Of a stretch of DNA of 64,000 bases, positions 1 through 64,000 are shown in pieces. Source of the stretch: Phycisphaerae bacterium. GTDB taxonomy: Bacteria; Planctomycetota; Phycisphaerae; Sedimentisphaerales; Anaerobacaceae. The translations under genes and the position numbers were made by a program. The stretch lies in contig JAGOLX010000005.1 of NCBI GenBank assembly GCA_017993835.1, positions 70,019-134,018 of the forward strand. The letters run 5' to 3'. Position 1 is the stretch's first letter, and each line of letters begins with the position of its first letter. The notes under the pieces are model-generated. The model saw only the letters and a list, made by a program, of their open reading frames with translations. It searched no databases and had not been told where the DNA came from.

Positions 1-1031
1 ATGATCGACTGGACCTCGCTTCGCGGCTTGAGATACAACTGGTTGAACGTGGTCCGCGAGTTGCCGATGGCGACGTCGATGATATCCGCCAGGACGGCGC
101 TGGCGGTCGGCATCATGCCGGCCCCGCGACCGTAGTAGAGGGTCTCGCCCACCGCACTGCCGAAGACGCTCAGGGCGTTGAAGGAACCATCGACCCTCGC
201 CAGGGCGGTGTTGGCCGCGATGAACGAGGGATGGACCCGCAGGGAGATCCGTCCCTGGTTGTTCTTCTGTGCGATGGCCAGCAGCTTGAGGCAGTAGCCC
301 ATCTCGCGTCCGTACCGCAGGTCCTCCTTGGAGATCGCTTCGATGCCCTCGACGAAGATGTCGTCCAGGGTGATCTCGCAGCCGAAGGCGATGGACGCGA
401 GGATGGCGAGCTTGTGGGCACTGTCGCCGCCGGAGATGTCAAGTGTCGGGTCGGCCTCCGCGAAGCCCTTCTTCTGGGCCTTGGCCAGGGCCTGGGAGAA
501 CTTCTCATCCTGCGAGCTCATATTGGACAGGATGTAGTTGCAGGTGCCGTTGACGATGCCGTACATGGCGGTGATGTCATTGGCCGCGAGGCCGGTGCGG
601 ATGGCGCCGATGATCGGGACGCCTCCGACGCAACTGGCCTCGAAGGCGATGCACCGTCCGTTTTCGCGTGCGGCTTGGTACAACTCCGCTCCGTGCTTGG
701 CCAGCAGGGCCTTGTTGGCGGTGACCACGTCCTTGCCGGCACGGAGCATCTTGAGCACGATGTCCTTGGCGATGCCGGTGCCGCCGACCAGCTCGATCCC
801 GATGGGGATGGACGGGTCGTTGAGCAGGCGATTCAGATCGTTCATGAGCACGCCGGGGGGCAGTTGCACGGGGCGCGGGCGGGTCGTGTCCATATCCACG
901 ACGCAGGCCAGCTCCGGGCGGACGCCCATCTTCCTGATGAACGGGTCTGCCTGTTCCAGGATCAGCTTGGCGACGCCGGTTCCGACGGTGCCGAACCCGA
1001 CGAGTCCCACGCGTACACGCTTCTCTTCCAC
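1..1031 (-). CDS. hom: Homoserine dehydrogenase (3' end cut by window edge)
   Basis: Predicted NAD(P)-dependent reduction of aspartate semialdehyde to homoserine, in the cytosolic threonine/methionine pathway. Reading leftwards from a GTG at 1031, which is preceded by an AGGGGAT-type ribosome site, the frame is open to the window edge (343 codons). The N-terminus has the Rossmann motif VGLVGFGTVGTG (residues 8-19). Further on are the family segments GTCNYILSNM and FAEADPTLDISGGDSAHKLA, which carry the catalytic-domain signature. Family members run to about 430 residues, often with a C-terminal ACT domain, so the last part and any ACT domain lie outside the window. The start was chosen because it sits just before the Rossmann strand; no upstream in-frame ATG looks better. 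Confidence 0.93.
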   Translation of the reverse strand, partial: MEEKRVRVGLVGFGTVGTGVAKLILEQADPFIRKMGVRPELACVVDMDTTRPRPVQLPPGVLMNDLNRLLNDPSIPIGIELVGGTGIAKDIVLKMLRAGKDVVTANKALLAKHGAELYQAARENGRCIAFEASCVGGVPIIGAIRTGLAANDITAMYGIVNGTCNYILSNMSSQDEKFSQALAKAQKKGFAEADPTLDISGGDSAHKLAILASIAFGCEITLDDIFVEGIEAISKEDLRYGREMGYCLKLLAIAQKNNQGRISLRVHPSFIAANTALARVDGSFNALSVFGSAVGETLYYGRGAGMMPTASAVLADIIDVAIGNSRTTFNQLYLKPRSEVQSI

Positions 1032-1451
1032 GATTATCCCCTATCCTCTTGCCGGATCCATTCGCGTCGCAGCCGCGGGCGACAGTGACCGCGGACCGGA
1101 CGGCCCAAAATGGGACAGAAGTCCCGCGGCATCCGGCGCATCCCTGTTGGCCTGGCGACGCCGTAAATAGCCCTCTATTAAATGGGACAGCCTCCCTGGG
1201 GTCAAGGGAAAACCGCCGATACCGGACAGGGGGGTGCGACTACCCCTCCCGACCGCCACGCGGTGCGGGCACGACCTTCTCCCTCGCCTGTCCTGGTGTA
1301 TCGGGAAAATGCTAGTGTCACATAGGGGATTCCCTGATGACAAAAGGGGTGCCATGCCGGATAGCAGAAGCAGTCATCGCCCGATTTGCCCATCTCTCGT
1401 CTTTGTTACCATTACCCCCATGAATAGTGTGCTTTTGGAAGGGGATATACG

Positions 1452-2042
1452 ATGAACGATATGGAACTTTTGAAACGCTACGCCGCGGGCGAGGAAGAGG
1501 CTTTCCAGGAGCTCGTGAAGCAGTACAAGGACAGTCTATACGTGTTCCTGAGGAGGTTCTTGAACCAGTCGGATATGGTGGACGACGTCTTCCAGGAGAC
1601 CTTCATGCAGTTGTACGTCAGTCGGGATTCGTTCGATCAGTCGCGTCCGCTCCGCCCGTGGCTGTTTACCATCGCTGCGAACAAGGCGAAGGACGCGCTG
1701 CGCCGCATGCAGCGGGTCGATTCCGCCAATCTGGGCAGCATGTTCGACAGTGACGAGCATTCGATCGACGACGTGCTGAACACGCTCGATCACGACGAGC
1801 GGATGCCGTACGACGATCTGGTCCGCGATGAGACGGCGGCTTCGGTGAAACGGGTTATTTCGCGGATGCCGGCAAAGCTGCGGGAGATCCTGATTCTGGC
1901 CTATTTTCACAAGTTCTCCTATGCGGAGATCGCCGGGATGCTGCGGATTCCCGTGGGGACAGTCAAGAGCCGCCTCCACACCGCTGTAGGTCGTTTTGCC
2001 GAGGACTGGAACGCCTCTTCGCTTTGTGAAGCGTCCAACTGA
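1452..2042 (+). CDS. ECF-type RNA polymerase sigma-70 factor
   Basis: A 196-residue sigma factor expected to direct RNA polymerase to a small regulon. Region 2 covers about residues 24-90 (QYKDSLYVFLRRF, then DDVFQETFMQLY and RPWLFTIAANKAKDALRR). Region 4 covers about 137-182, with the helix-turn-helix FSYAEIAGMLRIPVGTVKSRL. The acidic linker between the two is typical of the ECF class. The ATG follows a strong GGAAGGGG site with 7 bases spacing. No anti-sigma gene adjoins it, so what activates it cannot be read from context. A strong hairpin terminator lies about 145 bases downstream. Confidence 0.92.
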   Translation: MNDMELLKRYAAGEEEAFQELVKQYKDSLYVFLRRFLNQSDMVDDVFQETFMQLYVSRDSFDQSRPLRPWLFTIAANKAKDALRRMQRVDSANLGSMFDSDEHSIDDVLNTLDHDERMPYDDLVRDETAASVKRVISRMPAKLREILILAYFHKFSYAEIAGMLRIPVGTVKSRLHTAVGRFAEDWNASSLCEASN

Positions 2043-2185
2043 GGCAGTGCTGATACAGGCATGATCCATGCGGGCAGCCTTGGGGGGGCTCGCATTGCAA
2101 GGGATTGCGTCGGGCAATGCTCAGTCGTGTGCAATGGAGCGTCAGGATGAGCCGCCCATGCCAAGCCGAGGATCAGAGTGGCACC

Positions 2186-2228
2186 GGCCGGAGCCTTGAT
2201 TGAAACGGAAGAAGGCTCCGGCCCTTTT
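2186..2228 (+). terminator. Rho-independent terminator
   Basis: A perfect 12-bp stem (GGCCGGAGCCTT paired with AAGGCTCCGGCC) encloses a 14-base loop and is followed by CTTTTAA. It lies downstream of the ECF sigma gene and is best read as that gene's terminator. The 145-base gap is long, so a small RNA in between is possible but not supported by anything else seen. Confidence 0.75.
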
Positions 2229-2574
2229 AATTCTCGTTCGGCTCGCTCAGCAGCCCGAGCTGGACAGACGCCGGAGGATCTCCGCCTTGTTGTCCCACTG
2301 ATGGGAATCGACCTCCATGGATGCGGAGAAATCCATCGCCCACAACGCTCGCCACCACCGCCAAACCTTTCCCAGCACTCCCATACCTCACCTCTTCTTT
2401 CCTTGGGCTCGTGTTCCGCCGGTCGTCCGCACAGGACGCCCAGGGCTCGTCGAGAGCGCTCTCTACCGATAAGAGGCACAAGTCCGAGCCGGAGCAACAG
2501 GGTTCCGCAGAGAATCCAATGACATCCGGTCGCCAGGAATGGCAAAGCGAGGGGGTTTGGCGCGACCTGGGGAG

Positions 2575-2600
2575 TGGATTCCCGCTTCCGCGGGAATGAC
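2575..2600. repeat. Dispersed palindromic repeat (ATTCCCGC...GCGGGAAT family)
   Basis: A short inverted repeat, GGATTCCCGC-TTCC-GCGGGAATGAC. The same core recurs near 37.7, 37.85, 40.4, 47.7 and 47.85 kb in this window, always between genes, as expected for a REP-like dispersed element. Confidence 0.7.
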
Positions 2601-2637
2601 AAGGCGAGGGACTTGGCGCGATCCAGGGATGCGAGTC

Positions 2638-2964
2638 TCAAAACAGGCGAATACCCCAAGCCTTCACGGGTGGGGAGGCCGATGTGAGGTATGGGCATGG
2701 TCTCCCTGCCTCCGCCAAGGTGACCCGATTGGGCATTGCGTCGATCCCGAAGACGAAGCAGACCTCGGGTCGGTCATCCCAGCGATCCAAGTGTTCGGTC
2801 TGGCTGAAGTCCGTGTCGCCCCGCAACAGAATCTCCTGAAAGCCGGCCGCCCGGCACAGATCGATCGCCCGGTCGAAATACGCCGCCGCCGACTGACCGC
2901 TGGTGCAGTTGCCGCTGCGATTGACCCGATACAGCGGCTCTGCCGCGTTCGCTCGGCCATCTCA
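2638..2964 (-). pseudogene. Remnant of an IS1380-type DDE transposase
   Basis: A frame of about 108 codons without a plausible start encodes EPLYRVNRSGNCTSGQSAAA, then FDRAIDLCRAAGFQEILLRGD and TDFSQTEHLDRWD...FVFGIDAMPN. This matches the central part of IS1380-family transposases, where the RGDTDFS and FGIDAMPN segments surround catalytic acidic residues. Family members are roughly 400-500 residues, so only a fragment remains. The sequence after AMPN no longer looks like the family, and a stop lies just upstream in frame. No flanking terminal inverted repeats were recognised. It is inferred to be a decayed insertion. Confidence 0.7.
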
Positions 2965-3080
2965 TAGTGAATGTTGGTGACGCGGAACATGGGACAACCC
3001 TGGGGTTCCCATTGTCGCGGCCGCAGTCTTCGTTCGATTCTCTGCTTGCGTCGTCGCAGGTGCGGTTTGTGGCAAAGGGC

Positions 3081-3109
3081 TTGGCAGCAGAGGGCGACCC
3101 TGGTAGAAT
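3081..3109 (+). promoter_or_regulatory. Promoter of the MFS exporter gene
   Basis: TTGGCA and TAGAAT are separated by 17 bases, with an extended -10 TGG just before TAGAAT. This is a good sigma-70-like promoter about 135 bases upstream of the exporter start, leaving a leader of some 130 bases. Confidence 0.55.
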
Positions 3110-3243
3110 ACCCCCATCGCCGACGATGGTTGGGGACTGCTAGATGACCTGCATTCTTCCTCTTCGCTCCTTCCTGGAATAGGGCTCTGGAGATCGTCGG
3201 ATGGGTTCTGAGGGCATGGGATTTGAGAGATAACGACCTCGAT

Positions 3244-4497
3244 ATGAAATCGAATGGAAGGTCATTGTACGTTGTCTTCCTGGCCGCGATTGCGGCGGTG
3301 CCTGCGATGGCGACCGATATGTACCTGGCTGCGATGCCGACCCTCGCGGAGCAGTGGGGCGTGCCGGACAGCCGGGTTGCGCTGTCGTTGGTGCTGTGGT
3401 TTGCCGGTTTCAGCGTGTTCCTGCTCGTTTGCGGCCCGCTCTCGGACAAACACGGCCGCAGACCGGTCCTGCTGGCGGGTCTGGCTCTGTTCACCGCCGC
3501 GACGGTCGCCTGTTCGCTGGCGACGAACGTCACGCAGTTAATCCTGTTCCGCATCCTCCAGGGGATCGGGGCGGCCGGACCCTCCTCCATGTGCATGGCG
3601 ATCTGTCGCGACCGGTACGAGGGGACCCAGCGAAAGCACATCCTTGCCTGGATCGGGATCATCCTGGGCCTGGCGCCGATGATCGCGCCGAGCGTCGGCG
3701 CAGCCATGCTCAAGTTTGCTAACTGGCGGGGCATCTTCGTCACGCAAGCGGTCCTCGGCCTCGTCGTTCTGCTGGCCTCCTGGCGGCTCTACCGCGAAAC
3801 CGCTGCGGAGCGGGTATCGGGACACTTCTTCTCGCTGATGGGGCGCTACAGCCGGCTGGCGAGGAACTACCGCTATCTGCTGTGTGTCACGTCGATGGGT
3901 CTGATCATCGGGCCGTTCTACGGCTTCATCGCCTTTGGCCCGATCGTCTATATCAAGATCTATGGCCTGTCGAACCATGCGTTCGCCATGCTGTTCGGCC
4001 TGAACGCCCTGATGGGCATGGCCGGGGCATTCGCCTGCACGCGGATCACGAGATGGCTGTCGGACAACGTGCTCTTGACGATTTGCCTGATCGGCTGTGC
4101 CATCGGAGGGGCTGGCCTGTTGGTCCTGGGCGGTCTGCACTGCGCCGCGTTCGCGGCGTGCATGTGTGCCGTGACTTTCTTCTGTGGAATGAGCCGGCCG
4201 TTGAGCAACCATCTGATTCTCGATCAGGTCCGTTCGGACATCGGCTCTGCGTCCTCGTTCATCGTGTTCTACCAGTTCATGGTCGGCGCGTTGTGCATGA
4301 AGCTCGTCACGGCGTCGTGGCAGACGCCGATCCGCGTGTTCGGCCTGCTGGCCGTGCTGGCCCCGACCGTGGTCCTGGCGATCTGGCCTGTGCTCCTGTG
4401 GATGCTCAGGAAACCTCGTGAGCCGGACCTCGTTGTCGGCCTGGGAGAGAGACGATATCATGCCGCGAGGGAAGGTGCGGAACTGGCGGCTGACTGA
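3244..4497 (+). CDS. MFS multidrug exporter, Bcr/CflA family
   Basis: Predicted inner-membrane proton-coupled exporter of 417 residues with about 12 hydrophobic segments. After the first helix comes TDMYLAAMPTLA, which is characteristic of the Bcr/CflA drug-resistance group, and then major-facilitator motif A, GPLSDKHGRRPVLLAG, at residues 64-79. The loop IGAAGPSSMCMAICRDR and the GIILGLAPMIAPSVGA helix also fit this group. I chose the ATG at 3244. A TTG at 3223 in the same frame would add seven polar residues and has no better ribosome site. The substrate cannot be told from sequence. The LOG-family gene follows by 30 bases on the same strand and may be cotranscribed. Confidence 0.9.
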   Translation: MKSNGRSLYVVFLAAIAAVPAMATDMYLAAMPTLAEQWGVPDSRVALSLVLWFAGFSVFLLVCGPLSDKHGRRPVLLAGLALFTAATVACSLATNVTQLILFRILQGIGAAGPSSMCMAICRDRYEGTQRKHILAWIGIILGLAPMIAPSVGAAMLKFANWRGIFVTQAVLGLVVLLASWRLYRETAAERVSGHFFSLMGRYSRLARNYRYLLCVTSMGLIIGPFYGFIAFGPIVYIKIYGLSNHAFAMLFGLNALMGMAGAFACTRITRWLSDNVLLTICLIGCAIGGAGLLVLGGLHCAAFAACMCAVTFFCGMSRPLSNHLILDQVRSDIGSASSFIVFYQFMVGALCMKLVTASWQTPIRVFGLLAVLAPTVVLAIWPVLLWMLRKPREPDLVVGLGERRYHAAREGAELAAD

Positions 4498-4527
4498 AAT
4501 CATCAACAATCAAATTGTCGATCATCC

Positions 4528-5136
4528 ATGCTGAATCGTGTTTGTGTCTATTGTGGCAGCGGGGTGGGCGGGCATGACGGGTACGCAGATGCCGCCCGGG
4601 TGCTGGGTCGTGCGCTCGTCGAGCGGAAGATCGGACTGGTCTTCGGCGGCGGGCGGATCGGAATGATGGGCGTCCTGGCTGAGACGATCCTGGCAGGGGG
4701 CGGCGAGGCCATCGGCGTGATCCCCAGACACCTCGAAGAGAAGGGCCTGGCTCTGACGAGCGTGACCTCACTGCGGGTCGTCGAGACCATGCACGACCGC
4801 AAGGCGCTCATGGCTGATCTGTCGGATGCCTTTATCGCCATGCCCGGCGGGTACGGCACCGCGGAGGAGTTTTTCGAGGCCCTCACCTGGGCCCAGCTTT
4901 CGCTGCACGCCAAGCCCTGCGGCCTGCTCAACACCAAAGGCTACTTCGACCACCTGATCCGCTTCGTCGACCACGCCGTGCAGGAGGGCTTCATTCACCC
5001 GGCCCACCGCCCACTGATGCTCGTGGACGATTCCCCTGCGACTCTCCTGGACCGGCTGATTGCCTACGAGCCCCCGGCGGTGGACAAAGTCGCCTGGGCC
5101 CTTGGCGACGGCAGCCAAGCCGAAGACCCCGTCTGA
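4528..5136 (+). CDS. LOG/TIGR00730-family phosphoribohydrolase
   Basis: A 202-residue Rossmann-fold protein of the LOG family, whose characterised members hydrolyse nucleoside 5'-monophosphates to free base plus ribose 5-phosphate (the cytokinin-activating reaction in plants). It has the nucleotide loop GGGRIGMMG (residues 40-48), the conserved MHDRK (88-92), and the signature PGGYGTAEEFFE (106-117) with the catalytic glutamate. Length is normal for the family. No clear Shine-Dalgarno lies before the ATG. The natural substrate in bacteria is often unclear. It converges with the long secreted protein gene that ends 35 bases downstream. Confidence 0.9.
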   Translation: MLNRVCVYCGSGVGGHDGYADAARVLGRALVERKIGLVFGGGRIGMMGVLAETILAGGGEAIGVIPRHLEEKGLALTSVTSLRVVETMHDRKALMADLSDAFIAMPGGYGTAEEFFEALTWAQLSLHAKPCGLLNTKGYFDHLIRFVDHAVQEGFIHPAHRPLMLVDDSPATLLDRLIAYEPPAVDKVAWALGDGSQAEDPV

Positions 5137-5170
5137 GCGGTTGGTCCATGTCTTGGACGCGAGCTTCGAT

Positions 5171-8100
5171 TCACTCCTGCGACGCGATTCGGAACAGAGC
5201 GGTTTCTCGGGCGAGGACTTGGCCAGCGGCGTTTACGATCTTCGTCTCCACGTAGTAGTACCCCGGCTCGGCACCCGTGCTGTCCCAAGTGGCGGCGTAG
5301 GAGGCCGTGCCGCTCAGACCGGCGAGATTGTCCAGGAGCAGGCCTGCGACGAGCTCGTCCGAGCCATACTGCCGGATCACCGTGTCCACGAAGGCGTCCT
5401 GAGCTTCGCCTGCGGCGCTGAGCCCGACCTTGACGGTCACCGGTTCGCCCGGCACATAGGTCCCACTGTCCGTGAGCAGGGCTCCGATTCGGACCGGCGA
5501 GTCTAGCGTCTCGATATTGAGCGTGAACTTCCTGTAGAAGCGGCACTCCGTCGTCTGCCAATTGTATTCGAAGGGGTACAGGGTCACCAGCAGGGTCGCC
5601 GTGCCGTCCGCTGCGGGGACGACCCGCCAGTCGAGCTGCCTGTCGGGGCACCAGCCCGGCTTGGGCTCGACCTCCGCAGCGGCAGACCCCTCGGACCCGT
5701 CGATCTCCATCACGGCCACCTGCAGGTTCAGACCGACATCCGTTCGCAGGTCGCTTCGCTGCTGTACTGAGACATCCTGCACGACCACGCCCACGGGGAC
5801 CGCCCACTGGACGCGATAGATCGGCACCATGGGCGTATTCGGCTCGAGGAGCACATCGCCGCCGGGGATAGCGACGCGGTCGTAGCCGTCCACAGTCGCG
5901 ATCTCGTAGTCGGGCAGTTCGATTTCGGGATTGGGGGAGAGGGGCTCCTCGCCCGCGATGGATATCGCTGACTCTACCGCCGGAGCGAGCGCCCCGGCGC
6001 CGTTCGGGGCCCCGAATTTCACATCGCCGTAGTAGTTATACTCCATGGCCCACAGTTCCCAGCAGGCGTCGCCCGAGGCCGCCCGGAAACGCCGGTACTG
6101 GCGGAAGCCCATTCCAGCCGTCTCCGACTGGTCCCAGGCCCTCATGAACTCGGGACCCGCCAGAGAGTTCTGGGTGCTGGGCGATACCTCCGTGGCTCCG
6201 ATATAGACCGCGGCGCCCTGCTCGAAGAAGGTCTCTGCGATGCCGGCATCGCCATCGAGGTGGAACTCGACGGCTCCGGTGGGGTCGATCCGCCACCAAC
6301 TACCTTCGTAGTTGCCGGTCAGGCAGGACAACGCAAGAACCAGCGGTTCCGCCGTCAGAGACAGCGTGGTGATGTCCCCCTGGACGAAAGGCGAGCACGA
6401 GACGGGGCTGCCGTGGCCGCAGAGCACGAACACGTCGATCCGGTCCTGAATATCCTGGAGGACCGCGAGATACCGATCCATCCAGCCCTTGGTGTAGTGG
6501 CCGTCGAGGAGGTACAGGCGGTCGCCACCCTCGCAGGCCACGCAGATTTCCTCCTTGCCGTCCCCGTCGAGGTCGTCGCAGGTCACTCCATCGTAGCCGG
6601 TCGAATCTCCAGTGGTCCTGGCGCCGCCGTACTCGAGGAATCGCGAGTAGATCAAGGTGTTGCGGCCGTCGATGAGTTTCCAGCCCACGGCGGGGTCGTA
6701 CGTCACGCAGGCGTTGTTGAAGAGGTGGAGCCAGCGTTTGCCCTCGAAGACATTCTCGGCCAGAACGGCCATCTCATCGGCTCCATCGCCGTCCATGTCC
6801 CCGGCGACCAGGCTGTCGAACTCCGTGTACGGGTAGGCAGGGATCTCCATGAGGAGATCGCCTGTACGGTCGTAGACGTAGATCCGTTGGTCGTCGTCGC
6901 TGCCGATGACGATCTCGTCGCCGGCGTTATTCGGATCGATGTCCGCGACGACCAATCCGTCGTAGGCCGAGAATGGGATCTCCAGTCGGTAGGTCCGAAC
7001 CAGATCGGGAATGGAAGTCGCATACTCGTAGATATCGACGGTGCCGCCGTCGACGGGGCGGGCCACCACGACCATCTCCTCGGGCCAGTAGTCGAAGAGC
7101 TGTCCGCAGGCGATTGCATCCCAGGGTTCGAGTTCGGCGTCGCAGGCCAGATAGGTCGTTGACATGACCCTCGGCGGGTCGCAGACGACGATGAGCTTGT
7201 CGAAACCGATGTTGGCGGAGATGATCTCGTCCTCGCCGTCGCCGTCGATATCGCCGGCGGTCAGGGCGTCGCCGGACCGGAACGGAAGGCCGAACCATGC
7301 AGTTCCGCTGAACGGGGTGCTCTCCGGGTCGAGGTTTGCGCCGGTGACGAAGTGGGCCTCGTCCGTGTCCGGTTCGACGCGAATCGCGGCCATGCCGCAC
7401 CCCGCGAGATTGCCCGTCACGAAACCGTCGCCGGCGTCCATCGGGAAATCGAAGCCATCGGTGATCTGGTCTTTGTGCACATAGGCGGTCCAATGATGGG
7501 TTCTGGCCTTCTCGGTCATGCTTTCGCCGGCCTCGGCCTGGCCGATCCAGACGTCGCGGACGTCGCGAGCCGATCCGACGAAGTTCCCCAGTTGGCCCTC
7601 GTCGCCGCTGGTGGCGACGCCGTAGGAGCGGTCGAAGTCCGCGTATACGCCGGCCTGCAGAGCCTGCATCACGGCGCCGAAGCTGTCGCCGATGATCCGT
7701 CCCACGCTCAACTCGGGGATGTTGTCGGACGACGCGACATCGCCGTAGGGCAGATCGCTGTACTCGACCTCGGTCGTCCGAGATCCGCCGCTCCAGTCGA
7801 CATCCGTCACATCGACACACCACGAGGGCAGGATCTCCGCCTCGCCCACGAGCAGCAAATAGCCGTTCGAGAGGTAGCTGCCGGGGGCGCCGTCGCTGCC
7901 GCTCATCCGGGCGCCCCAGATCTGGATACAGGCACGAATCCAGACGGGATTGTCGGAACTGGGGCCGGAAGGGTAGCCGAGGATCCCATTGCGGTGGTAG
8001 GCGAGTCGGGCCATCTCTGAGAGCACGCCGGCCGCGACCAGCTCGCTGGCACACAGTTCGGGATTGGTCACGATCAGGTAGTCCGAGCCTTCGATGGCCG

Positions 8101-10792
8101 AGTCGATCTCGTCGTCGAGCGGGATGTCGTCCTCCGTCCAGCTGCACGGACAACTGATGGTCCACGTGTCGAGGCCCGTGGCATCGATGACTTCGACCGG
8201 GTCCTCCCCGATCTCGTACTCGGGCGAGCCGGGGCCGGGAAACTGGATGGGAATGGCGTAGTACTCCACGCTGAGGGTGTGATGGGGCTCGATGTCATAC
8301 ACGCTCGATGTCGTGCTGATGAGGTCCAGGGCCACTTCGTTCTCCCGGCCGTTTATGGAGGGCGTCGTCGAGACGAGGTAGCCCTCAAAGCCGTCGGAGA
8401 TCGGCTGGAGACCATCCACGTTGTCGATGACGCGGTCGCACAGGTAGCTGACGGTCCCCACGTTGCGGAGGTTCAGTCGGATGCGGAAGGCATTGCCCTC
8501 CCGCCAGACCTGGCGGGTCGCCTCGAGTTCCGGCTCGCCCTCCTCGATCTGGATGTTCCGAGTGATCGTCTGGACGCACTCGTCGTTGGCGACCGCGTCG
8601 ACGCGAAGGACGTACATTCCCTCGGACATGCCCTCGGCGTCCCAGAGGAACTCATAGAAGTGGTCCGCCTGCGAGGGAACGGTCCCGACGAGAACCGTAT
8701 TGATGTGGAACCGGACCTCTTCGAGCGGCCAGTCCGTGAATTCGAGCAGGACGTCCGGCGTGCCCGGCAGATGCTCGATGCCCGCGGTGTCGTGGAGGAT
8801 CGTGTCCCACCGGTAGGCACGGACCCGGATGGGGATCTCGGTCCCCGCCGGAGCGGTCCGGCCGGGGATGTAGAACGTCTCGTTCGGGAACGGGTACTCG
8901 AGCTCGGCCTTGATCTCCTCACATTCATAGGCCGGCTCGACCACGTCGCTCCAGCGACCCCGAGCGGTGGCGCAGGAGGCGATCACCATGATGTTCCAGG
9001 GTCGGAAGATCTCGCCTCGGGGGATATCCATCAGTCCCGGCGTGAGCACCCCCTGGAACGGCGGAGAGTAGTCCGTCTGCAGCAGCGTGCCGTCCGCAAG
9101 GAACTCGACCTTGTCCACGTTGTTGGCGTCCTCGATGATCGCGGTCATCCGGTAACAGGGGAAATCGGTCGGCTCTCGCTCGAAGGTCACGTCCAGGATC
9201 TTCGGCTGTTTGGCGCCTTTGGGCGTCGTGCGGAAGTAGCCGGGCTTGCTCTCGACGGTCTGTCCCTCGTCGCCGGTGGAGCGGGCTCTGAACTGGTAGA
9301 CCGTCCCCGGCGTCAGATCCCGGAACTGGATCGCGTGCTCGGTGGTCGCAAGGGGAGCGTGTTCGCTCTGGCCGAAGACGCCTGCACGGCAGTCGTAGAC
9401 CACATTGCTGTCCGAAGGCCGGTTGGTCATCCAGACGATCTCGGCGGTCGTCGTCGTGATCGAGCGGGCGGTGGGACCGTCGATGATCCTCAACGCCGTG
9501 ATGTCGCACTGGACGGTCCAGTCGAGGCTGTTGTTCGTCTCGTCTTGCTCGACGATCTGGTCGCCGATGTCCGCGGCGACTCGGAAGGCGTGTTCGGCGT
9601 CGTGGCACTCGAACCAGAACTTGGTGAACGTGACATCGGTTGTCTCGTCCGGGCCGAGCGAGATCGTCACCGTCGCGGAGTCCACGAGGCGCTCGCTCGT
9701 GTAGAGGCCGGCGCGGTGGCCGGCTGCGGAGGTGGCGCCGCCGGCGTTCTTGATCCTGGTGCAGATCTGGTGGTCCTTCTTCCAGATGCTGTCCACGATC
9801 AAGTCGGGCGCCTGGGCTTGTCCCGGCTGCGTCCGGAAGGTCATCTCGTCGCTGGTTGCTTCGCCCGACTGGTTCTTCGATCGCACGATGAAGTAGTACA
9901 GCGTGTTCGGCGACAGGCCCCCGAGCCGGACTTCGTGATGAGTGGTCTCGGCGGCATCCGAGGCTTCCCCCGCGTACATGCCCGGCGCGGCGCCGTACCG
10001 GACCGTGCTGTCGCTCGACTGGTTCGTCGTCCAGAGGATGGTGGCCTCGGTCGATGCGATGTCTTTTACCGTCGGTCCGGAGACGATCTCCAGCGGCTCC
10101 GCCAGCGTGTGGAACGTGCACTCCTTGCTCCGGACGGTGTTCCCGCGGGCGTCGGCGGACTCGATCACGTAGTAATACCTCGTGGCGGGCGTCAGTCCGC
10201 TGAGTGGGATGTTGTGAGCAGTCGTCAGCTTCTGGCTGGATTCGCTGAACTTGTAGATCTGCGAAACAGTGCTGTACCTGACGAGGCTGTCGCTGGCTTC
10301 GTTCGTGGTCCATACGATCGTCGCGGACGTCTGCGTAATGTTCGTCGCCTCCGGCCCATGGGTGATCTTGGGCGGCGTCACGTCGCAGATCCAGGTCTCC
10401 TCCCGGCTGTTGTTCTTCTCGTTCGACTCGTCGATCACGTCATACACATCGGCCCGGACCCGGACGATGTGCGAGCCGTCGGCGGCGCATTGCCAGGAGT
10501 AGTTGGGGAAGCTGCCGCTGTACGTTCCCCCAGGCGGCATCGGGTCGGGGACGACGGCGGTGTCGGCGGGGGTCCCGTCCACCGCGAGGCTGGCGGTGTG
10601 GCCGCTCTTGGCGGTGGCCGTCCCGTTGTTCACGAGAGTGAAATGGACCGTTTCGCCGACCAGCCATTGATCGACGACGACCAGGTCCGGCTGGGTCTGG
10701 GCCTGCAGGATCGCCGTGGGAAGCAGCCAGATCGCGGCTGCGAGGATGAGGGACGGGCGGACTCCCATGGCGGACTTCGGATCGGTACGCAT
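5171..10792 (-). CDS. Secreted gingipain-like (C25) protein with CARDB, fibronectin-like and FG-GAP domains
   Basis: A 1873-residue exported protein. Residues 1-33 form a signal peptide with the hydrophobic run LILAAAIWLLPTAILQA. A CARDB-type adhesion domain (about 30-140) is followed by two fibronectin III-like domains similar to the N-domain of purple acid phosphatase (141-325), a second CARDB (about 330-440), a third fibronectin-like domain (to about 530) and Ig-like segments. A caspase/gingipain fold begins near 900 (DYLIVTNPEL) and is completed near 1440-1540, with His in LCGHGSPVSC (about 1458) and Cys 30 residues later in LALSCLTGN, then GAAVYIGATEVSP. Between these halves lie FG-GAP/VCBS repeats (AGDIDGDGEDEI, AGDMDGDGADEM, DDLDGDGKEEI). 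The C-terminal ~100 residues look like a macroglobulin-type domain. The start has GAAGGAGG at 9 bases. Peptidase activity is inferred from the His/Cys pair. No sorting tag is visible. Confidence 0.8.
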   Translation of the reverse strand: MRTDPKSAMGVRPSLILAAAIWLLPTAILQAQTQPDLVVVDQWLVGETVHFTLVNNGTATAKSGHTASLAVDGTPADTAVVPDPMPPGGTYSGSFPNYSWQCAADGSHIVRVRADVYDVIDESNEKNNSREETWICDVTPPKITHGPEATNITQTSATIVWTTNEASDSLVRYSTVSQIYKFSESSQKLTTAHNIPLSGLTPATRYYYVIESADARGNTVRSKECTFHTLAEPLEIVSGPTVKDIASTEATILWTTNQSSDSTVRYGAAPGMYAGEASDAAETTHHEVRLGGLSPNTLYYFIVRSKNQSGEATSDEMTFRTQPGQAQAPDLIVDSIWKKDHQICTRIKNAGGATSAAGHRAGLYTSERLVDSATVTISLGPDETTDVTFTKFWFECHDAEHAFRVAADIGDQIVEQDETNNSLDWTVQCDITALRIIDGPTARSITTTTAEIVWMTNRPSDSNVVYDCRAGVFGQSEHAPLATTEHAIQFRDLTPGTVYQFRARSTGDEGQTVESKPGYFRTTPKGAKQPKILDVTFEREPTDFPCYRMTAIIEDANNVDKVEFLADGTLLQTDYSPPFQGVLTPGLMDIPRGEIFRPWNIMVIASCATARGRWSDVVEPAYECEEIKAELEYPFPNETFYIPGRTAPAGTEIPIRVRAYRWDTILHDTAGIEHLPGTPDVLLEFTDWPLEEVRFHINTVLVGTVPSQADHFYEFLWDAEGMSEGMYVLRVDAVANDECVQTITRNIQIEEGEPELEATRQVWREGNAFRIRLNLRNVGTVSYLCDRVIDNVDGLQPISDGFEGYLVSTTPSINGRENEVALDLISTTSSVYDIEPHHTLSVEYYAIPIQFPGPGSPEYEIGEDPVEVIDATGLDTWTISCPCSWTEDDIPLDDEIDSAIEGSDYLIVTNPELCASELVAAGVLSEMARLAYHRNGILGYPSGPSSDNPVWIRACIQIWGARMSGSDGAPGSYLSNGYLLLVGEAEILPSWCVDVTDVDWSGGSRTTEVEYSDLPYGDVASSDNIPELSVGRIIGDSFGAVMQALQAGVYADFDRSYGVATSGDEGQLGNFVGSARDVRDVWIGQAEAGESMTEKARTHHWTAYVHKDQITDGFDFPMDAGDGFVTGNLAGCGMAAIRVEPDTDEAHFVTGANLDPESTPFSGTAWFGLPFRSGDALTAGDIDGDGEDEIISANIGFDKLIVVCDPPRVMSTTYLACDAELEPWDAIACGQLFDYWPEEMVVVARPVDGGTVDIYEYATSIPDLVRTYRLEIPFSAYDGLVVADIDPNNAGDEIVIGSDDDQRIYVYDRTGDLLMEIPAYPYTEFDSLVAGDMDGDGADEMAVLAENVFEGKRWLHLFNNACVTYDPAVGWKLIDGRNTLIYSRFLEYGGARTTGDSTGYDGVTCDDLDGDGKEEICVACEGGDRLYLLDGHYTKGWMDRYLAVLQDIQDRIDVFVLCGHGSPVSCSPFVQGDITTLSLTAEPLVLALSCLTGNYEGSWWRIDPTGAVEFHLDGDAGIAETFFEQGAAVYIGATEVSPSTQNSLAGPEFMRAWDQSETAGMGFRQYRRFRAASGDACWELWAMEYNYYGDVKFGAPNGAGALAPAVESAISIAGEEPLSPNPEIELPDYEIATVDGYDRVAIPGGDVLLEPNTPMVPIYRVQWAVPVGVVVQDVSVQQRSDLRTDVGLNLQVAVMEIDGSEGSAAAEVEPKPGWCPDRQLDWRVVPAADGTATLLVTLYPFEYNWQTTECRFYRKFTLNIETLDSPVRIGALLTDSGTYVPGEPVTVKVGLSAAGEAQDAFVDTVIRQYGSDELVAGLLLDNLAGLSGTASYAATWDSTGAEPGYYYVETKIVNAAGQVLARETALFRIASQE

Positions 10793-11023
10793 AGTCTTAC
10801 GCCTCCTTCAGCGAGCGGGTCATCGAAAAGAACGACGTTCATTGACGATGGTTCTGCTGACGGATGGAGCCCTCGGTTTGAATCTCGATGAGATGCTTCC
10901 GCGACCCGCAGGCTGCGACAGGTCGTCCATTGAGCCGACGGCTCACTGAAAGCGCATTATCCGCGATAGATGGGCCATGTCAACAACAGATTCGTCGCTT
11001 CATCAGAAGTCATTACTCGGTGG

Positions 11024-11029
11024 TATAAT
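11024..11029 (+). promoter_or_regulatory. -10 element (extended TGGTATAAT)
   Basis: TGGTATAAT lies about 75 bases before the DUF486 gene. No good -35 hexamer sits at the usual distance, which is tolerated for extended -10 promoters. Confidence 0.45.
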
Positions 11030-11099
11030 ACCCGTCCGACCACGGCGGGGCGATCCGCCGCCGGCGGGAAGAAATGGCGTTCTGACTCAAAGGGCAGAT

Positions 11100-11456
11100 A
11101 TGCGCGTGATTGTGACGACGGCGTTGCTCCTGTGTTGCAGCAACATCTTCATGACGTTCGCCTGGTACGGGCACCTGAAGAACCTGGCTACCAAGCCGTG
11201 GATTCTCGCGGCCCTGGTGAGCTGGGGGATCGCGTTCTTCGAGTACCTGATTCAGGTCCCCGCCAACCGGATCGGCCACCAGGTCCTCAACGTCGGTCAG
11301 CTCAAGGTCCTCCAGGAGGTCGTCACGCTCGCGGTCTTCGTGCCCTTCTCCGTGCTGTACATGAAGGAATCGATTCGCCTGGACTACCTCTGGGCGGGCC
11401 TGTGCATCCTCGGCGCGGTCTTTTTCATCTTCCGCCAGAAGCTGTTCGGGATGTGA
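11100..11456 (+). CDS. DUF486-family small membrane protein
   Basis: A 118-residue protein with four predicted membrane helices, matching the DUF486 family of DMT-like small membrane proteins. Recognisable segments are TFAWYGHLKN, WGIAFFEYLIQVPANRIG and GQLKVLQEVVTL, which are conserved almost unchanged in the family, and the end FFIFRQK. The frame is open further upstream, but the ATG at 11100 gives the family's usual length and the hydrophobic first helix. The upstream residues are polar and unlike the family. Function is unknown; a transporter role is only suggested by fold class. Confidence 0.9.
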   Translation: MRVIVTTALLLCCSNIFMTFAWYGHLKNLATKPWILAALVSWGIAFFEYLIQVPANRIGHQVLNVGQLKVLQEVVTLAVFVPFSVLYMKESIRLDYLWAGLCILGAVFFIFRQKLFGM

Positions 11457-11559
11457 GAACGTCCGTCACCGCTCCTGCGAGGGCTCCCCCGGGAGTTCTG
11501 CGGCATTCCCGATTCTCCGTAGTGACACCGTGAGGCGTTATCCCACTTCCGAGCAGCCG

Positions 11560-12504
11560 TCATGGCGTCTCGGCGAACTTCCTCCACTGCTCGTCGATCT
11601 TGGACAGCGACTTCAGGTTGCTGTGGACGTACAGGCCGTAGCGGACGTGCAGCGGCTTGCACGGGGGGATCTCTCGCGGCCCGTCGAACGTCAGCGAGGT
11701 CCCCATCCAACCGTCGTTACGGACGTGGAAATAGCAGGGGTGATTCGGGTTGCCGGGATGGTCGAAGAGCGTGATGCCCTCGATTACGCCGGTCTCGATG
11801 GGCCCGGAGTAGTCCACCCAGCGGGCTCGCTTCCAGAGGATCTCCTTCTCGTTGATGCCGCCTTCGGAGTTGCGGATTTGGCCGCCGCCGTCGTTGACGC
11901 CGATCGTCTTGGCCATTCGCACGCCCAGCAGGCCGAAGGGCGTCTTGCCAAGTGTGACGGGCTTGTCCCTGGCCGCCAGCGTCGAATCGATCACCAGCAA
12001 CCACTCTTTGCCCTCCAGCAGCACGACACTGATTTGCCGGGTTTCATTCAGCAAGACCTTGCCGTCCTTGTCCACCCACTCATTCTCTACAGTGATGGAC
12101 GACTTCTCGCTTTCATCCTCGTAGGAGCCGATGCGTCTGTGCCGGATAGTCCCGAGTCGTTTGTCGCTCCAGAAATCGACGCCGTTGACATCGACGTGCG
12201 ACATCCAGACGGAATTGTGGTGGCTGTGCGACTCGGGATCATGGGGATGCCCCATCCGAGTTAGGCTCCGCCCGGAAGGCCCGATGACGGGAAACAGAAA
12301 AGGCCGATTCAGTCCCGGCCCAGAGTGATGCCGCGTGATCTCCACCCCATCCCGCTGAAATGAAGCCTGCTCATAGGCCTGCGGCACCACCTGCAACCGC
12401 GGCACGGGCTTGGCCTCCAGCAACTCTTGCGCTGTGGCAACACCATTGACAGCCATCAACGCAAAGAGTACCGCCACCAGCATTTGCCGAATGGACAATT
12501 GCAT
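11560..12504 (-). CDS. Secreted PmoA/DUF6807-family protein
   Basis: A 314-residue protein with a signal peptide (IRQMLVAVLFALMAVNGVATA). The body matches the PmoA-like DUF6807 family common in planctomycetes and related carbohydrate degraders. Typical segments are RPFLFPVIGPSG, the histidine-rich HPHDPESHSHHNSVW and the C-terminal HVRYGLYVH. The fold is expected to be a beta-sandwich resembling mutarotase-type sugar-binding proteins. The PmoA name is historical, and methane oxidation is not implied. An upstream in-frame ATG at 12552 would add 16 polar residues; the chosen ATG at 12504 begins the signal peptide. The enzymatic role is not established. Confidence 0.85.
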   Translation of the reverse strand: MQLSIRQMLVAVLFALMAVNGVATAQELLEAKPVPRLQVVPQAYEQASFQRDGVEITRHHSGPGLNRPFLFPVIGPSGRSLTRMGHPHDPESHSHHNSVWMSHVDVNGVDFWSDKRLGTIRHRRIGSYEDESEKSSITVENEWVDKDGKVLLNETRQISVVLLEGKEWLLVIDSTLAARDKPVTLGKTPFGLLGVRMAKTIGVNDGGGQIRNSEGGINEKEILWKRARWVDYSGPIETGVIEGITLFDHPGNPNHPCYFHVRNDGWMGTSLTFDGPREIPPCKPLHVRYGLYVHSNLKSLSKIDEQWRKFAETP

Positions 12505-12604
12505 ACCCACAATTGCATCCTTCCTTGTCAACAAAGCTATATGCGACGGCATCGACCAGCCCGCGCATCCGCGCCTGCGTCAACTTGAGCCGATACGACA
12601 GTCT

Positions 12605-13657
12605 TCACTCCTCGTGGTACTGGTGATCGCCTGAGACTCTTTTCAGCGTCTGACAGGCAGGCTCCTTCACGCAGTCAAAGAATACCTTCAAGATTACGGT
12701 TTCAGGCAACTCACCGCGATACACTTCGGCGATTTCTACCGTCCGGAAGTACACCCAGACGGGTTGATTAACAAGAACGGACTGGGGGAGCTTCTGAGTA
12801 CCCCGCTCATTGACCCCACGGCCCGGCCAATGCCCAACTGCGACGAGGTTACACTCAGGCAAGGGAATACCCTCGGCGAAAAGCTCTATGCGCTCGATGT
12901 TGCACACTGAAGGGCCCCTATTTGATACAAGGAACTTCCCGCTGCAGGTCCGGTGATTTGGCGCATGGACCATGAGCGAGACGTACGACTGAGCTGTCGT
13001 GATACTCGGTGGTGCATTCTCCGATTGTGACACCCGGGTTGGCAGACTCGGTACTGTGCCGAGTCTGTTTTTGACCGCAGGTGCCTGGACACTCGGTAGT
13101 GCGGTCTTGGATTGTGGCAACTGGACTGACAAAACCGGTACTGTGCCGAGTACCGGTTTGACAATGCGCGGCTGACCTGTGAGAATTCGGAGGAGAGTTT
13201 CATATCCGCTATCGGTCAATACGAAGGAACTCAGACGGCAATACGTCCATCCCCGCAGGAATCGCGGGATACTTGATTCCGGCTCGTTGTCGAGCAATAC
13301 CGGGACAATCCGACAGTTTCCTTTCTCATCGTAGAGGTCGTCGTCGAGCAAAGCGCCTTCCCAGTAGGCACCCTTGCCTCTTTCAGGTGGTACCTTGCCT
13401 TCGATGTGTCGTCGATACTCCGCTGTGCAGACGCAGATGACGAAATCTGAGTGTTCGCGGCTCGTCTGCTCATTGCACCAGCGAGGCCAATCCACGATCT
13501 TCTCACTGTGGAACTGGTCGAGTTCTGCGTCAACGCCATGGCTGCGGAGGGCATTGGCAAATCGGAGTACTCCATCACTGTGTTCTGGTGAGTCATGGCT
13601 GTAGCTGATGAACACTCTGACTGGCCCGTCAGCAGTTCGCTTCTCCGTGATGGTCAT
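12605..13657 (-). CDS. SEFIR-domain (TIR-like) protein with C-terminal unknown domain
   Basis: A 350-residue protein. Residues 13-165 form a SEFIR domain: VRVFISYSHDSPEHSDGVLRF, then the box GVDAELDQ, PRWCNEQ, DFVICVCTAEY, and GAYWEGALLDDDLY with IVPVLLD. SEFIR is a TIR relative. In bacteria such domains are found in phage-defence and signalling proteins and may act in NAD cleavage or self-association. A proline-rich linker (about 168-225) contains two imperfect copies of LGTVP-x-LxxxxxQSxxAxPS. The C-terminal 120 residues form a predicted beta-rich domain that I do not recognise. The start is supported by GGGAG at 9 bases. The gene stands alone with no effector neighbour seen, and its codon use looks less GC-rich than its neighbours, suggesting transfer. 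A defence role is inference. Confidence 0.8.
   Translation of the reverse strand: MTITEKRTADGPVRVFISYSHDSPEHSDGVLRFANALRSHGVDAELDQFHSEKIVDWPRWCNEQTSREHSDFVICVCTAEYRRHIEGKVPPERGKGAYWEGALLDDDLYDEKGNCRIVPVLLDNEPESSIPRFLRGWTYCRLSSFVLTDSGYETLLRILTGQPRIVKPVLGTVPVLSVQLPQSKTALPSVQAPAVKNRLGTVPSLPTRVSQSENAPPSITTAQSYVSLMVHAPNHRTCSGKFLVSNRGPSVCNIERIELFAEGIPLPECNLVAVGHWPGRGVNERGTQKLPQSVLVNQPVWVYFRTVEIAEVYRGELPETVILKVFFDCVKEPACQTLKRVSGDHQYHEE
13043..13067. repeat. Inverted repeat inside the SEFIR gene linker
   Basis: CAGACTCGG and CCGAGTCTG are separated by seven bases, giving a perfect 9-bp stem within coding sequence. It lies in one of the two imperfect linker repeats. Confidence 0.6.
13132..13159. repeat. 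Second inverted repeat inside the SEFIR gene linker
   Basis: AAACCGGTACT and AGTACCGGTTT form a perfect 11-bp stem around GTGCCG. It shares the core GGTACTGTGCCGAG with the hairpin 65 bases away, showing that the two arose by duplication. Confidence 0.6.
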
Positions 13658-14005
13658 CCTCAGGTTCTCCCTCTCTTCCGTACAGAAAACGCGAAGACGG
13701 CGCGTTCACTCGCGTCGTTGTGCGACGGGAGGACATCAAACGTCTGTTTCTCCCGGGCCTCGTTCATACCTGAGAGTATATCGAGACGAGAGCGTCACTG
13801 CCAGTTCTTTTCCGTCGCACGTCTCCTCTGTGTGCGACTGCGTTTTGTGGTGGCCTCGTCGAGTCTTGTCCTGCTGAGCGGAGCGAAGCATGTGGGCTAC
13901 GGACGCAGCCAACGCACATTACCACGCCCACGCCAGATCCTTCGCTGTTGCTCAGGATGACAGCGTGACTGCACCTATGCTCCCGGCCGGAATCGGCGGT
14001 TGTGA
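13658..14005. other. Intergenic region with a dispersed-repeat fragment
   Basis: No convincing gene. Near 13940-13965 it holds CCTTCGCTGTTGCTCAGGATG, a copy of a short dispersed repeat that reads ILSNSEGS when translated by chance. The remainder shows nothing recognisable. Confidence 0.5.
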
Positions 14006-15319
14006 CTACTTCGCGTACTTCCGTCGGGTGGTCTCGTCGAGGAGGCGGATGGATTGGAGGACGAGGCCGTAGTGGCTGCCGGGGGGCTTTTCCTGCATGA
14101 CTTCGCCTCGCCAGTCCTTGGCGAAGTTGCCCGAGTAACAGAGCCACGCGATCCGGCCGTCGGCGCTGATGAATTTCGTCGGGATGTTCAGGAAATAGCC
14201 CTGCTCGCCGAAGTCTTTCATGTAGGTGACGAGCCGCCAGGGGCCGGTCATTTCGTTCGCTTCGAGGATGTAGGAGCTCATCTTGGCGCAGGTGGGCCAG
14301 CCGTCGGTGACGCACATGAGATAACGCTTGAGCGGGGCGTTGTAGGTGATCGTGACGCAGCCGCAGTTGTTGTTCCAGTCGATGAGCGGCTGGATCTTGG
14401 CGAAGTCGCTTGTCCAGACGGGTTTGCCCGCGGCGTCGCGGCCTGCGAAAAACTCGTACTTGCTCGCGTCGTTCATGTTCTCGATGCCCGGCGTGACGCG
14501 GAGCAGGTAGATCTGGTCGCCACTGATCCAGCTCAGGTTGCCGAAGCGGGGCTTCGGGTCGGGCTCGGGGGCGCCGTGAGCGACGAGGTAGGCCTTGCCG
14601 TCGGGGGAGTGCTCCATGTTCTTGCCGAAATCCACGAAGTGCGGCGAGCCGATCTTGACGGGGTATCCCCACATGCCGGTCTCGCCAAAGAGGGGCTTTT
14701 CCGGCGTGTGCGGCGTGTCGATCCAGGTCTTGCCGAAGTCGGTCGAATAGCGGAAGCCCACGCAGGGTCCCAGCCACGGCCAGTTGAAGGCTTGGTCGCC
14801 ATAGCGGACGAGGCCATCGGGGGCCAGGCAGTACGTGCCGTAGTACCAGACGCCATTGTGGACGAGACTGCCACAGGGGTAGCGGCCGCGGTAGGGGGAG
14901 GCGTCGCCCTTGAACAGGCCCAGACTGACGATCTTGAGATTCAGCGGGTCGTCGCCGATCAGGACCGCCTGTCCCGTCGTCGCGTCGGGTCCGACGCCGC
15001 TGTTGGAGTTCTCGCGGGTCCCATCCTCGCGGGGCGCCGAGCCATCCGTCCAGGGCGAGTACAGATTCCCATCGGACGCCCAGCTCGGGTACCACGTGTC
15101 GGCGACGTGGTAATCGCTGTGAAGACCAGTGAATGCGATGCCGACGATGTCCTTCGACGGCTCGAACGGGCAATCCGCCGGCGGCTGCGACGGCCAGACG
15201 AACGGCGAGAAGTCCCGTCCCTCTCCGCGTGGGGTTCCGCCTGCAGCCCAATCCGCGGACAGTCCGATTGTCGCCAGAAGAAGACAACGAAGCAACGACC
15301 TTGTTCGTTCAGATGCCAT
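14006..15319 (-). CDS. Secreted beta-propeller-like protein (sialidase/GH43-like fold)
   Basis: A 437-residue exported protein; the ATG at 15319 has a GAGGAG site at 9 bases and opens a signal peptide (LLRCLLLATIGLSADWAAG). The body has repeated Asp-box-like or propeller strands such as VGFRYSTDFGKTWID, GPWRLVTYMKDFGEQGYFLNIPTKFIS and DGRIAWLCYSGNFA. These resemble planctomycete secreted proteins with sialidase or DUF4185/GH43-type five-bladed propellers. No definitive catalytic triad was identified, so the specific activity is unknown. It follows ftsY on the same strand, but a hairpin repeat and a likely separate promoter region lie between them. Confidence 0.7.
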   Translation of the reverse strand: MASERTRSLLRCLLLATIGLSADWAAGGTPRGEGRDFSPFVWPSQPPADCPFEPSKDIVGIAFTGLHSDYHVADTWYPSWASDGNLYSPWTDGSAPREDGTRENSNSGVGPDATTGQAVLIGDDPLNLKIVSLGLFKGDASPYRGRYPCGSLVHNGVWYYGTYCLAPDGLVRYGDQAFNWPWLGPCVGFRYSTDFGKTWIDTPHTPEKPLFGETGMWGYPVKIGSPHFVDFGKNMEHSPDGKAYLVAHGAPEPDPKPRFGNLSWISGDQIYLLRVTPGIENMNDASKYEFFAGRDAAGKPVWTSDFAKIQPLIDWNNNCGCVTITYNAPLKRYLMCVTDGWPTCAKMSSYILEANEMTGPWRLVTYMKDFGEQGYFLNIPTKFISADGRIAWLCYSGNFAKDWRGEVMQEKPPGSHYGLVLQSIRLLDETTRRKYAK

Positions 15320-15382
15320 GATCTGTGCTCCTCGGATTCCATGCTCTCGAATCACATTGGCGGCCTGTCGCTGGATCATATC

Positions 15383-15417
15383 TTTGCAGAATACAATTCG
15401 ATTTGTACTTTGCAGAA
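15383..15417. promoter_or_regulatory. Operator-like direct/inverted repeat upstream of the propeller gene
   Basis: Two direct copies of TTTGCAGAA (15383-15391 and 15409-15417) flank the inverted repeat TACAA-TTCGAT-TTGTA (15392-15407). The symmetry and the position about 65-100 bases before the start at 15319 suggest a regulator binding site. No regulator is identified. Confidence 0.35.
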
Positions 15418-15418
15418 G

Positions 15419-15467
15419 TCATGGGCGGGACGCCCATGATACTCACGGGCAAGATGCCCGCGCTACT
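15419..15467. repeat. Paired hairpin dispersed repeat
   Basis: CATGGGCG-GGA-CGCCCATG is followed by CGGGC-AAGAT-GCCCG. This pair is a dispersed element in related genomes, where chance translation gives the HGRDAHDTHGQDARAT-type peptide. Here it abuts the ftsY stop codon and could act as its transcription end. Confidence 0.6.
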
Positions 15468-16401
15468 GTCCTTTCGCCGACTCGAAGAGGGCCTCCACGA
15501 AGTTGGCGGGGTCGAATTCCGCGATGTCCTCGGGCTTCTCACCCAGGCCGACGAACTTCACCGGGATGTCGAGCTTGTCCTTGATCGCGATGACGATGCC
15601 GCCGCGGGCGGTGCCGTCGAGCTTCGCCAGGAAGATGCCGGTGACGTCGACTGCCTCGGTGAAGAGCTTGGCCTGGGAGATCGCGTTCTGGCCGGTCGTG
15701 GCGTCGAGGACCAGCAGGACCTCGTGGGGTGCGCCCGGGATCTTCCGCGTGACCACGTCGCGGATCTTGGTGAGCTGGAGCATGAGGTCCTTGTTGACGT
15801 GGAGCCGGCCAGCGGTGTCGAGGATCAGGATGTCCGCGTTGCGGGCGAGGGCCGCGTCGCAGGCGTCGAAGGCGACCGCCGCGGGATCGCTGCCGGCCTG
15901 GTGCTTGACGATCTGGACGCCGATGCGCTCGGCCCAGATGGTCAACTGTTCGACCGCGGCGGCGCGGAACGTGTCGCAGGCCGCGACGATGACCTTCTTG
16001 CCGTTCTTGTGGAACATGTAGGCGAGCTTCGCGATGCTGGTGGTCTTGCCGGTCCCGTTGACGCCGGCGACGAGGACCACGGTCGGGCCCGTCTGGGCGG
16101 TGCGGAGCTGCCGGTCCTGGTGCGGCCAGTAGTTCTTGATGCTCTCCTTGAGGAAGGGGATCACCTCCTCGGACTTGGAGATCGTGCGGGCCTTGTAAGC
16201 CTCGCGCAGCTCGGAGATCAGCTTGTCAGTGGTCTCGACCCCGATGTCGTCGCTGATGAGCGTCTCTTCGAGCTCGTTGAGCAGGTCGTCGTCGATCTTG
16301 CGGCCCAGGCTGAGCACGGTGGCCAGCGAGTTGCTGATCTTGGCCCGGGTCTTGCCCAGGCGTTCTTTCAAGTATTCCGCGGTCTTGGAGAAGATGCCCA
16401 T
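15463..16401 (-). CDS. ftsY: Signal recognition particle receptor FtsY
   Basis: SRP-receptor GTPase of 312 residues that receives ribosome-nascent chain complexes at the inner membrane. The helical N domain (1-95) is followed by the G domain: P-loop GVNGTGKTT (113-121), DTFRAAAVEQL (143-153), DTAGR (195-199), the guanine-specificity box AKLDG (259-263, with A where T is commoner) and GLGEKPEDIAEFDP (285-298). There is no acidic A domain, as in many short FtsY proteins. It is distinguished from Ffh by the absence of an M domain and by DTFRAAA followed by EQL. The ATG is preceded by an AGGGAA site. The gene is divergent from dnaA. Confidence 0.97.
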   Translation of the reverse strand: MGIFSKTAEYLKERLGKTRAKISNSLATVLSLGRKIDDDLLNELEETLISDDIGVETTDKLISELREAYKARTISKSEEVIPFLKESIKNYWPHQDRQLRTAQTGPTVVLVAGVNGTGKTTSIAKLAYMFHKNGKKVIVAACDTFRAAAVEQLTIWAERIGVQIVKHQAGSDPAAVAFDACDAALARNADILILDTAGRLHVNKDLMLQLTKIRDVVTRKIPGAPHEVLLVLDATTGQNAISQAKLFTEAVDVTGIFLAKLDGTARGGIVIAIKDKLDIPVKFVGLGEKPEDIAEFDPANFVEALFESAKGQ

Positions 16402-16449
16402 GAGAGTTCCCTATGTACGGAGTTTTGAGGGCGATGGTACAGAGATTCG

Positions 16450-16640
16450 AGGGAAATGGCAAGGCGCGGCGGCGAAATCACCCTGGCGGAAAGCACGAAA
16501 CCCGAAATCCAAAACAAATCCAAAGCACGAAATCCAAATGACAGAAAGGCTGCCGCGGCGGCCACGGTCTGTTTTGAAATTCGGATTTCGGTCATTCATG
16601 CTTGTTTCGAATTTCGAGATTCGGATTTCGGATTCTGCCC
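16450..16640. repeat. Intergenic dispersed repeat with GAAATCC / GGATTTCG arms
   Basis: The ftsY-dnaA gap contains repeated short words: CGAAATCCAAA several times on one side, and ATTCGGATTTCGG several times on the other. Together they make imperfect inverted repeats. Similar A/T-rich words occur near 29.69 and 60.25 kb (GATTTACGATTTGCGATTTA). I saw no cluster of DnaA boxes (TTATCCACA) here, so this is not called an origin. Confidence 0.5.
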
Positions 16641-16667
16641 CCGCGGCCGCCCATCGGGCGGATTCCT

Positions 16668-16696
16668 TTGACATCGCGGGCCTCTTCTGGTAGATA
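16668..16696 (+). promoter_or_regulatory. Promoter of dnaA
   Basis: TTGACA and TAGATA are separated by 17 bases, with an extended -10 TGG. The site lies 90 bases upstream of the dnaA start. Confidence 0.65.
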
Positions 16697-16786
16697 CTCC
16701 CGCTGGATCGCGTCTCGTTGGCGCGAGCAGTGGCAGGTTTGTGGGGGCGGTCTCAGGTGCCGACGAGGAGTGTAAGGAGGATCGAC

Positions 16787-18106
16787 TTGTTCGCTCCTGA
16801 CGTGGAGAATGTCTTTGCCGATATCGTCGAACGGGCCCGGGGGATGGACCCCACGAATGCCCGCAAGTGGTTCGCGCAACTGAAGGTCCTTCGCTTCGAC
16901 GGCGGCTCGATCTGCATCGGGTGCCCCGACGACGCCAGTCTGCGGTTCCTCGAAGACAACTGCCGGTCCATTTTCACGCGCGCCGCGCAGCAGGTCACGG
17001 GCCACCTGGTCAGTGTGGAGTTCTGCATCAACGGGACGGAGGATTCGCAGGACGCTGTAGCGGCTGTCTCGCCCGGACCGGCTCTGCACCCGGACTACAC
17101 CTTCGACAACTTCGTGGTCGGCCCGAGCAACCGCCTGGCGCACGCCAGTTGCATCGCGGTCAGCCAGTCGCTCGGGACCACGTACAATCCGCTGTTCCTC
17201 TACGGCAACTCCGGCCTGGGCAAGACGCACCTGCTGCACGCGGTCTGCCACGAGGCCCGTCGGCAAACCCCCGGCCTGGTGATCCAGTTGCTCAGTTGCG
17301 AGGATTTCGTCAATCGCTTCATCCGGGCCATCGAGCAGGGCAACCTGACGAGTTTCCACAGCCAGTTTCGCACGGTCGGCGCCCTGGTGATCGACGACAT
17401 CCAGTTCCTCCGGGAGCGGGAGCAGAGCCAGGAGGAGTTCTTCCACACGTTCAATGCGATCTACAACAACGGCCGGCAGATCATCCTGACCGCGGACCGC
17501 CCGCCCGCCGAGATCCCCTCGCTGGAGGACCGGCTCATCAGCCGGTTCAACTGGGGCTTGGTCGCGCGGATCGATCCGCCCAGCTACGAAACTCGCGTCG
17601 CCATCGTGCAGAAGAAGGCCCACCTCCGCGACCTGCCGATCGACGACGAGATCGCGGAGTACGTCGCCCGACAGGTCCAGGCCAACATCCGCGAGTTGGA
17701 AGGGGCTCTGACCACGATCTATGCGATGGCTGTGACCTCGAAGGAGCCGGTGACGCTCGACCTGGCGCAGCGGGCCCTGGAGGGCCAGATCAAGCTGGCG
17801 GTCAAGCACATCAGCATCACGGACATCATCGACGTCGTGACCCGGCACTTCGACGTGCGTCTGACGGACCTCCAGAGCAAGCGGCGCAGCCAGAGCATCA
17901 CGACTCCCCGACAGATCTGCATGTACCTGGCGCGGACGCTGACGTCGCACAGCCTGGAGGAGATCGGTGGCCACTTGGGCGGGCGGGACCACACGACCGT
18001 GATGCACGCGTGCAGCAAGATCGCCGAGGAGAAGCAATCCGACCCCAAGATGAACGCGCTGCTCGCCGAGCTGACCAAGAAGATCACGCAGACCCAACCG
18101 GCGTAG
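16787..18106 (+). CDS. dnaA: Chromosomal replication initiator DnaA
   Basis: A 439-residue AAA+ initiator that binds origin DnaA boxes and opens the duplex. Domain I occupies about residues 1-85. The AAA+ core starts at YTFDNFVVGPSNRLAHA (104-120), with Walker A GNSGLGKTH (140-148) and Walker B LVIDDIQFL (200-208). Domain IV ends with the DnaA signature LGGRDHTTVMHACSKI (from 397). The frame is open further upstream. I chose the TTG at 16787 because AAGGAGG lies exactly six bases before it; other in-frame starts lack such a site. Domain II is almost absent, making the protein shorter than E. coli DnaA. Neither dnaN nor recF follows, as is common in planctomycetes. Confidence 0.95.
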   Translation: MFAPDVENVFADIVERARGMDPTNARKWFAQLKVLRFDGGSICIGCPDDASLRFLEDNCRSIFTRAAQQVTGHLVSVEFCINGTEDSQDAVAAVSPGPALHPDYTFDNFVVGPSNRLAHASCIAVSQSLGTTYNPLFLYGNSGLGKTHLLHAVCHEARRQTPGLVIQLLSCEDFVNRFIRAIEQGNLTSFHSQFRTVGALVIDDIQFLREREQSQEEFFHTFNAIYNNGRQIILTADRPPAEIPSLEDRLISRFNWGLVARIDPPSYETRVAIVQKKAHLRDLPIDDEIAEYVARQVQANIRELEGALTTIYAMAVTSKEPVTLDLAQRALEGQIKLAVKHISITDIIDVVTRHFDVRLTDLQSKRRSQSITTPRQICMYLARTLTSHSLEEIGGHLGGRDHTTVMHACSKIAEEKQSDPKMNALLAELTKKITQTQPA

Positions 18107-18152
18107 CGCATCGGCTGTTTGTAGTGTGCCCGTCAGGACATGTTTTCAGAGG

Positions 18153-18176
18153 TGAGGAAGAAAACGCCTTACGGCG
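18153..18176. repeat. Short dispersed repeat (ACGCCTTACGGCGTCACT)
   Basis: A palindromic core ACGCC-TTAC-GGCGT with a conserved 3' flank. Related copies occur near 11520-11545 and twice at 59430-59495. Confidence 0.5.
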
Positions 18177-18287
18177 TCACTACGAACATGGACTCCCCGC
18201 GACAGTTTCTGACTTCCCTGTGACAACGATGAACCTCAAGGCCTGTCTGCGCGACTATAATGGTGCAGTCCGACGCAGATGTGACAG

Positions 18288-18398
18288 TTGCGCGATAAGA
18301 AGGTCATCTACTACGAGCTTCTGGCTTTGAAGCTGCTGGAGATCGAGTATCGCCTGGCCGATCTGGCGGAGAAGATCGAGGGCCGCACGCAGGGATGA
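18288..18398 (+). CDS. Possible small ORF of 36 codons
   Basis: A TTG-started frame with a strongly helical, charged composition (YYELLALKLLEIEYRLADLA). It lies between dnaA and the convergent trehalose gene. A stop codon directly precedes the TTG, and no good ribosome site is seen. The amphipathic heptad-like pattern is more protein-like than chance, but there is no family match I can name. Low confidence. Confidence 0.25.
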   Translation: MRDKKVIYYELLALKLLEIEYRLADLAEKIEGRTQG

Positions 18399-18437
18399 TT
18401 GTCCGCATCGCTCAGGAGCGGGCACGCGTCGAATCCC

Positions 18438-19649
18438 CTACTGTCGCATGATAGTATTGAGCATGTCGAGGTAGTCGTCCAGCAGGCGGGTGATGAGGAA
18501 CTTCTCACGAACGGTCTCTCTGCCCACGCGCCCCAGTTCCCGGCCCTCTTTGGGGTTCTTGAGCAGGTGGACGATTCGATCCGCGAAGCCTTCGGTGTCG
18601 GTTGGCTCCAGAAGATAACCGCTCTTGCCGTCTTCGATCTGGCTGGGGATGCCGCCGACATTCGATGCCACGACCGGCGTGCCTTTCCACAGGGCCTCTG
18701 TCACCGCCAGGCAGAAGCCTTCCCGCGTCGATTTCTGGATGATCACGCTGGAGAACCGCTGAACCGCGTTGACGAGCGTCTCGTTGTTGCCGACGACGAG
18801 AAGGATCTCGCCGTCCTGGAGCAGCTTGTTTCCCTTGCGCTGCACCTTCTTGTACATTTGGAGCCCTTCAGGGTCGTCGCTGGCGACGTTGTAGCATAGC
18901 ATCAGTCGGCAATCGACCTTCTCCTTCACGAGCTTGAAGACGTCGATGACGCCCTCGGGATCTTTCCACGGGTCCAGCCGGGAGACCTGGGTGACGATCG
19001 GCTTGTCGGTGGGCACGTCCGCTCGCGCGAGTTGGTCGCGAATGACCCGGGCGGAAATCGGGGTGTTCTTCGCGCTCAGCGGGTTGATGGCTGGGCAGAT
19101 CACCCGCTGCGGCACGGGCAGGTCCTTCTTGAAGTACTTCTCGTTGGAGACGACTACCTGGTCGTACTTGAGAATGAACCCCTTGAGGAAGTCCCAGAGA
19201 ATCTTATGCGGGTCCGTCAGGTCAATGTGGCACCGCCAGATCCAGGGCTGCTGCTTGCGATACTTCTGGATCAGGGCCAGCGGCTGCGGATCGTGAACGA
19301 TCACGTAGTCGTGGTTCAAGTGGGTGTAGCGGGCGAAGCTCTCGTTGATCTGGGTGTACAGTTGTTTCTTGCGCTCAGAGAGCTTCAGTTTGGACCCCTG
19401 CAGGGCATTGTGGAAGCCCTTGGTGACCTCGAAGAACTCCTGGCTCCCGTGCAGGATGCGCCAGCCGGCGTCGATGCCCACGTCGTTCATGAGCATCACG
19501 AGGGAATAGAGGATCTCCGCGACCCCTCCTCCCTGGTAGGTGGCGTTCAGATGGATGATGTGCTTGCCATAGAGGCTCCTGGCCTTGGCGTAGATTTCCG
19601 CGAGCGTCTTATCCGGTACGATATGGCGAAAGTTGTCGAGTCTTAGCAT
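18438..19649 (-). CDS. treT: Trehalose synthase TreT-like glycosyltransferase (GT4)
   Basis: A 403-residue GT-B glycosyltransferase. TreT transfers glucose from an NDP-glucose to glucose to give trehalose in one step. The N-terminus LRLDNFRHIVPDKTLAEIY is typical of TreT. It continues with HLNATYQGGGVAEIL (acceptor site), VIVHDPQPLALI, WRCHIDLTDP, VSRLDPWKDPEGVIDVF and the retaining-GT motif STREGFCLAVTEALWKGTPVVAS with EX7E spacing. The frame is open upstream; the ATG at 19649 starts at the conserved N-terminus and overlaps the 3' end of the otsA-otsB gene by 41 bases, so the two are almost certainly one transcript. Confidence 0.85.
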   Translation of the reverse strand: MLRLDNFRHIVPDKTLAEIYAKARSLYGKHIIHLNATYQGGGVAEILYSLVMLMNDVGIDAGWRILHGSQEFFEVTKGFHNALQGSKLKLSERKKQLYTQINESFARYTHLNHDYVIVHDPQPLALIQKYRKQQPWIWRCHIDLTDPHKILWDFLKGFILKYDQVVVSNEKYFKKDLPVPQRVICPAINPLSAKNTPISARVIRDQLARADVPTDKPIVTQVSRLDPWKDPEGVIDVFKLVKEKVDCRLMLCYNVASDDPEGLQMYKKVQRKGNKLLQDGEILLVVGNNETLVNAVQRFSSVIIQKSTREGFCLAVTEALWKGTPVVASNVGGIPSQIEDGKSGYLLEPTDTEGFADRIVHLLKNPKEGRELGRVGRETVREKFLITRLLDDYLDMLNTIMRQ

Positions 19650-21834
19650 CGGATAGTCCGACCAATCTCCTGAGTAACGTGCGTATATCGTCAACCGCAT
19701 CCACACGGAAGCGGGCCTTGGAGAATCCCTGACCCACCTTGATGGAATACGCGTTCGCCGGCAGGGCGGTGAACATTTCTTCATCGGTATAATCGTCCCC
19801 TGCGGCCAGCAGAAAATCCCATTTTTTCCCCATGGCCAGGGAATCGGCCGCGTGTCCCTTGCTGACGCCGTACCTGCGGATCTCCAGGATCTTGCTGCCT
19901 TCGAATACGCCCACGTCCATATTCTCCGTCAGGCTCGCCAGTGCGCCGCGGAGTTCCTGTACACGCACCGACGCCAGGCCGGCGTCGGCCCGCCGATAAT
20001 GCCAGACCAGAGAGAAGTCCTTCTCCTCGACCAGCGATCCCGGTGTGCGGTCCGCATACAGCTCCAGGATCGGCCGAATCATCTGCTTCCACGCCTTGTT
20101 CAGCGGCTGGGAGTTTCGCCAGTTGCCGTCGTCCCCGCGAATCCACCCGCCGTGTTCGGCCACCATCGAGAGATCCAGCCGGCCAAACCACTTGTCGAGC
20201 GTCTCTCTGTCCCTGCCGCTGACAATGGCGACGCAGTTGTTGCGATCTGCGATCAGGGACTTGATCAGCTCCAGGATCTCGGCATCAGGCCCGGCCTTGT
20301 CCGGCCGACTCTTGAACCCGACGAGTGTGCCGTCATAGTCGAGCAACAGCAGTCTGTTGTCCGCCTCGGCGTATTCCTCGCACAATGCCTCCAAAGTATC
20401 CTGAGAGAGCCGATGCGACGCCATCCGTTGCTGCTTGGATTTCACATCGGCCAGCGAGTGCATGAAATCACTGCACCAGCGATTCACGTTGTAACGGCGC
20501 AGTCGCTCCTGCATGACGCGGTTGCGCTCGATTTGCTCCGCCGGAGGCATTTCCAGTGCTTGCTGGATCGCCCGTCCCACCGCCTCCTTATCGTTGGAGT
20601 TGACCACCAGAGCTTCACCGAGCTCGCTGGCGGCGCCGGTCATTTCGCTGAGGACGAGGACACCCTGGCCGTCAGCCTTGGTTGCTACGAATTCTTTGGC
20701 GATCAGGTTCATTCCGTCTCGCAGTGGCGTGACTAGGCACACGTCAGCGGCGTTGTAGAGAGCCGTCAACCTTCTGAAAGGCATCGATCGGTAGAGATAC
20801 CAGACGGGCACGTAGCCGATAGTCCCATGGTTCCCATTGATCCGGCTCACCAGTTGCTCCAGTCGCTGGCGGATGCGCTGGTAATCCTCAATGCCCGTGC
20901 GGGAAGGAACTGCCACGATGATCAGCGTGACGCTCCCCTTGTACTGAGGCCAGTTGGACAGGAACCAGTCGAAGGCTTCCAGCCGCTCGACGATGCCTTT
21001 CGTATAGTCCAACCGGTCGATCGACAGGATGACACGTCTGTTCCCGACGGTGCTCTGGATGTTCTGGATCTCCGCACAGACCTCCGGGTCACGTCCGGCG
21101 TTGGCATATCTGTCGTAGTCGATCCCCAGAGGAAAGACATCGACTTTCGCGATACGGTTGTGCACGGTGATCTCGCCGACCGTGTGCTCGATGCCACAGA
21201 TCCGGGCGATGCTGCTGAGAAAATGACGGGCATAATCGTGTGTGTGAAAGCCGAGCAAGTCGGCCCCAAGCAGGCCGCGGAGGATCTCTTCCCGCCAGGG
21301 GAGGAGCCGGAACAGCTCGTAGGACGGCCATGGGATGTGCAGGAAGTAGCCGATTGCCAGTTCCGGGATTCTCTCCCGCAGCAGTTGGGGCAGCAACATC
21401 AACTGAAAATCGTGGACCCACACGGTGTCACCGGGCCGAATGACCTCCATCAGTTCGTCGCGGAACAGGCGGTTCACCTGCTCGTACGACTTCCAGGATT
21501 CCTGCTCGAATGCGGTCCGCCCTGGGAAATAATGGAACAACGGCCAGATTGTCTTGTTGCAGAACCCCAGATAGTATTGATCGATCTGCTGCTGGGAAAG
21601 GAAGACCGGCACGCAGTCTTCGGTGGCCAATTGTTCACGGAGGTACTCCTTGCCCTCGGCTTCGAGAGCCTCGCCGGACACGCCGGGCCAACCGACCCAC
21701 ACCCGTTTGAGCGAGTCCGGCAGTGCCGCCAGCCCTGTGGCAAGGCCGCCCGGACTCGGATTGGCGTGAAGTTGCCCTTCGTGCCTTAGAACACTGATCG
21801 GAAGGCGATTCGCTACTATGACTAGTCTTGCCAT
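19609..21834 (-). CDS. otsAB: Fused trehalose-6-phosphate synthase/phosphatase
   Basis: A 741-residue bifunctional enzyme. OtsA (about 1-465, GT20) makes trehalose 6-phosphate from NDP-glucose and glucose 6-phosphate. It carries RLVIVANRLPIS at the start, HDFQLMLLPQLLR, GYFLHIPWPS, DRLDYTKGI and PLRDGMNLIAKEFVA. OtsB (about 490-730, HAD superfamily) removes the phosphate. It carries LLLLDYDGTLVGF (nucleophile Asp), VSGRDRETLDKWF, EHGGWIRG and AAGDDYTDEEMF. The ATG at 21834 begins directly at the conserved GT20 start; an upstream in-frame start would add 15 residues. It is expected to be cytosolic. It is the first gene of a two-gene operon with the treT-like gene, so the cell would have two routes to trehalose. 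Confidence 0.95.
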   Translation of the reverse strand: MARLVIVANRLPISVLRHEGQLHANPSPGGLATGLAALPDSLKRVWVGWPGVSGEALEAEGKEYLREQLATEDCVPVFLSQQQIDQYYLGFCNKTIWPLFHYFPGRTAFEQESWKSYEQVNRLFRDELMEVIRPGDTVWVHDFQLMLLPQLLRERIPELAIGYFLHIPWPSYELFRLLPWREEILRGLLGADLLGFHTHDYARHFLSSIARICGIEHTVGEITVHNRIAKVDVFPLGIDYDRYANAGRDPEVCAEIQNIQSTVGNRRVILSIDRLDYTKGIVERLEAFDWFLSNWPQYKGSVTLIIVAVPSRTGIEDYQRIRQRLEQLVSRINGNHGTIGYVPVWYLYRSMPFRRLTALYNAADVCLVTPLRDGMNLIAKEFVATKADGQGVLVLSEMTGAASELGEALVVNSNDKEAVGRAIQQALEMPPAEQIERNRVMQERLRRYNVNRWCSDFMHSLADVKSKQQRMASHRLSQDTLEALCEEYAEADNRLLLLDYDGTLVGFKSRPDKAGPDAEILELIKSLIADRNNCVAIVSGRDRETLDKWFGRLDLSMVAEHGGWIRGDDGNWRNSQPLNKAWKQMIRPILELYADRTPGSLVEEKDFSLVWHYRRADAGLASVRVQELRGALASLTENMDVGVFEGSKILEIRRYGVSKGHAADSLAMGKKWDFLLAAGDDYTDEEMFTALPANAYSIKVGQGFSKARFRVDAVDDIRTLLRRLVGLSDAKTRQLSPYRTG

Positions 21835-22092
21835 GACATACACCCCACTGATCCGGACCCCAATGGCGGCGAGACGCACGGGTCAACGCGCCCCCGAATC
21901 CGGCATTCCTCTGCGCCGTCCTTGACACCAGCCCAGTGTAACCGGTTTCTGAATGGATGGAAAGGCGAATCCGCTATTTGCTCGGTCGGCGCCGGCATGT
22001 CTTTTTTCATGGTCTGCGGTCGCAATGTGCGGTAGTATGACGCGTGATTCTCCGGCTTCTGAGCAGCGTTGTGCAACGTCTTGTGGGATAGG

Positions 22093-23232
22093 ATGGAATC
22101 GCAACAGGACATCACGAGTGAAGGAACCAGTTCGCAAGCAGCGGCCGTCAGACGGTCGCTGCGCCCGGCGCTGATCGTGTCGAAACGGAACCTCACCGAA
22201 CATTCGACGTTTCTTCGACATCTGTTCGTCGGCATGGCGGATGAATCGATCCCAGTGGCCCTGGTGTGCCCGCCGGGATTCGACCTGGAGTCCGTGGCCC
22301 CAGCGCCCGCGGCGATGTTCACCCATCCGCTCATCAACTTCCCGCCGATGGAGTACCTGGGCATCGAGCGGCTGGCCGATCAGGTGGAGAGGTTCCGGCC
22401 CACTGTCCTGCACTGCCTGTGCGAGAGCCGGGCGGGTCTGACCCGTCGGCTGGCCCGTCGCCTGGATCTGCCGTACCTGCTGATGGTCAGCTCTCTGGCC
22501 AGGCAAGTCCACCGGCTGTCTATCTCGCCGGCGCGGTGCGCCCGGATCATCGTGCCCGCTGAGAGCATTCGTTCCCATGTGGCCGAGGCATTGCCGCAGT
22601 TCGCCGATCGGATCACTCAGATCAGCATCGGCAGTTTCGTGGAGACGGACATGATGTGTTTCTCGAATCCGTCCCGGCTGCCGAGCATCGTGGTGGCCCA
22701 CCCGCTTCGCCGGGTGTCCGACTTTGCGGACTTCCTCCAGGCGGTCAAATCGCTTCGGACGGACAGCCGCGAGTTCATGGTGGTCATCATGGGAACCGGG
22801 CCCGCGGAGCATGCCCTGCGGAAGCACATCGCGGCCTTGGGCCTGTCCGATATCATCACGATTGTGCCCATTCTGAACCCCTGGCGGTCCGTCGTCGCGG
22901 CGGGGGATATCTTCGTTCAACCCCAGCCGCTGACGGCGTTCAGTGCCTTCCTGCTGGAGGCGATGGCAGTGGGCACTGCGGTGGCCGCCTGCTGGGGAGG
23001 TCTGGACGACCTGGTCATTCCCAACCAGACGGCGCTGACCTTCGAGCCCGGCAGCGAGCCCAGCATTCGTCAGGCCCTCAGCCGGCTGCTGGACGACCGC
23101 GACTGCGCGCGTCGCCTGGCCGCGACCGCGCAGGAGCACATCCGCGCTCGCTACTCGGTCAGCGCGATGATCTCCGCGACGCTCAAGACCTACCGCGAGG
23201 CGCAGCAAATCCGGACGCCGGCCTGCTCCTGA
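22093..23232 (+). CDS. GT4-type glycosyltransferase
   Basis: A 379-residue GT-B glycosyltransferase of group 1/GT4 character, divergent from the trehalose operon. Seen are an N-terminal Rossmann half with VLHCLCESRAGLTRRLARRL, a C-terminal half with VVIMGTGPAEHALRKHIAALGL, and LTAFSAFLLEAMAVGTAVAACWGGLDDLV in the donor-site position. The usual EX7E acidic pair is changed: the first glutamate of the typical G-x-P-x-x-E-A-M segment is replaced by FSAFLLEAM. The ATG at 22093 has GGGATAGG just upstream. Donor and acceptor are unknown; a cell-surface polysaccharide or osmolyte role is only inferred from position. Confidence 0.75.
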   Translation: MESQQDITSEGTSSQAAAVRRSLRPALIVSKRNLTEHSTFLRHLFVGMADESIPVALVCPPGFDLESVAPAPAAMFTHPLINFPPMEYLGIERLADQVERFRPTVLHCLCESRAGLTRRLARRLDLPYLLMVSSLARQVHRLSISPARCARIIVPAESIRSHVAEALPQFADRITQISIGSFVETDMMCFSNPSRLPSIVVAHPLRRVSDFADFLQAVKSLRTDSREFMVVIMGTGPAEHALRKHIAALGLSDIITIVPILNPWRSVVAAGDIFVQPQPLTAFSAFLLEAMAVGTAVAACWGGLDDLVIPNQTALTFEPGSEPSIRQALSRLLDDRDCARRLAATAQEHIRARYSVSAMISATLKTYREAQQIRTPACS

Positions 23233-23253
23233 TCCGGTTTTCCGGATTTTCTT
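23232..23253 (+). terminator. Short intrinsic terminator
   Basis: ATCCGG-TTTT-CCGGAT is followed by TTTCTT, immediately after the glycosyltransferase stop codon. Confidence 0.55.
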
Positions 23254-23332
23254 GCATCATTCGGGGTTGGCGTGCGCCGTATAATGGGCATAGGCGCAGA
23301 TACGCCGTGCGATCGCGGTTAGGAGAAACCCT

Positions 23333-25372
23333 ATGGCGGAAACCGAGGTGATCCTGCTGAAGCGGTTCGCCCGCAGCGGCGACGCAGAGGCGTTCGCAGA
23401 GATCATCCGTCGCTATGCAGGCTTGGTCTACAGTGCTGCCCTGAGGATCCTGGCGGACGTGGACCGGGCGTCGGATGTCGCCCAGGAGACCTTTCTGCAA
23501 CTGGCCAAGGACGCGGGCAGCGTGACCGGCTCGTTGCCGGGCTGGCTGCATCGCGTGGCGACCCACAAGGCCATCGACCAGGTCCGCAGGGACGCTACGC
23601 GGAGGCACCGGGAAGCCGAGTACACGGCCAGCCGTCCCCAGGAAGCCGCGGAATGGAAGGAGATCTCGCCCCATGTGGATGAGGCGCTCAACCTCCTGGA
23701 GCCGCACCTGCGGAACATCCTGATCGCCCACTTCCTGGAAGGTCGCTCCACGAGGGAAATCGCACGGGCACAGGGGGTCTCCCAGGCCACCATCTCCCGT
23801 CGCATCGAGACGGGGGTCGGACTGCTTCGAGCCGGGCTTCGCAGGCGAGGGATCCTGGTTGCCGTCGGGGCGTTGAGCATCCTGCTGGGAGAGAATGCCG
23901 TCCGGGCGGCGCCGCCGGTGCTGTTGACCGAACTGGGCAAGATTGCCCTGATCAGCGGGTCCCTGGCTGCCGCAACGGGCGGGACCTCCGCGGCCACGGG
24001 TCTGGGCGCCGTCGCGGCGAGTGCTCTGGCCGCGGTCAAGGCCAACCTCGTGGCGACCGCTGCTGTGGTGGCTATCGCGGCTGGGTCGTTCATGACCTAT
24101 CGGCAGGCAATGAAACCATCGAGAGAGGCGCCCGCCGCCTCTGGCGGCTTCGTCGTACAGAATCCGGCGGGGGGAACGTCCAACGCGACTTCCGATCCGC
24201 TGGCAGGGACCGCGCTCGTCGATGGATACCAAGGAGGCCAGCAGATAGCTGCCGCAGACGACCAAGCCGACCCGTCCTCTGCCGCAATGGCGCGACGTCC
24301 TGTTGCTCAAGCTCTTCCCGGTCCCGAGGCCGAGACGGATCCGCGAACCTACGTTCCGGGCCTCTCAGATCGCTCGGCGGATGCGATGCTCACGGCATCC
24401 GACACGACGCAGGAGGGTCTGCCAGATCAGTCGCCGCCGAGTATCCCGACGGATGCCGGTCCGCTGGCGCCAGGCTTCAGGCCTGCGAACGACAGGCAAC
24501 GGGAAGTGCCGTGGGCAAGGGAGACACCCTACGAGACGGTCATGCGGCTCCGCCGGGAGGCCATGGATAGGACTTCTGAAGCGCCTGCGTCTGTTGACCT
24601 GTCGGCCATGGTCCCTGTCGGTCCGGTTGTGGCCAAGGCCGAACTGACGCTGGTGCCGCCGTTCCTGGACTGTCCCGCGACGAACCTGGAGACCCAGCGG
24701 CAGGACACGACGACCGTCCGGCCGAGCGAGATGCTGGAGACGCCGCCCGATGCGCCCCGCGAGCCGGTGTACTTCGCCGTCCGCGCCGGGGATCGCCAGA
24801 TTCGCGGGATCACCTATCGGTCCATCCGTCCGCCGCGCGACGTGGTGCTCATCCTCGATACGGATGGCGACGGCCTGTGGTCCGACGAGACGCCCTACGT
24901 GGGCAGAAGGCTCTGGATGTTCGCGCTGACCGCGACGTATGAGTTCGGTCCCGTGTACCTGAAACAGGACCGGACGGAACCGGGAGGGGACGCATTCTAC
25001 CCGCAGTGCTCCGACGGCCGATGGCTGATGTTCTACCCGGCGTTCTACCGCGACGGGACGGTCGTCCTGGATGGTACGACCCACCGGATTACGCTGGTTG
25101 ATACCGACTTCGACGGGCGATTCAACGAGATGTCTGAACTGCCGGTCCTGGGCAGGCGGGACCCCGGCGGTGATGCAATCTCGATCGATGCCGCCTGCTT
25201 CGTCACATTGCCCGGCGGCGGTCGGCTGTCCAGGAAGGCGACCATGCCCCTGAGCAAGGTGATCGGCATCGACGGGCGGTATTACGGCATCGAAGTCGCC
25301 GAGGACGGCAGCACGATCGAATTCCGTCGGGCCGAGCCGGCGTCGGGGCGTTCAGATCCCGCCGAGCAATGA
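23333..25372 (+). CDS. ECF sigma factor fused to membrane span and outer domain
   Basis: A 679-residue protein. Sigma region 2 covers about 8-90 (YAGLVYSAALRILADVDRAS, DVAQETFLQLAKD, PGWLHRVATHKAIDQVRRD). Region 4 covers 112-170 (HFLEGRSTREIARAQGVSQA). Two hydrophobic stretches follow (172-215 and 237-254), then a low-complexity linker rich in Pro, Ala and Ser (about 258-390), then a beta-rich domain (about 396-672) beginning YETVMRLRREA and including DTDGDGLWSDETPYVG, FYPQCSDGRWL and LVDTDFDGRFNE. Large C-terminal extensions are known in planctomycete ECF groups. Topology suggests that the last domain is outside the membrane and senses a signal. The next gene encodes a secreted paralogue of this domain. 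Confidence 0.88.
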   Translation: MAETEVILLKRFARSGDAEAFAEIIRRYAGLVYSAALRILADVDRASDVAQETFLQLAKDAGSVTGSLPGWLHRVATHKAIDQVRRDATRRHREAEYTASRPQEAAEWKEISPHVDEALNLLEPHLRNILIAHFLEGRSTREIARAQGVSQATISRRIETGVGLLRAGLRRRGILVAVGALSILLGENAVRAAPPVLLTELGKIALISGSLAAATGGTSAATGLGAVAASALAAVKANLVATAAVVAIAAGSFMTYRQAMKPSREAPAASGGFVVQNPAGGTSNATSDPLAGTALVDGYQGGQQIAAADDQADPSSAAMARRPVAQALPGPEAETDPRTYVPGLSDRSADAMLTASDTTQEGLPDQSPPSIPTDAGPLAPGFRPANDRQREVPWARETPYETVMRLRREAMDRTSEAPASVDLSAMVPVGPVVAKAELTLVPPFLDCPATNLETQRQDTTTVRPSEMLETPPDAPREPVYFAVRAGDRQIRGITYRSIRPPRDVVLILDTDGDGLWSDETPYVGRRLWMFALTATYEFGPVYLKQDRTEPGGDAFYPQCSDGRWLMFYPAFYRDGTVVLDGTTHRITLVDTDFDGRFNEMSELPVLGRRDPGGDAISIDAACFVTLPGGGRLSRKATMPLSKVIGIDGRYYGIEVAEDGSTIEFRRAEPASGRSDPAEQ

Positions 25373-25419
25373 GCGACGCCCTGGCTCGATGCCGGGGTCG
25401 TGTCGAAGGAGACGATGCG

Positions 25420-26748
25420 ATGAAGGGTCTGGCCCAATGCTGTGAGTTCGTTGTTGTCTCGCTGGTTCTGACGACAGCCGCTCTTGCGACCGGCCGTCAG
25501 ACGACGGAGTCGCCCTATGAGATGGTCATGAGACTCCGGCGCGAGGCCGCGGCGAAGAAGTCTGAGCCGCAGGCCGTGTCGATCGGACCGGTCGTGGCCA
25601 GGGCCGAATTGAAGCTCGTTCCTCCCTTCCAATTCTGTCCCGCGACAGATCTGGGATTTCAGCGTCAGGATACGACGACGACCAGGCCGGCGGGAGTGCT
25701 GGAGACGCCGCCCGATGCGCCCCAGGAGCCGGTGTACTTCCCGGTTCGCGTGGGGGGCCGCGAGATCCGTGGGATTACCTACCGGTCCACCCGACCGCCG
25801 GGAGAGGTGATGCTCATTCTGGACCTCGACAGCGACGGTCGGTGGTCCGACGAGCGAGCCTACGTAGGGAGGTGGCTGCGCATATTCACGCTGCAGGCGG
25901 TATATGAGTTTGGCCCGGTCTATCTGAAGCAGGGCAGCAACCGACCGGGGGGCGACGTGTTCTATCCGCAATGCTCCGACGGGAAATGGCTGACCTTCTA
26001 TCCCGGCTTCTACCGCGACGGCAAAGTCCTTCTGGAGGGCAGGACCCGCCGGATCACGCTGGTCGATACCGACTTCGACGGGCGATTCAACGAGAGGTTC
26101 GAGCCGCCGGCGCGGGGCTCGCGAGACCCGAACTCCGATGTGATCGCGATCGATTGCGGCAGCATGGTGGACATGCCGGGCGGGGGCCGGCGATCCATCG
26201 CGGTGACTATGCCCCTGAGCAGACTGATCAACCTCGACGGGCGGTACTACGGCGTCGAGGTCGCCGAGGACGGCAGCACCATCGAGTTCCGTCAAGCCCA
26301 GCCGGCGTTCGGATCGCTCGATCTCGGCGGCAAGGAAGTGGTCATGGATCTGTGGTCGGATGCGGGACCCCAGAAGGTGAGCGGCGCCGGGCCGACCTGG
26401 CGGCTGCCCGCCGGCAGGTACTATCTGCGGTCGCTCGACCTGACCGAGGTGGACCGTGGGGACCGCTGGGCGTTCAGCATGACCTCGCCGGGGCAACTCA
26501 AGGACTTCCAGATCAAGCCCGGGCAGACGACCAGGCTCAAGATCGGCCCGCCGTTCCAGGCCAGGGGGTCGCTGCGCCGGTATGCCTACAGTCCGGACGT
26601 CACGGTCGGCGTCAACCTGGAAGGCCAGGCGGGCGAATGGTACAGCGCCGTCGTCACGAAGAACGAAAAGAACGTGCCGGAGCCGTCGTTCCGGATCCTC
26701 AACGGCGCCCAGCAGGTGGTGCAGTCGGGCCAGTTTGCCTATAGCTGA
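25420..26748 (+). CDS. Secreted paralogue of the sigma-factor outer domain (stops at in-frame TGA)
   Basis: A 442-residue protein up to its first stop. The ATG at 25420 has GAAGGAG at 7 bases and opens a signal peptide (FVVVSLVLTTAALATG). An upstream ATG at 25369 overlaps the sigma-factor stop as ATGA but lacks the signal. Residues 31-265 are closely similar to residues 397-672 of the preceding sigma factor: YEMVMRLRREA, ETPPDAPQEPVYFPVR, TDFDGRFNERF, MPLSRLINLDGRYYG. About 175 further residues form beta-rich domains absent from the sigma factor. The frame continues sensibly past the TGA at 26746 for 53 more codons (see next entries), so the protein may really be 495 residues. Likely cotranscribed with the sigma gene and possibly its partner or competitor for a ligand. 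Confidence 0.8.
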   Translation: MKGLAQCCEFVVVSLVLTTAALATGRQTTESPYEMVMRLRREAAAKKSEPQAVSIGPVVARAELKLVPPFQFCPATDLGFQRQDTTTTRPAGVLETPPDAPQEPVYFPVRVGGREIRGITYRSTRPPGEVMLILDLDSDGRWSDERAYVGRWLRIFTLQAVYEFGPVYLKQGSNRPGGDVFYPQCSDGKWLTFYPGFYRDGKVLLEGRTRRITLVDTDFDGRFNERFEPPARGSRDPNSDVIAIDCGSMVDMPGGGRRSIAVTMPLSRLINLDGRYYGVEVAEDGSTIEFRQAQPAFGSLDLGGKEVVMDLWSDAGPQKVSGAGPTWRLPAGRYYLRSLDLTEVDRGDRWAFSMTSPGQLKDFQIKPGQTTRLKIGPPFQARGSLRRYAYSPDVTVGVNLEGQAGEWYSAVVTKNEKNVPEPSFRILNGAQQVVQSGQFAYS

Positions 26749-26907
26749 GGCGCTGCCCGGTACTCGTGGCGAGTACCCCAAACGACCCGGTACGGCGGTT
26801 CCGACTACGGCCAGGGAATCCCTCCGGGGCCATACCGCATCGAAGTCCAGACCCACATGGATTCCTTCGAGGTCAGCCAGGACGACGCGTGGCTCACGCT
26901 GAATTGA
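26746..26907 (+). other. In-frame continuation beyond TGA (candidate Sec codon and C-terminal tail)
   Basis: Translation of the same frame after TGA 26746-26748 gives a protein-like tail of 53 codons ending at TGA 26905-26907. It includes ARYSWRVPQTTRYGG, DYGQGIPPGPYRIEVQTHM and DSFEVSQDDAWLTLN, with a regular beta-strand pattern and high-GC codon use. There is no alternative start and no frame change. This indicates that the TGA is either decoded (selenocysteine) or is a recent nonsense change. Confidence 0.6.
26759..26777 (+). promoter_or_regulatory. SECIS-like hairpin 10 bases after the TGA
   Basis: GGTACTCG-TGG-CGAGTACC is a perfect 8-bp stem with a G in the second loop position. If the closing pair opens, the loop is GTGGC, with a G first. 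Bacterial SECIS elements lie directly 3' of the UGA, with the apical loop roughly 16-37 nt downstream and a guanine among the first two loop bases; here the loop begins about 19 nt after the UGA. The hairpin is inside coding sequence if readthrough occurs and has no U-tract, so it is not a terminator. Confidence 0.5.
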
Positions 26908-27030
26908 CGCGATCGGCGCGTATATAAGGCGTTTGCCTCGACACGAGGCCGTGTGAGTCCGGCGACTCCTTGTGGGTGTGCATAGGGTTGTCCTGTACCG
27001 CTCTGATAGCGGAGATCACTTCGTCTTTGT

Positions 27031-27693
27031 TCACAGCTCAATGACGCCAGCAATGAGTTTCCAACATGCGGGAGCTTCGTCCTGTCCCCAATCAGGAGGT
27101 TTGTAGGGCATGCTGAGGCTTACTGTCAGAAGACAGGGGCCGGATGGCTTGAAGCCTCCATTCAGTCTCTCGCAGAACACCGGATCGGTGATGTTGAGAT
27201 CAAGCCGCCGTCCTCCTGATGAAACAATCCCTTTCCAGGTGTGTTTCTCCGTTGATGGATTCCCTGTATCCTGGACAGCGAAGTCGTCGATGCGAATGAG
27301 TTGGAGAGTTCTGCGTTCTCGGAAAGGCTTCTGCTGCATCTCCTCCACAGTTACGTACTTCTTGTGGTTGTGAAGGATGTGTTCCGACGACGTTCCGTGC
27401 CTGAGCACATCGTTCGGGGATGCTCGTCCGTGCAGATACCACGGTCCGGGCAGGATCGCTCGGTTCTCGCTCTCGAAGTCAAAGTCCGGGCCAGTCGAAT
27501 CCAATGGAATATCGAGAATATCCAGTATTCGCGGGAAAAACCCGTCGAGTCTCATGTCACTTTGTCGAACTCGACCATCATCCAGCATCGTTACAGGGCG
27601 TATCCACTCGCCTGTCGTCTCCTCAATTCCCGCAAGACACCAATCCTGGTTCTTGCGAGAATTCGCCAGAATGGTGATTCGAGTCATGGTCAC
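27031..27693 (-). CDS. Dual OB-fold (DuOB-like) domain protein
   Basis: A 220-residue protein resembling the dual OB-containing family that accompanies DUF488 genes. Recognisable segments are ILANSRKNQDWCLAGIE, EWIRPV, the middle YVTVEEMQQKPFRERRTLQLIRIDDF and the end SMPYKPP...ACWKLIAGVIEL. OB folds typically bind nucleic acids or nucleotides. The GTG start overlaps the stop of the preceding DUF488 gene by four bases (GTGA), showing tight translational coupling; an ATG two codons later is an alternative. It is third in the operon. A nucleic-acid or conflict-system function is inference. Confidence 0.75.
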   Translation of the reverse strand: MTMTRITILANSRKNQDWCLAGIEETTGEWIRPVTMLDDGRVRQSDMRLDGFFPRILDILDIPLDSTGPDFDFESENRAILPGPWYLHGRASPNDVLRHGTSSEHILHNHKKYVTVEEMQQKPFRERRTLQLIRIDDFAVQDTGNPSTEKHTWKGIVSSGGRRLDLNITDPVFCERLNGGFKPSGPCLLTVSLSMPYKPPDWGQDEAPACWKLIAGVIEL

Positions 27694-28124
27694 AAATGTG
27701 TGATCTCCACGTCAGTCCAGCGTTGCTGCAAGTGTTCCGCGACGAGTCGTCGATGACAGGATTCGGGAGCATCTTCGCTGCACAAGAGACAGTCTGCGTC
27801 ATGGAGTTTCCCCCTGAGCGTCTCTGCCACCCGACGCATCTCCATCAACTCTGCGAATCTTCTCGCGTACTCACTCCATGTGCCTTTCTCCTTGAGAAAC
27901 GCGTCAAGGATGTCCTGCGTCGGCGCCAGTTCGGGAAGGTGCAGGTAGTCGATTCCTGCAATAGCTCCGAGGAAGAACGCCAGATCCCGAGCCTTTGCGA
28001 AGCCGGCGATTTGCGACGTGTTGTTCAACCGCACATCCACCACACGGTGTACCCTTGCTTCTTTGAGCCGTGTGAAGAAATCCTCCGCCGATTTCTTTGT
28101 GAATCCGATCGTGAAGAGTCTCAT
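27690..28124 (-). CDS. DUF488 family protein (short form)
   Basis: A 144-residue DUF488 protein: MRLFTIGFTKKSAEDFF at the start, VVDVRLNN, YLHLPELAPTQDILDAF, and the cysteine segment CLLCSEDAPESCHRRLVAEHL. The conserved Cys, Glu and His of LLC-E-x5-CHR are thought to be a functional site of unknown chemistry. Start and stop overlap both neighbours by four bases (ATGA and GTGA). Having two different DUF488 proteins side by side suggests a heteromeric complex. Confidence 0.88.
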   Translation of the reverse strand: MRLFTIGFTKKSAEDFFTRLKEARVHRVVDVRLNNTSQIAGFAKARDLAFFLGAIAGIDYLHLPELAPTQDILDAFLKEKGTWSEYARRFAELMEMRRVAETLRGKLHDADCLLCSEDAPESCHRRLVAEHLQQRWTDVEITHL

Positions 28125-28723
28125 ACTTCCGCCGGGGTTCTCTTGTATGCAATCCGTTCCGCCTGGATATTGTATGCCCGCTCGATGAGACCAGACATGG
28201 AGGTCAGGTCTCCAAACAGCTCCGGCTGCAGTCTGTGCAATCGGATAAGTCTTCGCTCCGTCTGCTCATGGGATTCCAGGCTGCCATCTCCGAGGATGTG
28301 GCTAATCCTCAGGCTGGGGCAGAGTCCCTTCAGTTCTGGGCACACCAATATGGTTCGATGGCAGCCCAGCGGGTCGGCTTCCGAACACAGCAGTGCAACG
28401 GTAGACCGTTCGACGGTCTCAATTACCCGACTCAGACCATTCCGGAAGGTGGGCAGGTTTCTGATCGCGTCGTACTTCGCCTGACCACCTACATAACAAC
28501 TCTCTTCAGTTCGGCGGGCTCCAAGTTCCCCTCCAAGGAATACGTATTCGATCTTGGCGTCGCGTAACTTCTGCTGTATCAGCTCCCGGTTGAATTGCGG
28601 GGAGTGCACACTGTATGGGTTCGACCGGACATCAGCCACCACCGTGATGTTGTGCATCGTGAGCAGGCTGATTACGTGTTCCACCGTGTGATTGGAGTGC
28701 CCAACTGTAAACAGTTCTCTCAT
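28121..28723 (-). CDS. DUF488 family protein (long form)
   Basis: A 200-residue DUF488 protein: LFTVGHSNHTVEHVISLL, VVADVRSNPYS, YVFLGGELGARR, and VALLCSEADPLGCHRTILVC. These are the standard blocks of the family, including the LLCSE-x3-GCHR motif. The ATG at 28723 has GGGAG at 8 bases; a longer in-frame start would add 19 residues with no support. It is the first gene of a three-gene coupled operon driven by a clear promoter at 28746-28774. Confidence 0.9.
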   Translation of the reverse strand: MRELFTVGHSNHTVEHVISLLTMHNITVVADVRSNPYSVHSPQFNRELIQQKLRDAKIEYVFLGGELGARRTEESCYVGGQAKYDAIRNLPTFRNGLSRVIETVERSTVALLCSEADPLGCHRTILVCPELKGLCPSLRISHILGDGSLESHEQTERRLIRLHRLQPELFGDLTSMSGLIERAYNIQAERIAYKRTPAEV

Positions 28724-28745
28724 GGCAATACTCCCAACAAGTGGC

Positions 28746-28774
28746 AGTATATCGCCCCGGCCTTGAAGAGTCAA
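28746..28774 (-). promoter_or_regulatory. Promoter of the DUF488 operon
   Basis: On the minus strand TTGACT and TATACT are spaced by 17 bases, about 20 bases before the start codon of the first DUF488 gene. Confidence 0.65.
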
Positions 28775-28800
28775 CGGCAATCAGTCAACGCCGCCTTCGT

Positions 28801-29673
28801 TCAGCTCAGCAGGCCGTAGTCCGTCAGGGTTTGCTTCAGCGCGGCCTTCTTGGCGGGCTCCAGTGCGGTCATCGGCAGACGCAGCTCGTCGGAGCACATG
28901 TCCAGGAGGGCCATCGCGGCCTTGATCGGGATCGGGTTGGTCGCCAGAGTCAGCATGTTCTTGCTCAGCGCGAAGAGCTTGCGGTGCCACTGGCGGGCCT
29001 TGACGAGGTCGCCTTCGAGGATCAGATCGGTCATCGCCTTCACGTCCGCCGGCACGATGTTCGCGACGACGCTGATGACGCCCTTGCCGCCGATGGAGGC
29101 CAGGGGCAGGGTCAGAGAGTCGTCGCCCGAGAGGATCGTGATGTCGCATCGCATGGCGATCTCGCTGGCCTGGTCGAGACTGCCTGTGGCTTCCTTGATG
29201 CCCACGACGTTGTCGAGATCGTTGAGCCTGGCGACCGTCTCGGGGGTCAGGCCCGCGCCGCAGCGCCCGGGGATGTTGTAGAGCACGATCGGCAGATCGA
29301 CTTCGTCGGCAATCGCCTTGAAGTGCTGGTAGAAGCCCTCCTGCGTGGGCTTGTTGTAATAGGGGCACACCTGGAGCGTGGCGTCGGCGCCGACCTTCTT
29401 CGCGAAGGCGGTCAGCTCGACGGCCTCGGCGGTGCTGTTGGAGCCGGTGCCTGCGATGACCGGCGTGGCGCCCGCCACTCGCTTGACGACCCGCTCGATG
29501 ACCTGCTTGTGCTCCTCATGGCTGAGGGTGGGGGATTCCCCGGTCGTGCCAACCGGGACGATGGCGTCGATGCCATTGTCCACCTGGAAATCGACCAGCT
29601 CATCGAGTGTCTCGAAATCGACCTTGCCGTCATGGAAGGGTGTGACCAGCGCCACCATGGCCCCTGTGAACAT
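28801..29673 (-). CDS. dapA: 4-hydroxy-tetrahydrodipicolinate synthase
   Basis: A 290-residue TIM-barrel aldolase of lysine and peptidoglycan precursor synthesis, condensing pyruvate with aspartate semialdehyde. It shows VPVGTTGESPTLSHEEH (substrate loop), YYNKPTQEGFYQHF, VLYNIPGRCG with the catalytic Tyr, and VVGIKEATGSLDQ with the Schiff-base Lys, all at normal spacing and length. The ATG has AGGAG at 7 bases. It belongs to the same amino-acid family as hom at the left edge but is not linked to it. Confidence 0.96.
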   Translation of the reverse strand: MFTGAMVALVTPFHDGKVDFETLDELVDFQVDNGIDAIVPVGTTGESPTLSHEEHKQVIERVVKRVAGATPVIAGTGSNSTAEAVELTAFAKKVGADATLQVCPYYNKPTQEGFYQHFKAIADEVDLPIVLYNIPGRCGAGLTPETVARLNDLDNVVGIKEATGSLDQASEIAMRCDITILSGDDSLTLPLASIGGKGVISVVANIVPADVKAMTDLILEGDLVKARQWHRKLFALSKNMLTLATNPIPIKAAMALLDMCSDELRLPMTALEPAKKAALKQTLTDYGLLS

Positions 29674-29682
29674 TACACATCT

Positions 29683-29711
29683 CCTGATTTACGATTTGCG
29701 ATTTACTATCT
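29683..29711. repeat. Dispersed A/T-rich repeat
   Basis: GATTTACGATTTGCGATTTA lies between dapA and pdxJ. A near-identical run occurs at 60242-60275. Confidence 0.5.
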
Positions 29712-29770
29712 GAGTGTCCAGGCCGGATGAGGTCTTGCGAGAGGATCGTTGCCTCAGCCCGCTTCGTGTT

Positions 29771-30505
29771 TCACGCCTCACAGGGCCCGTGCTTCTCGAT
29801 CAGTTTGATCATCTCCCGGGTCGCCTTCTTCATCCCGACGAGCACGGCTCGCGAGACGATGCTGTGCCCGATGTTGAACTCGCACAGCCCCTCGATCCTC
29901 GCGACGGGCGCGATATTGCGGTAGGTCAGGCCGTGCCCGGCGTGGACGATCAGCCCTTTCGCGATCGCGATGTCCCGCCCGGCCTCCAGTTTCAGCACCT
30001 GCATCCTGGCGGCCTTCTCGGTCCTGGCGTTGGCGTACATGCCCGTGTGCAGTTCGACCGCGTCGCAGCCGGTCTCGGCGGAGGCGATGATCTGCTCGCG
30101 GTCGGGTGTGATGAACGTGCTGACCGTGATGCCCTTCTTGTGCATTCGTTTGACCACCGCGGCCAGGCGGCGCTTGTACCGGACACAGTCGAGACCGCCC
30201 TCGGTGGTCAGCTCCGCCCGATTCTCCGGCACAATCGTGACCTGGTCCGGCCCGACCTCCTCGGCGATCTTCACGATGGGTTCGGCCAGCGACATCTCCA
30301 GGTTGAACTTGCAGGAGACGGTCTCCTGGAGCACCCAGACATCCCGGTCGTTGATGTGCCTGCGATCCTGGCGGAGGTGCACGGTGATCCCGTTGGCGCC
30401 GGCCAGCTCGCATTCGACGGCCGCCCACGCGGGGTCCGGCTCGTCCGCACGTCTGGCCTGACGGATCGTCGCCACATGATCTATATTGACATTCAGCACA
30501 GCCAT
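29771..30505 (-). CDS. pdxJ: Pyridoxine 5'-phosphate synthase
   Basis: A 244-residue TIM-barrel enzyme that closes the pyridine ring of vitamin B6 from 1-deoxyxylulose 5-phosphate and aminoacetone phosphate. It shows NVNIDHVATIRQARR, ITVHLRQDRRHI, CKFNLEMS, VTIVPENRAELTTEGGLD and HAGHGLTYRN with the catalytic His. The length is normal. The ATG has GAGGG at 7 bases. Confidence 0.97.
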   Translation of the reverse strand: MAVLNVNIDHVATIRQARRADEPDPAWAAVECELAGANGITVHLRQDRRHINDRDVWVLQETVSCKFNLEMSLAEPIVKIAEEVGPDQVTIVPENRAELTTEGGLDCVRYKRRLAAVVKRMHKKGITVSTFITPDREQIIASAETGCDAVELHTGMYANARTEKAARMQVLKLEAGRDIAIAKGLIVHAGHGLTYRNIAPVARIEGLCEFNIGHSIVSRAVLVGMKKATREMIKLIEKHGPCEA

Positions 30506-30531
30506 TGGTCAGCCCTCTTGAAATCGGATGA

Positions 30532-30559
30532 ATTGTAACAGCGGACCCGTTTACATCAA
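30532..30559 (-). promoter_or_regulatory. Promoter of pdxJ
   Basis: On the minus strand TTGATG and TACAAT are spaced by 16 bases, about 30 bases from the pdxJ start. Confidence 0.55.
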
Positions 30560-30588
30560 GAGAATAGACGGACAAAATCCTGTCGTCG

Positions 30589-31566
30589 CTATTCCATGAA
30601 GGAATCCAGGTTGCCGTAGACCTGGGCGGCCAGCATGAAGATCATGTAGGCCATCATGCCCATGATGATGAAGTAGATCAGGATCGGGAACCAGCGTGCG
30701 AACTCGTTGAAATAGAGGGTTGACCGATCCGCGGAGATCTGGGCCATCTTGTCGACCGTCCTGTCGAGTTCGCCGGTCTCTTCGCCGATCTGCCAGAGGT
30801 GTCTGTACTCGGTGGGCAGGCGGGGAGAGAGTCCGTCGTAGGCGGTGCCGCCGCCGCGGATGGTGGCGATGGACCCGCGAAAGAGCCTTGCGACGGCCTC
30901 GTTGCCCACTGCCTGGGTGGCCCGCTCGACGCTTTCGGCGATGGGTACGCCTGCTTTGTAGAGCATGCTGAACGCTCTCATATAGCGGCTGATGCAGAGT
31001 TGATAGATCGCCGCTCCCAGGACCGGGATTCGCAGGGCCAGGTAGTCCATCGGCAGTCGCAACAGGCGTGTCGTTTCCGGCCGATACACGCGGACCGCAA
31101 TGATCACCAGCAGGATGTAGACCCAGATGACGGTGAGCACGACCGATTGCATGTACTGGCCAAACCCGATAGCGCCGAGGATCAGCCGGGGCAGTGGGAA
31201 TATGAACGCCGCGGCATGGAGGATGAGAAACGGGTACGCCAGGCCCGAGAGCATGTGTACGACGATCTTCTGGACGAACTCGTGCCATTCGGAGAGCATC
31301 TTGCACGATTCGCCAAGCGATCCGGAGGTCTCCGCCGCCTCGATGAGCATGCGGTCCAGGGTGGGGAACACGTGGCGGTGCTTGTCCATCGCTTCGGCCA
31401 GGGTCGAGCCTTTGGAGACCGTCTCGCGAATTTTGGAGAACACGCGCTTGATGTAGCCCGTGCGGCCTTCGATCACGATGTCGAGGGAGCGGATGATCGG
31501 GACCCCGGCATCCAGCATGACCGACAAGTCATAGTAGGCCCGCGCCAACCGGTTTCGTGCGCTCAT
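30589..31566 (-). CDS. Type II secretion / type IV pilus F-family inner-membrane protein
   Basis: A 325-residue GspF/PilC-type platform protein with two homologous T2SF halves. The first begins YYDLSVMLDAGVPIIRSLDI and contains AEAMDKH...FPTLDRMLIEAAETSGSLGE. The second is ISRYMRAFSMLYKAGVPIAE with WQIGEETGELDRTVDKMAQ. Three hydrophobic helices are predicted, near 110-130, 145-160 and the C-terminus. It is shorter than the usual ~400 residues and lacks the N-terminal extension. No other secretion-system gene lies in the window, so whether it serves secretion or pili is unknown. Confidence 0.88.
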   Translation of the reverse strand: MSARNRLARAYYDLSVMLDAGVPIIRSLDIVIEGRTGYIKRVFSKIRETVSKGSTLAEAMDKHRHVFPTLDRMLIEAAETSGSLGESCKMLSEWHEFVQKIVVHMLSGLAYPFLILHAAAFIFPLPRLILGAIGFGQYMQSVVLTVIWVYILLVIIAVRVYRPETTRLLRLPMDYLALRIPVLGAAIYQLCISRYMRAFSMLYKAGVPIAESVERATQAVGNEAVARLFRGSIATIRGGGTAYDGLSPRLPTEYRHLWQIGEETGELDRTVDKMAQISADRSTLYFNEFARWFPILIYFIIMGMMAYMIFMLAAQVYGNLDSFME

Positions 31567-31654
31567 GAGTGTTTGCTCCGCCTAACCTGAAGTCCTTGGG
31601 CTTGGGACCGGCTCGGCGAGCGATCCCCTCTTGCCTGTCCCGGCAGCCTCCCTT

Positions 31655-31682
31655 AGTATAACGGGTCCTGCGACGGATGCAA
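31655..31682 (-). promoter_or_regulatory. Promoter of the F-family gene
   Basis: On the minus strand TTGCAT and TATACT are spaced by 16 bases, about 90 bases before the start at 31566. Confidence 0.5.
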
Positions 31683-31708
31683 CGAGGAGAAACCGTTGGA
31701 GGTGGCAA

Positions 31709-40598: not shown

Positions 40599-42491
40599 TC
40601 ACTCTGCCCCCAGGTAACGGCTGGTCATGGGGGATAGGCGACTGCTATATCCCATCGTGTGGTGCGTCACGTCGTTGCGATAGAGCGGGTCCTGCATCAG
40701 GCAGACTCGTCGATCGCCCGCCGGGATGACCGTGCTGTAGATCCGCAGCTCGCCCAGGGTCACGGTGACCAGTTCCTCCCGCCAGTCGCCGAGGAGGTCG
40801 GCGACCTGGACGACGAAGCCCTCGATGCGGGCGCCCTGGATGGGCGAGAAGCCGCCCTCATTCCATTTGACCATGTTGCCGCGTCCCACGAATTCCCGCA
40901 GCAGGTCGGCGTCCCACCAGGCGACCAGGCCCTGCGGCGGCGCCTGTCCGGGCAGACGGACGCCCTTCGAGGAGTAGTAGAACCGTTCGCCCGCCAGCTC
41001 CAGGCCCGGACGGGTCGGATCGATATCGGCGGCCATGCAGTTGCTCAGCTCGTTGTCCCGCGTCGGCTCGTCGGCGCCGAAGAGGATCTGCCCGGTCCGC
41101 GCGTCCACCAGGCACGCTCCGTTGCGAGGGTGAGGCTCCTCGATCACATACCAGATTTCCCAGCCGGGACGGTCTGGGTCGATGTCGCCCATGTAGGAGC
41201 AGTCGCCATGGCCCAGGCCGGTGCCCCACAGGGTCCGACCGTCGTGGTCGATGGCGAGCGAGCCGTTGATGATCTCGTCGCAGCCGTCGGCGTCGATGTC
41301 GCCGGTCTTGACGGTGTGCTGGCCCTGGCCCTGGTACATGAACGGCGCCCGCTCGTTGGTCCACCGCCAGACCTTGCGGAGTTTGCGATTCTCCAGGACC
41401 CAGGCGTCGATCTTCATCATGCCGTAGGTGCCGCGGACCGCGAGCACCGCGGGGGTCTTGCCGTCCAGGTACGCGACCGCCAGCATGTGCCGGCTGGCGC
41501 GATTGCCCGTGTTGTCGCCCCAGTCTTGGACTTTGCCGAGCTCGATCCAGGGGACCCTGTCGATCTCCTCGCCTGTGGCGCCGTCGTAGACCGCCAGGTA
41601 CTCGGGTGCGTCGAGGAGGAACCCCGTCTTGCCGCTCGGGAGCATCTCGTCCGAGGTCGCGGCGTAGCTGGACGTTCGGACGCAGACTTCGGCGCGATGG
41701 TCGCCGTCCAGGTCGCGAACGACCATGGGAGTCCACCAGATGCCCATGTCCACGTTCCAGCCCAGGTCGATCCGCCAGAGGAAGGCGCCGGTCCTGCCGC
41801 TGTAGCCGTCGAACTTGTAGGAGCCGCGATTGGGACCGGCCCGGCCGGGGTCTTTGCCTTGGCCGGGGTGCTTGACGACGAAGTCGTAGACACCGTCGCC
41901 ATCGAGATCGGCGATGCCGACTGTCGCGATACCGCGGATGTCCTCCTTCAACGCGATGGACCTATACTGCTGCGGCGCCGGGTTGGCGGCCAGTTCGGCC
42001 GACTCGGAGGCCTCTCGCTCGACACCGTCCACGATCGCTCGGACGAACCACGCATTGGGCCGATCCGTCGGGGCTTTGTCGTCGACGAAGTCGGTCGTCG
42101 CGGCGATCGGGCGGTCGTTGAGCTTGGTCGGGCTCTCGCCGGCGGTCGAGCGATATACGTTGAATGTCACGTCCTGCGGGTCGTCCTTGAGCAGGCGCCA
42201 GCCGAGATAGACATGGCCGGGGTCCACCAGCAGGGCCAACATGCCGCGATTGAGCTTCTCCTCGATTCGCGTCGGGGACCAGCCCAGCACCGCGTTCGGA
42301 TCGTACAGCGGGTCGATCGCGTAGTAGTTCAAGTTCGGCGGGATCTCTTCCGGCGTGAGCTGTCGAAGGCCCCGTTCGTTGTCCGTCGGTGGGCGGAGGC
42401 CGCCAGACCCGCCCATCCTCGGGGGCTGTGCCGCTGCGACCGAGACGATTGTGCCGACCAAGGACAAGAACATAGAGAAGTCTCGGTTCAT
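40599..42491 (-). CDS. Secreted rhamnogalacturonan lyase, PL11 family
   Basis: A 630-residue exported protein of the PL11 family, whose members cleave the rhamnogalacturonan-I backbone by beta-elimination. A short signal sequence (FSMFLSLVGTIVSVAAA) precedes a fibronectin-like domain (VYLGWRLLKDDPQDVTFNVYRS) and an eight-bladed propeller with calcium-binding Asp-rich loops (ATVGIADLDGDGVYDFVVKHPG, VVRDLDGDHRAEVCVRTSS, KTGDIDADGCDEIINGSLAID, DLLGDWREELVTV). Compared with the second PL11 gene at 47950, it has an N-terminal insertion of about 50 residues (GLRQLTPEEIPPNLNYYAID). The ATG has AGGAGA at 9 bases. Exact substrate is inferred. Confidence 0.85.
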   Translation of the reverse strand: MNRDFSMFLSLVGTIVSVAAAQPPRMGGSGGLRPPTDNERGLRQLTPEEIPPNLNYYAIDPLYDPNAVLGWSPTRIEEKLNRGMLALLVDPGHVYLGWRLLKDDPQDVTFNVYRSTAGESPTKLNDRPIAATTDFVDDKAPTDRPNAWFVRAIVDGVEREASESAELAANPAPQQYRSIALKEDIRGIATVGIADLDGDGVYDFVVKHPGQGKDPGRAGPNRGSYKFDGYSGRTGAFLWRIDLGWNVDMGIWWTPMVVRDLDGDHRAEVCVRTSSYAATSDEMLPSGKTGFLLDAPEYLAVYDGATGEEIDRVPWIELGKVQDWGDNTGNRASRHMLAVAYLDGKTPAVLAVRGTYGMMKIDAWVLENRKLRKVWRWTNERAPFMYQGQGQHTVKTGDIDADGCDEIINGSLAIDHDGRTLWGTGLGHGDCSYMGDIDPDRPGWEIWYVIEEPHPRNGACLVDARTGQILFGADEPTRDNELSNCMAADIDPTRPGLELAGERFYYSSKGVRLPGQAPPQGLVAWWDADLLREFVGRGNMVKWNEGGFSPIQGARIEGFVVQVADLLGDWREELVTVTLGELRIYSTVIPAGDRRVCLMQDPLYRNDVTHHTMGYSSRLSPMTSRYLGAE

Positions 42492-42527
42492 GGTGAAGTG
42501 TCTCCTGTGACTCGCATATCTCTTTCG

Positions 42528-43244
42528 TTACGATGCCGGGAGGGAAGGACGCAACACGCCGTCCTCCATTTCGAGGATTCGGTCAAAGACGTCCAATGCC
42601 CGCTGGTCGTGCGTCACGACGATGACGCCGGCCTTCTGTTCGTGCGCGACCATCCGGAATAGCTCCATCACTTGGCGGCCTCGATGGCTGTCCAGAGCGG
42701 CCGTGGGCTCGTCGGCCAGGATCAGGCTGGGATCGTTCGCCAATGCCCGTGCTACAGCCACTCGCTGTTGCTGGCCGCCGGAAAGCGCGGAGGGCAGGTT
42801 GCGCGAGCGGTCCGCGACGCCCAGGTACTCCAGCAGTTCCCGGGCACGCCTGCGGGCCCTTGACGCGGGGGCATCGTTGATCTCCATCGCCACCTGTACG
42901 TTCTCCAATGCGTTCAGGAAGGGAATGAGGTTCGCCTTCTGGAACACGAACCCCAGATGCCTTCGCCGGAAGGCGCGGAGGTCTACCAGCGGTCTGGACC
43001 CGTTCATCACGGGGCAGCCTCCGATGTCGATCTGGCCGGAGGTGGGCGGGTTGACCAGACCGATGGCGGTCAGGAGCGTGGACTTGCCCGCGCCGCTGGG
43101 CCCGAGCAGGGCGACGACCTCGCCTCGCCGGACCTGGAATGAGACGTCGCGTATGGCCACCACTTCGGTATTGCCCCGCCCGTAGATCTTCGTGAGCGAT
43201 CGGACCTCGACCGAAGGAGCGTCGGATTGGATGGCCGGTCTCAT
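42528..43244 (-). CDS. ABC transporter ATP-binding protein (MacB/LolD type)
   Basis: A 238-residue ATPase: Walker A LLGPSGAGKSTLL, Q-loop FVFQKANLIPFLNALENVQ, signature LSGGQQQRVAVARALA, Walker B LILADEPTAALD and the H-loop VTHDQRALDVF. The GPSGAGKST / LSGGQQQR combination and the companion FtsX-type permease place it in the MacB/LolD/DevA group. Its ATG overlaps the permease stop as ATGA, so translation is coupled. It is the third gene of an HlyD-permease-ATPase operon. Confidence 0.93.
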   Translation of the reverse strand: MRPAIQSDAPSVEVRSLTKIYGRGNTEVVAIRDVSFQVRRGEVVALLGPSGAGKSTLLTAIGLVNPPTSGQIDIGGCPVMNGSRPLVDLRAFRRRHLGFVFQKANLIPFLNALENVQVAMEINDAPASRARRRARELLEYLGVADRSRNLPSALSGGQQQRVAVARALANDPSLILADEPTAALDSHRGRQVMELFRMVAHEQKAGVIVVTHDQRALDVFDRILEMEDGVLRPSLPAS

Positions 43245-44449
43245 GACAGCACCTCGTTCGGTCGAATGGACATTGCCTTCCAGATCCCCAGGAGGCTCGA
43301 GATCACGGAGATTGCCCCGACGACGACCGCCAGGTGCACGAGGTCTTCCCGGGTGATCGCGACTCGCCGCGGAAAGAGCGGAAAGACCCATAGGCCGATG
43401 CTGTAGGCGAGACCGTACCCCAAGACGCCCAACAGCACCGCCTGTTGCAGGATCAGCGAGACGACGACCCGGTTGCGGGCGCCCATCAGCTTGAGCATGG
43501 CGATATCGTGGACTTTGTCCAGCGTGAGCGTGTACAGGATCAGCGCCATGATGATGGCGGAGATAATCACCAGCAGCCTGCGGAACAGACCAAGCTGTTT
43601 GCGGTTTCGCTCGATGGCCTTGAGCAGCAGGTCGCGTTGCACGTCGTTCGTGTAGACCGTGACATCGCTCCAGCCGGAGAGGGCCTTTGCCACGCGCCCG
43701 GGATCGACCCCCGGCGACACATTCACCATGATGGCGCTGACGTTCTGTGTGCCCAGGGCCGGCAGCTCGGAGGCGGGACCCGCCGCCCGCTCCAGCAACA
43801 GGGGCTGGATGTTGCCCAGGTCCTGCTTGGTCAGACGCGACCGGCGGGCCTCCCGTTCGAGTCGGACCGCCTCCCCCGGCATGTCATATTGAATGGCGAT
43901 CGAGTCCGGAATCGTGAAGAACGCGATGCCATCGCCGCTCTGGCCGACCATGCCGGCTGTGACCCCCACGACGGTGTAGCTGTCCTTGCCCAGCGGGAGA
44001 CGGTCGCCCAGACGCAGACCCAGGCTGCGGTCGGCGAGCATTTCATAGTGCGCCTGCCCCAGCGACCGGCCGGCGATCAACGGCAGCGCGTGCCCGTCGT
44101 CGCCGGGCCAGGCCAGCCCCTGCACGACCATCCGCAGCGGCCGGCCCCGGTGCTCTCGTTGGATCGTGTGCGATACAAAGGCCCTCGCGCGGGCGACGCC
44201 CGTGATCGCGTGCGCGCGATCCTCCAGGCTCCAGGGGATTCGCGAGACCTCCGCGAAGGGGCCGCGAGTGCCCCGCTGGACGACCCAGAGGTCGGCTTTC
44301 GTCCGTTCCAGAAAACTCAGGGCGTCGTCGCTGAGTCCCTGGTAGATCCCCGCCATGCCCATGACGATCATCAACAGCAGGCCAATGCCCAGGGCGGTGA
44401 GCAAGAAGCGGCTGAGCTTGTGTCGGACGTCTCGGATAGCCAGATTCAT
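43241..44449 (-). CDS. ABC transporter permease, FtsX/MacB type
   Basis: A 402-residue permease. One helix near the N-terminus (FLLTALGIGLLLMIVMGMAGIY) is followed by a large extracytoplasmic domain (about 45-265) and three C-terminal helices (LLVIISAIIMALILYTL, VVVSLILQQAVLLGVLGYGL, LAVVVGAISVISSLLGIW). The order is that of FtsX/MacB/DevC permeases. The motif HDIAMLKLMGARNRVV is the coupling-helix segment of the family. Start and stop overlap both neighbours by ATGA. With HlyD and the ATPase it should form a tripartite-like efflux or lipoprotein-type transporter; no outer-membrane TolC is seen. Confidence 0.92.
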   Translation of the reverse strand: MNLAIRDVRHKLSRFLLTALGIGLLLMIVMGMAGIYQGLSDDALSFLERTKADLWVVQRGTRGPFAEVSRIPWSLEDRAHAITGVARARAFVSHTIQREHRGRPLRMVVQGLAWPGDDGHALPLIAGRSLGQAHYEMLADRSLGLRLGDRLPLGKDSYTVVGVTAGMVGQSGDGIAFFTIPDSIAIQYDMPGEAVRLEREARRSRLTKQDLGNIQPLLLERAAGPASELPALGTQNVSAIMVNVSPGVDPGRVAKALSGWSDVTVYTNDVQRDLLLKAIERNRKQLGLFRRLLVIISAIIMALILYTLTLDKVHDIAMLKLMGARNRVVVSLILQQAVLLGVLGYGLAYSIGLWVFPLFPRRVAITREDLVHLAVVVGAISVISSLLGIWKAMSIRPNEVLS

Positions 44450-45600
44450 CTTGCGTTCACCACCCGCCGGCCCGGCTTGAGCTTCTTGGCTTGCGCTTCG
44501 CTCGCGACGAAGACGGCGTCCTTCTCGACGAGCCCGCGAACGACCTCCGTGAACTCCCCGCCTGTCGCGCCTAATTCCAGGGGGCGCCAGGATGCTCTGC
44601 CGCCTTCATTCACCCAGATCCCGGCCTGGTTCTCTCGCCAGCGGATCATTCGGCCCGGGACCTTCACCACGTCGTCCTTCCTGCCGGTCAGGATGAAGAC
44701 CTCGGCCCGTTGGCCGACCGCCCATCCCTCCGGCAACCGATCGGGCACGACATCGACCAGGAACTCGCGCGTCTCGCGATCCACCTCGCGGCTGATCCGG
44801 ATGACGGACCCGGCGTAGCCTTTCCCCGGCTCCGACCGGAAGACGATTCTCGCCTTCTGCCCGGGTTGCAGCACAGTGCGGAAGGTCTCGTCCACCCAGG
44901 CCGAGACCCAGATGTCCTTGGTGGAGATCAACTGGAAGATGGACGCCCCAGGAACCACGACGTCACCGAGGTCGCGATCCCGCCGGGTGATCAGGCCGTC
45001 GAAGGGACTGAGGATCTTCGTGTCGGCGAGCCTGGCGTTCTGGTAGTCCAGAGTCCGTTCGGCCGCCACCACCAGCTTCTGGGCTTCGACCACCGCAGCG
45101 ATCGCCCTGGCTTCTTCCGCTTCGGCCACTTGCAGCAGCTCTCGGCTTTTGTCCAACTCCGATTCGGAGGCGATCTGCTTGGCCTGGAGCTGCGATTGGC
45201 GACCGTAGTCCAGCTTGGCCTGGGCGACGACGGCCTCCGCCCGCCTCTGGTCCGCCTGGACACGAGCATACGTGGCCTGCGCCGCCTCCAGGTTGGCATG
45301 GGCAATCGCCTGCTGCTCCCGCAGATCCGAATCGTCGAGGCAGGCGAGAAGCTGGCCCTTGGCGACTTCGTCATTCTGATCCGCCTTCAGCTCGACGAGC
45401 CGGCCCTGGATCTCCGGGCTGATTGTCGCCTTGGTGTGCGCCGTCAGCGTCCCTGTGCCCATGACCTCCGCCTCGATTGGACCTCGCGTGACGGAGACCA
45501 TCGTCACGGCGACCGGCGCCACGCTGACCCGATAGAAGATGAAGGCCACCACAGCCGCCACGACCAGAAAGCGGAAAACATAACTCAGATATTTTCTCAT
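44446..45600 (-). CDS. HlyD-family membrane fusion (periplasmic adaptor) protein
   Basis: A 384-residue adaptor with an N-terminal membrane anchor (FRFLVVAAVVAFIFYRV). It has split lipoyl/beta-barrel halves (ISPEIQGRLVELKADQNDEVAKGQLLACLD and LADTKILSPFDGLITRRDRDLGDVV), a coiled-coil hairpin between them (LREQQAIAHANLEAAQATYA to IAAVVEAQKLVVAAERTLD), and a C-terminal membrane-proximal domain. The frame is open to 45654; the ATG at 45600 has GGAAG and starts just before the anchor. It lies 48 bases after the agarase-like gene on the same strand and may share its transcript. Confidence 0.9.
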   Translation of the reverse strand: MRKYLSYVFRFLVVAAVVAFIFYRVSVAPVAVTMVSVTRGPIEAEVMGTGTLTAHTKATISPEIQGRLVELKADQNDEVAKGQLLACLDDSDLREQQAIAHANLEAAQATYARVQADQRRAEAVVAQAKLDYGRQSQLQAKQIASESELDKSRELLQVAEAEEARAIAAVVEAQKLVVAAERTLDYQNARLADTKILSPFDGLITRRDRDLGDVVVPGASIFQLISTKDIWVSAWVDETFRTVLQPGQKARIVFRSEPGKGYAGSVIRISREVDRETREFLVDVVPDRLPEGWAVGQRAEVFILTGRKDDVVKVPGRMIRWRENQAGIWVNEGGRASWRPLELGATGGEFTEVVRGLVEKDAVFVASEAQAKKLKPGRRVVNAR

Positions 45601-45647
45601 GGCGTACTTCCCTGCAATACTCTGTTCAAGCGACTTCCTTCCCCGGC

Positions 45648-47432
45648 TCACCATGGCGAATTAGGCGTGCCCGCCCGCGAGGCGCGCGGGCGCTCGTCGA
45701 AGGGCGGCAGCTTGCCGCTGTGGACGTCGTACAGGCGTTTGTGCGTCGCCTTGGCGGCCTGGACCATCTCGGGGTACGGGCGGTTCGTGACATCGAGGAA
45801 TCCGATGTTGTAGTTCTCGCCGTCCATGCGTCCCAGGACCGGCTGGTCGCTCCACTGGAACCAGTGGGCTCCCACGAAGCCGGGCAGGGCGGCCGCCTGC
45901 TCGACGTAGTAGCGGTATCCCTTGGCCCGCTCGACCTGGTTGGCGGTCTGCACGAGCCCGGCGCCGAGTCCATCGGCGGGCACCCCGAAGTGAAACTCCC
46001 CGATCAGCAGGGGCCTCCCGGCGGCCTCGTACAGCGCTTTCAGTTGCCTCGTCGGCTCGTACTCGTAGATGTTGACGCTGCACACGTCGAACATCCGACC
46101 CATCCGCTGGATGGCGGGCGCAGGCGACCCGCCGAAGCGGATGCCGAGATTCAGATGGTTCGGGTCGTATTTCTTGATGGCCTCGCCCATGAGCGTCAGG
46201 TACTTCTCGAACATGGCGTGGACGAATGCCTCGCGCCGCTTGGGGCTATCGCCTTGGGCCAGGTACTCGGTGAGCTTGCGTTGCGTGGCGGTCTCGGGTC
46301 CCTTGAGGAACATGTCCACTAGCTCGCTCTCGCGGCCCTCCCAGGGGGGTTCGTTGCCGAGGAAATAGCCCAGCAGCAGGGGATCGTTGCGGTACTGGGC
46401 GCACTGGCCGGCCGCGGCCTGGTCGATGCTCTGGGCCAGCTCGTCCGAGTACACGTCGGGCATCCCGAGGTAGTACGGGTCCATTCGCGGCGTGCGGAGC
46501 GACACGACGTAGGCCTTTCGCTGCCCGTCCTCAGACGTCCGCAGCGACGACCAGTTGCCGACCGTGTTCATCCCCCATGCGTCCATCCGCTGGTGGATGA
46601 GCGTCGTGCCGGCGGCGTCCTGTCCTCCTCGACTGCGTCCCGCGCTGATGCAGTCGGAGCCGGTGGACAGGAACAGGTGCCCATGGGGGTCCACGAACCA
46701 CCATCGACCATCGATTTGCTCGACACGGAAGAAGCCAGTGGCTCGGGTCTCTGTGCTCTTGTATCCGCCGTACTCGCAGTAGCCGAACTCGCCGCTGCCG
46801 GTGAGGGACTTCTGCTCGTCGGCCAGTTCCTTCTCCAGTTGCTCGCGGCTGTGGATCTTGTGCGGCCAGTCCGCGTGCGCCCACTGCCCGAACTCATCGA
46901 TGACCGGCTGCTTCTCCAGGAACTCCGAGCCCGCGTCCTCCCTGGACAGGCGGATCTCGCGGATCTCCAGCGAGGCGCCGTCGAGTGGATAGTCCATCGT
47001 GACGCCGAGCGACTCGACGTTCTTCAGATCGCCGAACGGGCCCCAGACCCCCATCCAGAACGAGCCGGCCCGACGGTTGTTCGTCGAAGCCAGGTCCATG
47101 CCCCGCTGGTCCTTGCCCTTGAAGTATTGCAGTGGGATCGAGGCCCGCAGCCAGACGTTCTGCCCGAAGGGCTGGAGCATCAGGCGGCGCTTGCCCTCGG
47201 TCGTATAGACCCAGACGGAAAACCGCTGGGGCGACGTGGTCCTCATCTCCAGGACCAGGAAGGCGAAGTCCGACCAGTCCGACGGCAGCTCGCTCGACAG
47301 CTCCTTCAGAGGCCACTTGTGCTCCGAGACCCGTCCCTCGAACGCGACCTTCAACGGCTTCTCCATGGCCCAGCCCATCCCGCACAGAAGGGTCAGGACG
47401 AGCACAATCGGAATTCCTCGCAACGTCTTCAT
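45648..47432 (-). CDS. Secreted clan GH-A glycoside hydrolase, beta-agarase/GH50-like
   Basis: A 594-residue exported enzyme. Signal peptide GIPIVLVLTLLCGMGWA; a jelly-roll carbohydrate-binding part to about residue 170; then a TIM barrel that opens ATGFFRVEQIDGRWWFVDPHG and HLFLSTGSDCI, an opening typical of GH50-type agarases and relatives. The acid/base is probably Glu361 in LLGYFLGNEPPWEG and the nucleophile Glu479 in RPLLIGEFHFGV, both at strand ends as expected for clan A. Other conserved parts include MDAWGMNTVGNWSS. The ATG at 47432 has GGGAGG at 6 bases. Family assignment between GH50 and related uncharacterised families is not certain, so the substrate (agar-like or other galactan) is inferred. 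Confidence 0.8.
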   Translation of the reverse strand: MKTLRGIPIVLVLTLLCGMGWAMEKPLKVAFEGRVSEHKWPLKELSSELPSDWSDFAFLVLEMRTTSPQRFSVWVYTTEGKRRLMLQPFGQNVWLRASIPLQYFKGKDQRGMDLASTNNRRAGSFWMGVWGPFGDLKNVESLGVTMDYPLDGASLEIREIRLSREDAGSEFLEKQPVIDEFGQWAHADWPHKIHSREQLEKELADEQKSLTGSGEFGYCEYGGYKSTETRATGFFRVEQIDGRWWFVDPHGHLFLSTGSDCISAGRSRGGQDAAGTTLIHQRMDAWGMNTVGNWSSLRTSEDGQRKAYVVSLRTPRMDPYYLGMPDVYSDELAQSIDQAAAGQCAQYRNDPLLLGYFLGNEPPWEGRESELVDMFLKGPETATQRKLTEYLAQGDSPKRREAFVHAMFEKYLTLMGEAIKKYDPNHLNLGIRFGGSPAPAIQRMGRMFDVCSVNIYEYEPTRQLKALYEAAGRPLLIGEFHFGVPADGLGAGLVQTANQVERAKGYRYYVEQAAALPGFVGAHWFQWSDQPVLGRMDGENYNIGFLDVTNRPYPEMVQAAKATHKRLYDVHSGKLPPFDERPRASRAGTPNSPW

Positions 47433-47520
47433 AGCACCTCCCAGTAGTGTCACACGGTCTAGACAGAACTTCCGGCCTTTGCCACCGATGGTCCCAGGGG
47501 GCCTCGTCGGCGACGCCGCA

Positions 47521-47549
47521 ATTGTACAGGGCCGATGGCGTTGGTTCAA
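47521..47549 (-). promoter_or_regulatory. Promoter of the agarase-like gene
   Basis: On the minus strand TTGAAC and TACAAT are spaced by 17 bases, about 90 bases upstream of the start. Confidence 0.6.
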
Positions 47550-47658
47550 GAACGGGAGACAACGCCTCCTTGCGTCACTACAGACCGCCGGTGACCGGGA
47601 GCCTGTCCGTTGTTGCAGCCTCTCTGGGGACGACAACCCGACATACGGCACGACTCTG

Positions 47659-47765
47659 TCATTCCTGCGAACGCAGGAATCCAGGAACCGCGGGATTGGG
47701 CGCAACCCAATGAATGGATTCCCGCCCCCGATCGGGTCGAGGGCAGGCATTGCGCGGGAATGACA
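47659..47765. repeat. Dispersed palindromic repeat pair
   Basis: GTCATTCCTGCGAACGCAGG, then GGATTCCCGCCCCCGATCGG and GCGCGGGAATGAC. The stretch CAGGAACCGCGGGATTGGGC is shared exactly with the copy that begins 160 bases later. Confidence 0.75.
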
Positions 47766-47818
47766 AGCGCGGGGACCGGACGCGATCCGGGGACGACAAC
47801 CCGACACGCGGCAACGAC

Positions 47819-47905
47819 TCTGTCATTCCTGCGGACGCAGGAATCCAGGAACCGCGGGATTGGGCGCAACCTGATGAATGGATTCCCGCTTGCGCGGGAA
47901 TGACA
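47819..47905. repeat. Dispersed palindromic repeat pair, tandem copy
   Basis: A second copy of the element at 47659 with nearly the same outer arms and central GAACCGCGGGATTGGGCGCA. The tandem arrangement suggests recent local duplication. Confidence 0.75.
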
Positions 47906-47949
47906 ATCGAGGGTCTCTGTGAACGCCGATTGCACTCGCCCGAGAACGG

Positions 47950-49920
47950 TCATGGACCCCCAAAGCATCCTTCTATGTCTCTTGGCGGGTCCGACGATTG
48001 CGCCTCGACGCCCGAAAGGGCCTCGCCTTTGCCGATCAGCCGAATATTGGGAACAGAAGGAGCAGTCATGCCCTCCCCGAGGTAGAAGCCTGGATGAGGC
48101 GGCTTATTGTAGACGACGTTCTGCCATGCGATTGCCAGGCGGTATTGCGGATCGTGCATCAGCGTGTAGATGCGATGCTCCGTGGGGATCGTCGTGGTGT
48201 ACAGACGCAGGGACTTGCCGTCGGGGGCGGTCACGAGCATCTCCTCTCGCCAGTCGCCCAGCAGATCGGCTTGCAGATTGGGTCCGCGCCAACCCCAGCG
48301 GTCGCCCGTCGAGAACAGACGCTCCTCGGTTGCAGTTTCCCAGTTCCACTTCATGACGGTCGAGCCGGCGAGCAGCTCTCGCAGCAGGTCGCCATCCCAC
48401 CAGATGACGAAGCCGGTGGATCGGGGCGCGCGGCCGATCTCGGCGCCGCCGGCGTCGCGGAGGCCGCCGGGACCGCCCCAGGCTTCGTAGCCTCGGTATC
48501 GCGGGTCGATGTCCGCTGCAACGCCGGTGCCGACATCGATGCCTGGACTGTGTTTCCAGATCGCTTCGCCTGTTCGCGCGTCTCGCATCGCTGCGCCGGG
48601 GCTCTGGAACCGGACCGTGTCGTCCTCGTTCTCGTGGATCGTGAAGACCTCCAAGCCGGGCCGGTCGGGGTACATGTCGCTGATGTGCATCGCGTCGCCA
48701 TGCCGCCAGCCGGTCGAGTAGAGCCCTTTGCCGTCGTCGTCCACGACCATGGCGTGGTAGACGATTTCGTCCTTGCCGTCCGCGTCCACGTCGGCGACCG
48801 AAAGCGAGTGGCCGCCCATGCCGGAGTAGGGGGAGGCGTCCGAGTAGGGCGGCCGACTGATTCCCGAATCGAACACCCAGCGGCTCGTCAACTCTCCCTC
48901 TCGCCAATCCCAGGCGGCCATCACGGTCCGGCCGTACACCCCCCGGCACATGACGACGCTGGGGCGCACGCCGTCGAGGCAGGCGACGCAGGCGAGGAAG
49001 CGGTCGCAGCGGTTGCCGTAGCTGTCGTTGCCGCCGTTGCCGCCGATGCCGCCCCAGCCGTCGATGGGGTGGCGGTTGGGGATGTAATCGACGGTCTTCA
49101 TCGCGGCCCCGCTGCGTCCGTCGAAGACCGTGAGGTATTCCGGGCCGTCGAGGATTCGACCGTGGGTGCGGTCGCCCGGCTTGTTCGTCCGCCAGTCCTT
49201 GTCCTTGTCGCCGATGACCTTGCCGACGCCGTCCGTCGTGCCGTCCGCGGTCTTGCAGACCATCTCGGCGCGTCCGTCGCCGTCGAGGTCGTAGACCAGG
49301 AACTGGGTGTAGTGCTCGCCCTCGCGGATGTTGATCCCGAGGTCGATCCGCCAGAGGGGGGCGCCGTCGAGCCTGTAGGCATCGAGGACGGGCCTCCCGG
49401 TCATGCCGGCCGACCCGTTGTCCCGCCCGCGCGAGGCCTGATGGAGGACGATTTCGTAGTCGCCGTCGGCATCCAGGTCGCCGACGGAGCAATCCCCTGG
49501 CCAGTACTCGGTTATCGGGCGGATCGGGATCTCGATATACGGGCGGTCCCAGGCGGTCGCGGGCTTCGAGGGAGTCAGCTCCTGGCCGTCGAGGACGGGC
49601 CGAACGAAGTACCGCAGCGTCTGATTCGGGTCGGCCTTGCCGTCGACGTAGTTGGTGGACCCTGTGATCGGCGCGTCGTTGACCCTCTGAGGCCCGCTGT
49701 CACCGGTGACACGATACAGGTTGAAAGCAATTGCCTCGGGGTCGGTCCCGAACAACCGCCAGCCGATATAGACCCCGCCGGGCTGCCTGACAGCCACAAT
49801 CCCTCGGCTGAGGTTCTCCATTCGGCGGGGGGGCGTCGCCGGATCGGGGGCGCCGGCGCCCATCGCGGTCGCCAGGCCAAACGCCAAAACAGGAAGGACT
49901 TGCATCGAGAGGTGGTTCAT
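47950..49920 (-). CDS. Secreted rhamnogalacturonan lyase, PL11 family (second)
   Basis: A 656-residue exported protein. Signal peptide VLPVLAFGLATAMGAGA; fibronectin-like domain (GVYIGWRLFGTDPEAIAFNL); then a PL11 propeller with acidic calcium-type loops (SVGDLDADGDYEIVLHQAS, VYDLDGDGRAEMVCKTADG, VADVDADGKDEIVYHAMVV, LQADLLGDWREEMLVTAPDG). WKHSPGIDVGTGVAADIDPR and HDPQYRLAIAWQNVVYNKPPH are classic PL11 segments, closer to characterised YesW/YesX-type enzymes than the copy at 40.6 kb. The frame stays open far upstream of the ATG, but only because of antisense coding over other genes; the ATG at 49920 starts the signal peptide. Confidence 0.9.
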   Translation of the reverse strand: MNHLSMQVLPVLAFGLATAMGAGAPDPATPPRRMENLSRGIVAVRQPGGVYIGWRLFGTDPEAIAFNLYRVTGDSGPQRVNDAPITGSTNYVDGKADPNQTLRYFVRPVLDGQELTPSKPATAWDRPYIEIPIRPITEYWPGDCSVGDLDADGDYEIVLHQASRGRDNGSAGMTGRPVLDAYRLDGAPLWRIDLGINIREGEHYTQFLVYDLDGDGRAEMVCKTADGTTDGVGKVIGDKDKDWRTNKPGDRTHGRILDGPEYLTVFDGRSGAAMKTVDYIPNRHPIDGWGGIGGNGGNDSYGNRCDRFLACVACLDGVRPSVVMCRGVYGRTVMAAWDWREGELTSRWVFDSGISRPPYSDASPYSGMGGHSLSVADVDADGKDEIVYHAMVVDDDGKGLYSTGWRHGDAMHISDMYPDRPGLEVFTIHENEDDTVRFQSPGAAMRDARTGEAIWKHSPGIDVGTGVAADIDPRYRGYEAWGGPGGLRDAGGAEIGRAPRSTGFVIWWDGDLLRELLAGSTVMKWNWETATEERLFSTGDRWGWRGPNLQADLLGDWREEMLVTAPDGKSLRLYTTTIPTEHRIYTLMHDPQYRLAIAWQNVVYNKPPHPGFYLGEGMTAPSVPNIRLIGKGEALSGVEAQSSDPPRDIEGCFGGP

Positions 49921-49997
49921 AACGGCCCTTTGTATGGACAGGAGGGGGCAGAACGCCCGTTTCGAACTCGTGCCTTCCGCGGCACAAGGAAGATAGT

Positions 49998-50025
49998 TTA
50001 CCACGAGTCGGTCGAGTGGTATACT
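49998..50025 (+). promoter_or_regulatory. Promoter of second large modular protein gene
   Basis: TTTACC and TATACT are spaced by 16 bases, with extended -10 TGG. Confidence 0.5.
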
Positions 50026-50115
50026 AAAGGTAACATGGGAAAGACCCGTAGTATATGGGGGTATCCTTGACGACAGGCATGGCATCTGCCCAAACTGGTG
50101 AGAATAGGCAGGCAT

Positions 50116-50178
50116 GTGCTGTACCTGCCAGGCGGTAATTGGGCCGGTCTGGACCGGCCAGAATCGGGCATACAGCAC
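50116..50178 (+). ncRNA. Structured element in the 290-base leader
   Basis: GTGCTGTA (50116) pairs with TACAGCAC (50171) for 8 bp. Inside, TGCC pairs with GGCA past a two-base bulge, and GGCCGGT-CTGG-ACCGGCC closes the tip (50142-50159). It lies in the 5' leader of the 978-residue protein gene. No known riboswitch consensus is recognised and no U-tract follows. Confidence 0.4.
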
Positions 50179-50319
50179 CTTTTGGAAAGGGCTATCTTGT
50201 GGAAACAGAGAGAAGGAGGGGGCGGGAAGGAGGTGCAATCGCCTGCATAGAATGAGGCGATCATGGGGAGTGTGAATCATCGAGAACCGTTTACTTTGAC
50301 CCAATAGGGAGTAGTTGCC

Positions 50320-53256
50320 ATGAACAACAGAACCGGAATCATGTTGATCCTCATTGCCCTGGCGATAGCCATCCTCGGCCTTGCGTCCGCCTCGGCAGAT
50401 GCTGGGGTCATTACTTACGTCAAGATCACGGGTGATGCCGATTGCGGTATAAGCACCGACAACACCTACACCCACAAATTGGATTTTGGGACCGGCACGC
50501 CCGGCGCCTTGATCAATGGAGTGCAGTTCGATGCCTACAACGCCGCGGCCAATGGTACGTTGAACTTCAGCAGAGCGGTGTCCTCGGGGACTCTCAACGA
50601 TCACGCCGGTGGCACCGGTCACAATGTCTCCGGCGGCTTGGCAGACCTGCTGACAGATATGTACTACAACGGCGACAACGTCGTTGGTGGAACCACGACA
50701 TGGACGCTCAGCGGCCTCACTGCGGGACAGACCTACCGCACTCGGATCTATACCCGCCAGTGGGGAGCGAGCAACCAGCGCACGGTGACTTTCGTGTTCG
50801 ATCCTGATGGGCCAGGTCCCATTTCTGATGCCACGCAAACGATCAATGAGGACGACGCGACGACTGTCGGGATGTCCAAGGACAATGATGCCTATTACAT
50901 CGACTATGAATTCACCGCAGTGGCTGGTCAGAATCTGGTAATCACTCTGACGCAGAACCTGAGCAACCAGTCCTGGCACCTCTATGGCTTGTCGAATCAG
51001 GTGTATTCTCCGGCAGCGGCCACCGCTCCCTATCCCGGGGACAAAGCAACGGATGTGCCGTTCGACACAGATCTCAGTTGGTCTTCCGGTACATATGCTG
51101 TCAAACACAATGTCTACTTCGGGACGTCTTATGATGAGGTGGACACTGGTTCTGCAGACGTGCTGGTCGGTGACGGTCTGACGGTCAATACCTTTGACCC
51201 GGGTCGTTTGGAGTTTGGCCAAACGTATTTCTGGCGTGTAGATGAAGTCAACGCAACCCCCGCCAACACCGTCTTCAAGGGCGCCGTCTGGAGTTTCACG
51301 GCCGAGCCGTTCTCCTATGCCCTCGCCGCCGCCAATATCACCGCGACGGCCTCGAGCCGGGGCAGCGCAGACACCGCAGCCTCCAAGACCATCGACAGTT
51401 CCGGCCTGACGAACGATCTGCACTCGACGGTGAACACGGACATGTGGATCAGTCTCACTATCGACGCCAACCCCTGGATTCAGTATGAATTCGACCGGGC
51501 CTATCGCCTGGACAAGATGCTCGTTTGGAACTCCAATCTGGCGGTCGAGACGACCGTCGGCTACGGCGTCAAGGACGTGACGATCCTGACGAGCCTCGAC
51601 GGCGAGAACTGGACGACTCTCGGTGATCTCCAGTTCGAGCAGGCTACGGGCAGCACCGGCTACGCCGCCAACACGACCGTTGATTTCGCGGGCGCGGCCG
51701 CCAAGTATGTCAAGCTGGCCATCACCAGCAACTGGAGCCCGTTCGGACTCAAGACCTACTCGCTGAGCGAGGTCCGCTTCTTCCAGGTTCCGACGTATCC
51801 GAGCGAGCCGAGCCCGGTGACGGGCGCCTCCGCCCAGGAGCCGGCCGTGACGCTCAGTTGGAGGACCGGACGCGAAGCGGGCTCGCACCAGGTGTACCTC
51901 GGGACCGACGTCAACGACATGGCCCTGGTCGACACCGTTGCGGAAAGTGCCTGCGACGTGGAACTGGCCTTGAACCAGACCTACTACTGGAAGGTCGTCG
52001 AGGCCAACGAGGCCGAGACGCCCAGCACGTGGGAAGGTCCCGTCTGGAGCTTCACGACGGACGATTCCATCCTCGTCGAAGGCTTCGAAGCCTATGACGA
52101 CGACATTGACGGCGGCACGACTATCTTCCAGACCTGGATGGACGGATACGAGGATGCTGCAAACGGGTCGGTCGTTGGCTATAACGAGGCTCCCTTTGCC
52201 GAGCCGACGATCGTCCTGAGCGGCAAGCAGTCCATGCCGTTCGCCTACGACAACGGCACCGCGACCTACTCCGAGGCCGTGCGGACGTTCGATGAAGCCC
52301 AGGACTGGACGGGCTTCGGCGTGCAGACCCTGTCGCTGTACTTCCTCGGCGACCTGGCCAACGTCGGCGCCGGCCAGCTCTATGTCAAGATCAACGGCAC
52401 CGAGGTCCTTTACGGCGGCGCCTCGGCCGATCTGCTGATCGGCGTCTGGCAGCCGTGGACCATCGATCTGGCCGCCACGGGCGTCAACCTGAAGAAGGTC
52501 AAGACGTTGGCGATCGGCGTCAAGGGCGCCGGGTCCTCGGGCTCGCTGTTCTTCGATGAGATCCGCCTGTATCCGACCACAGCTTCGACCGTCACCCCGG
52601 TTGAGCCGGGCACGACGGGCCTGGTCGCCTGGTACAAGTTTGACGGCGACGCCAAGGACTCCGCCGGCAGCCATCATGGCACCGCGACCGGTTCGCCGGG
52701 CTTCACTGCCGGCAAGGTCGGGCAGGCCCTCAACATGACCTCCGACGCGCAGTATGTCACGGTGGCGTACGCTGCCGACCTGGCGATGAGCACATTCACC
52801 GTCGCGGCGTGGGTCAACGTATCCGACCTGGACACCATGCGAGCGATCCTCGGGACCCGCATCGGCGGCGACTACACCTTCGACCTCAAGGTCGAGGCCG
52901 CCCGGATCCACGGCGACATCGGCAATGGCTCCGCCTGGCTGAACACCAGCCTGGACATCACCACTGCCCAGGGCGGTGTCATCGGGATCGGCGAGTGGCA
53001 TCATGTCGCCTACGTGATCGACAATGCCTCGCAGACGTGCTACATGTACCTCGACGGCGCCCTCGGGGCGACTGCGAGCTTCACCGGAACGCCCATGCTG
53101 ATGAACTCGGGCCAGACCCTGGGTATCGGGTACTGCTCTTCCGGCGAGTACATGCACGGTCAGCTCGATGATGTCCGCCTCTACAACCGCGCCTTGTCCA
53201 CTGCGGAAGTGGCGGGTCTGGTCGGTCGGACCGGAGCGATCTGCGTCGCACCGTGA
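50320..53256 (+). CDS. Large secreted modular protein with LamG C-terminus
   Basis: A 978-residue exported protein; ATG has GGGAG at 8 bases. Signal peptide MLILIALAIAILGLASASADA. Modules: an N-terminal beta-sandwich (about 29-230, GTTTWTLSGLTAGQTYRTRI); fibronectin-like 1 (232-326, TYFWRVDEVNATP); discoidin F5/8C (327-488, WIQYEFDRAYRLDKMLVWN); fibronectin-like 2 (489-579, GREAGSHQVYLGTD); a CBM-like jelly roll (580-756, KSMPF-type GKQSMPFAYDNG, KTLAIGVKGAG); and a LamG domain (757-970, LVAWYKFDGDAKDSAGS to LDDVRLYNRALSTAEVAG). No catalytic domain or sorting tag is seen. It is probably a surface or secreted glycan-binding protein. Confidence 0.85.
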   Translation: MNNRTGIMLILIALAIAILGLASASADAGVITYVKITGDADCGISTDNTYTHKLDFGTGTPGALINGVQFDAYNAAANGTLNFSRAVSSGTLNDHAGGTGHNVSGGLADLLTDMYYNGDNVVGGTTTWTLSGLTAGQTYRTRIYTRQWGASNQRTVTFVFDPDGPGPISDATQTINEDDATTVGMSKDNDAYYIDYEFTAVAGQNLVITLTQNLSNQSWHLYGLSNQVYSPAAATAPYPGDKATDVPFDTDLSWSSGTYAVKHNVYFGTSYDEVDTGSADVLVGDGLTVNTFDPGRLEFGQTYFWRVDEVNATPANTVFKGAVWSFTAEPFSYALAAANITATASSRGSADTAASKTIDSSGLTNDLHSTVNTDMWISLTIDANPWIQYEFDRAYRLDKMLVWNSNLAVETTVGYGVKDVTILTSLDGENWTTLGDLQFEQATGSTGYAANTTVDFAGAAAKYVKLAITSNWSPFGLKTYSLSEVRFFQVPTYPSEPSPVTGASAQEPAVTLSWRTGREAGSHQVYLGTDVNDMALVDTVAESACDVELALNQTYYWKVVEANEAETPSTWEGPVWSFTTDDSILVEGFEAYDDDIDGGTTIFQTWMDGYEDAANGSVVGYNEAPFAEPTIVLSGKQSMPFAYDNGTATYSEAVRTFDEAQDWTGFGVQTLSLYFLGDLANVGAGQLYVKINGTEVLYGGASADLLIGVWQPWTIDLAATGVNLKKVKTLAIGVKGAGSSGSLFFDEIRLYPTTASTVTPVEPGTTGLVAWYKFDGDAKDSAGSHHGTATGSPGFTAGKVGQALNMTSDAQYVTVAYAADLAMSTFTVAAWVNVSDLDTMRAILGTRIGGDYTFDLKVEAARIHGDIGNGSAWLNTSLDITTAQGGVIGIGEWHHVAYVIDNASQTCYMYLDGALGATASFTGTPMLMNSGQTLGIGYCSSGEYMHGQLDDVRLYNRALSTAEVAGLVGRTGAICVAP

Positions 53257-53516
53257 ATGGAGTGATCGCAGCACCGACGGCAGGGCCGACCGGCTCGGCC
53301 GTCCCCCTCTACGGCGGTAGATGAACAACGCATCGTTGCGTTCGGGGGATGCCGGGCGTCGTCCGGGACATAGAAACCGGAGGGCGCCCGCGGTATCCCC
53401 CTTCTCTTTTGCGCCCGCCTCGGAGGAATGACAGGGTCCGGCGCGTGCCTCGTCGCCGTGTGGGTGGCCGCAGGAACGGTCATGCAGCCCGCGCGAGGGG
53501 CAGGGAACGTTTGGGC
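53257..53516. other. Intergenic spacer with repeat fragment
   Basis: No gene. GAATGACAGGGTCCGG near 53427 is the flank of the dispersed palindromic repeat seen at 37.9 kb. No U-tract terminator is seen, although GGCCGA-CCGGC-TCGGCC forms a small stem near 53300. Confidence 0.45.
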
Positions 53517-53545
53517 TTGACATTCGCCGTGAAGCTGCATAATAT
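53517..53545 (+). promoter_or_regulatory. Strong promoter of third large modular protein gene
   Basis: TTGACA and TAATAT are spaced by 17 bases, close to the ideal sigma-70 form. The start codon is 330 bases further on. Confidence 0.75.
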
Positions 53546-53551
53546 AGGTCC

Positions 53552-53874
53552 CTACTGGAGTGTCCGATAAAACGGATGTTGAGGGCTTGAAGATCGCGGC
53601 TGGCCGCGGCGATGAGGCCAGAGCCGACCAGGGTGATATCGCAGGTGGGTGTTATGATACTGGGCACGCAGATCTTACTGGACGGGGGAATTTCCTGGGG
53701 TGTTTCGTGTCGTCGGCCGGGGTCGTATTGCAGGGGAAGCGGTCCGGGCGTCGATGCATCCCTGGTGTCGTTGTAGGTGGATTTCCGAGGGACTCCGACG
53801 CGTCGTCGGGGCGCCTCCGTTCGTGGAGTATGTCTTAGGGTCGAAGAACGGTCACTAAGTAAGGAGCGAACAGT
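53552..53874 (+). other. Long untranslated leader (about 320 bases)
   Basis: No credible gene. Possible pairings include GGCTGGCC with GGCCAG-A-GCC near 53598-53628. No similarity to the duplicated leader at 34.4 and 38.0 kb is visible, but the length is alike. Confidence 0.4.
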
Positions 53875-56800
53875 ATGAGACATCGAGCATTGTGGACAGG
53901 GGTTCTGTTGATCGGCCTGCTGACGGCGGGGCCGGGACAGGGGCAGGAGGGGGTGGATCAGATGATCAACGGCGGCTTCGAGAACGGGGATACCTCCGGA
54001 TACCGTCTCTCGGGCAACTACACCGCCACGGTGGTGACGGAATGCGCAGGCGCCGCTGTCCCCGAGAGCCCCGTCGAGGGCAAGTACTGCCTGCACGTCC
54101 AGGTCGCAGCGGCCGGCGCCAACAACTGGGACATGTACATGGTCAACGGCGGCCACAAATTCGAGAAGGGCAAGAAGTACACGTTCGCCGCGTTCATGAA
54201 GTCCAAATCCGGGACGCTGCAAGTCCGCTTGAAGCCGGAGATCGATGGAGACCCGTGGACGGGTTACAACGAGAGCGTCGTTACGATCACAGACACCTGG
54301 ACGGAATACTACACGACCACGGCCGTCATGGCCGCTGACGTGAGTCCCACCAGCCCGACATTCCATTTCGGTTTCTCCGCCGGCGATTTCTGGATCGACG
54401 GCATCCGGCTCTTCGAGGGCGACTATGTGCCTCCTGAGTTCTTGAAGGTCTTCACCGCGACGGATCCCAGTCCCGAGGACGGCGCGACGGACGTCCCGCG
54501 CGAGGTGGTCTTGGGTTGGGGCGCGGGTCCCTATGCCCAGACCCACGACGTGTACCTCGGGACGAGCTTCGACGACGTGAACAATGCAACGACCAGCACG
54601 GCGGGCGTGCTCGTCAGCGCGGGCCAGAGCGAGACGTCGTTCGATCCCGAGGGCCCGCTCGGATTCGGCCAGACCTACTACTGGCGCGTCGATGAAGTGA
54701 ACGCCCCCGCGGCGCCTGCCACCTTCAAGGGCGCGGTGTGGAGCTTCACGTCCGAGCCGTTCACGTATCCGGTCGAGAACATCATCGCGACCGCGTCCAG
54801 CTCGGACAAGACCACGACTGGGCCGGGCAACACGGTGAACGGATCCGGGCTCGCCGACGACCTGCACGGCACGGTCAGCACCGACATGTGGCTCAGCAGC
54901 GCCGCCGGAACGCTGCCGGCCTGGATTCAGTACAAGTTCGACCGGGCCTACAAGCTCGACGAGATGTGGGTCTGGAACTACAACGTCGAGTTCGAGCCGG
55001 TGCTCGGCTACGGATTCAAGGATGTCACCATCGAGTACTCCCTGGACGGTTCGGCCTGGACCGTGCTGAGCGATGTGCAGTTCGACAAGGCTACCGCCCA
55101 GACCGGCTACGCCCACAACACGACCGTGGATTTCGGCGGGGTCTTGGCCCAGTACGTCCGTCTGACGGCCAACAGCAACTGGAGCCCCGTGGGCCTCAAG
55201 CAGTACGGCCTGAGCGAGGTCCGGTTCTACCAGGAGCCGGTGGTGGCCCGCGAGCCGTCGCCGGCGGACGGGGACGACGACGTGTCTCTGTCGCCGACCC
55301 TGAGCTGGCGTCCTGGACGGGAAGCCGTCTCGCACAAGGTCTATTTCGGCAGCGACGAGCAGGCGGTGATCGATGGGACAGCCTCTGCTTCCGCCGTGAC
55401 GACCAACAGCTACCCCGTCGAGGATCTCGCGTACGGCACGGTCTACTACTGGCGCGTCGATGAGATCAACGAGGCTGCCGACCCCGCCGTCCGCGTGGGC
55501 GACGTCTGGAGCTTCACCACGACGGATCACTTCGTCGTCGATGACTTCGAGAGCTACGACGACGACGAGAACCGCATCTACGACACCTGGGTCGACGGCT
55601 ACACCACCAAGGACAACGGTTCCACCGTGGGTTATCTGGAGGCCATCGAAGGTACATTCGGCGAGAGCGTCATCGTGCACGGCGGCAGTCAATCGATGCC
55701 GTTCTTCTATGACAACACCGGCGCGTCGTATTCCGCCTACTTCAGCCAGGCGTACCGGGAGTTCTCGCCCGCTGCGGATTGGACGGTCAAGGGCGTGACC
55801 GATCTGGTCCTGTATGTCCGCGGGTATCCGGCGGTGGGAGAGGTCGCCGTCGCCGAAACCGGCGGCAAGATGACCGTCACCGGCGCCGGCGCGGACATCG
55901 AGGATTTCTCCGACCAGTTCACCTTCGCCTATAAGACCCTCCCCGGCGACGGCTCCCTGGTCGCGCGGGTCACCAGCAACGGCACCGGGTCGAACACCTG
56001 GGCCAAGGGCGGCGTCATGATTCGCGACAGCCTCGACGGCGGCTCGGCCCACGCCATGGTTGTCATGACCGGCGGCGGCGGCAACGGCGCCGCCTTCCAG
56101 TACCGGAATGAGACCGACGGCGACACCACGAGCGTCGAACTGGCCACGGCGGTCGCGATCCCGTACTATGTCAAGATCTCGATGGTGTCCGGCCAGATTA
56201 CCGCCTACGTGTCCGCCGACGGCAAGGACTGGAAGTCGATGGGCGTGACGACGCCGACCATGACGGCGCCGATCTACATCGGCTTTGCCGTGACGTCGCA
56301 CGAAGCCGGCGTGAATCGCACCTACGAGTTCGACAACATCGCCGCCACCGGCGCCACCGGCTCCTGGCAGGGCGCGGCCATCAGCTCCTCCATGCACAAC
56401 AGCCCGGAGGATTTCTTCGTCACGCTCCAGGACAGCGGCAACAAGAGTGCCACGGTGAGCCAGGCGGATGTGGTGACCGCGAGCGATTGGGCTGAGGTGA
56501 GGATCCCCCTGGCCGACTTCAGCGGCGTGAATCCCGCCAAGGTCAAGAGGCTGTACGTCGGCGTGGGCAACCCCGCCAACCCGGTCGTGGGCGACTCCGG
56601 ATGGATCTACATCGACGATATCCAGGTCGGCCGCGTCGTGGAGCGGGTCTACGAGAACCTGCTCGCCAACGGTGACTTCGAAACCGGCGTCGTCGATCCC
56701 TGGATCGCGTACGGCGCCACCATCACGGCCGTTCAGACCGATCCGGCGGAGGGCAGCTACTGCATGGAAGTGACGGTCCCGAGCAAACCCGCCAACTTCT

Positions 56801-57117
56801 GGGAGTCGGGCCTCAAGCACACGCCGCACGTATTCGAAGCCGGCAAGAAGTACACCGTGTCGGCGTTCTGCAAGTGCGACCAGGGCACCCGCCAGATCAA
56901 CTTCAAGCCGGAACAGGACGGCGGGTCGTACACCGGATATGGCGAGCACACCTTCACCATGACGACGGAGTGGGCGGAGTACACCACGACGACGCCCGAA
57001 ATGACTTCGACCGTCACGCCGGTGTCCATCACGTTCCACGTCGGGTATGCCGTCGGCACCTTCTGGATGGATTGCGTCCGATTCTATGAAGGAGACTACG
57101 TCGCTCCTGAACTGTGA
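53875..57117 (+). CDS. Large secreted modular protein with paired CBM4/9-like domains
   Basis: A 1080-residue exported protein; ATG has AAGGAG at 8 bases. Signal peptide LWTGVLLIGLLTAGPGQG. Modules: CBM4/9-like 1 (about 28-192, DQMINGGFENGDTSGYRLSG, SPTFHFGFSAGDFWIDGIRL); fibronectin-like 1 (194-291); discoidin (292-450, WIQYKFDRAYKLDEMWVWN); fibronectin-like 2 (452-549); a jelly-roll part (550 on, DDFESYDDDENRIYDTWVDG) containing a DUF1349-like fold (660-824, YKTLPGDGSLVARV, GGVMIRDS); and CBM4/9-like 2 (920-1080, NLLANGDFETGVVDPWIAYG). The two CBM-like ends are similar to each other. No catalytic residues are recognised; glycan binding at the cell surface is inferred. Confidence 0.85.
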   Translation: MRHRALWTGVLLIGLLTAGPGQGQEGVDQMINGGFENGDTSGYRLSGNYTATVVTECAGAAVPESPVEGKYCLHVQVAAAGANNWDMYMVNGGHKFEKGKKYTFAAFMKSKSGTLQVRLKPEIDGDPWTGYNESVVTITDTWTEYYTTTAVMAADVSPTSPTFHFGFSAGDFWIDGIRLFEGDYVPPEFLKVFTATDPSPEDGATDVPREVVLGWGAGPYAQTHDVYLGTSFDDVNNATTSTAGVLVSAGQSETSFDPEGPLGFGQTYYWRVDEVNAPAAPATFKGAVWSFTSEPFTYPVENIIATASSSDKTTTGPGNTVNGSGLADDLHGTVSTDMWLSSAAGTLPAWIQYKFDRAYKLDEMWVWNYNVEFEPVLGYGFKDVTIEYSLDGSAWTVLSDVQFDKATAQTGYAHNTTVDFGGVLAQYVRLTANSNWSPVGLKQYGLSEVRFYQEPVVAREPSPADGDDDVSLSPTLSWRPGREAVSHKVYFGSDEQAVIDGTASASAVTTNSYPVEDLAYGTVYYWRVDEINEAADPAVRVGDVWSFTTTDHFVVDDFESYDDDENRIYDTWVDGYTTKDNGSTVGYLEAIEGTFGESVIVHGGSQSMPFFYDNTGASYSAYFSQAYREFSPAADWTVKGVTDLVLYVRGYPAVGEVAVAETGGKMTVTGAGADIEDFSDQFTFAYKTLPGDGSLVARVTSNGTGSNTWAKGGVMIRDSLDGGSAHAMVVMTGGGGNGAAFQYRNETDGDTTSVELATAVAIPYYVKISMVSGQITAYVSADGKDWKSMGVTTPTMTAPIYIGFAVTSHEAGVNRTYEFDNIAATGATGSWQGAAISSSMHNSPEDFFVTLQDSGNKSATVSQADVVTASDWAEVRIPLADFSGVNPAKVKRLYVGVGNPANPVVGDSGWIYIDDIQVGRVVERVYENLLANGDFETGVVDPWIAYGATITAVQTDPAEGSYCMEVTVPSKPANFWESGLKHTPHVFEAGKKYTVSAFCKCDQGTRQINFKPEQDGGSYTGYGEHTFTMTTEWAEYTTTTPEMTSTVTPVSITFHVGYAVGTFWMDCVRFYEGDYVAPEL

Positions 57118-57218
57118 CCAGGAGGACCTGCGTCGGTCCTGATCTTCCGTGTACTGGAAGGTCGGGCGGGCACAGGAGATCGCGCCGAAGGCGTGGATCG
57201 ATAGGATTCGATGTCTTT

Positions 57219-57256
57219 CCGGGGCCCGCACCCACACGGTGTGGGCCCCGGTGTTT
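57219..57256 (+). terminator. Intrinsic terminator
   Basis: CCGGGGCCC and GGGCCCCGG form a 9-bp stem followed by TGTTTTC, about 100 bases after the modular protein stop. Confidence 0.8.
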
Positions 57257-57359
57257 TCGTGCCCCGGGCGCAGCCGACGGTGCCAATCGAAAAGCAGGAC
57301 GAAATCGTCACAGGGGGGATACCCAACGCGTCCAGTCCGCAGTCCTCGCGACCTCCCAC

Positions 57360-57431
57360 AGCGGCTGATGGGATTCGAACCCACAACATCTACCTTGGGA
57401 AGGTAGCACTCTACCATTGAGCTACAGCCGC
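57360..57431 (-). tRNA. tRNA-Gly (anticodon CCC)
   Basis: A 72-base cloverleaf on the minus strand. Acceptor GCGGCTG pairs with CAGCCGC; D arm TAGCTCAATGGTAGAG; anticodon stem CTACC/GGTAG with loop TTCCCAA, giving anticodon CCC; T arm GTGGGTTCGAATCCCAT; discriminator T. CCA is not encoded. The CCC anticodon decodes GGG glycine codons. Confidence 0.95.
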
Positions 57432-57451
57432 GACTAGCGCCCAACACAAGG

Positions 57452-57480
57452 ATTCTAGGGCCCGTCTCCTGGCCTGTCAA
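57452..57480 (-). promoter_or_regulatory. Promoter of tRNA-Gly
   Basis: On the minus strand TTGACA and TAGAAT are spaced by 17 bases, about 20 bases from the tRNA 5' end. Confidence 0.75.
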
Positions 57481-57527
57481 CGGAAAAAAAAGGGCGGTTC
57501 GGGCCTCGAAACGAGGGCTTCGTCTGC

Positions 57528-57533
57528 TATAAT
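57528..57533 (+). promoter_or_regulatory. -10 element of the GH5 gene (TGCTATAAT)
   Basis: A consensus TATAAT with extended -10 TGC lies 47 bases before the start codon; the -35 is weak. Confidence 0.5.
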
Positions 57534-57579
57534 GACGGCAGAAGGCTCCATCGGGTCTGGATTTGGAGGAGTGCCAGGT

Positions 57580-59271
57580 ATGCGGTTTCATAGGGCGATG
57601 TTCCTTGCTCTGGTCGGTGTCGTCTGTGCGTGCGGTTTGGACCCTCTCGTTCCGGCGGCCGCGGCGGGCGTCGAGACTCCCTTCCATCGCGGCGTGAACC
57701 TGACGGGCTGGCTCCAGGCCGGCAGTCCCCGCGAGATCCAGTTCACGTCGTTCACGAAGCAGGACCTGGTCAACATCAAGAGCCTGGGCTGCGACGTGAT
57801 CCGCCTGCCCATCAACTTGCACTTCATGACGGACGGGGCGCCCGACTACACGGTCGATTCGCTGTTCTTCTGCTTCCTCGACCAGATCGTCGACTGGTGC
57901 GAGGAGCTGGAGCTGCACCTGATCCTGGACAACCACACGTTCGACGTGGACGCCAGCACGTCGGACGACATCGGCGCGGTCCTTGTGCCGATCTGGACCC
58001 AGATGGCAGAGCACTACAAGGACCGCTCGGCCTATCTCTACTACGAGGTGCTCAACGAGCCGCACGGTATCGAGGACGCCACGTGGGTCAAGATCCAGGA
58101 GAAGGTGATCGCCGCCATCCGCGCGGTCGACCAGACGCACACGATCGTCGTCACCGGCGCCGGCTGGGGCAGCTACAACAACCTCAAGTACGTGCCCGTC
58201 TACCGGACGGGCGGCAACCTGATCTACTCCTTTCACTTCTACGACCCGTTCATGTTCACCCACCAGGGCGCCAGTTGGACGGACCCGTCCATGGAACCGC
58301 TGGCGGGCGTCCCGTTTCCCTACGGTGCGGGTCCGTTGCCCGCCTGCCCGGACGAGCTGAAGGGCACCTGGATCGAGAGCGGCCTGGCTTCGTATCCCCG
58401 CGACGGCACGGTGGACCGCGTCAAGGAGCTGATCGACATCGCGGTGGCGTTCCGCGATCAGAAGAAGGTCCCCATCTTCTGCGGCGAGCTCGGCGTCTAT
58501 CGCAAGAACAGCGACCAGGACCCGCGGGTCTACTGGTACCAGATCGTTCGCGAGTACCTCGAAGAGAAGGGGATCGCCTGGACGATCTGGGACTACCAGG
58601 GCGGCTTCGGCCTGTTCCACGCCGGGTCGAACGAGCTGTTCGAGCACGACCTGAACGTGCCGATGGTCGAGGCGCTCGGCCTGACGGCGCCGGAGCAGAC
58701 GCCGTTCGTCCTCACGCCGGACGTCGTGGGCTTTGACCTCTACACGGACTTCGTCGCGCCGGGCCTCTCGAATTCCGGCTACACGACCCAGGGGACCGTG
58801 GACTACTTCTGGGATCTCGATCCCGCCGAGGGTGCGTATTGCATCTACTGCACCGGGCTCGCTCGGTACAACGCCCTCGGGTTCAACCTCCGGCCCGACA
58901 GGGATCTCACGTTCCTCGTGCAGCATGGCAGCGCCCTGGATCTCTGGGTGCGAGGCGACACGCCTTCGGCCAAGATCGAGCTTCGATTCCTCGACACGAA
59001 GACCGACGATCCCGCAGACCACCCCTGGCGAATGGGCATGGCTATCGACAACAGCGTCGCTCCCTGGGACGGCCAGTGGCATCGCGTGCAAATTCCACTT
59101 TCAGATTTCAAAGATCGCGGCGCGTGGGACAACGCCTGGTTCAATCCGAGAGGGGCCTTCGACTGGTCGGCCGTCGACCGGTTCGAGATCGTGTCCGAGT
59201 ACCACGACTTCGTCGGGATGCAGTTCTGGTTCGACGAGATCCGCGTCACGGACCCCGCCGGCATCCGGTAG
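57580..59271 (+). CDS. Secreted GH5-type glycoside hydrolase with C-terminal CBM-like domain
   Basis: A 563-residue exported enzyme. Signal peptide FLALVGVVCACGLDPLVPAAAA. The TIM barrel (about 32-370) begins FHRGVNLTGWLQAGSPREI, with VIRLPINLHFM, LHLILDNHTFD, the acid/base Glu160 in YYEVLNEPHG, FHFYDPFMFTHQG, and the nucleophile Glu303 in PIFCGELGVY. Then WDYQGGFGLF. These are the family 5 cellulase/mannanase signatures. The C-terminal part (about 385-555) is a CBM11-like beta-sandwich ending WFDEIRVTDP. A GGAGG site lies 11 bases before the ATG. The substrate is a beta-1,4-glucan or mannan by family; which one is not decidable here. Confidence 0.88.
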   Translation: MRFHRAMFLALVGVVCACGLDPLVPAAAAGVETPFHRGVNLTGWLQAGSPREIQFTSFTKQDLVNIKSLGCDVIRLPINLHFMTDGAPDYTVDSLFFCFLDQIVDWCEELELHLILDNHTFDVDASTSDDIGAVLVPIWTQMAEHYKDRSAYLYYEVLNEPHGIEDATWVKIQEKVIAAIRAVDQTHTIVVTGAGWGSYNNLKYVPVYRTGGNLIYSFHFYDPFMFTHQGASWTDPSMEPLAGVPFPYGAGPLPACPDELKGTWIESGLASYPRDGTVDRVKELIDIAVAFRDQKKVPIFCGELGVYRKNSDQDPRVYWYQIVREYLEEKGIAWTIWDYQGGFGLFHAGSNELFEHDLNVPMVEALGLTAPEQTPFVLTPDVVGFDLYTDFVAPGLSNSGYTTQGTVDYFWDLDPAEGAYCIYCTGLARYNALGFNLRPDRDLTFLVQHGSALDLWVRGDTPSAKIELRFLDTKTDDPADHPWRMGMAIDNSVAPWDGQWHRVQIPLSDFKDRGAWDNAWFNPRGAFDWSAVDRFEIVSEYHDFVGMQFWFDEIRVTDPAGIR

Positions 59272-59367
59272 GACGGCCGACTCACCGCTCTCTTGCGTCT
59301 GTTGACGGGTTACGCCCGACCTTCCCACGCCGGGCGGGCGGGTCCTCCTTCCCGAATTGGGTTCGTT

Positions 59368-60225
59368 TCACACGATGGATCGTGAAGCGTCTCGGCTGGA
59401 GGCCGTGCCGCTCGTCGCTCGTCTCTCGTCGTTCGCCGCGACGCCGCAAGGCGGTATCTTCTCTTCGTTCGCAGTGACGCCGTAAGGCGTTATCTCTGGA
59501 AGTCTGGAGTGTGAGGTTTGAAGTGTGAAGTCAGACGGGCCACCGCCCAAGGCCTGACAGGTCGCACCTGCCGTTCCCTCCGGCGATGGTTGTGCGCCAA
59601 ACGAACCCAATTCCACCCCTGCCACGGCCTCCTGATCCGTCGGAGGGGCGTTTTCCAAACGGGCAGCTTCCCCAGGCCCGGCCGTCGTGCGCACCTCCCG
59701 TTCCCGGCGCAGCTCCGCCATCGTGCGGTACAGGCTGCTCTCGATTCGCCGTTCGTACATCAGCAGCCGGTCCAGGACCCGCGCCTCCGCGAAGTCCTCG
59801 ACGACCAGCTTGCCCAGAGCAGCGTTCTCATCCACCACGCCGGCGATGCCCCTATCCCACTCGCTGCCCTTGATCTGCTTCCACTCTTCGAGCCGGGCCT
59901 CCAGCAGCGGTTCCGGCTCCCCATCGTCCAGCGCCGCAGACGCCGCGTTCTGGAGCCGCTCGGCCCTTTGCAGCCGCCAGGAGAGCCCGACGACCCGCTC
60001 CGCGAGCATCGTTTCCACCGCTCCGGCCGGCGCCAGCTCCTGGAGCATCCCCTCCCGATAGAGCTCGAATTCCTCCGGGTCTTCCCCTGCGATGACCGCC
60101 TCCCGCGCCAAGAGGCCATGCTTGGTGGCGTTCTGGGAGGCCCTCTCCTTGCCTTCCGGCGTACGCGGACCCGTGGACCTCTGGGCATTCAAACGATTCG
60201 CCTGGATCTGTGCAACGCTTGCCAT
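59368..60225 (-). CDS. Hypothetical protein with N-terminal ANRLNAQRSTGPRTPEGK motif
   Basis: A 285-residue protein. The first 45 residues (QANRLNAQRSTGPRTPEGK, ASQNATKHGLLAREAV) match a widespread planctomycete family of unknown function. A long charged helical region follows (EFELYREGMLQE to LMYERRIESSLYRTMAELRRE, about 55-190) and could be coiled coil. The last ~60 residues are low-complexity and include PYGVTANEEK and PPCGVAANDE, which are translated dispersed repeats, so the natural C-terminus has been replaced or extended by repeat sequence. The ATG at 60225 has GGAGGG at 6 bases. Function is unknown. Confidence 0.75.
   Translation of the reverse strand: MASVAQIQANRLNAQRSTGPRTPEGKERASQNATKHGLLAREAVIAGEDPEEFELYREGMLQELAPAGAVETMLAERVVGLSWRLQRAERLQNAASAALDDGEPEPLLEARLEEWKQIKGSEWDRGIAGVVDENAALGKLVVEDFAEARVLDRLLMYERRIESSLYRTMAELRREREVRTTAGPGEAARLENAPPTDQEAVAGVELGSFGAQPSPEGTAGATCQALGGGPSDFTLQTSHSRLPEITPYGVTANEEKIPPCGVAANDERRATSGTASSRDASRSIV
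59430..59495. repeat. Two copies of a short dispersed repeat inside a coding end
   Basis: CGTTCGCCGCGACGCCGCAA and TTCGCAGTGACGCCGTAAGG are copies of the CGTTCGCAGTGACGCC-GTAAGGCGTTAT repeat also seen near 11.5 and 18.16 kb. Confidence 0.6.
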
Positions 60226-60568
60226 ACTGAGCCCTCCGAGTTTCTGATTTACGATTCGCGATTTACGATTTGTGGCTCGCCAACACTTCGCCACGAATGT
60301 ATATTATACCATAGGCGTCAGACGGTTCAACAATAATACAACAAACCGCACAGATATTCCGTGGCGCGTAAACCCTGCTCCCACCGGGATTAACGAAACA
60401 CGACGGGAAGAACAGGGTCACACGGAGTCACAGAAGCACGAAAGAGAGGGCTCTGGAAGGCTCAGGGAGACTTCGTGGCTCCGTGTGAGGACCTGCTCCG
60501 ACGAGGAGTTGCGCGTGCGTGCAGAGACGATATGCCTGGCGCACACTGTTCGCGGGTCAAGGAAGCGT
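60226..60568. other. Intergenic region with A/T-rich repeat
   Basis: Contains GATTTACGATTCGCGATTTA near 60245 (dispersed repeat, also at 29.69 kb) and an A/T-rich stretch. No gene or terminator is supported. Confidence 0.4.
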
Positions 60569-60868
60569 CTACAGCGTTCTGCGGCGCAGGCAGCCGACGA
60601 GACTGGCGCCGAGCAGCGTGAGCAGGGCGGCGCCGGGGACGGGGACGGTGGGCGGGACGCCCGTGCCCTCCAGGAGCAGGAACGCGACGGGGCCGGGCGG
60701 AAGGACCGAATCATTACTCTGAATGAACAGATAGGCCCGGTCATCGCCCGGGGCCAGCGGCGTGAAGATCACGTCGACGAAGTCATGACTGCCAGGCGGG
60801 CTTGCCACAGGGAGGATCGGATGTGTAGCGGGATCGAAGGAGAATGCCCCCAGGGTCCGCTGTTTCAT
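60569..60868 (-). pseudogene. C-terminal remnant of a PEP-CTERM-sorted protein
   Basis: A frame of 99 codons ends with a PEP-CTERM-like tail: VPVPGAALLTLLGASLVGCL then RRRTL. This is the proline-containing motif, a hydrophobic helix and basic residues recognised by exosortase. The preceding part (DVIFTPLAPGDDRAYLFIQS) is a beta-sandwich end. No signal peptide or start site precedes it, and it overlaps the end of the acetyltransferase gene by four bases, so it is a truncated leftover rather than an intact gene. No exosortase gene is in the window. Confidence 0.6.
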
Positions 60869-61704
60869 CTGTCACGTCGCCGGCGCTGCGGTTGACGCTG
60901 AGCGGAGCCGCTCGCGGACCCGCGATAGCCTCGATGCGATGGTTCGGCATTCTCGCGCATGATGTTCCTGAATCGCGTTGCACTGATCGGACGCTCGGCG
61001 ATGAGCTTCCCATCGTAGACGATGCTGAACACGCCATAGGGCGTTGGAAGCTCCCTGGATTCCTTGGCGTTCCCGACTCGAACCACTTTTGTCTTCAGGC
61101 CCAGCGATCTGGACGCCTCCGCAATGTCCTTTACGCACTTCGCAATCATCGGGCACTGATCGGCAGCCAGGATCGTCAGGCCCTTCCTGTACTTCCTCAA
61201 TGGTCGCTCCCTGTCAACGATGAAACGAGGATCAGGGGCTGCTCTCTGGAACTTCTTGACGAGCAGCTCGTAGGGAGGGATGCGGTCCACCGAGACGAAA
61301 CCCGCCTTGAGGAACAAATCGCTTCCCGCCATGAAACTGTCGGAACTGGTCACCACGGCGACCCCTCGGCACTTGCTCTTCTTCGCGTCCCTCAGGCAGC
61401 TATCCAGGAGGAGGGACCCAAGCCCTTTCCCCGTGTGTTCGCTGTGGACCATCAGGCAATGGATGACAAGGTACCCCTCCGCCTCGACGGGTCTCCACGC
61501 ATGACGGCCAGGGGCGTACTCGATCATCCCGATATCGCCGAATTCGCGCGAGCGGAGCACTTTGAACCTCAGGCCTTCCGCGTAGCATTTCTTGAGCCAG
61601 TCCAACTTGCGACGACGTCCCTCGTTCTTGCCGCTCTTGTAGCGGCAGACGCTGCAGCCGTCGATGTTGTCGGCATTCGTGTCGATGACTTGGTAGTCGT
61701 TCAT
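60865..61704 (-). CDS. GNAT acetyltransferase with YoaP C-terminal domain
   Basis: A 279-residue protein. The first half is a GNAT fold: IEYAPGRHAWRPV, GYLVIHCLMVHSEHTGKGLGSLLLDSC (acetyl-CoA loop) and GVAVVTSSDSFMAGSDLFLKAGF. The second half matches the YoaP domain: YRKGLTILAADQCPMIAKCV and PTPYGVFSIVYDGKLIAERP, with ISATRFRNIM. The N-terminus has cysteines (DGCSVCRYK). The ATG at 61704 was chosen over a longer polar start; the ribosome site is weak. The C-terminal end is Arg-rich (QPQRRRRDR) and may be a readthrough of lost sequence. The substrate is unknown. Confidence 0.85.
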   Translation of the reverse strand: MNDYQVIDTNADNIDGCSVCRYKSGKNEGRRRKLDWLKKCYAEGLRFKVLRSREFGDIGMIEYAPGRHAWRPVEAEGYLVIHCLMVHSEHTGKGLGSLLLDSCLRDAKKSKCRGVAVVTSSDSFMAGSDLFLKAGFVSVDRIPPYELLVKKFQRAAPDPRFIVDRERPLRKYRKGLTILAADQCPMIAKCVKDIAEASRSLGLKTKVVRVGNAKESRELPTPYGVFSIVYDGKLIAERPISATRFRNIMRENAEPSHRGYRGSASGSAQRQPQRRRRDR

Positions 61705-62056
61705 GTTGCCGCTCCGATTGGTGGCACAGCGTTTCTGTTCACCCAACCTCGGCGGGCTCCCGAGAGCCGCTCTTCTCCAGCTTCATGTGAGCGAGAGTAT
61801 CCATCTGTCTGCGGCCTGTCAAGCTCCTCGACAATGGCGAGCGAATCAGCGGACACCCGGCGGGAAAGTGGCGGGAAAGCCCGGACTGTCCCCCGCCCCC
61901 CATTGCGGCGGATGGGGAGATTCCGTCGTGTAGGGCGGATTCTGGTTGTCTTCTTGGCGTCGCACTGGTAGCTTGCCCGGCAGGATGCGACCGGCGTGAG
62001 ACGCCATGGCCGGCGCCGGCGCAAGGGATGTCTCGGGTCGCGAAGTGGAGGAATCG

Positions 62057-63448
62057 ATGGGTCCAGGGAAGATCCGGATGGGCGTGGTCTTCGTCTGTTG
62101 CGTTCTGTGCGTGTGTCCGGCGTCCGCGGAGGGCTCCGACCCGAAGCTCTTCACGCTGGACATCGGGCAGACCTGCACAGATGCCTTCGGAGGGGCCGTC
62201 GCCCGGTCGGTGAAGCTTCTCGATGTCGTCGACAGCTACGAGATGGGCTACTGGCAGGGCGGGCTGCGGAAGATCTGCTACAAGTCCACGATCACGCTGG
62301 CCGTGGATGGCGTCGAAGGCACCGTCGGCTGCGGGCCGTTCCATATGCCGGTCGTCATCAACGGTCTGCGAATATGCGGCGAGCTGACCAGGGCCTTCAC
62401 AATCGACAGCACCGCCATCCCGGAGATATCCGAAGCGGTCCTGCTGAGCGCCAAGGACGCGTCGATGCCCTGGTACGAGCCGGGCCGGTTTGCGTTTCCC
62501 ATCAAGGATTACCGATGGGGATGTGCCAACTTCCAGAACGCCTGGCTCGGGTTCCACGACATGTCCAACGGCAAGCTGTACTATCATTACGGCGTCGATC
62601 TGGGCGGGATGTACCCGAAGCACCACAAGCTCGTGTCGATGATCCCGAATGCGGAGGTCCTCACCTACGGCGTCGGCACCTCGATCCGCAATTCCGAATT
62701 CGAGATTCTCTACTACCACATGGTCGACAGTCACTTGAGACAGGACCTCCGCGCGGGCAGCGTTCTCGACCGGGGCCAGATGTTCGGATACCTCGGCAAC
62801 TCCCAGTGCGGCAACGACGCCCACGTGCATATCGACATGCGCTACGTCTCAGACCCCAAGAGGAACATCAACTGCTTCCCGATCCTCGTTCAGGCGTACC
62901 TTGAAGAGTGCGACGAACCGCTGTCGTTCCCGGGACATAAGAGGCATTGCTACGCAGGGGACACCATCGACCTCGAAGGGTCTCTGTCCGTGGCGCCCCT
63001 CGGCAGGAGCATCGCGTCCTACGAATGGACGTTCACGGATGGCTCGAAGGCGGCCGTCGCGAATGTCCGCCGAACCTACCCCACGCGAGGCGCTTATGCG
63101 GAAGAGCTGACGGTGACGGACAGCGCCGGCAAACGTGCGTCGAACTGCGTCATGGTGTTCGTCTACGACCGGGAGAACCCGACGGACGCTCCCTATGCCG
63201 ATTCGCTGAGCCATTTTCCGGTGAGGGGCATCGTGCCGGGGACGCCGGTCGCCATCTACTTCCACGGGCGGAACATGACCTCGAATTTCTCCCTCGATTA
63301 CGGCGACGGCACGGTCGAAACCGCCTCGGACCACGACACGAAAGTGCATTCCTACCTCCGTCCGGCCGAATACACGATCACCTACAGGGGCGACGGTCCC
63401 GGCGGCACAGGAATCTTCCGAAGAAAGATCATCGTGGGCGGCGAATAG
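62057..63448 (+). CDS. Secreted M23-like peptidase fold with PKD domains
   Basis: A 463-residue exported protein; ATG has GGAGG at 5 bases and a signal peptide (MGVVFVCCVLCVCPASA). The middle carries an M23 (lysostaphin-type) zinc peptidase pattern: HYGVD with His177 and Asp181, then HVHID with His256 and His258. M23 enzymes cut peptidoglycan cross-links; the two motifs and the strand pattern between them (VLTYGVGTSIRNS, YYHMVDS, GQMFGYLGNS) fit. The C-terminus has two PKD-like Ig folds (about 310-385, SYEWTFTDGSKAAVANVRRT; and 395-460, FSLDYGDGTVETASDHDTK). The N-terminal region is unknown. Whether it is active or a binding relative is uncertain. Confidence 0.8.
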   Translation: MGPGKIRMGVVFVCCVLCVCPASAEGSDPKLFTLDIGQTCTDAFGGAVARSVKLLDVVDSYEMGYWQGGLRKICYKSTITLAVDGVEGTVGCGPFHMPVVINGLRICGELTRAFTIDSTAIPEISEAVLLSAKDASMPWYEPGRFAFPIKDYRWGCANFQNAWLGFHDMSNGKLYYHYGVDLGGMYPKHHKLVSMIPNAEVLTYGVGTSIRNSEFEILYYHMVDSHLRQDLRAGSVLDRGQMFGYLGNSQCGNDAHVHIDMRYVSDPKRNINCFPILVQAYLEECDEPLSFPGHKRHCYAGDTIDLEGSLSVAPLGRSIASYEWTFTDGSKAAVANVRRTYPTRGAYAEELTVTDSAGKRASNCVMVFVYDRENPTDAPYADSLSHFPVRGIVPGTPVAIYFHGRNMTSNFSLDYGDGTVETASDHDTKVHSYLRPAEYTITYRGDGPGGTGIFRRKIIVGGE

Positions 63449-63532
63449 GAGCAATCGTGGATTCCCTCACAGATGCACGACTTTCTCTCAGCCCTCGTTC
63501 GCGACCCGTGGCACGGGACCGGCGTCGCGCGT

Positions 63533-64000
63533 CTACGTCGAGTCCCGCAACTGGCGTTTGACCGCCTGGGCGTGGATCAGCTCGAAGAGGGCCTTGATGA
63601 ACTCGGGGTCCAGGCCGGCCTTCTGGGCGCGGGCGAGGTGCTCCTCGAGCAGATTATCCCAGCGGGTGATCTGCAGGACCGGGATGCTGTGCTCGTGCTT
63701 GAGCTGGCCGATCTCCTCGACCCACTTCATTCGCTCCGCGAGGTCCTGGATGATCCTGGCGTCCACCTGGCTGATCTCGGCGCGGAGCCGGCCGATCTGG
63801 CGTTTGACGTCGCGGTCGGTGATCGTGCTGTCGCGGACCCTGAGCCGGTCCAGGATTCGACACAGTTCCTCCGGCGTGACCTGCTGCTTCGCGTCGCTCA
63901 GGGCGCGGTCCGGATCGATGTGCGACTCGATGATCAGGCCCTGGATGCCGATATCCATCGCCATCTGCGAGAGCGGCTCGATGAACGCCCGACTGCCCGA
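63533..64000 (-). CDS. DAHP synthase / chorismate mutase, C-terminal part (5' end cut by window edge)
   Basis: 156 codons open to the window edge. The upstream end (AFIEPLSQMAMDIGIQGLII followed by ESHIDPDRALSDAKQQVTP) is the closing part of a type I 3-deoxy-7-phosphoheptulonate synthase barrel. From about residue 70, a chorismate mutase of the AroQ helical type follows: IGRLRAEISQVDARIIQDLAERMKWVEEIGQLK, with the conserved Arg and Lys. The fusion order is that known from bifunctional DAHP synthase/chorismate mutase enzymes, giving the first and a late step of aromatic synthesis in one chain. The start is outside the window. Confidence 0.92.
   Translation of the reverse strand, partial: SGSRAFIEPLSQMAMDIGIQGLIIESHIDPDRALSDAKQQVTPEELCRILDRLRVRDSTITDRDVKRQIGRLRAEISQVDARIIQDLAERMKWVEEIGQLKHEHSIPVLQITRWDNLLEEHLARAQKAGLDPEFIKALFELIHAQAVKRQLRDST

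Follow-up and report, generated by a model that had tools for sequence, protein, structure and literature searches.

An in-frame UGA next to an ECF sigma factor gene of a Phycisphaerae bacterium: a probable selenocysteine codon in a large, apparently undescribed protein family

Bacterial selenoproteins that depend on a bSECIS element, such as formate dehydrogenase FdhA, combine an in-frame UGA with an intragenic hairpin just downstream and with the selenocysteine machinery of the host. About 119 selenoprotein families and subfamilies are listed in a 2026 review (PMC13188914). The homology step of deep-Sep may discard families without Cys homologues, and glycine reductase selenoprotein A (GrdA) has been named as a protein long believed to be without such homologues (PMC12013277).

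The gene described here lies in a 64,000-nt stretch of Phycisphaerae DNA, which we call the window, and presents the same combination of UGA, hairpin and machinery. Unlike the known bSECIS selenoproteins, its family has no listed motif or model, and its Cys homologues are nearly absent. The table of the review (PMC13188914) has no U-x-x-x-C entry and none matching the sequence of the family, Pfam and NCBIfam 20.0 hold no model of the Sec domain, and a description of the family was not found in the main texts of the open-access literature. Homology-based selenoprotein finders may have missed the family because it has almost no Cys forms.

We propose that TGA 26746 encodes selenocysteine in a member of a large and apparently undescribed selenoprotein family; we put the probability of this reading at roughly 0.93. 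SelB carrying Sec-tRNA(Sec) would bind the hairpin immediately 3' of the UGA and insert selenocysteine at TGA 26746. A further 52 codons would then be translated, completing the final beta sandwich of the exported protein.

The reading frame and its hairpin

The features of the window gene are as follows.

25406 to 25411, + strand: Shine-Dalgarno-like AAGGAG, 8 nt 5' of ATG 25420, from the sequence
25420 to 26904, + strand: proposed selenoprotein coding sequence of 495 aa with Sec as residue 443, translated with TGA as U
26746 to 26748, + strand: UGA codon, probably read as selenocysteine (U443); the TGA is shared with about 158 members of the family and with both congeneric orthologues
26749 to 26904, + strand: 52-codon post-Sec tail, predicted strands completing the C-terminal beta sandwich, from congener identity and pLDDT
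26759 to 26777, + strand: bSECIS-like hairpin of 8 bp with UGG loop, from its fold, family-wide covariation and synonymous codon constraint
26905 to 26907, + strand: terminating UGA, from the sequence

The best start for the ORF ended by TGA 26746-26748 is ATG 25420. A signal helix is predicted at residues 2-21 of the 495-aa protein, with beta-sandwich domains after it. The first-pass annotation had reported 53 open codons behind the TGA. The continuation is real and the count needs correction, as positions 26749-26904 hold 52 sense codons and the 53rd is the stop. Downstream of this second TGA (26905-26907) no SECIS-like stem of at least 7 bp was found. The length of the open tail was discarded as evidence, since 22 of 48 long TGA-ended frames in the GC-rich window stay open for at least 52 codons.

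The tail might be a separate downstream gene behind an ordinary stop, and the first ORF is by itself of protein length. As had been noticed at first reading, though, the tail stays in the same frame and has no suitably placed start codon; the conserved domain simply continues across the TGA, and the strands on its far side are modelled in the same sandwich. We consider two separate genes extremely improbable.

The hairpin, GGTACTCG-TGG-CGAGTACC at 26759-26777, starts ten bases 3' of the TGA, with 18 nt between UGA and loop. The early description of a perfect 8-bp stem at this distance, with G in one of the first two loop positions, proved accurate: the G is second (UGG) and the distance is as required. 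Such a stem, with the G rule and at SECIS distance, is rare in the window, following only 2 of its 1666 TGA triplets. The other of the two, at 40766, belongs to a frame of 12 codons and is thus a chance occurrence. Compared with shuffled sequences, the fold of the isolated hairpin is modest (z of -1.7 over 35 nt, no excess over 50 nt), and its folding energy, unexceptional in this comparison, was set aside as weak evidence. The strength of the argument must therefore come from comparative evidence.

The family, its UGA codons and the sel genes

When the 6.4 Mb assembly was searched with the read-through protein, at least 10 other genes proved to share the tail and the in-frame TGA, most of them reading FEYG-U-GGTC-xYSWRVP. 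The idea of a new selenoprotein is therefore upheld in its Sec reading and not as a lone candidate: the window gene would be one of at least 11 family members in its genome, with the hallmark F-x-Y-G-U-G-G-x-C-x-Y-S-W-R-x-P. Four of the genes stand in tandem on contig C115, with ...FEYG-U-GGTCRYSWRVP... or close variants, and others lie near; further ones are found on contigs C26, C112, C68 and C9. In the C26 gene 601 further open codons follow the TGA, and F5/8 type C and laminin-G domains are encoded there. A look-up of selA, selB, selC and selD, suggested from the outset, found all four on C115, together with six family genes.

C115:38898-38988: tRNA-Sec gene (selC), 76 bits, above the gathering score
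C115:21177-23060: selB
C115:35883-36809: selD
C115, immediately upstream of the tandem family genes and divergent from them: selA

An alignment of the family tails was run against 392 Planctomycetota genomes. It matched 46 places in 19 genomes, and 44 of these contain exactly one in-frame TGA. The two others are a Cys form in genome G388 and a diverged second copy in G050. This second copy (L052, G050:C186:3578-3820) carries neither TGA nor an evident Cys at the site (MEYEYGGRFGHCGYWW), possibly a case of Sec loss. In all 18 genomes with the TGA, one or more of selA, selB and selC is present (tRNA-Sec in 15, selB in 16). Taken by itself, this co-occurrence was rejected as weak evidence (P of 0.02 and 0.007), since the machinery is widespread: Sec genes occur in 228 and 236 of the 392 genomes, more than half of the phylum. 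We regard two parts of the association as informative, the Cys exception and physical linkage. In G388, which is 99% complete and has Cys at the site, no tRNA-Sec, selB or selA was found. This is the single UGA/Cys exchange seen among the homologues; Cys is otherwise almost absent.

A scan of GTDB genome DNA with a pattern accepting TGA, TGC or TGT at the site yielded 109 stretches. We inspected 86 matches: TGA stands at the site in 85, and the one with TGC is a short chance frame. The family occurs in at least six phyla (Planctomycetota, Verrucomicrobiota, Lentisphaerota (Lentisphaerae), Hydrogenedentota, Sumerlaeota/BRC1, Armatimonadota and others). Around its genes, 47 of 109 loci, of up to 8 kb each, include selA, selB, selC or selD, and family genes share a contig with sel genes also in Planctomycetota G284, G287, G031, G019, G192 and G008. 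The question whether homologues carry Cys or TGA at the position is thus answered: they have TGA, with Cys only in a genome where selA, selB and selC were not found.

Several further observations concern the same loci. Tandem family selenoprotein genes occur in L084, L093, L123 and L140, including a longer type with approximately 280-320 post-Sec codons. Extra domains are present in some members, namely leucine-rich repeats in L137 and laminin-G together with F5/8 domains behind Sec in L101 and L028. In two distant Planctomycetota a double-cubane-cluster anaerobic reductase (NF040772) is encoded inside the sel/family cluster (L026:15965-17236 and L198:5645-7030), and its relatives appear in 21 of the 109 loci; the reductase may be a source of reduced selenium or a redox partner. 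The sel operon of G284 encodes, beside a family gene, a SelD with a fused C-terminal AhpD-like domain (L198:7846-9456).

For the hairpin we collected 159 distinct members, 147 of which have TGG in the loop. The distance from the TGA to the start of the loop is 21 nt in 141 of these 147, 24 nt in 2 and 18 nt in 4, which include the window subfamily. In 59 diverse hairpins, changes on both sides were present in all seven stem pairs tested. Double-change cells number 69, compared with 17.7 +/- 3.4 in shuffled data (reached by 0 of 500 shuffles), and the covariation score is 0.502 against 0.150 +/- 0.019, with slid controls at most 0.138. Conserved amino acids are specified by the stem as well, and for this reason we examined synonymous sites, using the 75 members that have YSWR[VI]P. 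For Val, 56 of them use GTA (background 10%) and 18 use GTG, and the remaining one has Ile (ATA); GTC and GTT, 55% of the Val codons of the same genes, never occur there. Arg is CGA in 72 of 75 against a background of 12%, and for Ser all 75 use TCG or TCA against 34%. These codon choices fit base pairing and not the protein. The proposed bSECIS check thus ended with a SECIS-like element at fixed distance that covaries and biases synonymous codons.

Two explanations without selenium can be weighed here. In the first, readthrough of the UGA is programmed via another tRNA, or a truncated and an extended product form a regulated pair. A stop codon with downstream structure and a conserved extension is compatible with this in principle. 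It accounts poorly for the exclusive use of TGA, save for Cys in a sel-less genome, for a loop and distance that obey the bSECIS rule, and for the strong physical linkage to selA, selB, selC and selD; we consider it very unlikely. The second, named from the start as the simple alternative, is a recent nonsense mutation or a sequencing error at 26746. To turn a sense codon into TGA, one substitution is enough, and the window alone is compatible with such an event. The same TGA is nevertheless kept in congeners G392 and G396, in the paralogues and in about 158 homologues, and the tail is conserved, so this explanation is hardly tenable.

Taken together, sequence comparison has brought forward conservation of the TGA and of the tail, covariation in a SECIS-like hairpin, physical linkage with sel genes, and Cys where these are absent. 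The candidate put forward by the first-pass annotation is supported, and all of its proposed checks that were run favoured selenocysteine. We regard Sec insertion as close to certain across the family and as very likely in the window gene.

The window subfamily and its sigma factor

The window gene and its orthologues form an atypical subfamily in that the usual partner Cys, four residues past the presumed Sec, is missing. In place of the hallmark U-G-G-x-C, the window has U-G-A-A-R, G396 has U-G-V-A-T and G392 has U-G-V-A-A-C. The window copy also reads AYS instead of YG ahead of the UGA, and both congeners vary around the site. A few other family members likewise have no Cys at +4; the lack of Cys anywhere from +3 to +6 is rare within the family. 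These peculiarities speak for a copy that is decaying or repurposed in a family of genuine selenoproteins, its Sec nonfunctional and its UGA mostly a terminator.

Other properties of the orthologues argue against decay. They are 78% (G396) and 70% (G392) identical to the window protein before the TGA and both keep it; TGA, hairpin and tail have thus been retained through 22-30% protein divergence. In the tail, identity (79% and 75%) equals or exceeds that of the preceding part, and the differences between congeners fall chiefly on third codon positions, which points to purifying selection on the tail in this subfamily. Further, one stem pair of G392 has changed from A-U to G-C on both sides, turning Tyr into Cys and Val into Ala. 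We read this as a compensatory change made at the expense of the protein, which would be unexpected of a decaying gene. A decaying window copy is, in our view, unlikely. The conserved tail and the compensatory change in the stem suggest instead that the window subfamily has a translated tail and a hairpin that matters, in agreement with selenocysteine at TGA 26746.

Upstream of the selenoprotein gene lies one more feature.

23333 to 25372, + strand: ECF sigma factor gene with sigma70 regions 2 and 4 (Pfam Sigma70_r2 2e-11, Sigma70_r4_2 9.7e-8)

In its product a TM segment is predicted, and the C-terminal part is an extracytoplasmic copy of the family's N-terminal domain that lacks the Sec tail; this part is 67% identical to selenoprotein residues 29-317. 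The selenoprotein gene has an alternative ATG (25369) that overlaps with the stop of the sigma gene. In G392 the two genes are split as in the window. In G396 (L196:1856-4717) a single ORF runs from sigma regions 2 and 4 through a TM segment into the entire UGA-containing selenoprotein domain, which supports a functional partnership of the two proteins. A search of the open-access literature revealed no earlier description of a sigma-selenoprotein fusion.

Because the window selenoprotein is encoded with an ECF sigma factor, and fused to one in G396, its role is likely that of an extracytoplasmic input of the sigma factor, and control would presumably run in this direction. We suggest, tentatively and with less confidence, that an extracytoplasmic Sec (in G396 within the sigma factor chain, in the window on a separate partner protein) might sense a redox, metal or electrophile signal and control transcription via the ECF sigma. 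For the window gene we find ECF-sigma sensing the most interesting testable role. If true, it would represent a selenium-based transmembrane signalling system, and the fusion would place Sec in signal transduction.

Predicted structure and comparison with known systems

The AlphaFold2 model of the window protein consists of chained beta sandwiches (mean pLDDT 83.6). Its post-Sec strands sit in the last sandwich, with pLDDT of about 96 at residues 471-490. A short canonical member, modelled with Cys replacing Sec, reaches a pLDDT of 94.3 and has a membrane or signal helix; the Sec site ends the strand 170-173 and faces Cys177 across a GGT turn, so that a selenenylsulfide between Sec and Cys177 could form. 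We infer that in typical members this bond would form reversibly on the extracytoplasmic side, with Sec and the Cys at +4 placed opposite one another by a tight beta turn. In the window copy, which has no Cys at +4, an external thiol or ligand would probably pair with Sec. Searches of the PDB by fold returned only generic Ig-like or macroglobulin multi-sandwich matches of low TM and no overall structural relative, and a sequence search of solved structures found no relative. From this anatomy and by analogy, the biochemical role is presumably an extracytoplasmic redox or sensor function, with extracytoplasmic thiol-selenol redox chemistry as the default.

If our reading is true, the genes of a whole family of exported selenoproteins are called too short by gene callers, at least 11 of them in the genome of the window alone. 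The family would help to explain the retention of selenocysteine machinery in uncultured Planctomycetota. Its scarcity of Cys forms makes it a test case for homology-based selenoprotein tools, and its hairpins offer a new data set on SelB recognition.

Among described selenoproteins, those with a thioredoxin fold and UxxC or CxxU motifs (Trx, Grx, Prx, DsbA-like) resemble the family in having Sec near a Cys, a plausible redox pair. They differ in spacing, which here is UxxxC, and in fold: the window family is modelled as all-beta and Ig-like, and a thioredoxin fold was not seen in these sandwich models. GrdA is similar in that Cys forms are nearly absent in the window family too. Its motif and predicted fold are different, and GrdA is cytoplasmic, whereas the window family is exported and is found in the PVC group and other phyla. 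Finally, ECF sigma factors with C-terminal extensions are known from Planctomycetota, and the gene upstream of the selenoprotein gene, with its TM segment and extracytoplasmic extension, is of this type. What sets the present system apart from them is that in congener G396 the extension itself would be the selenoprotein domain.
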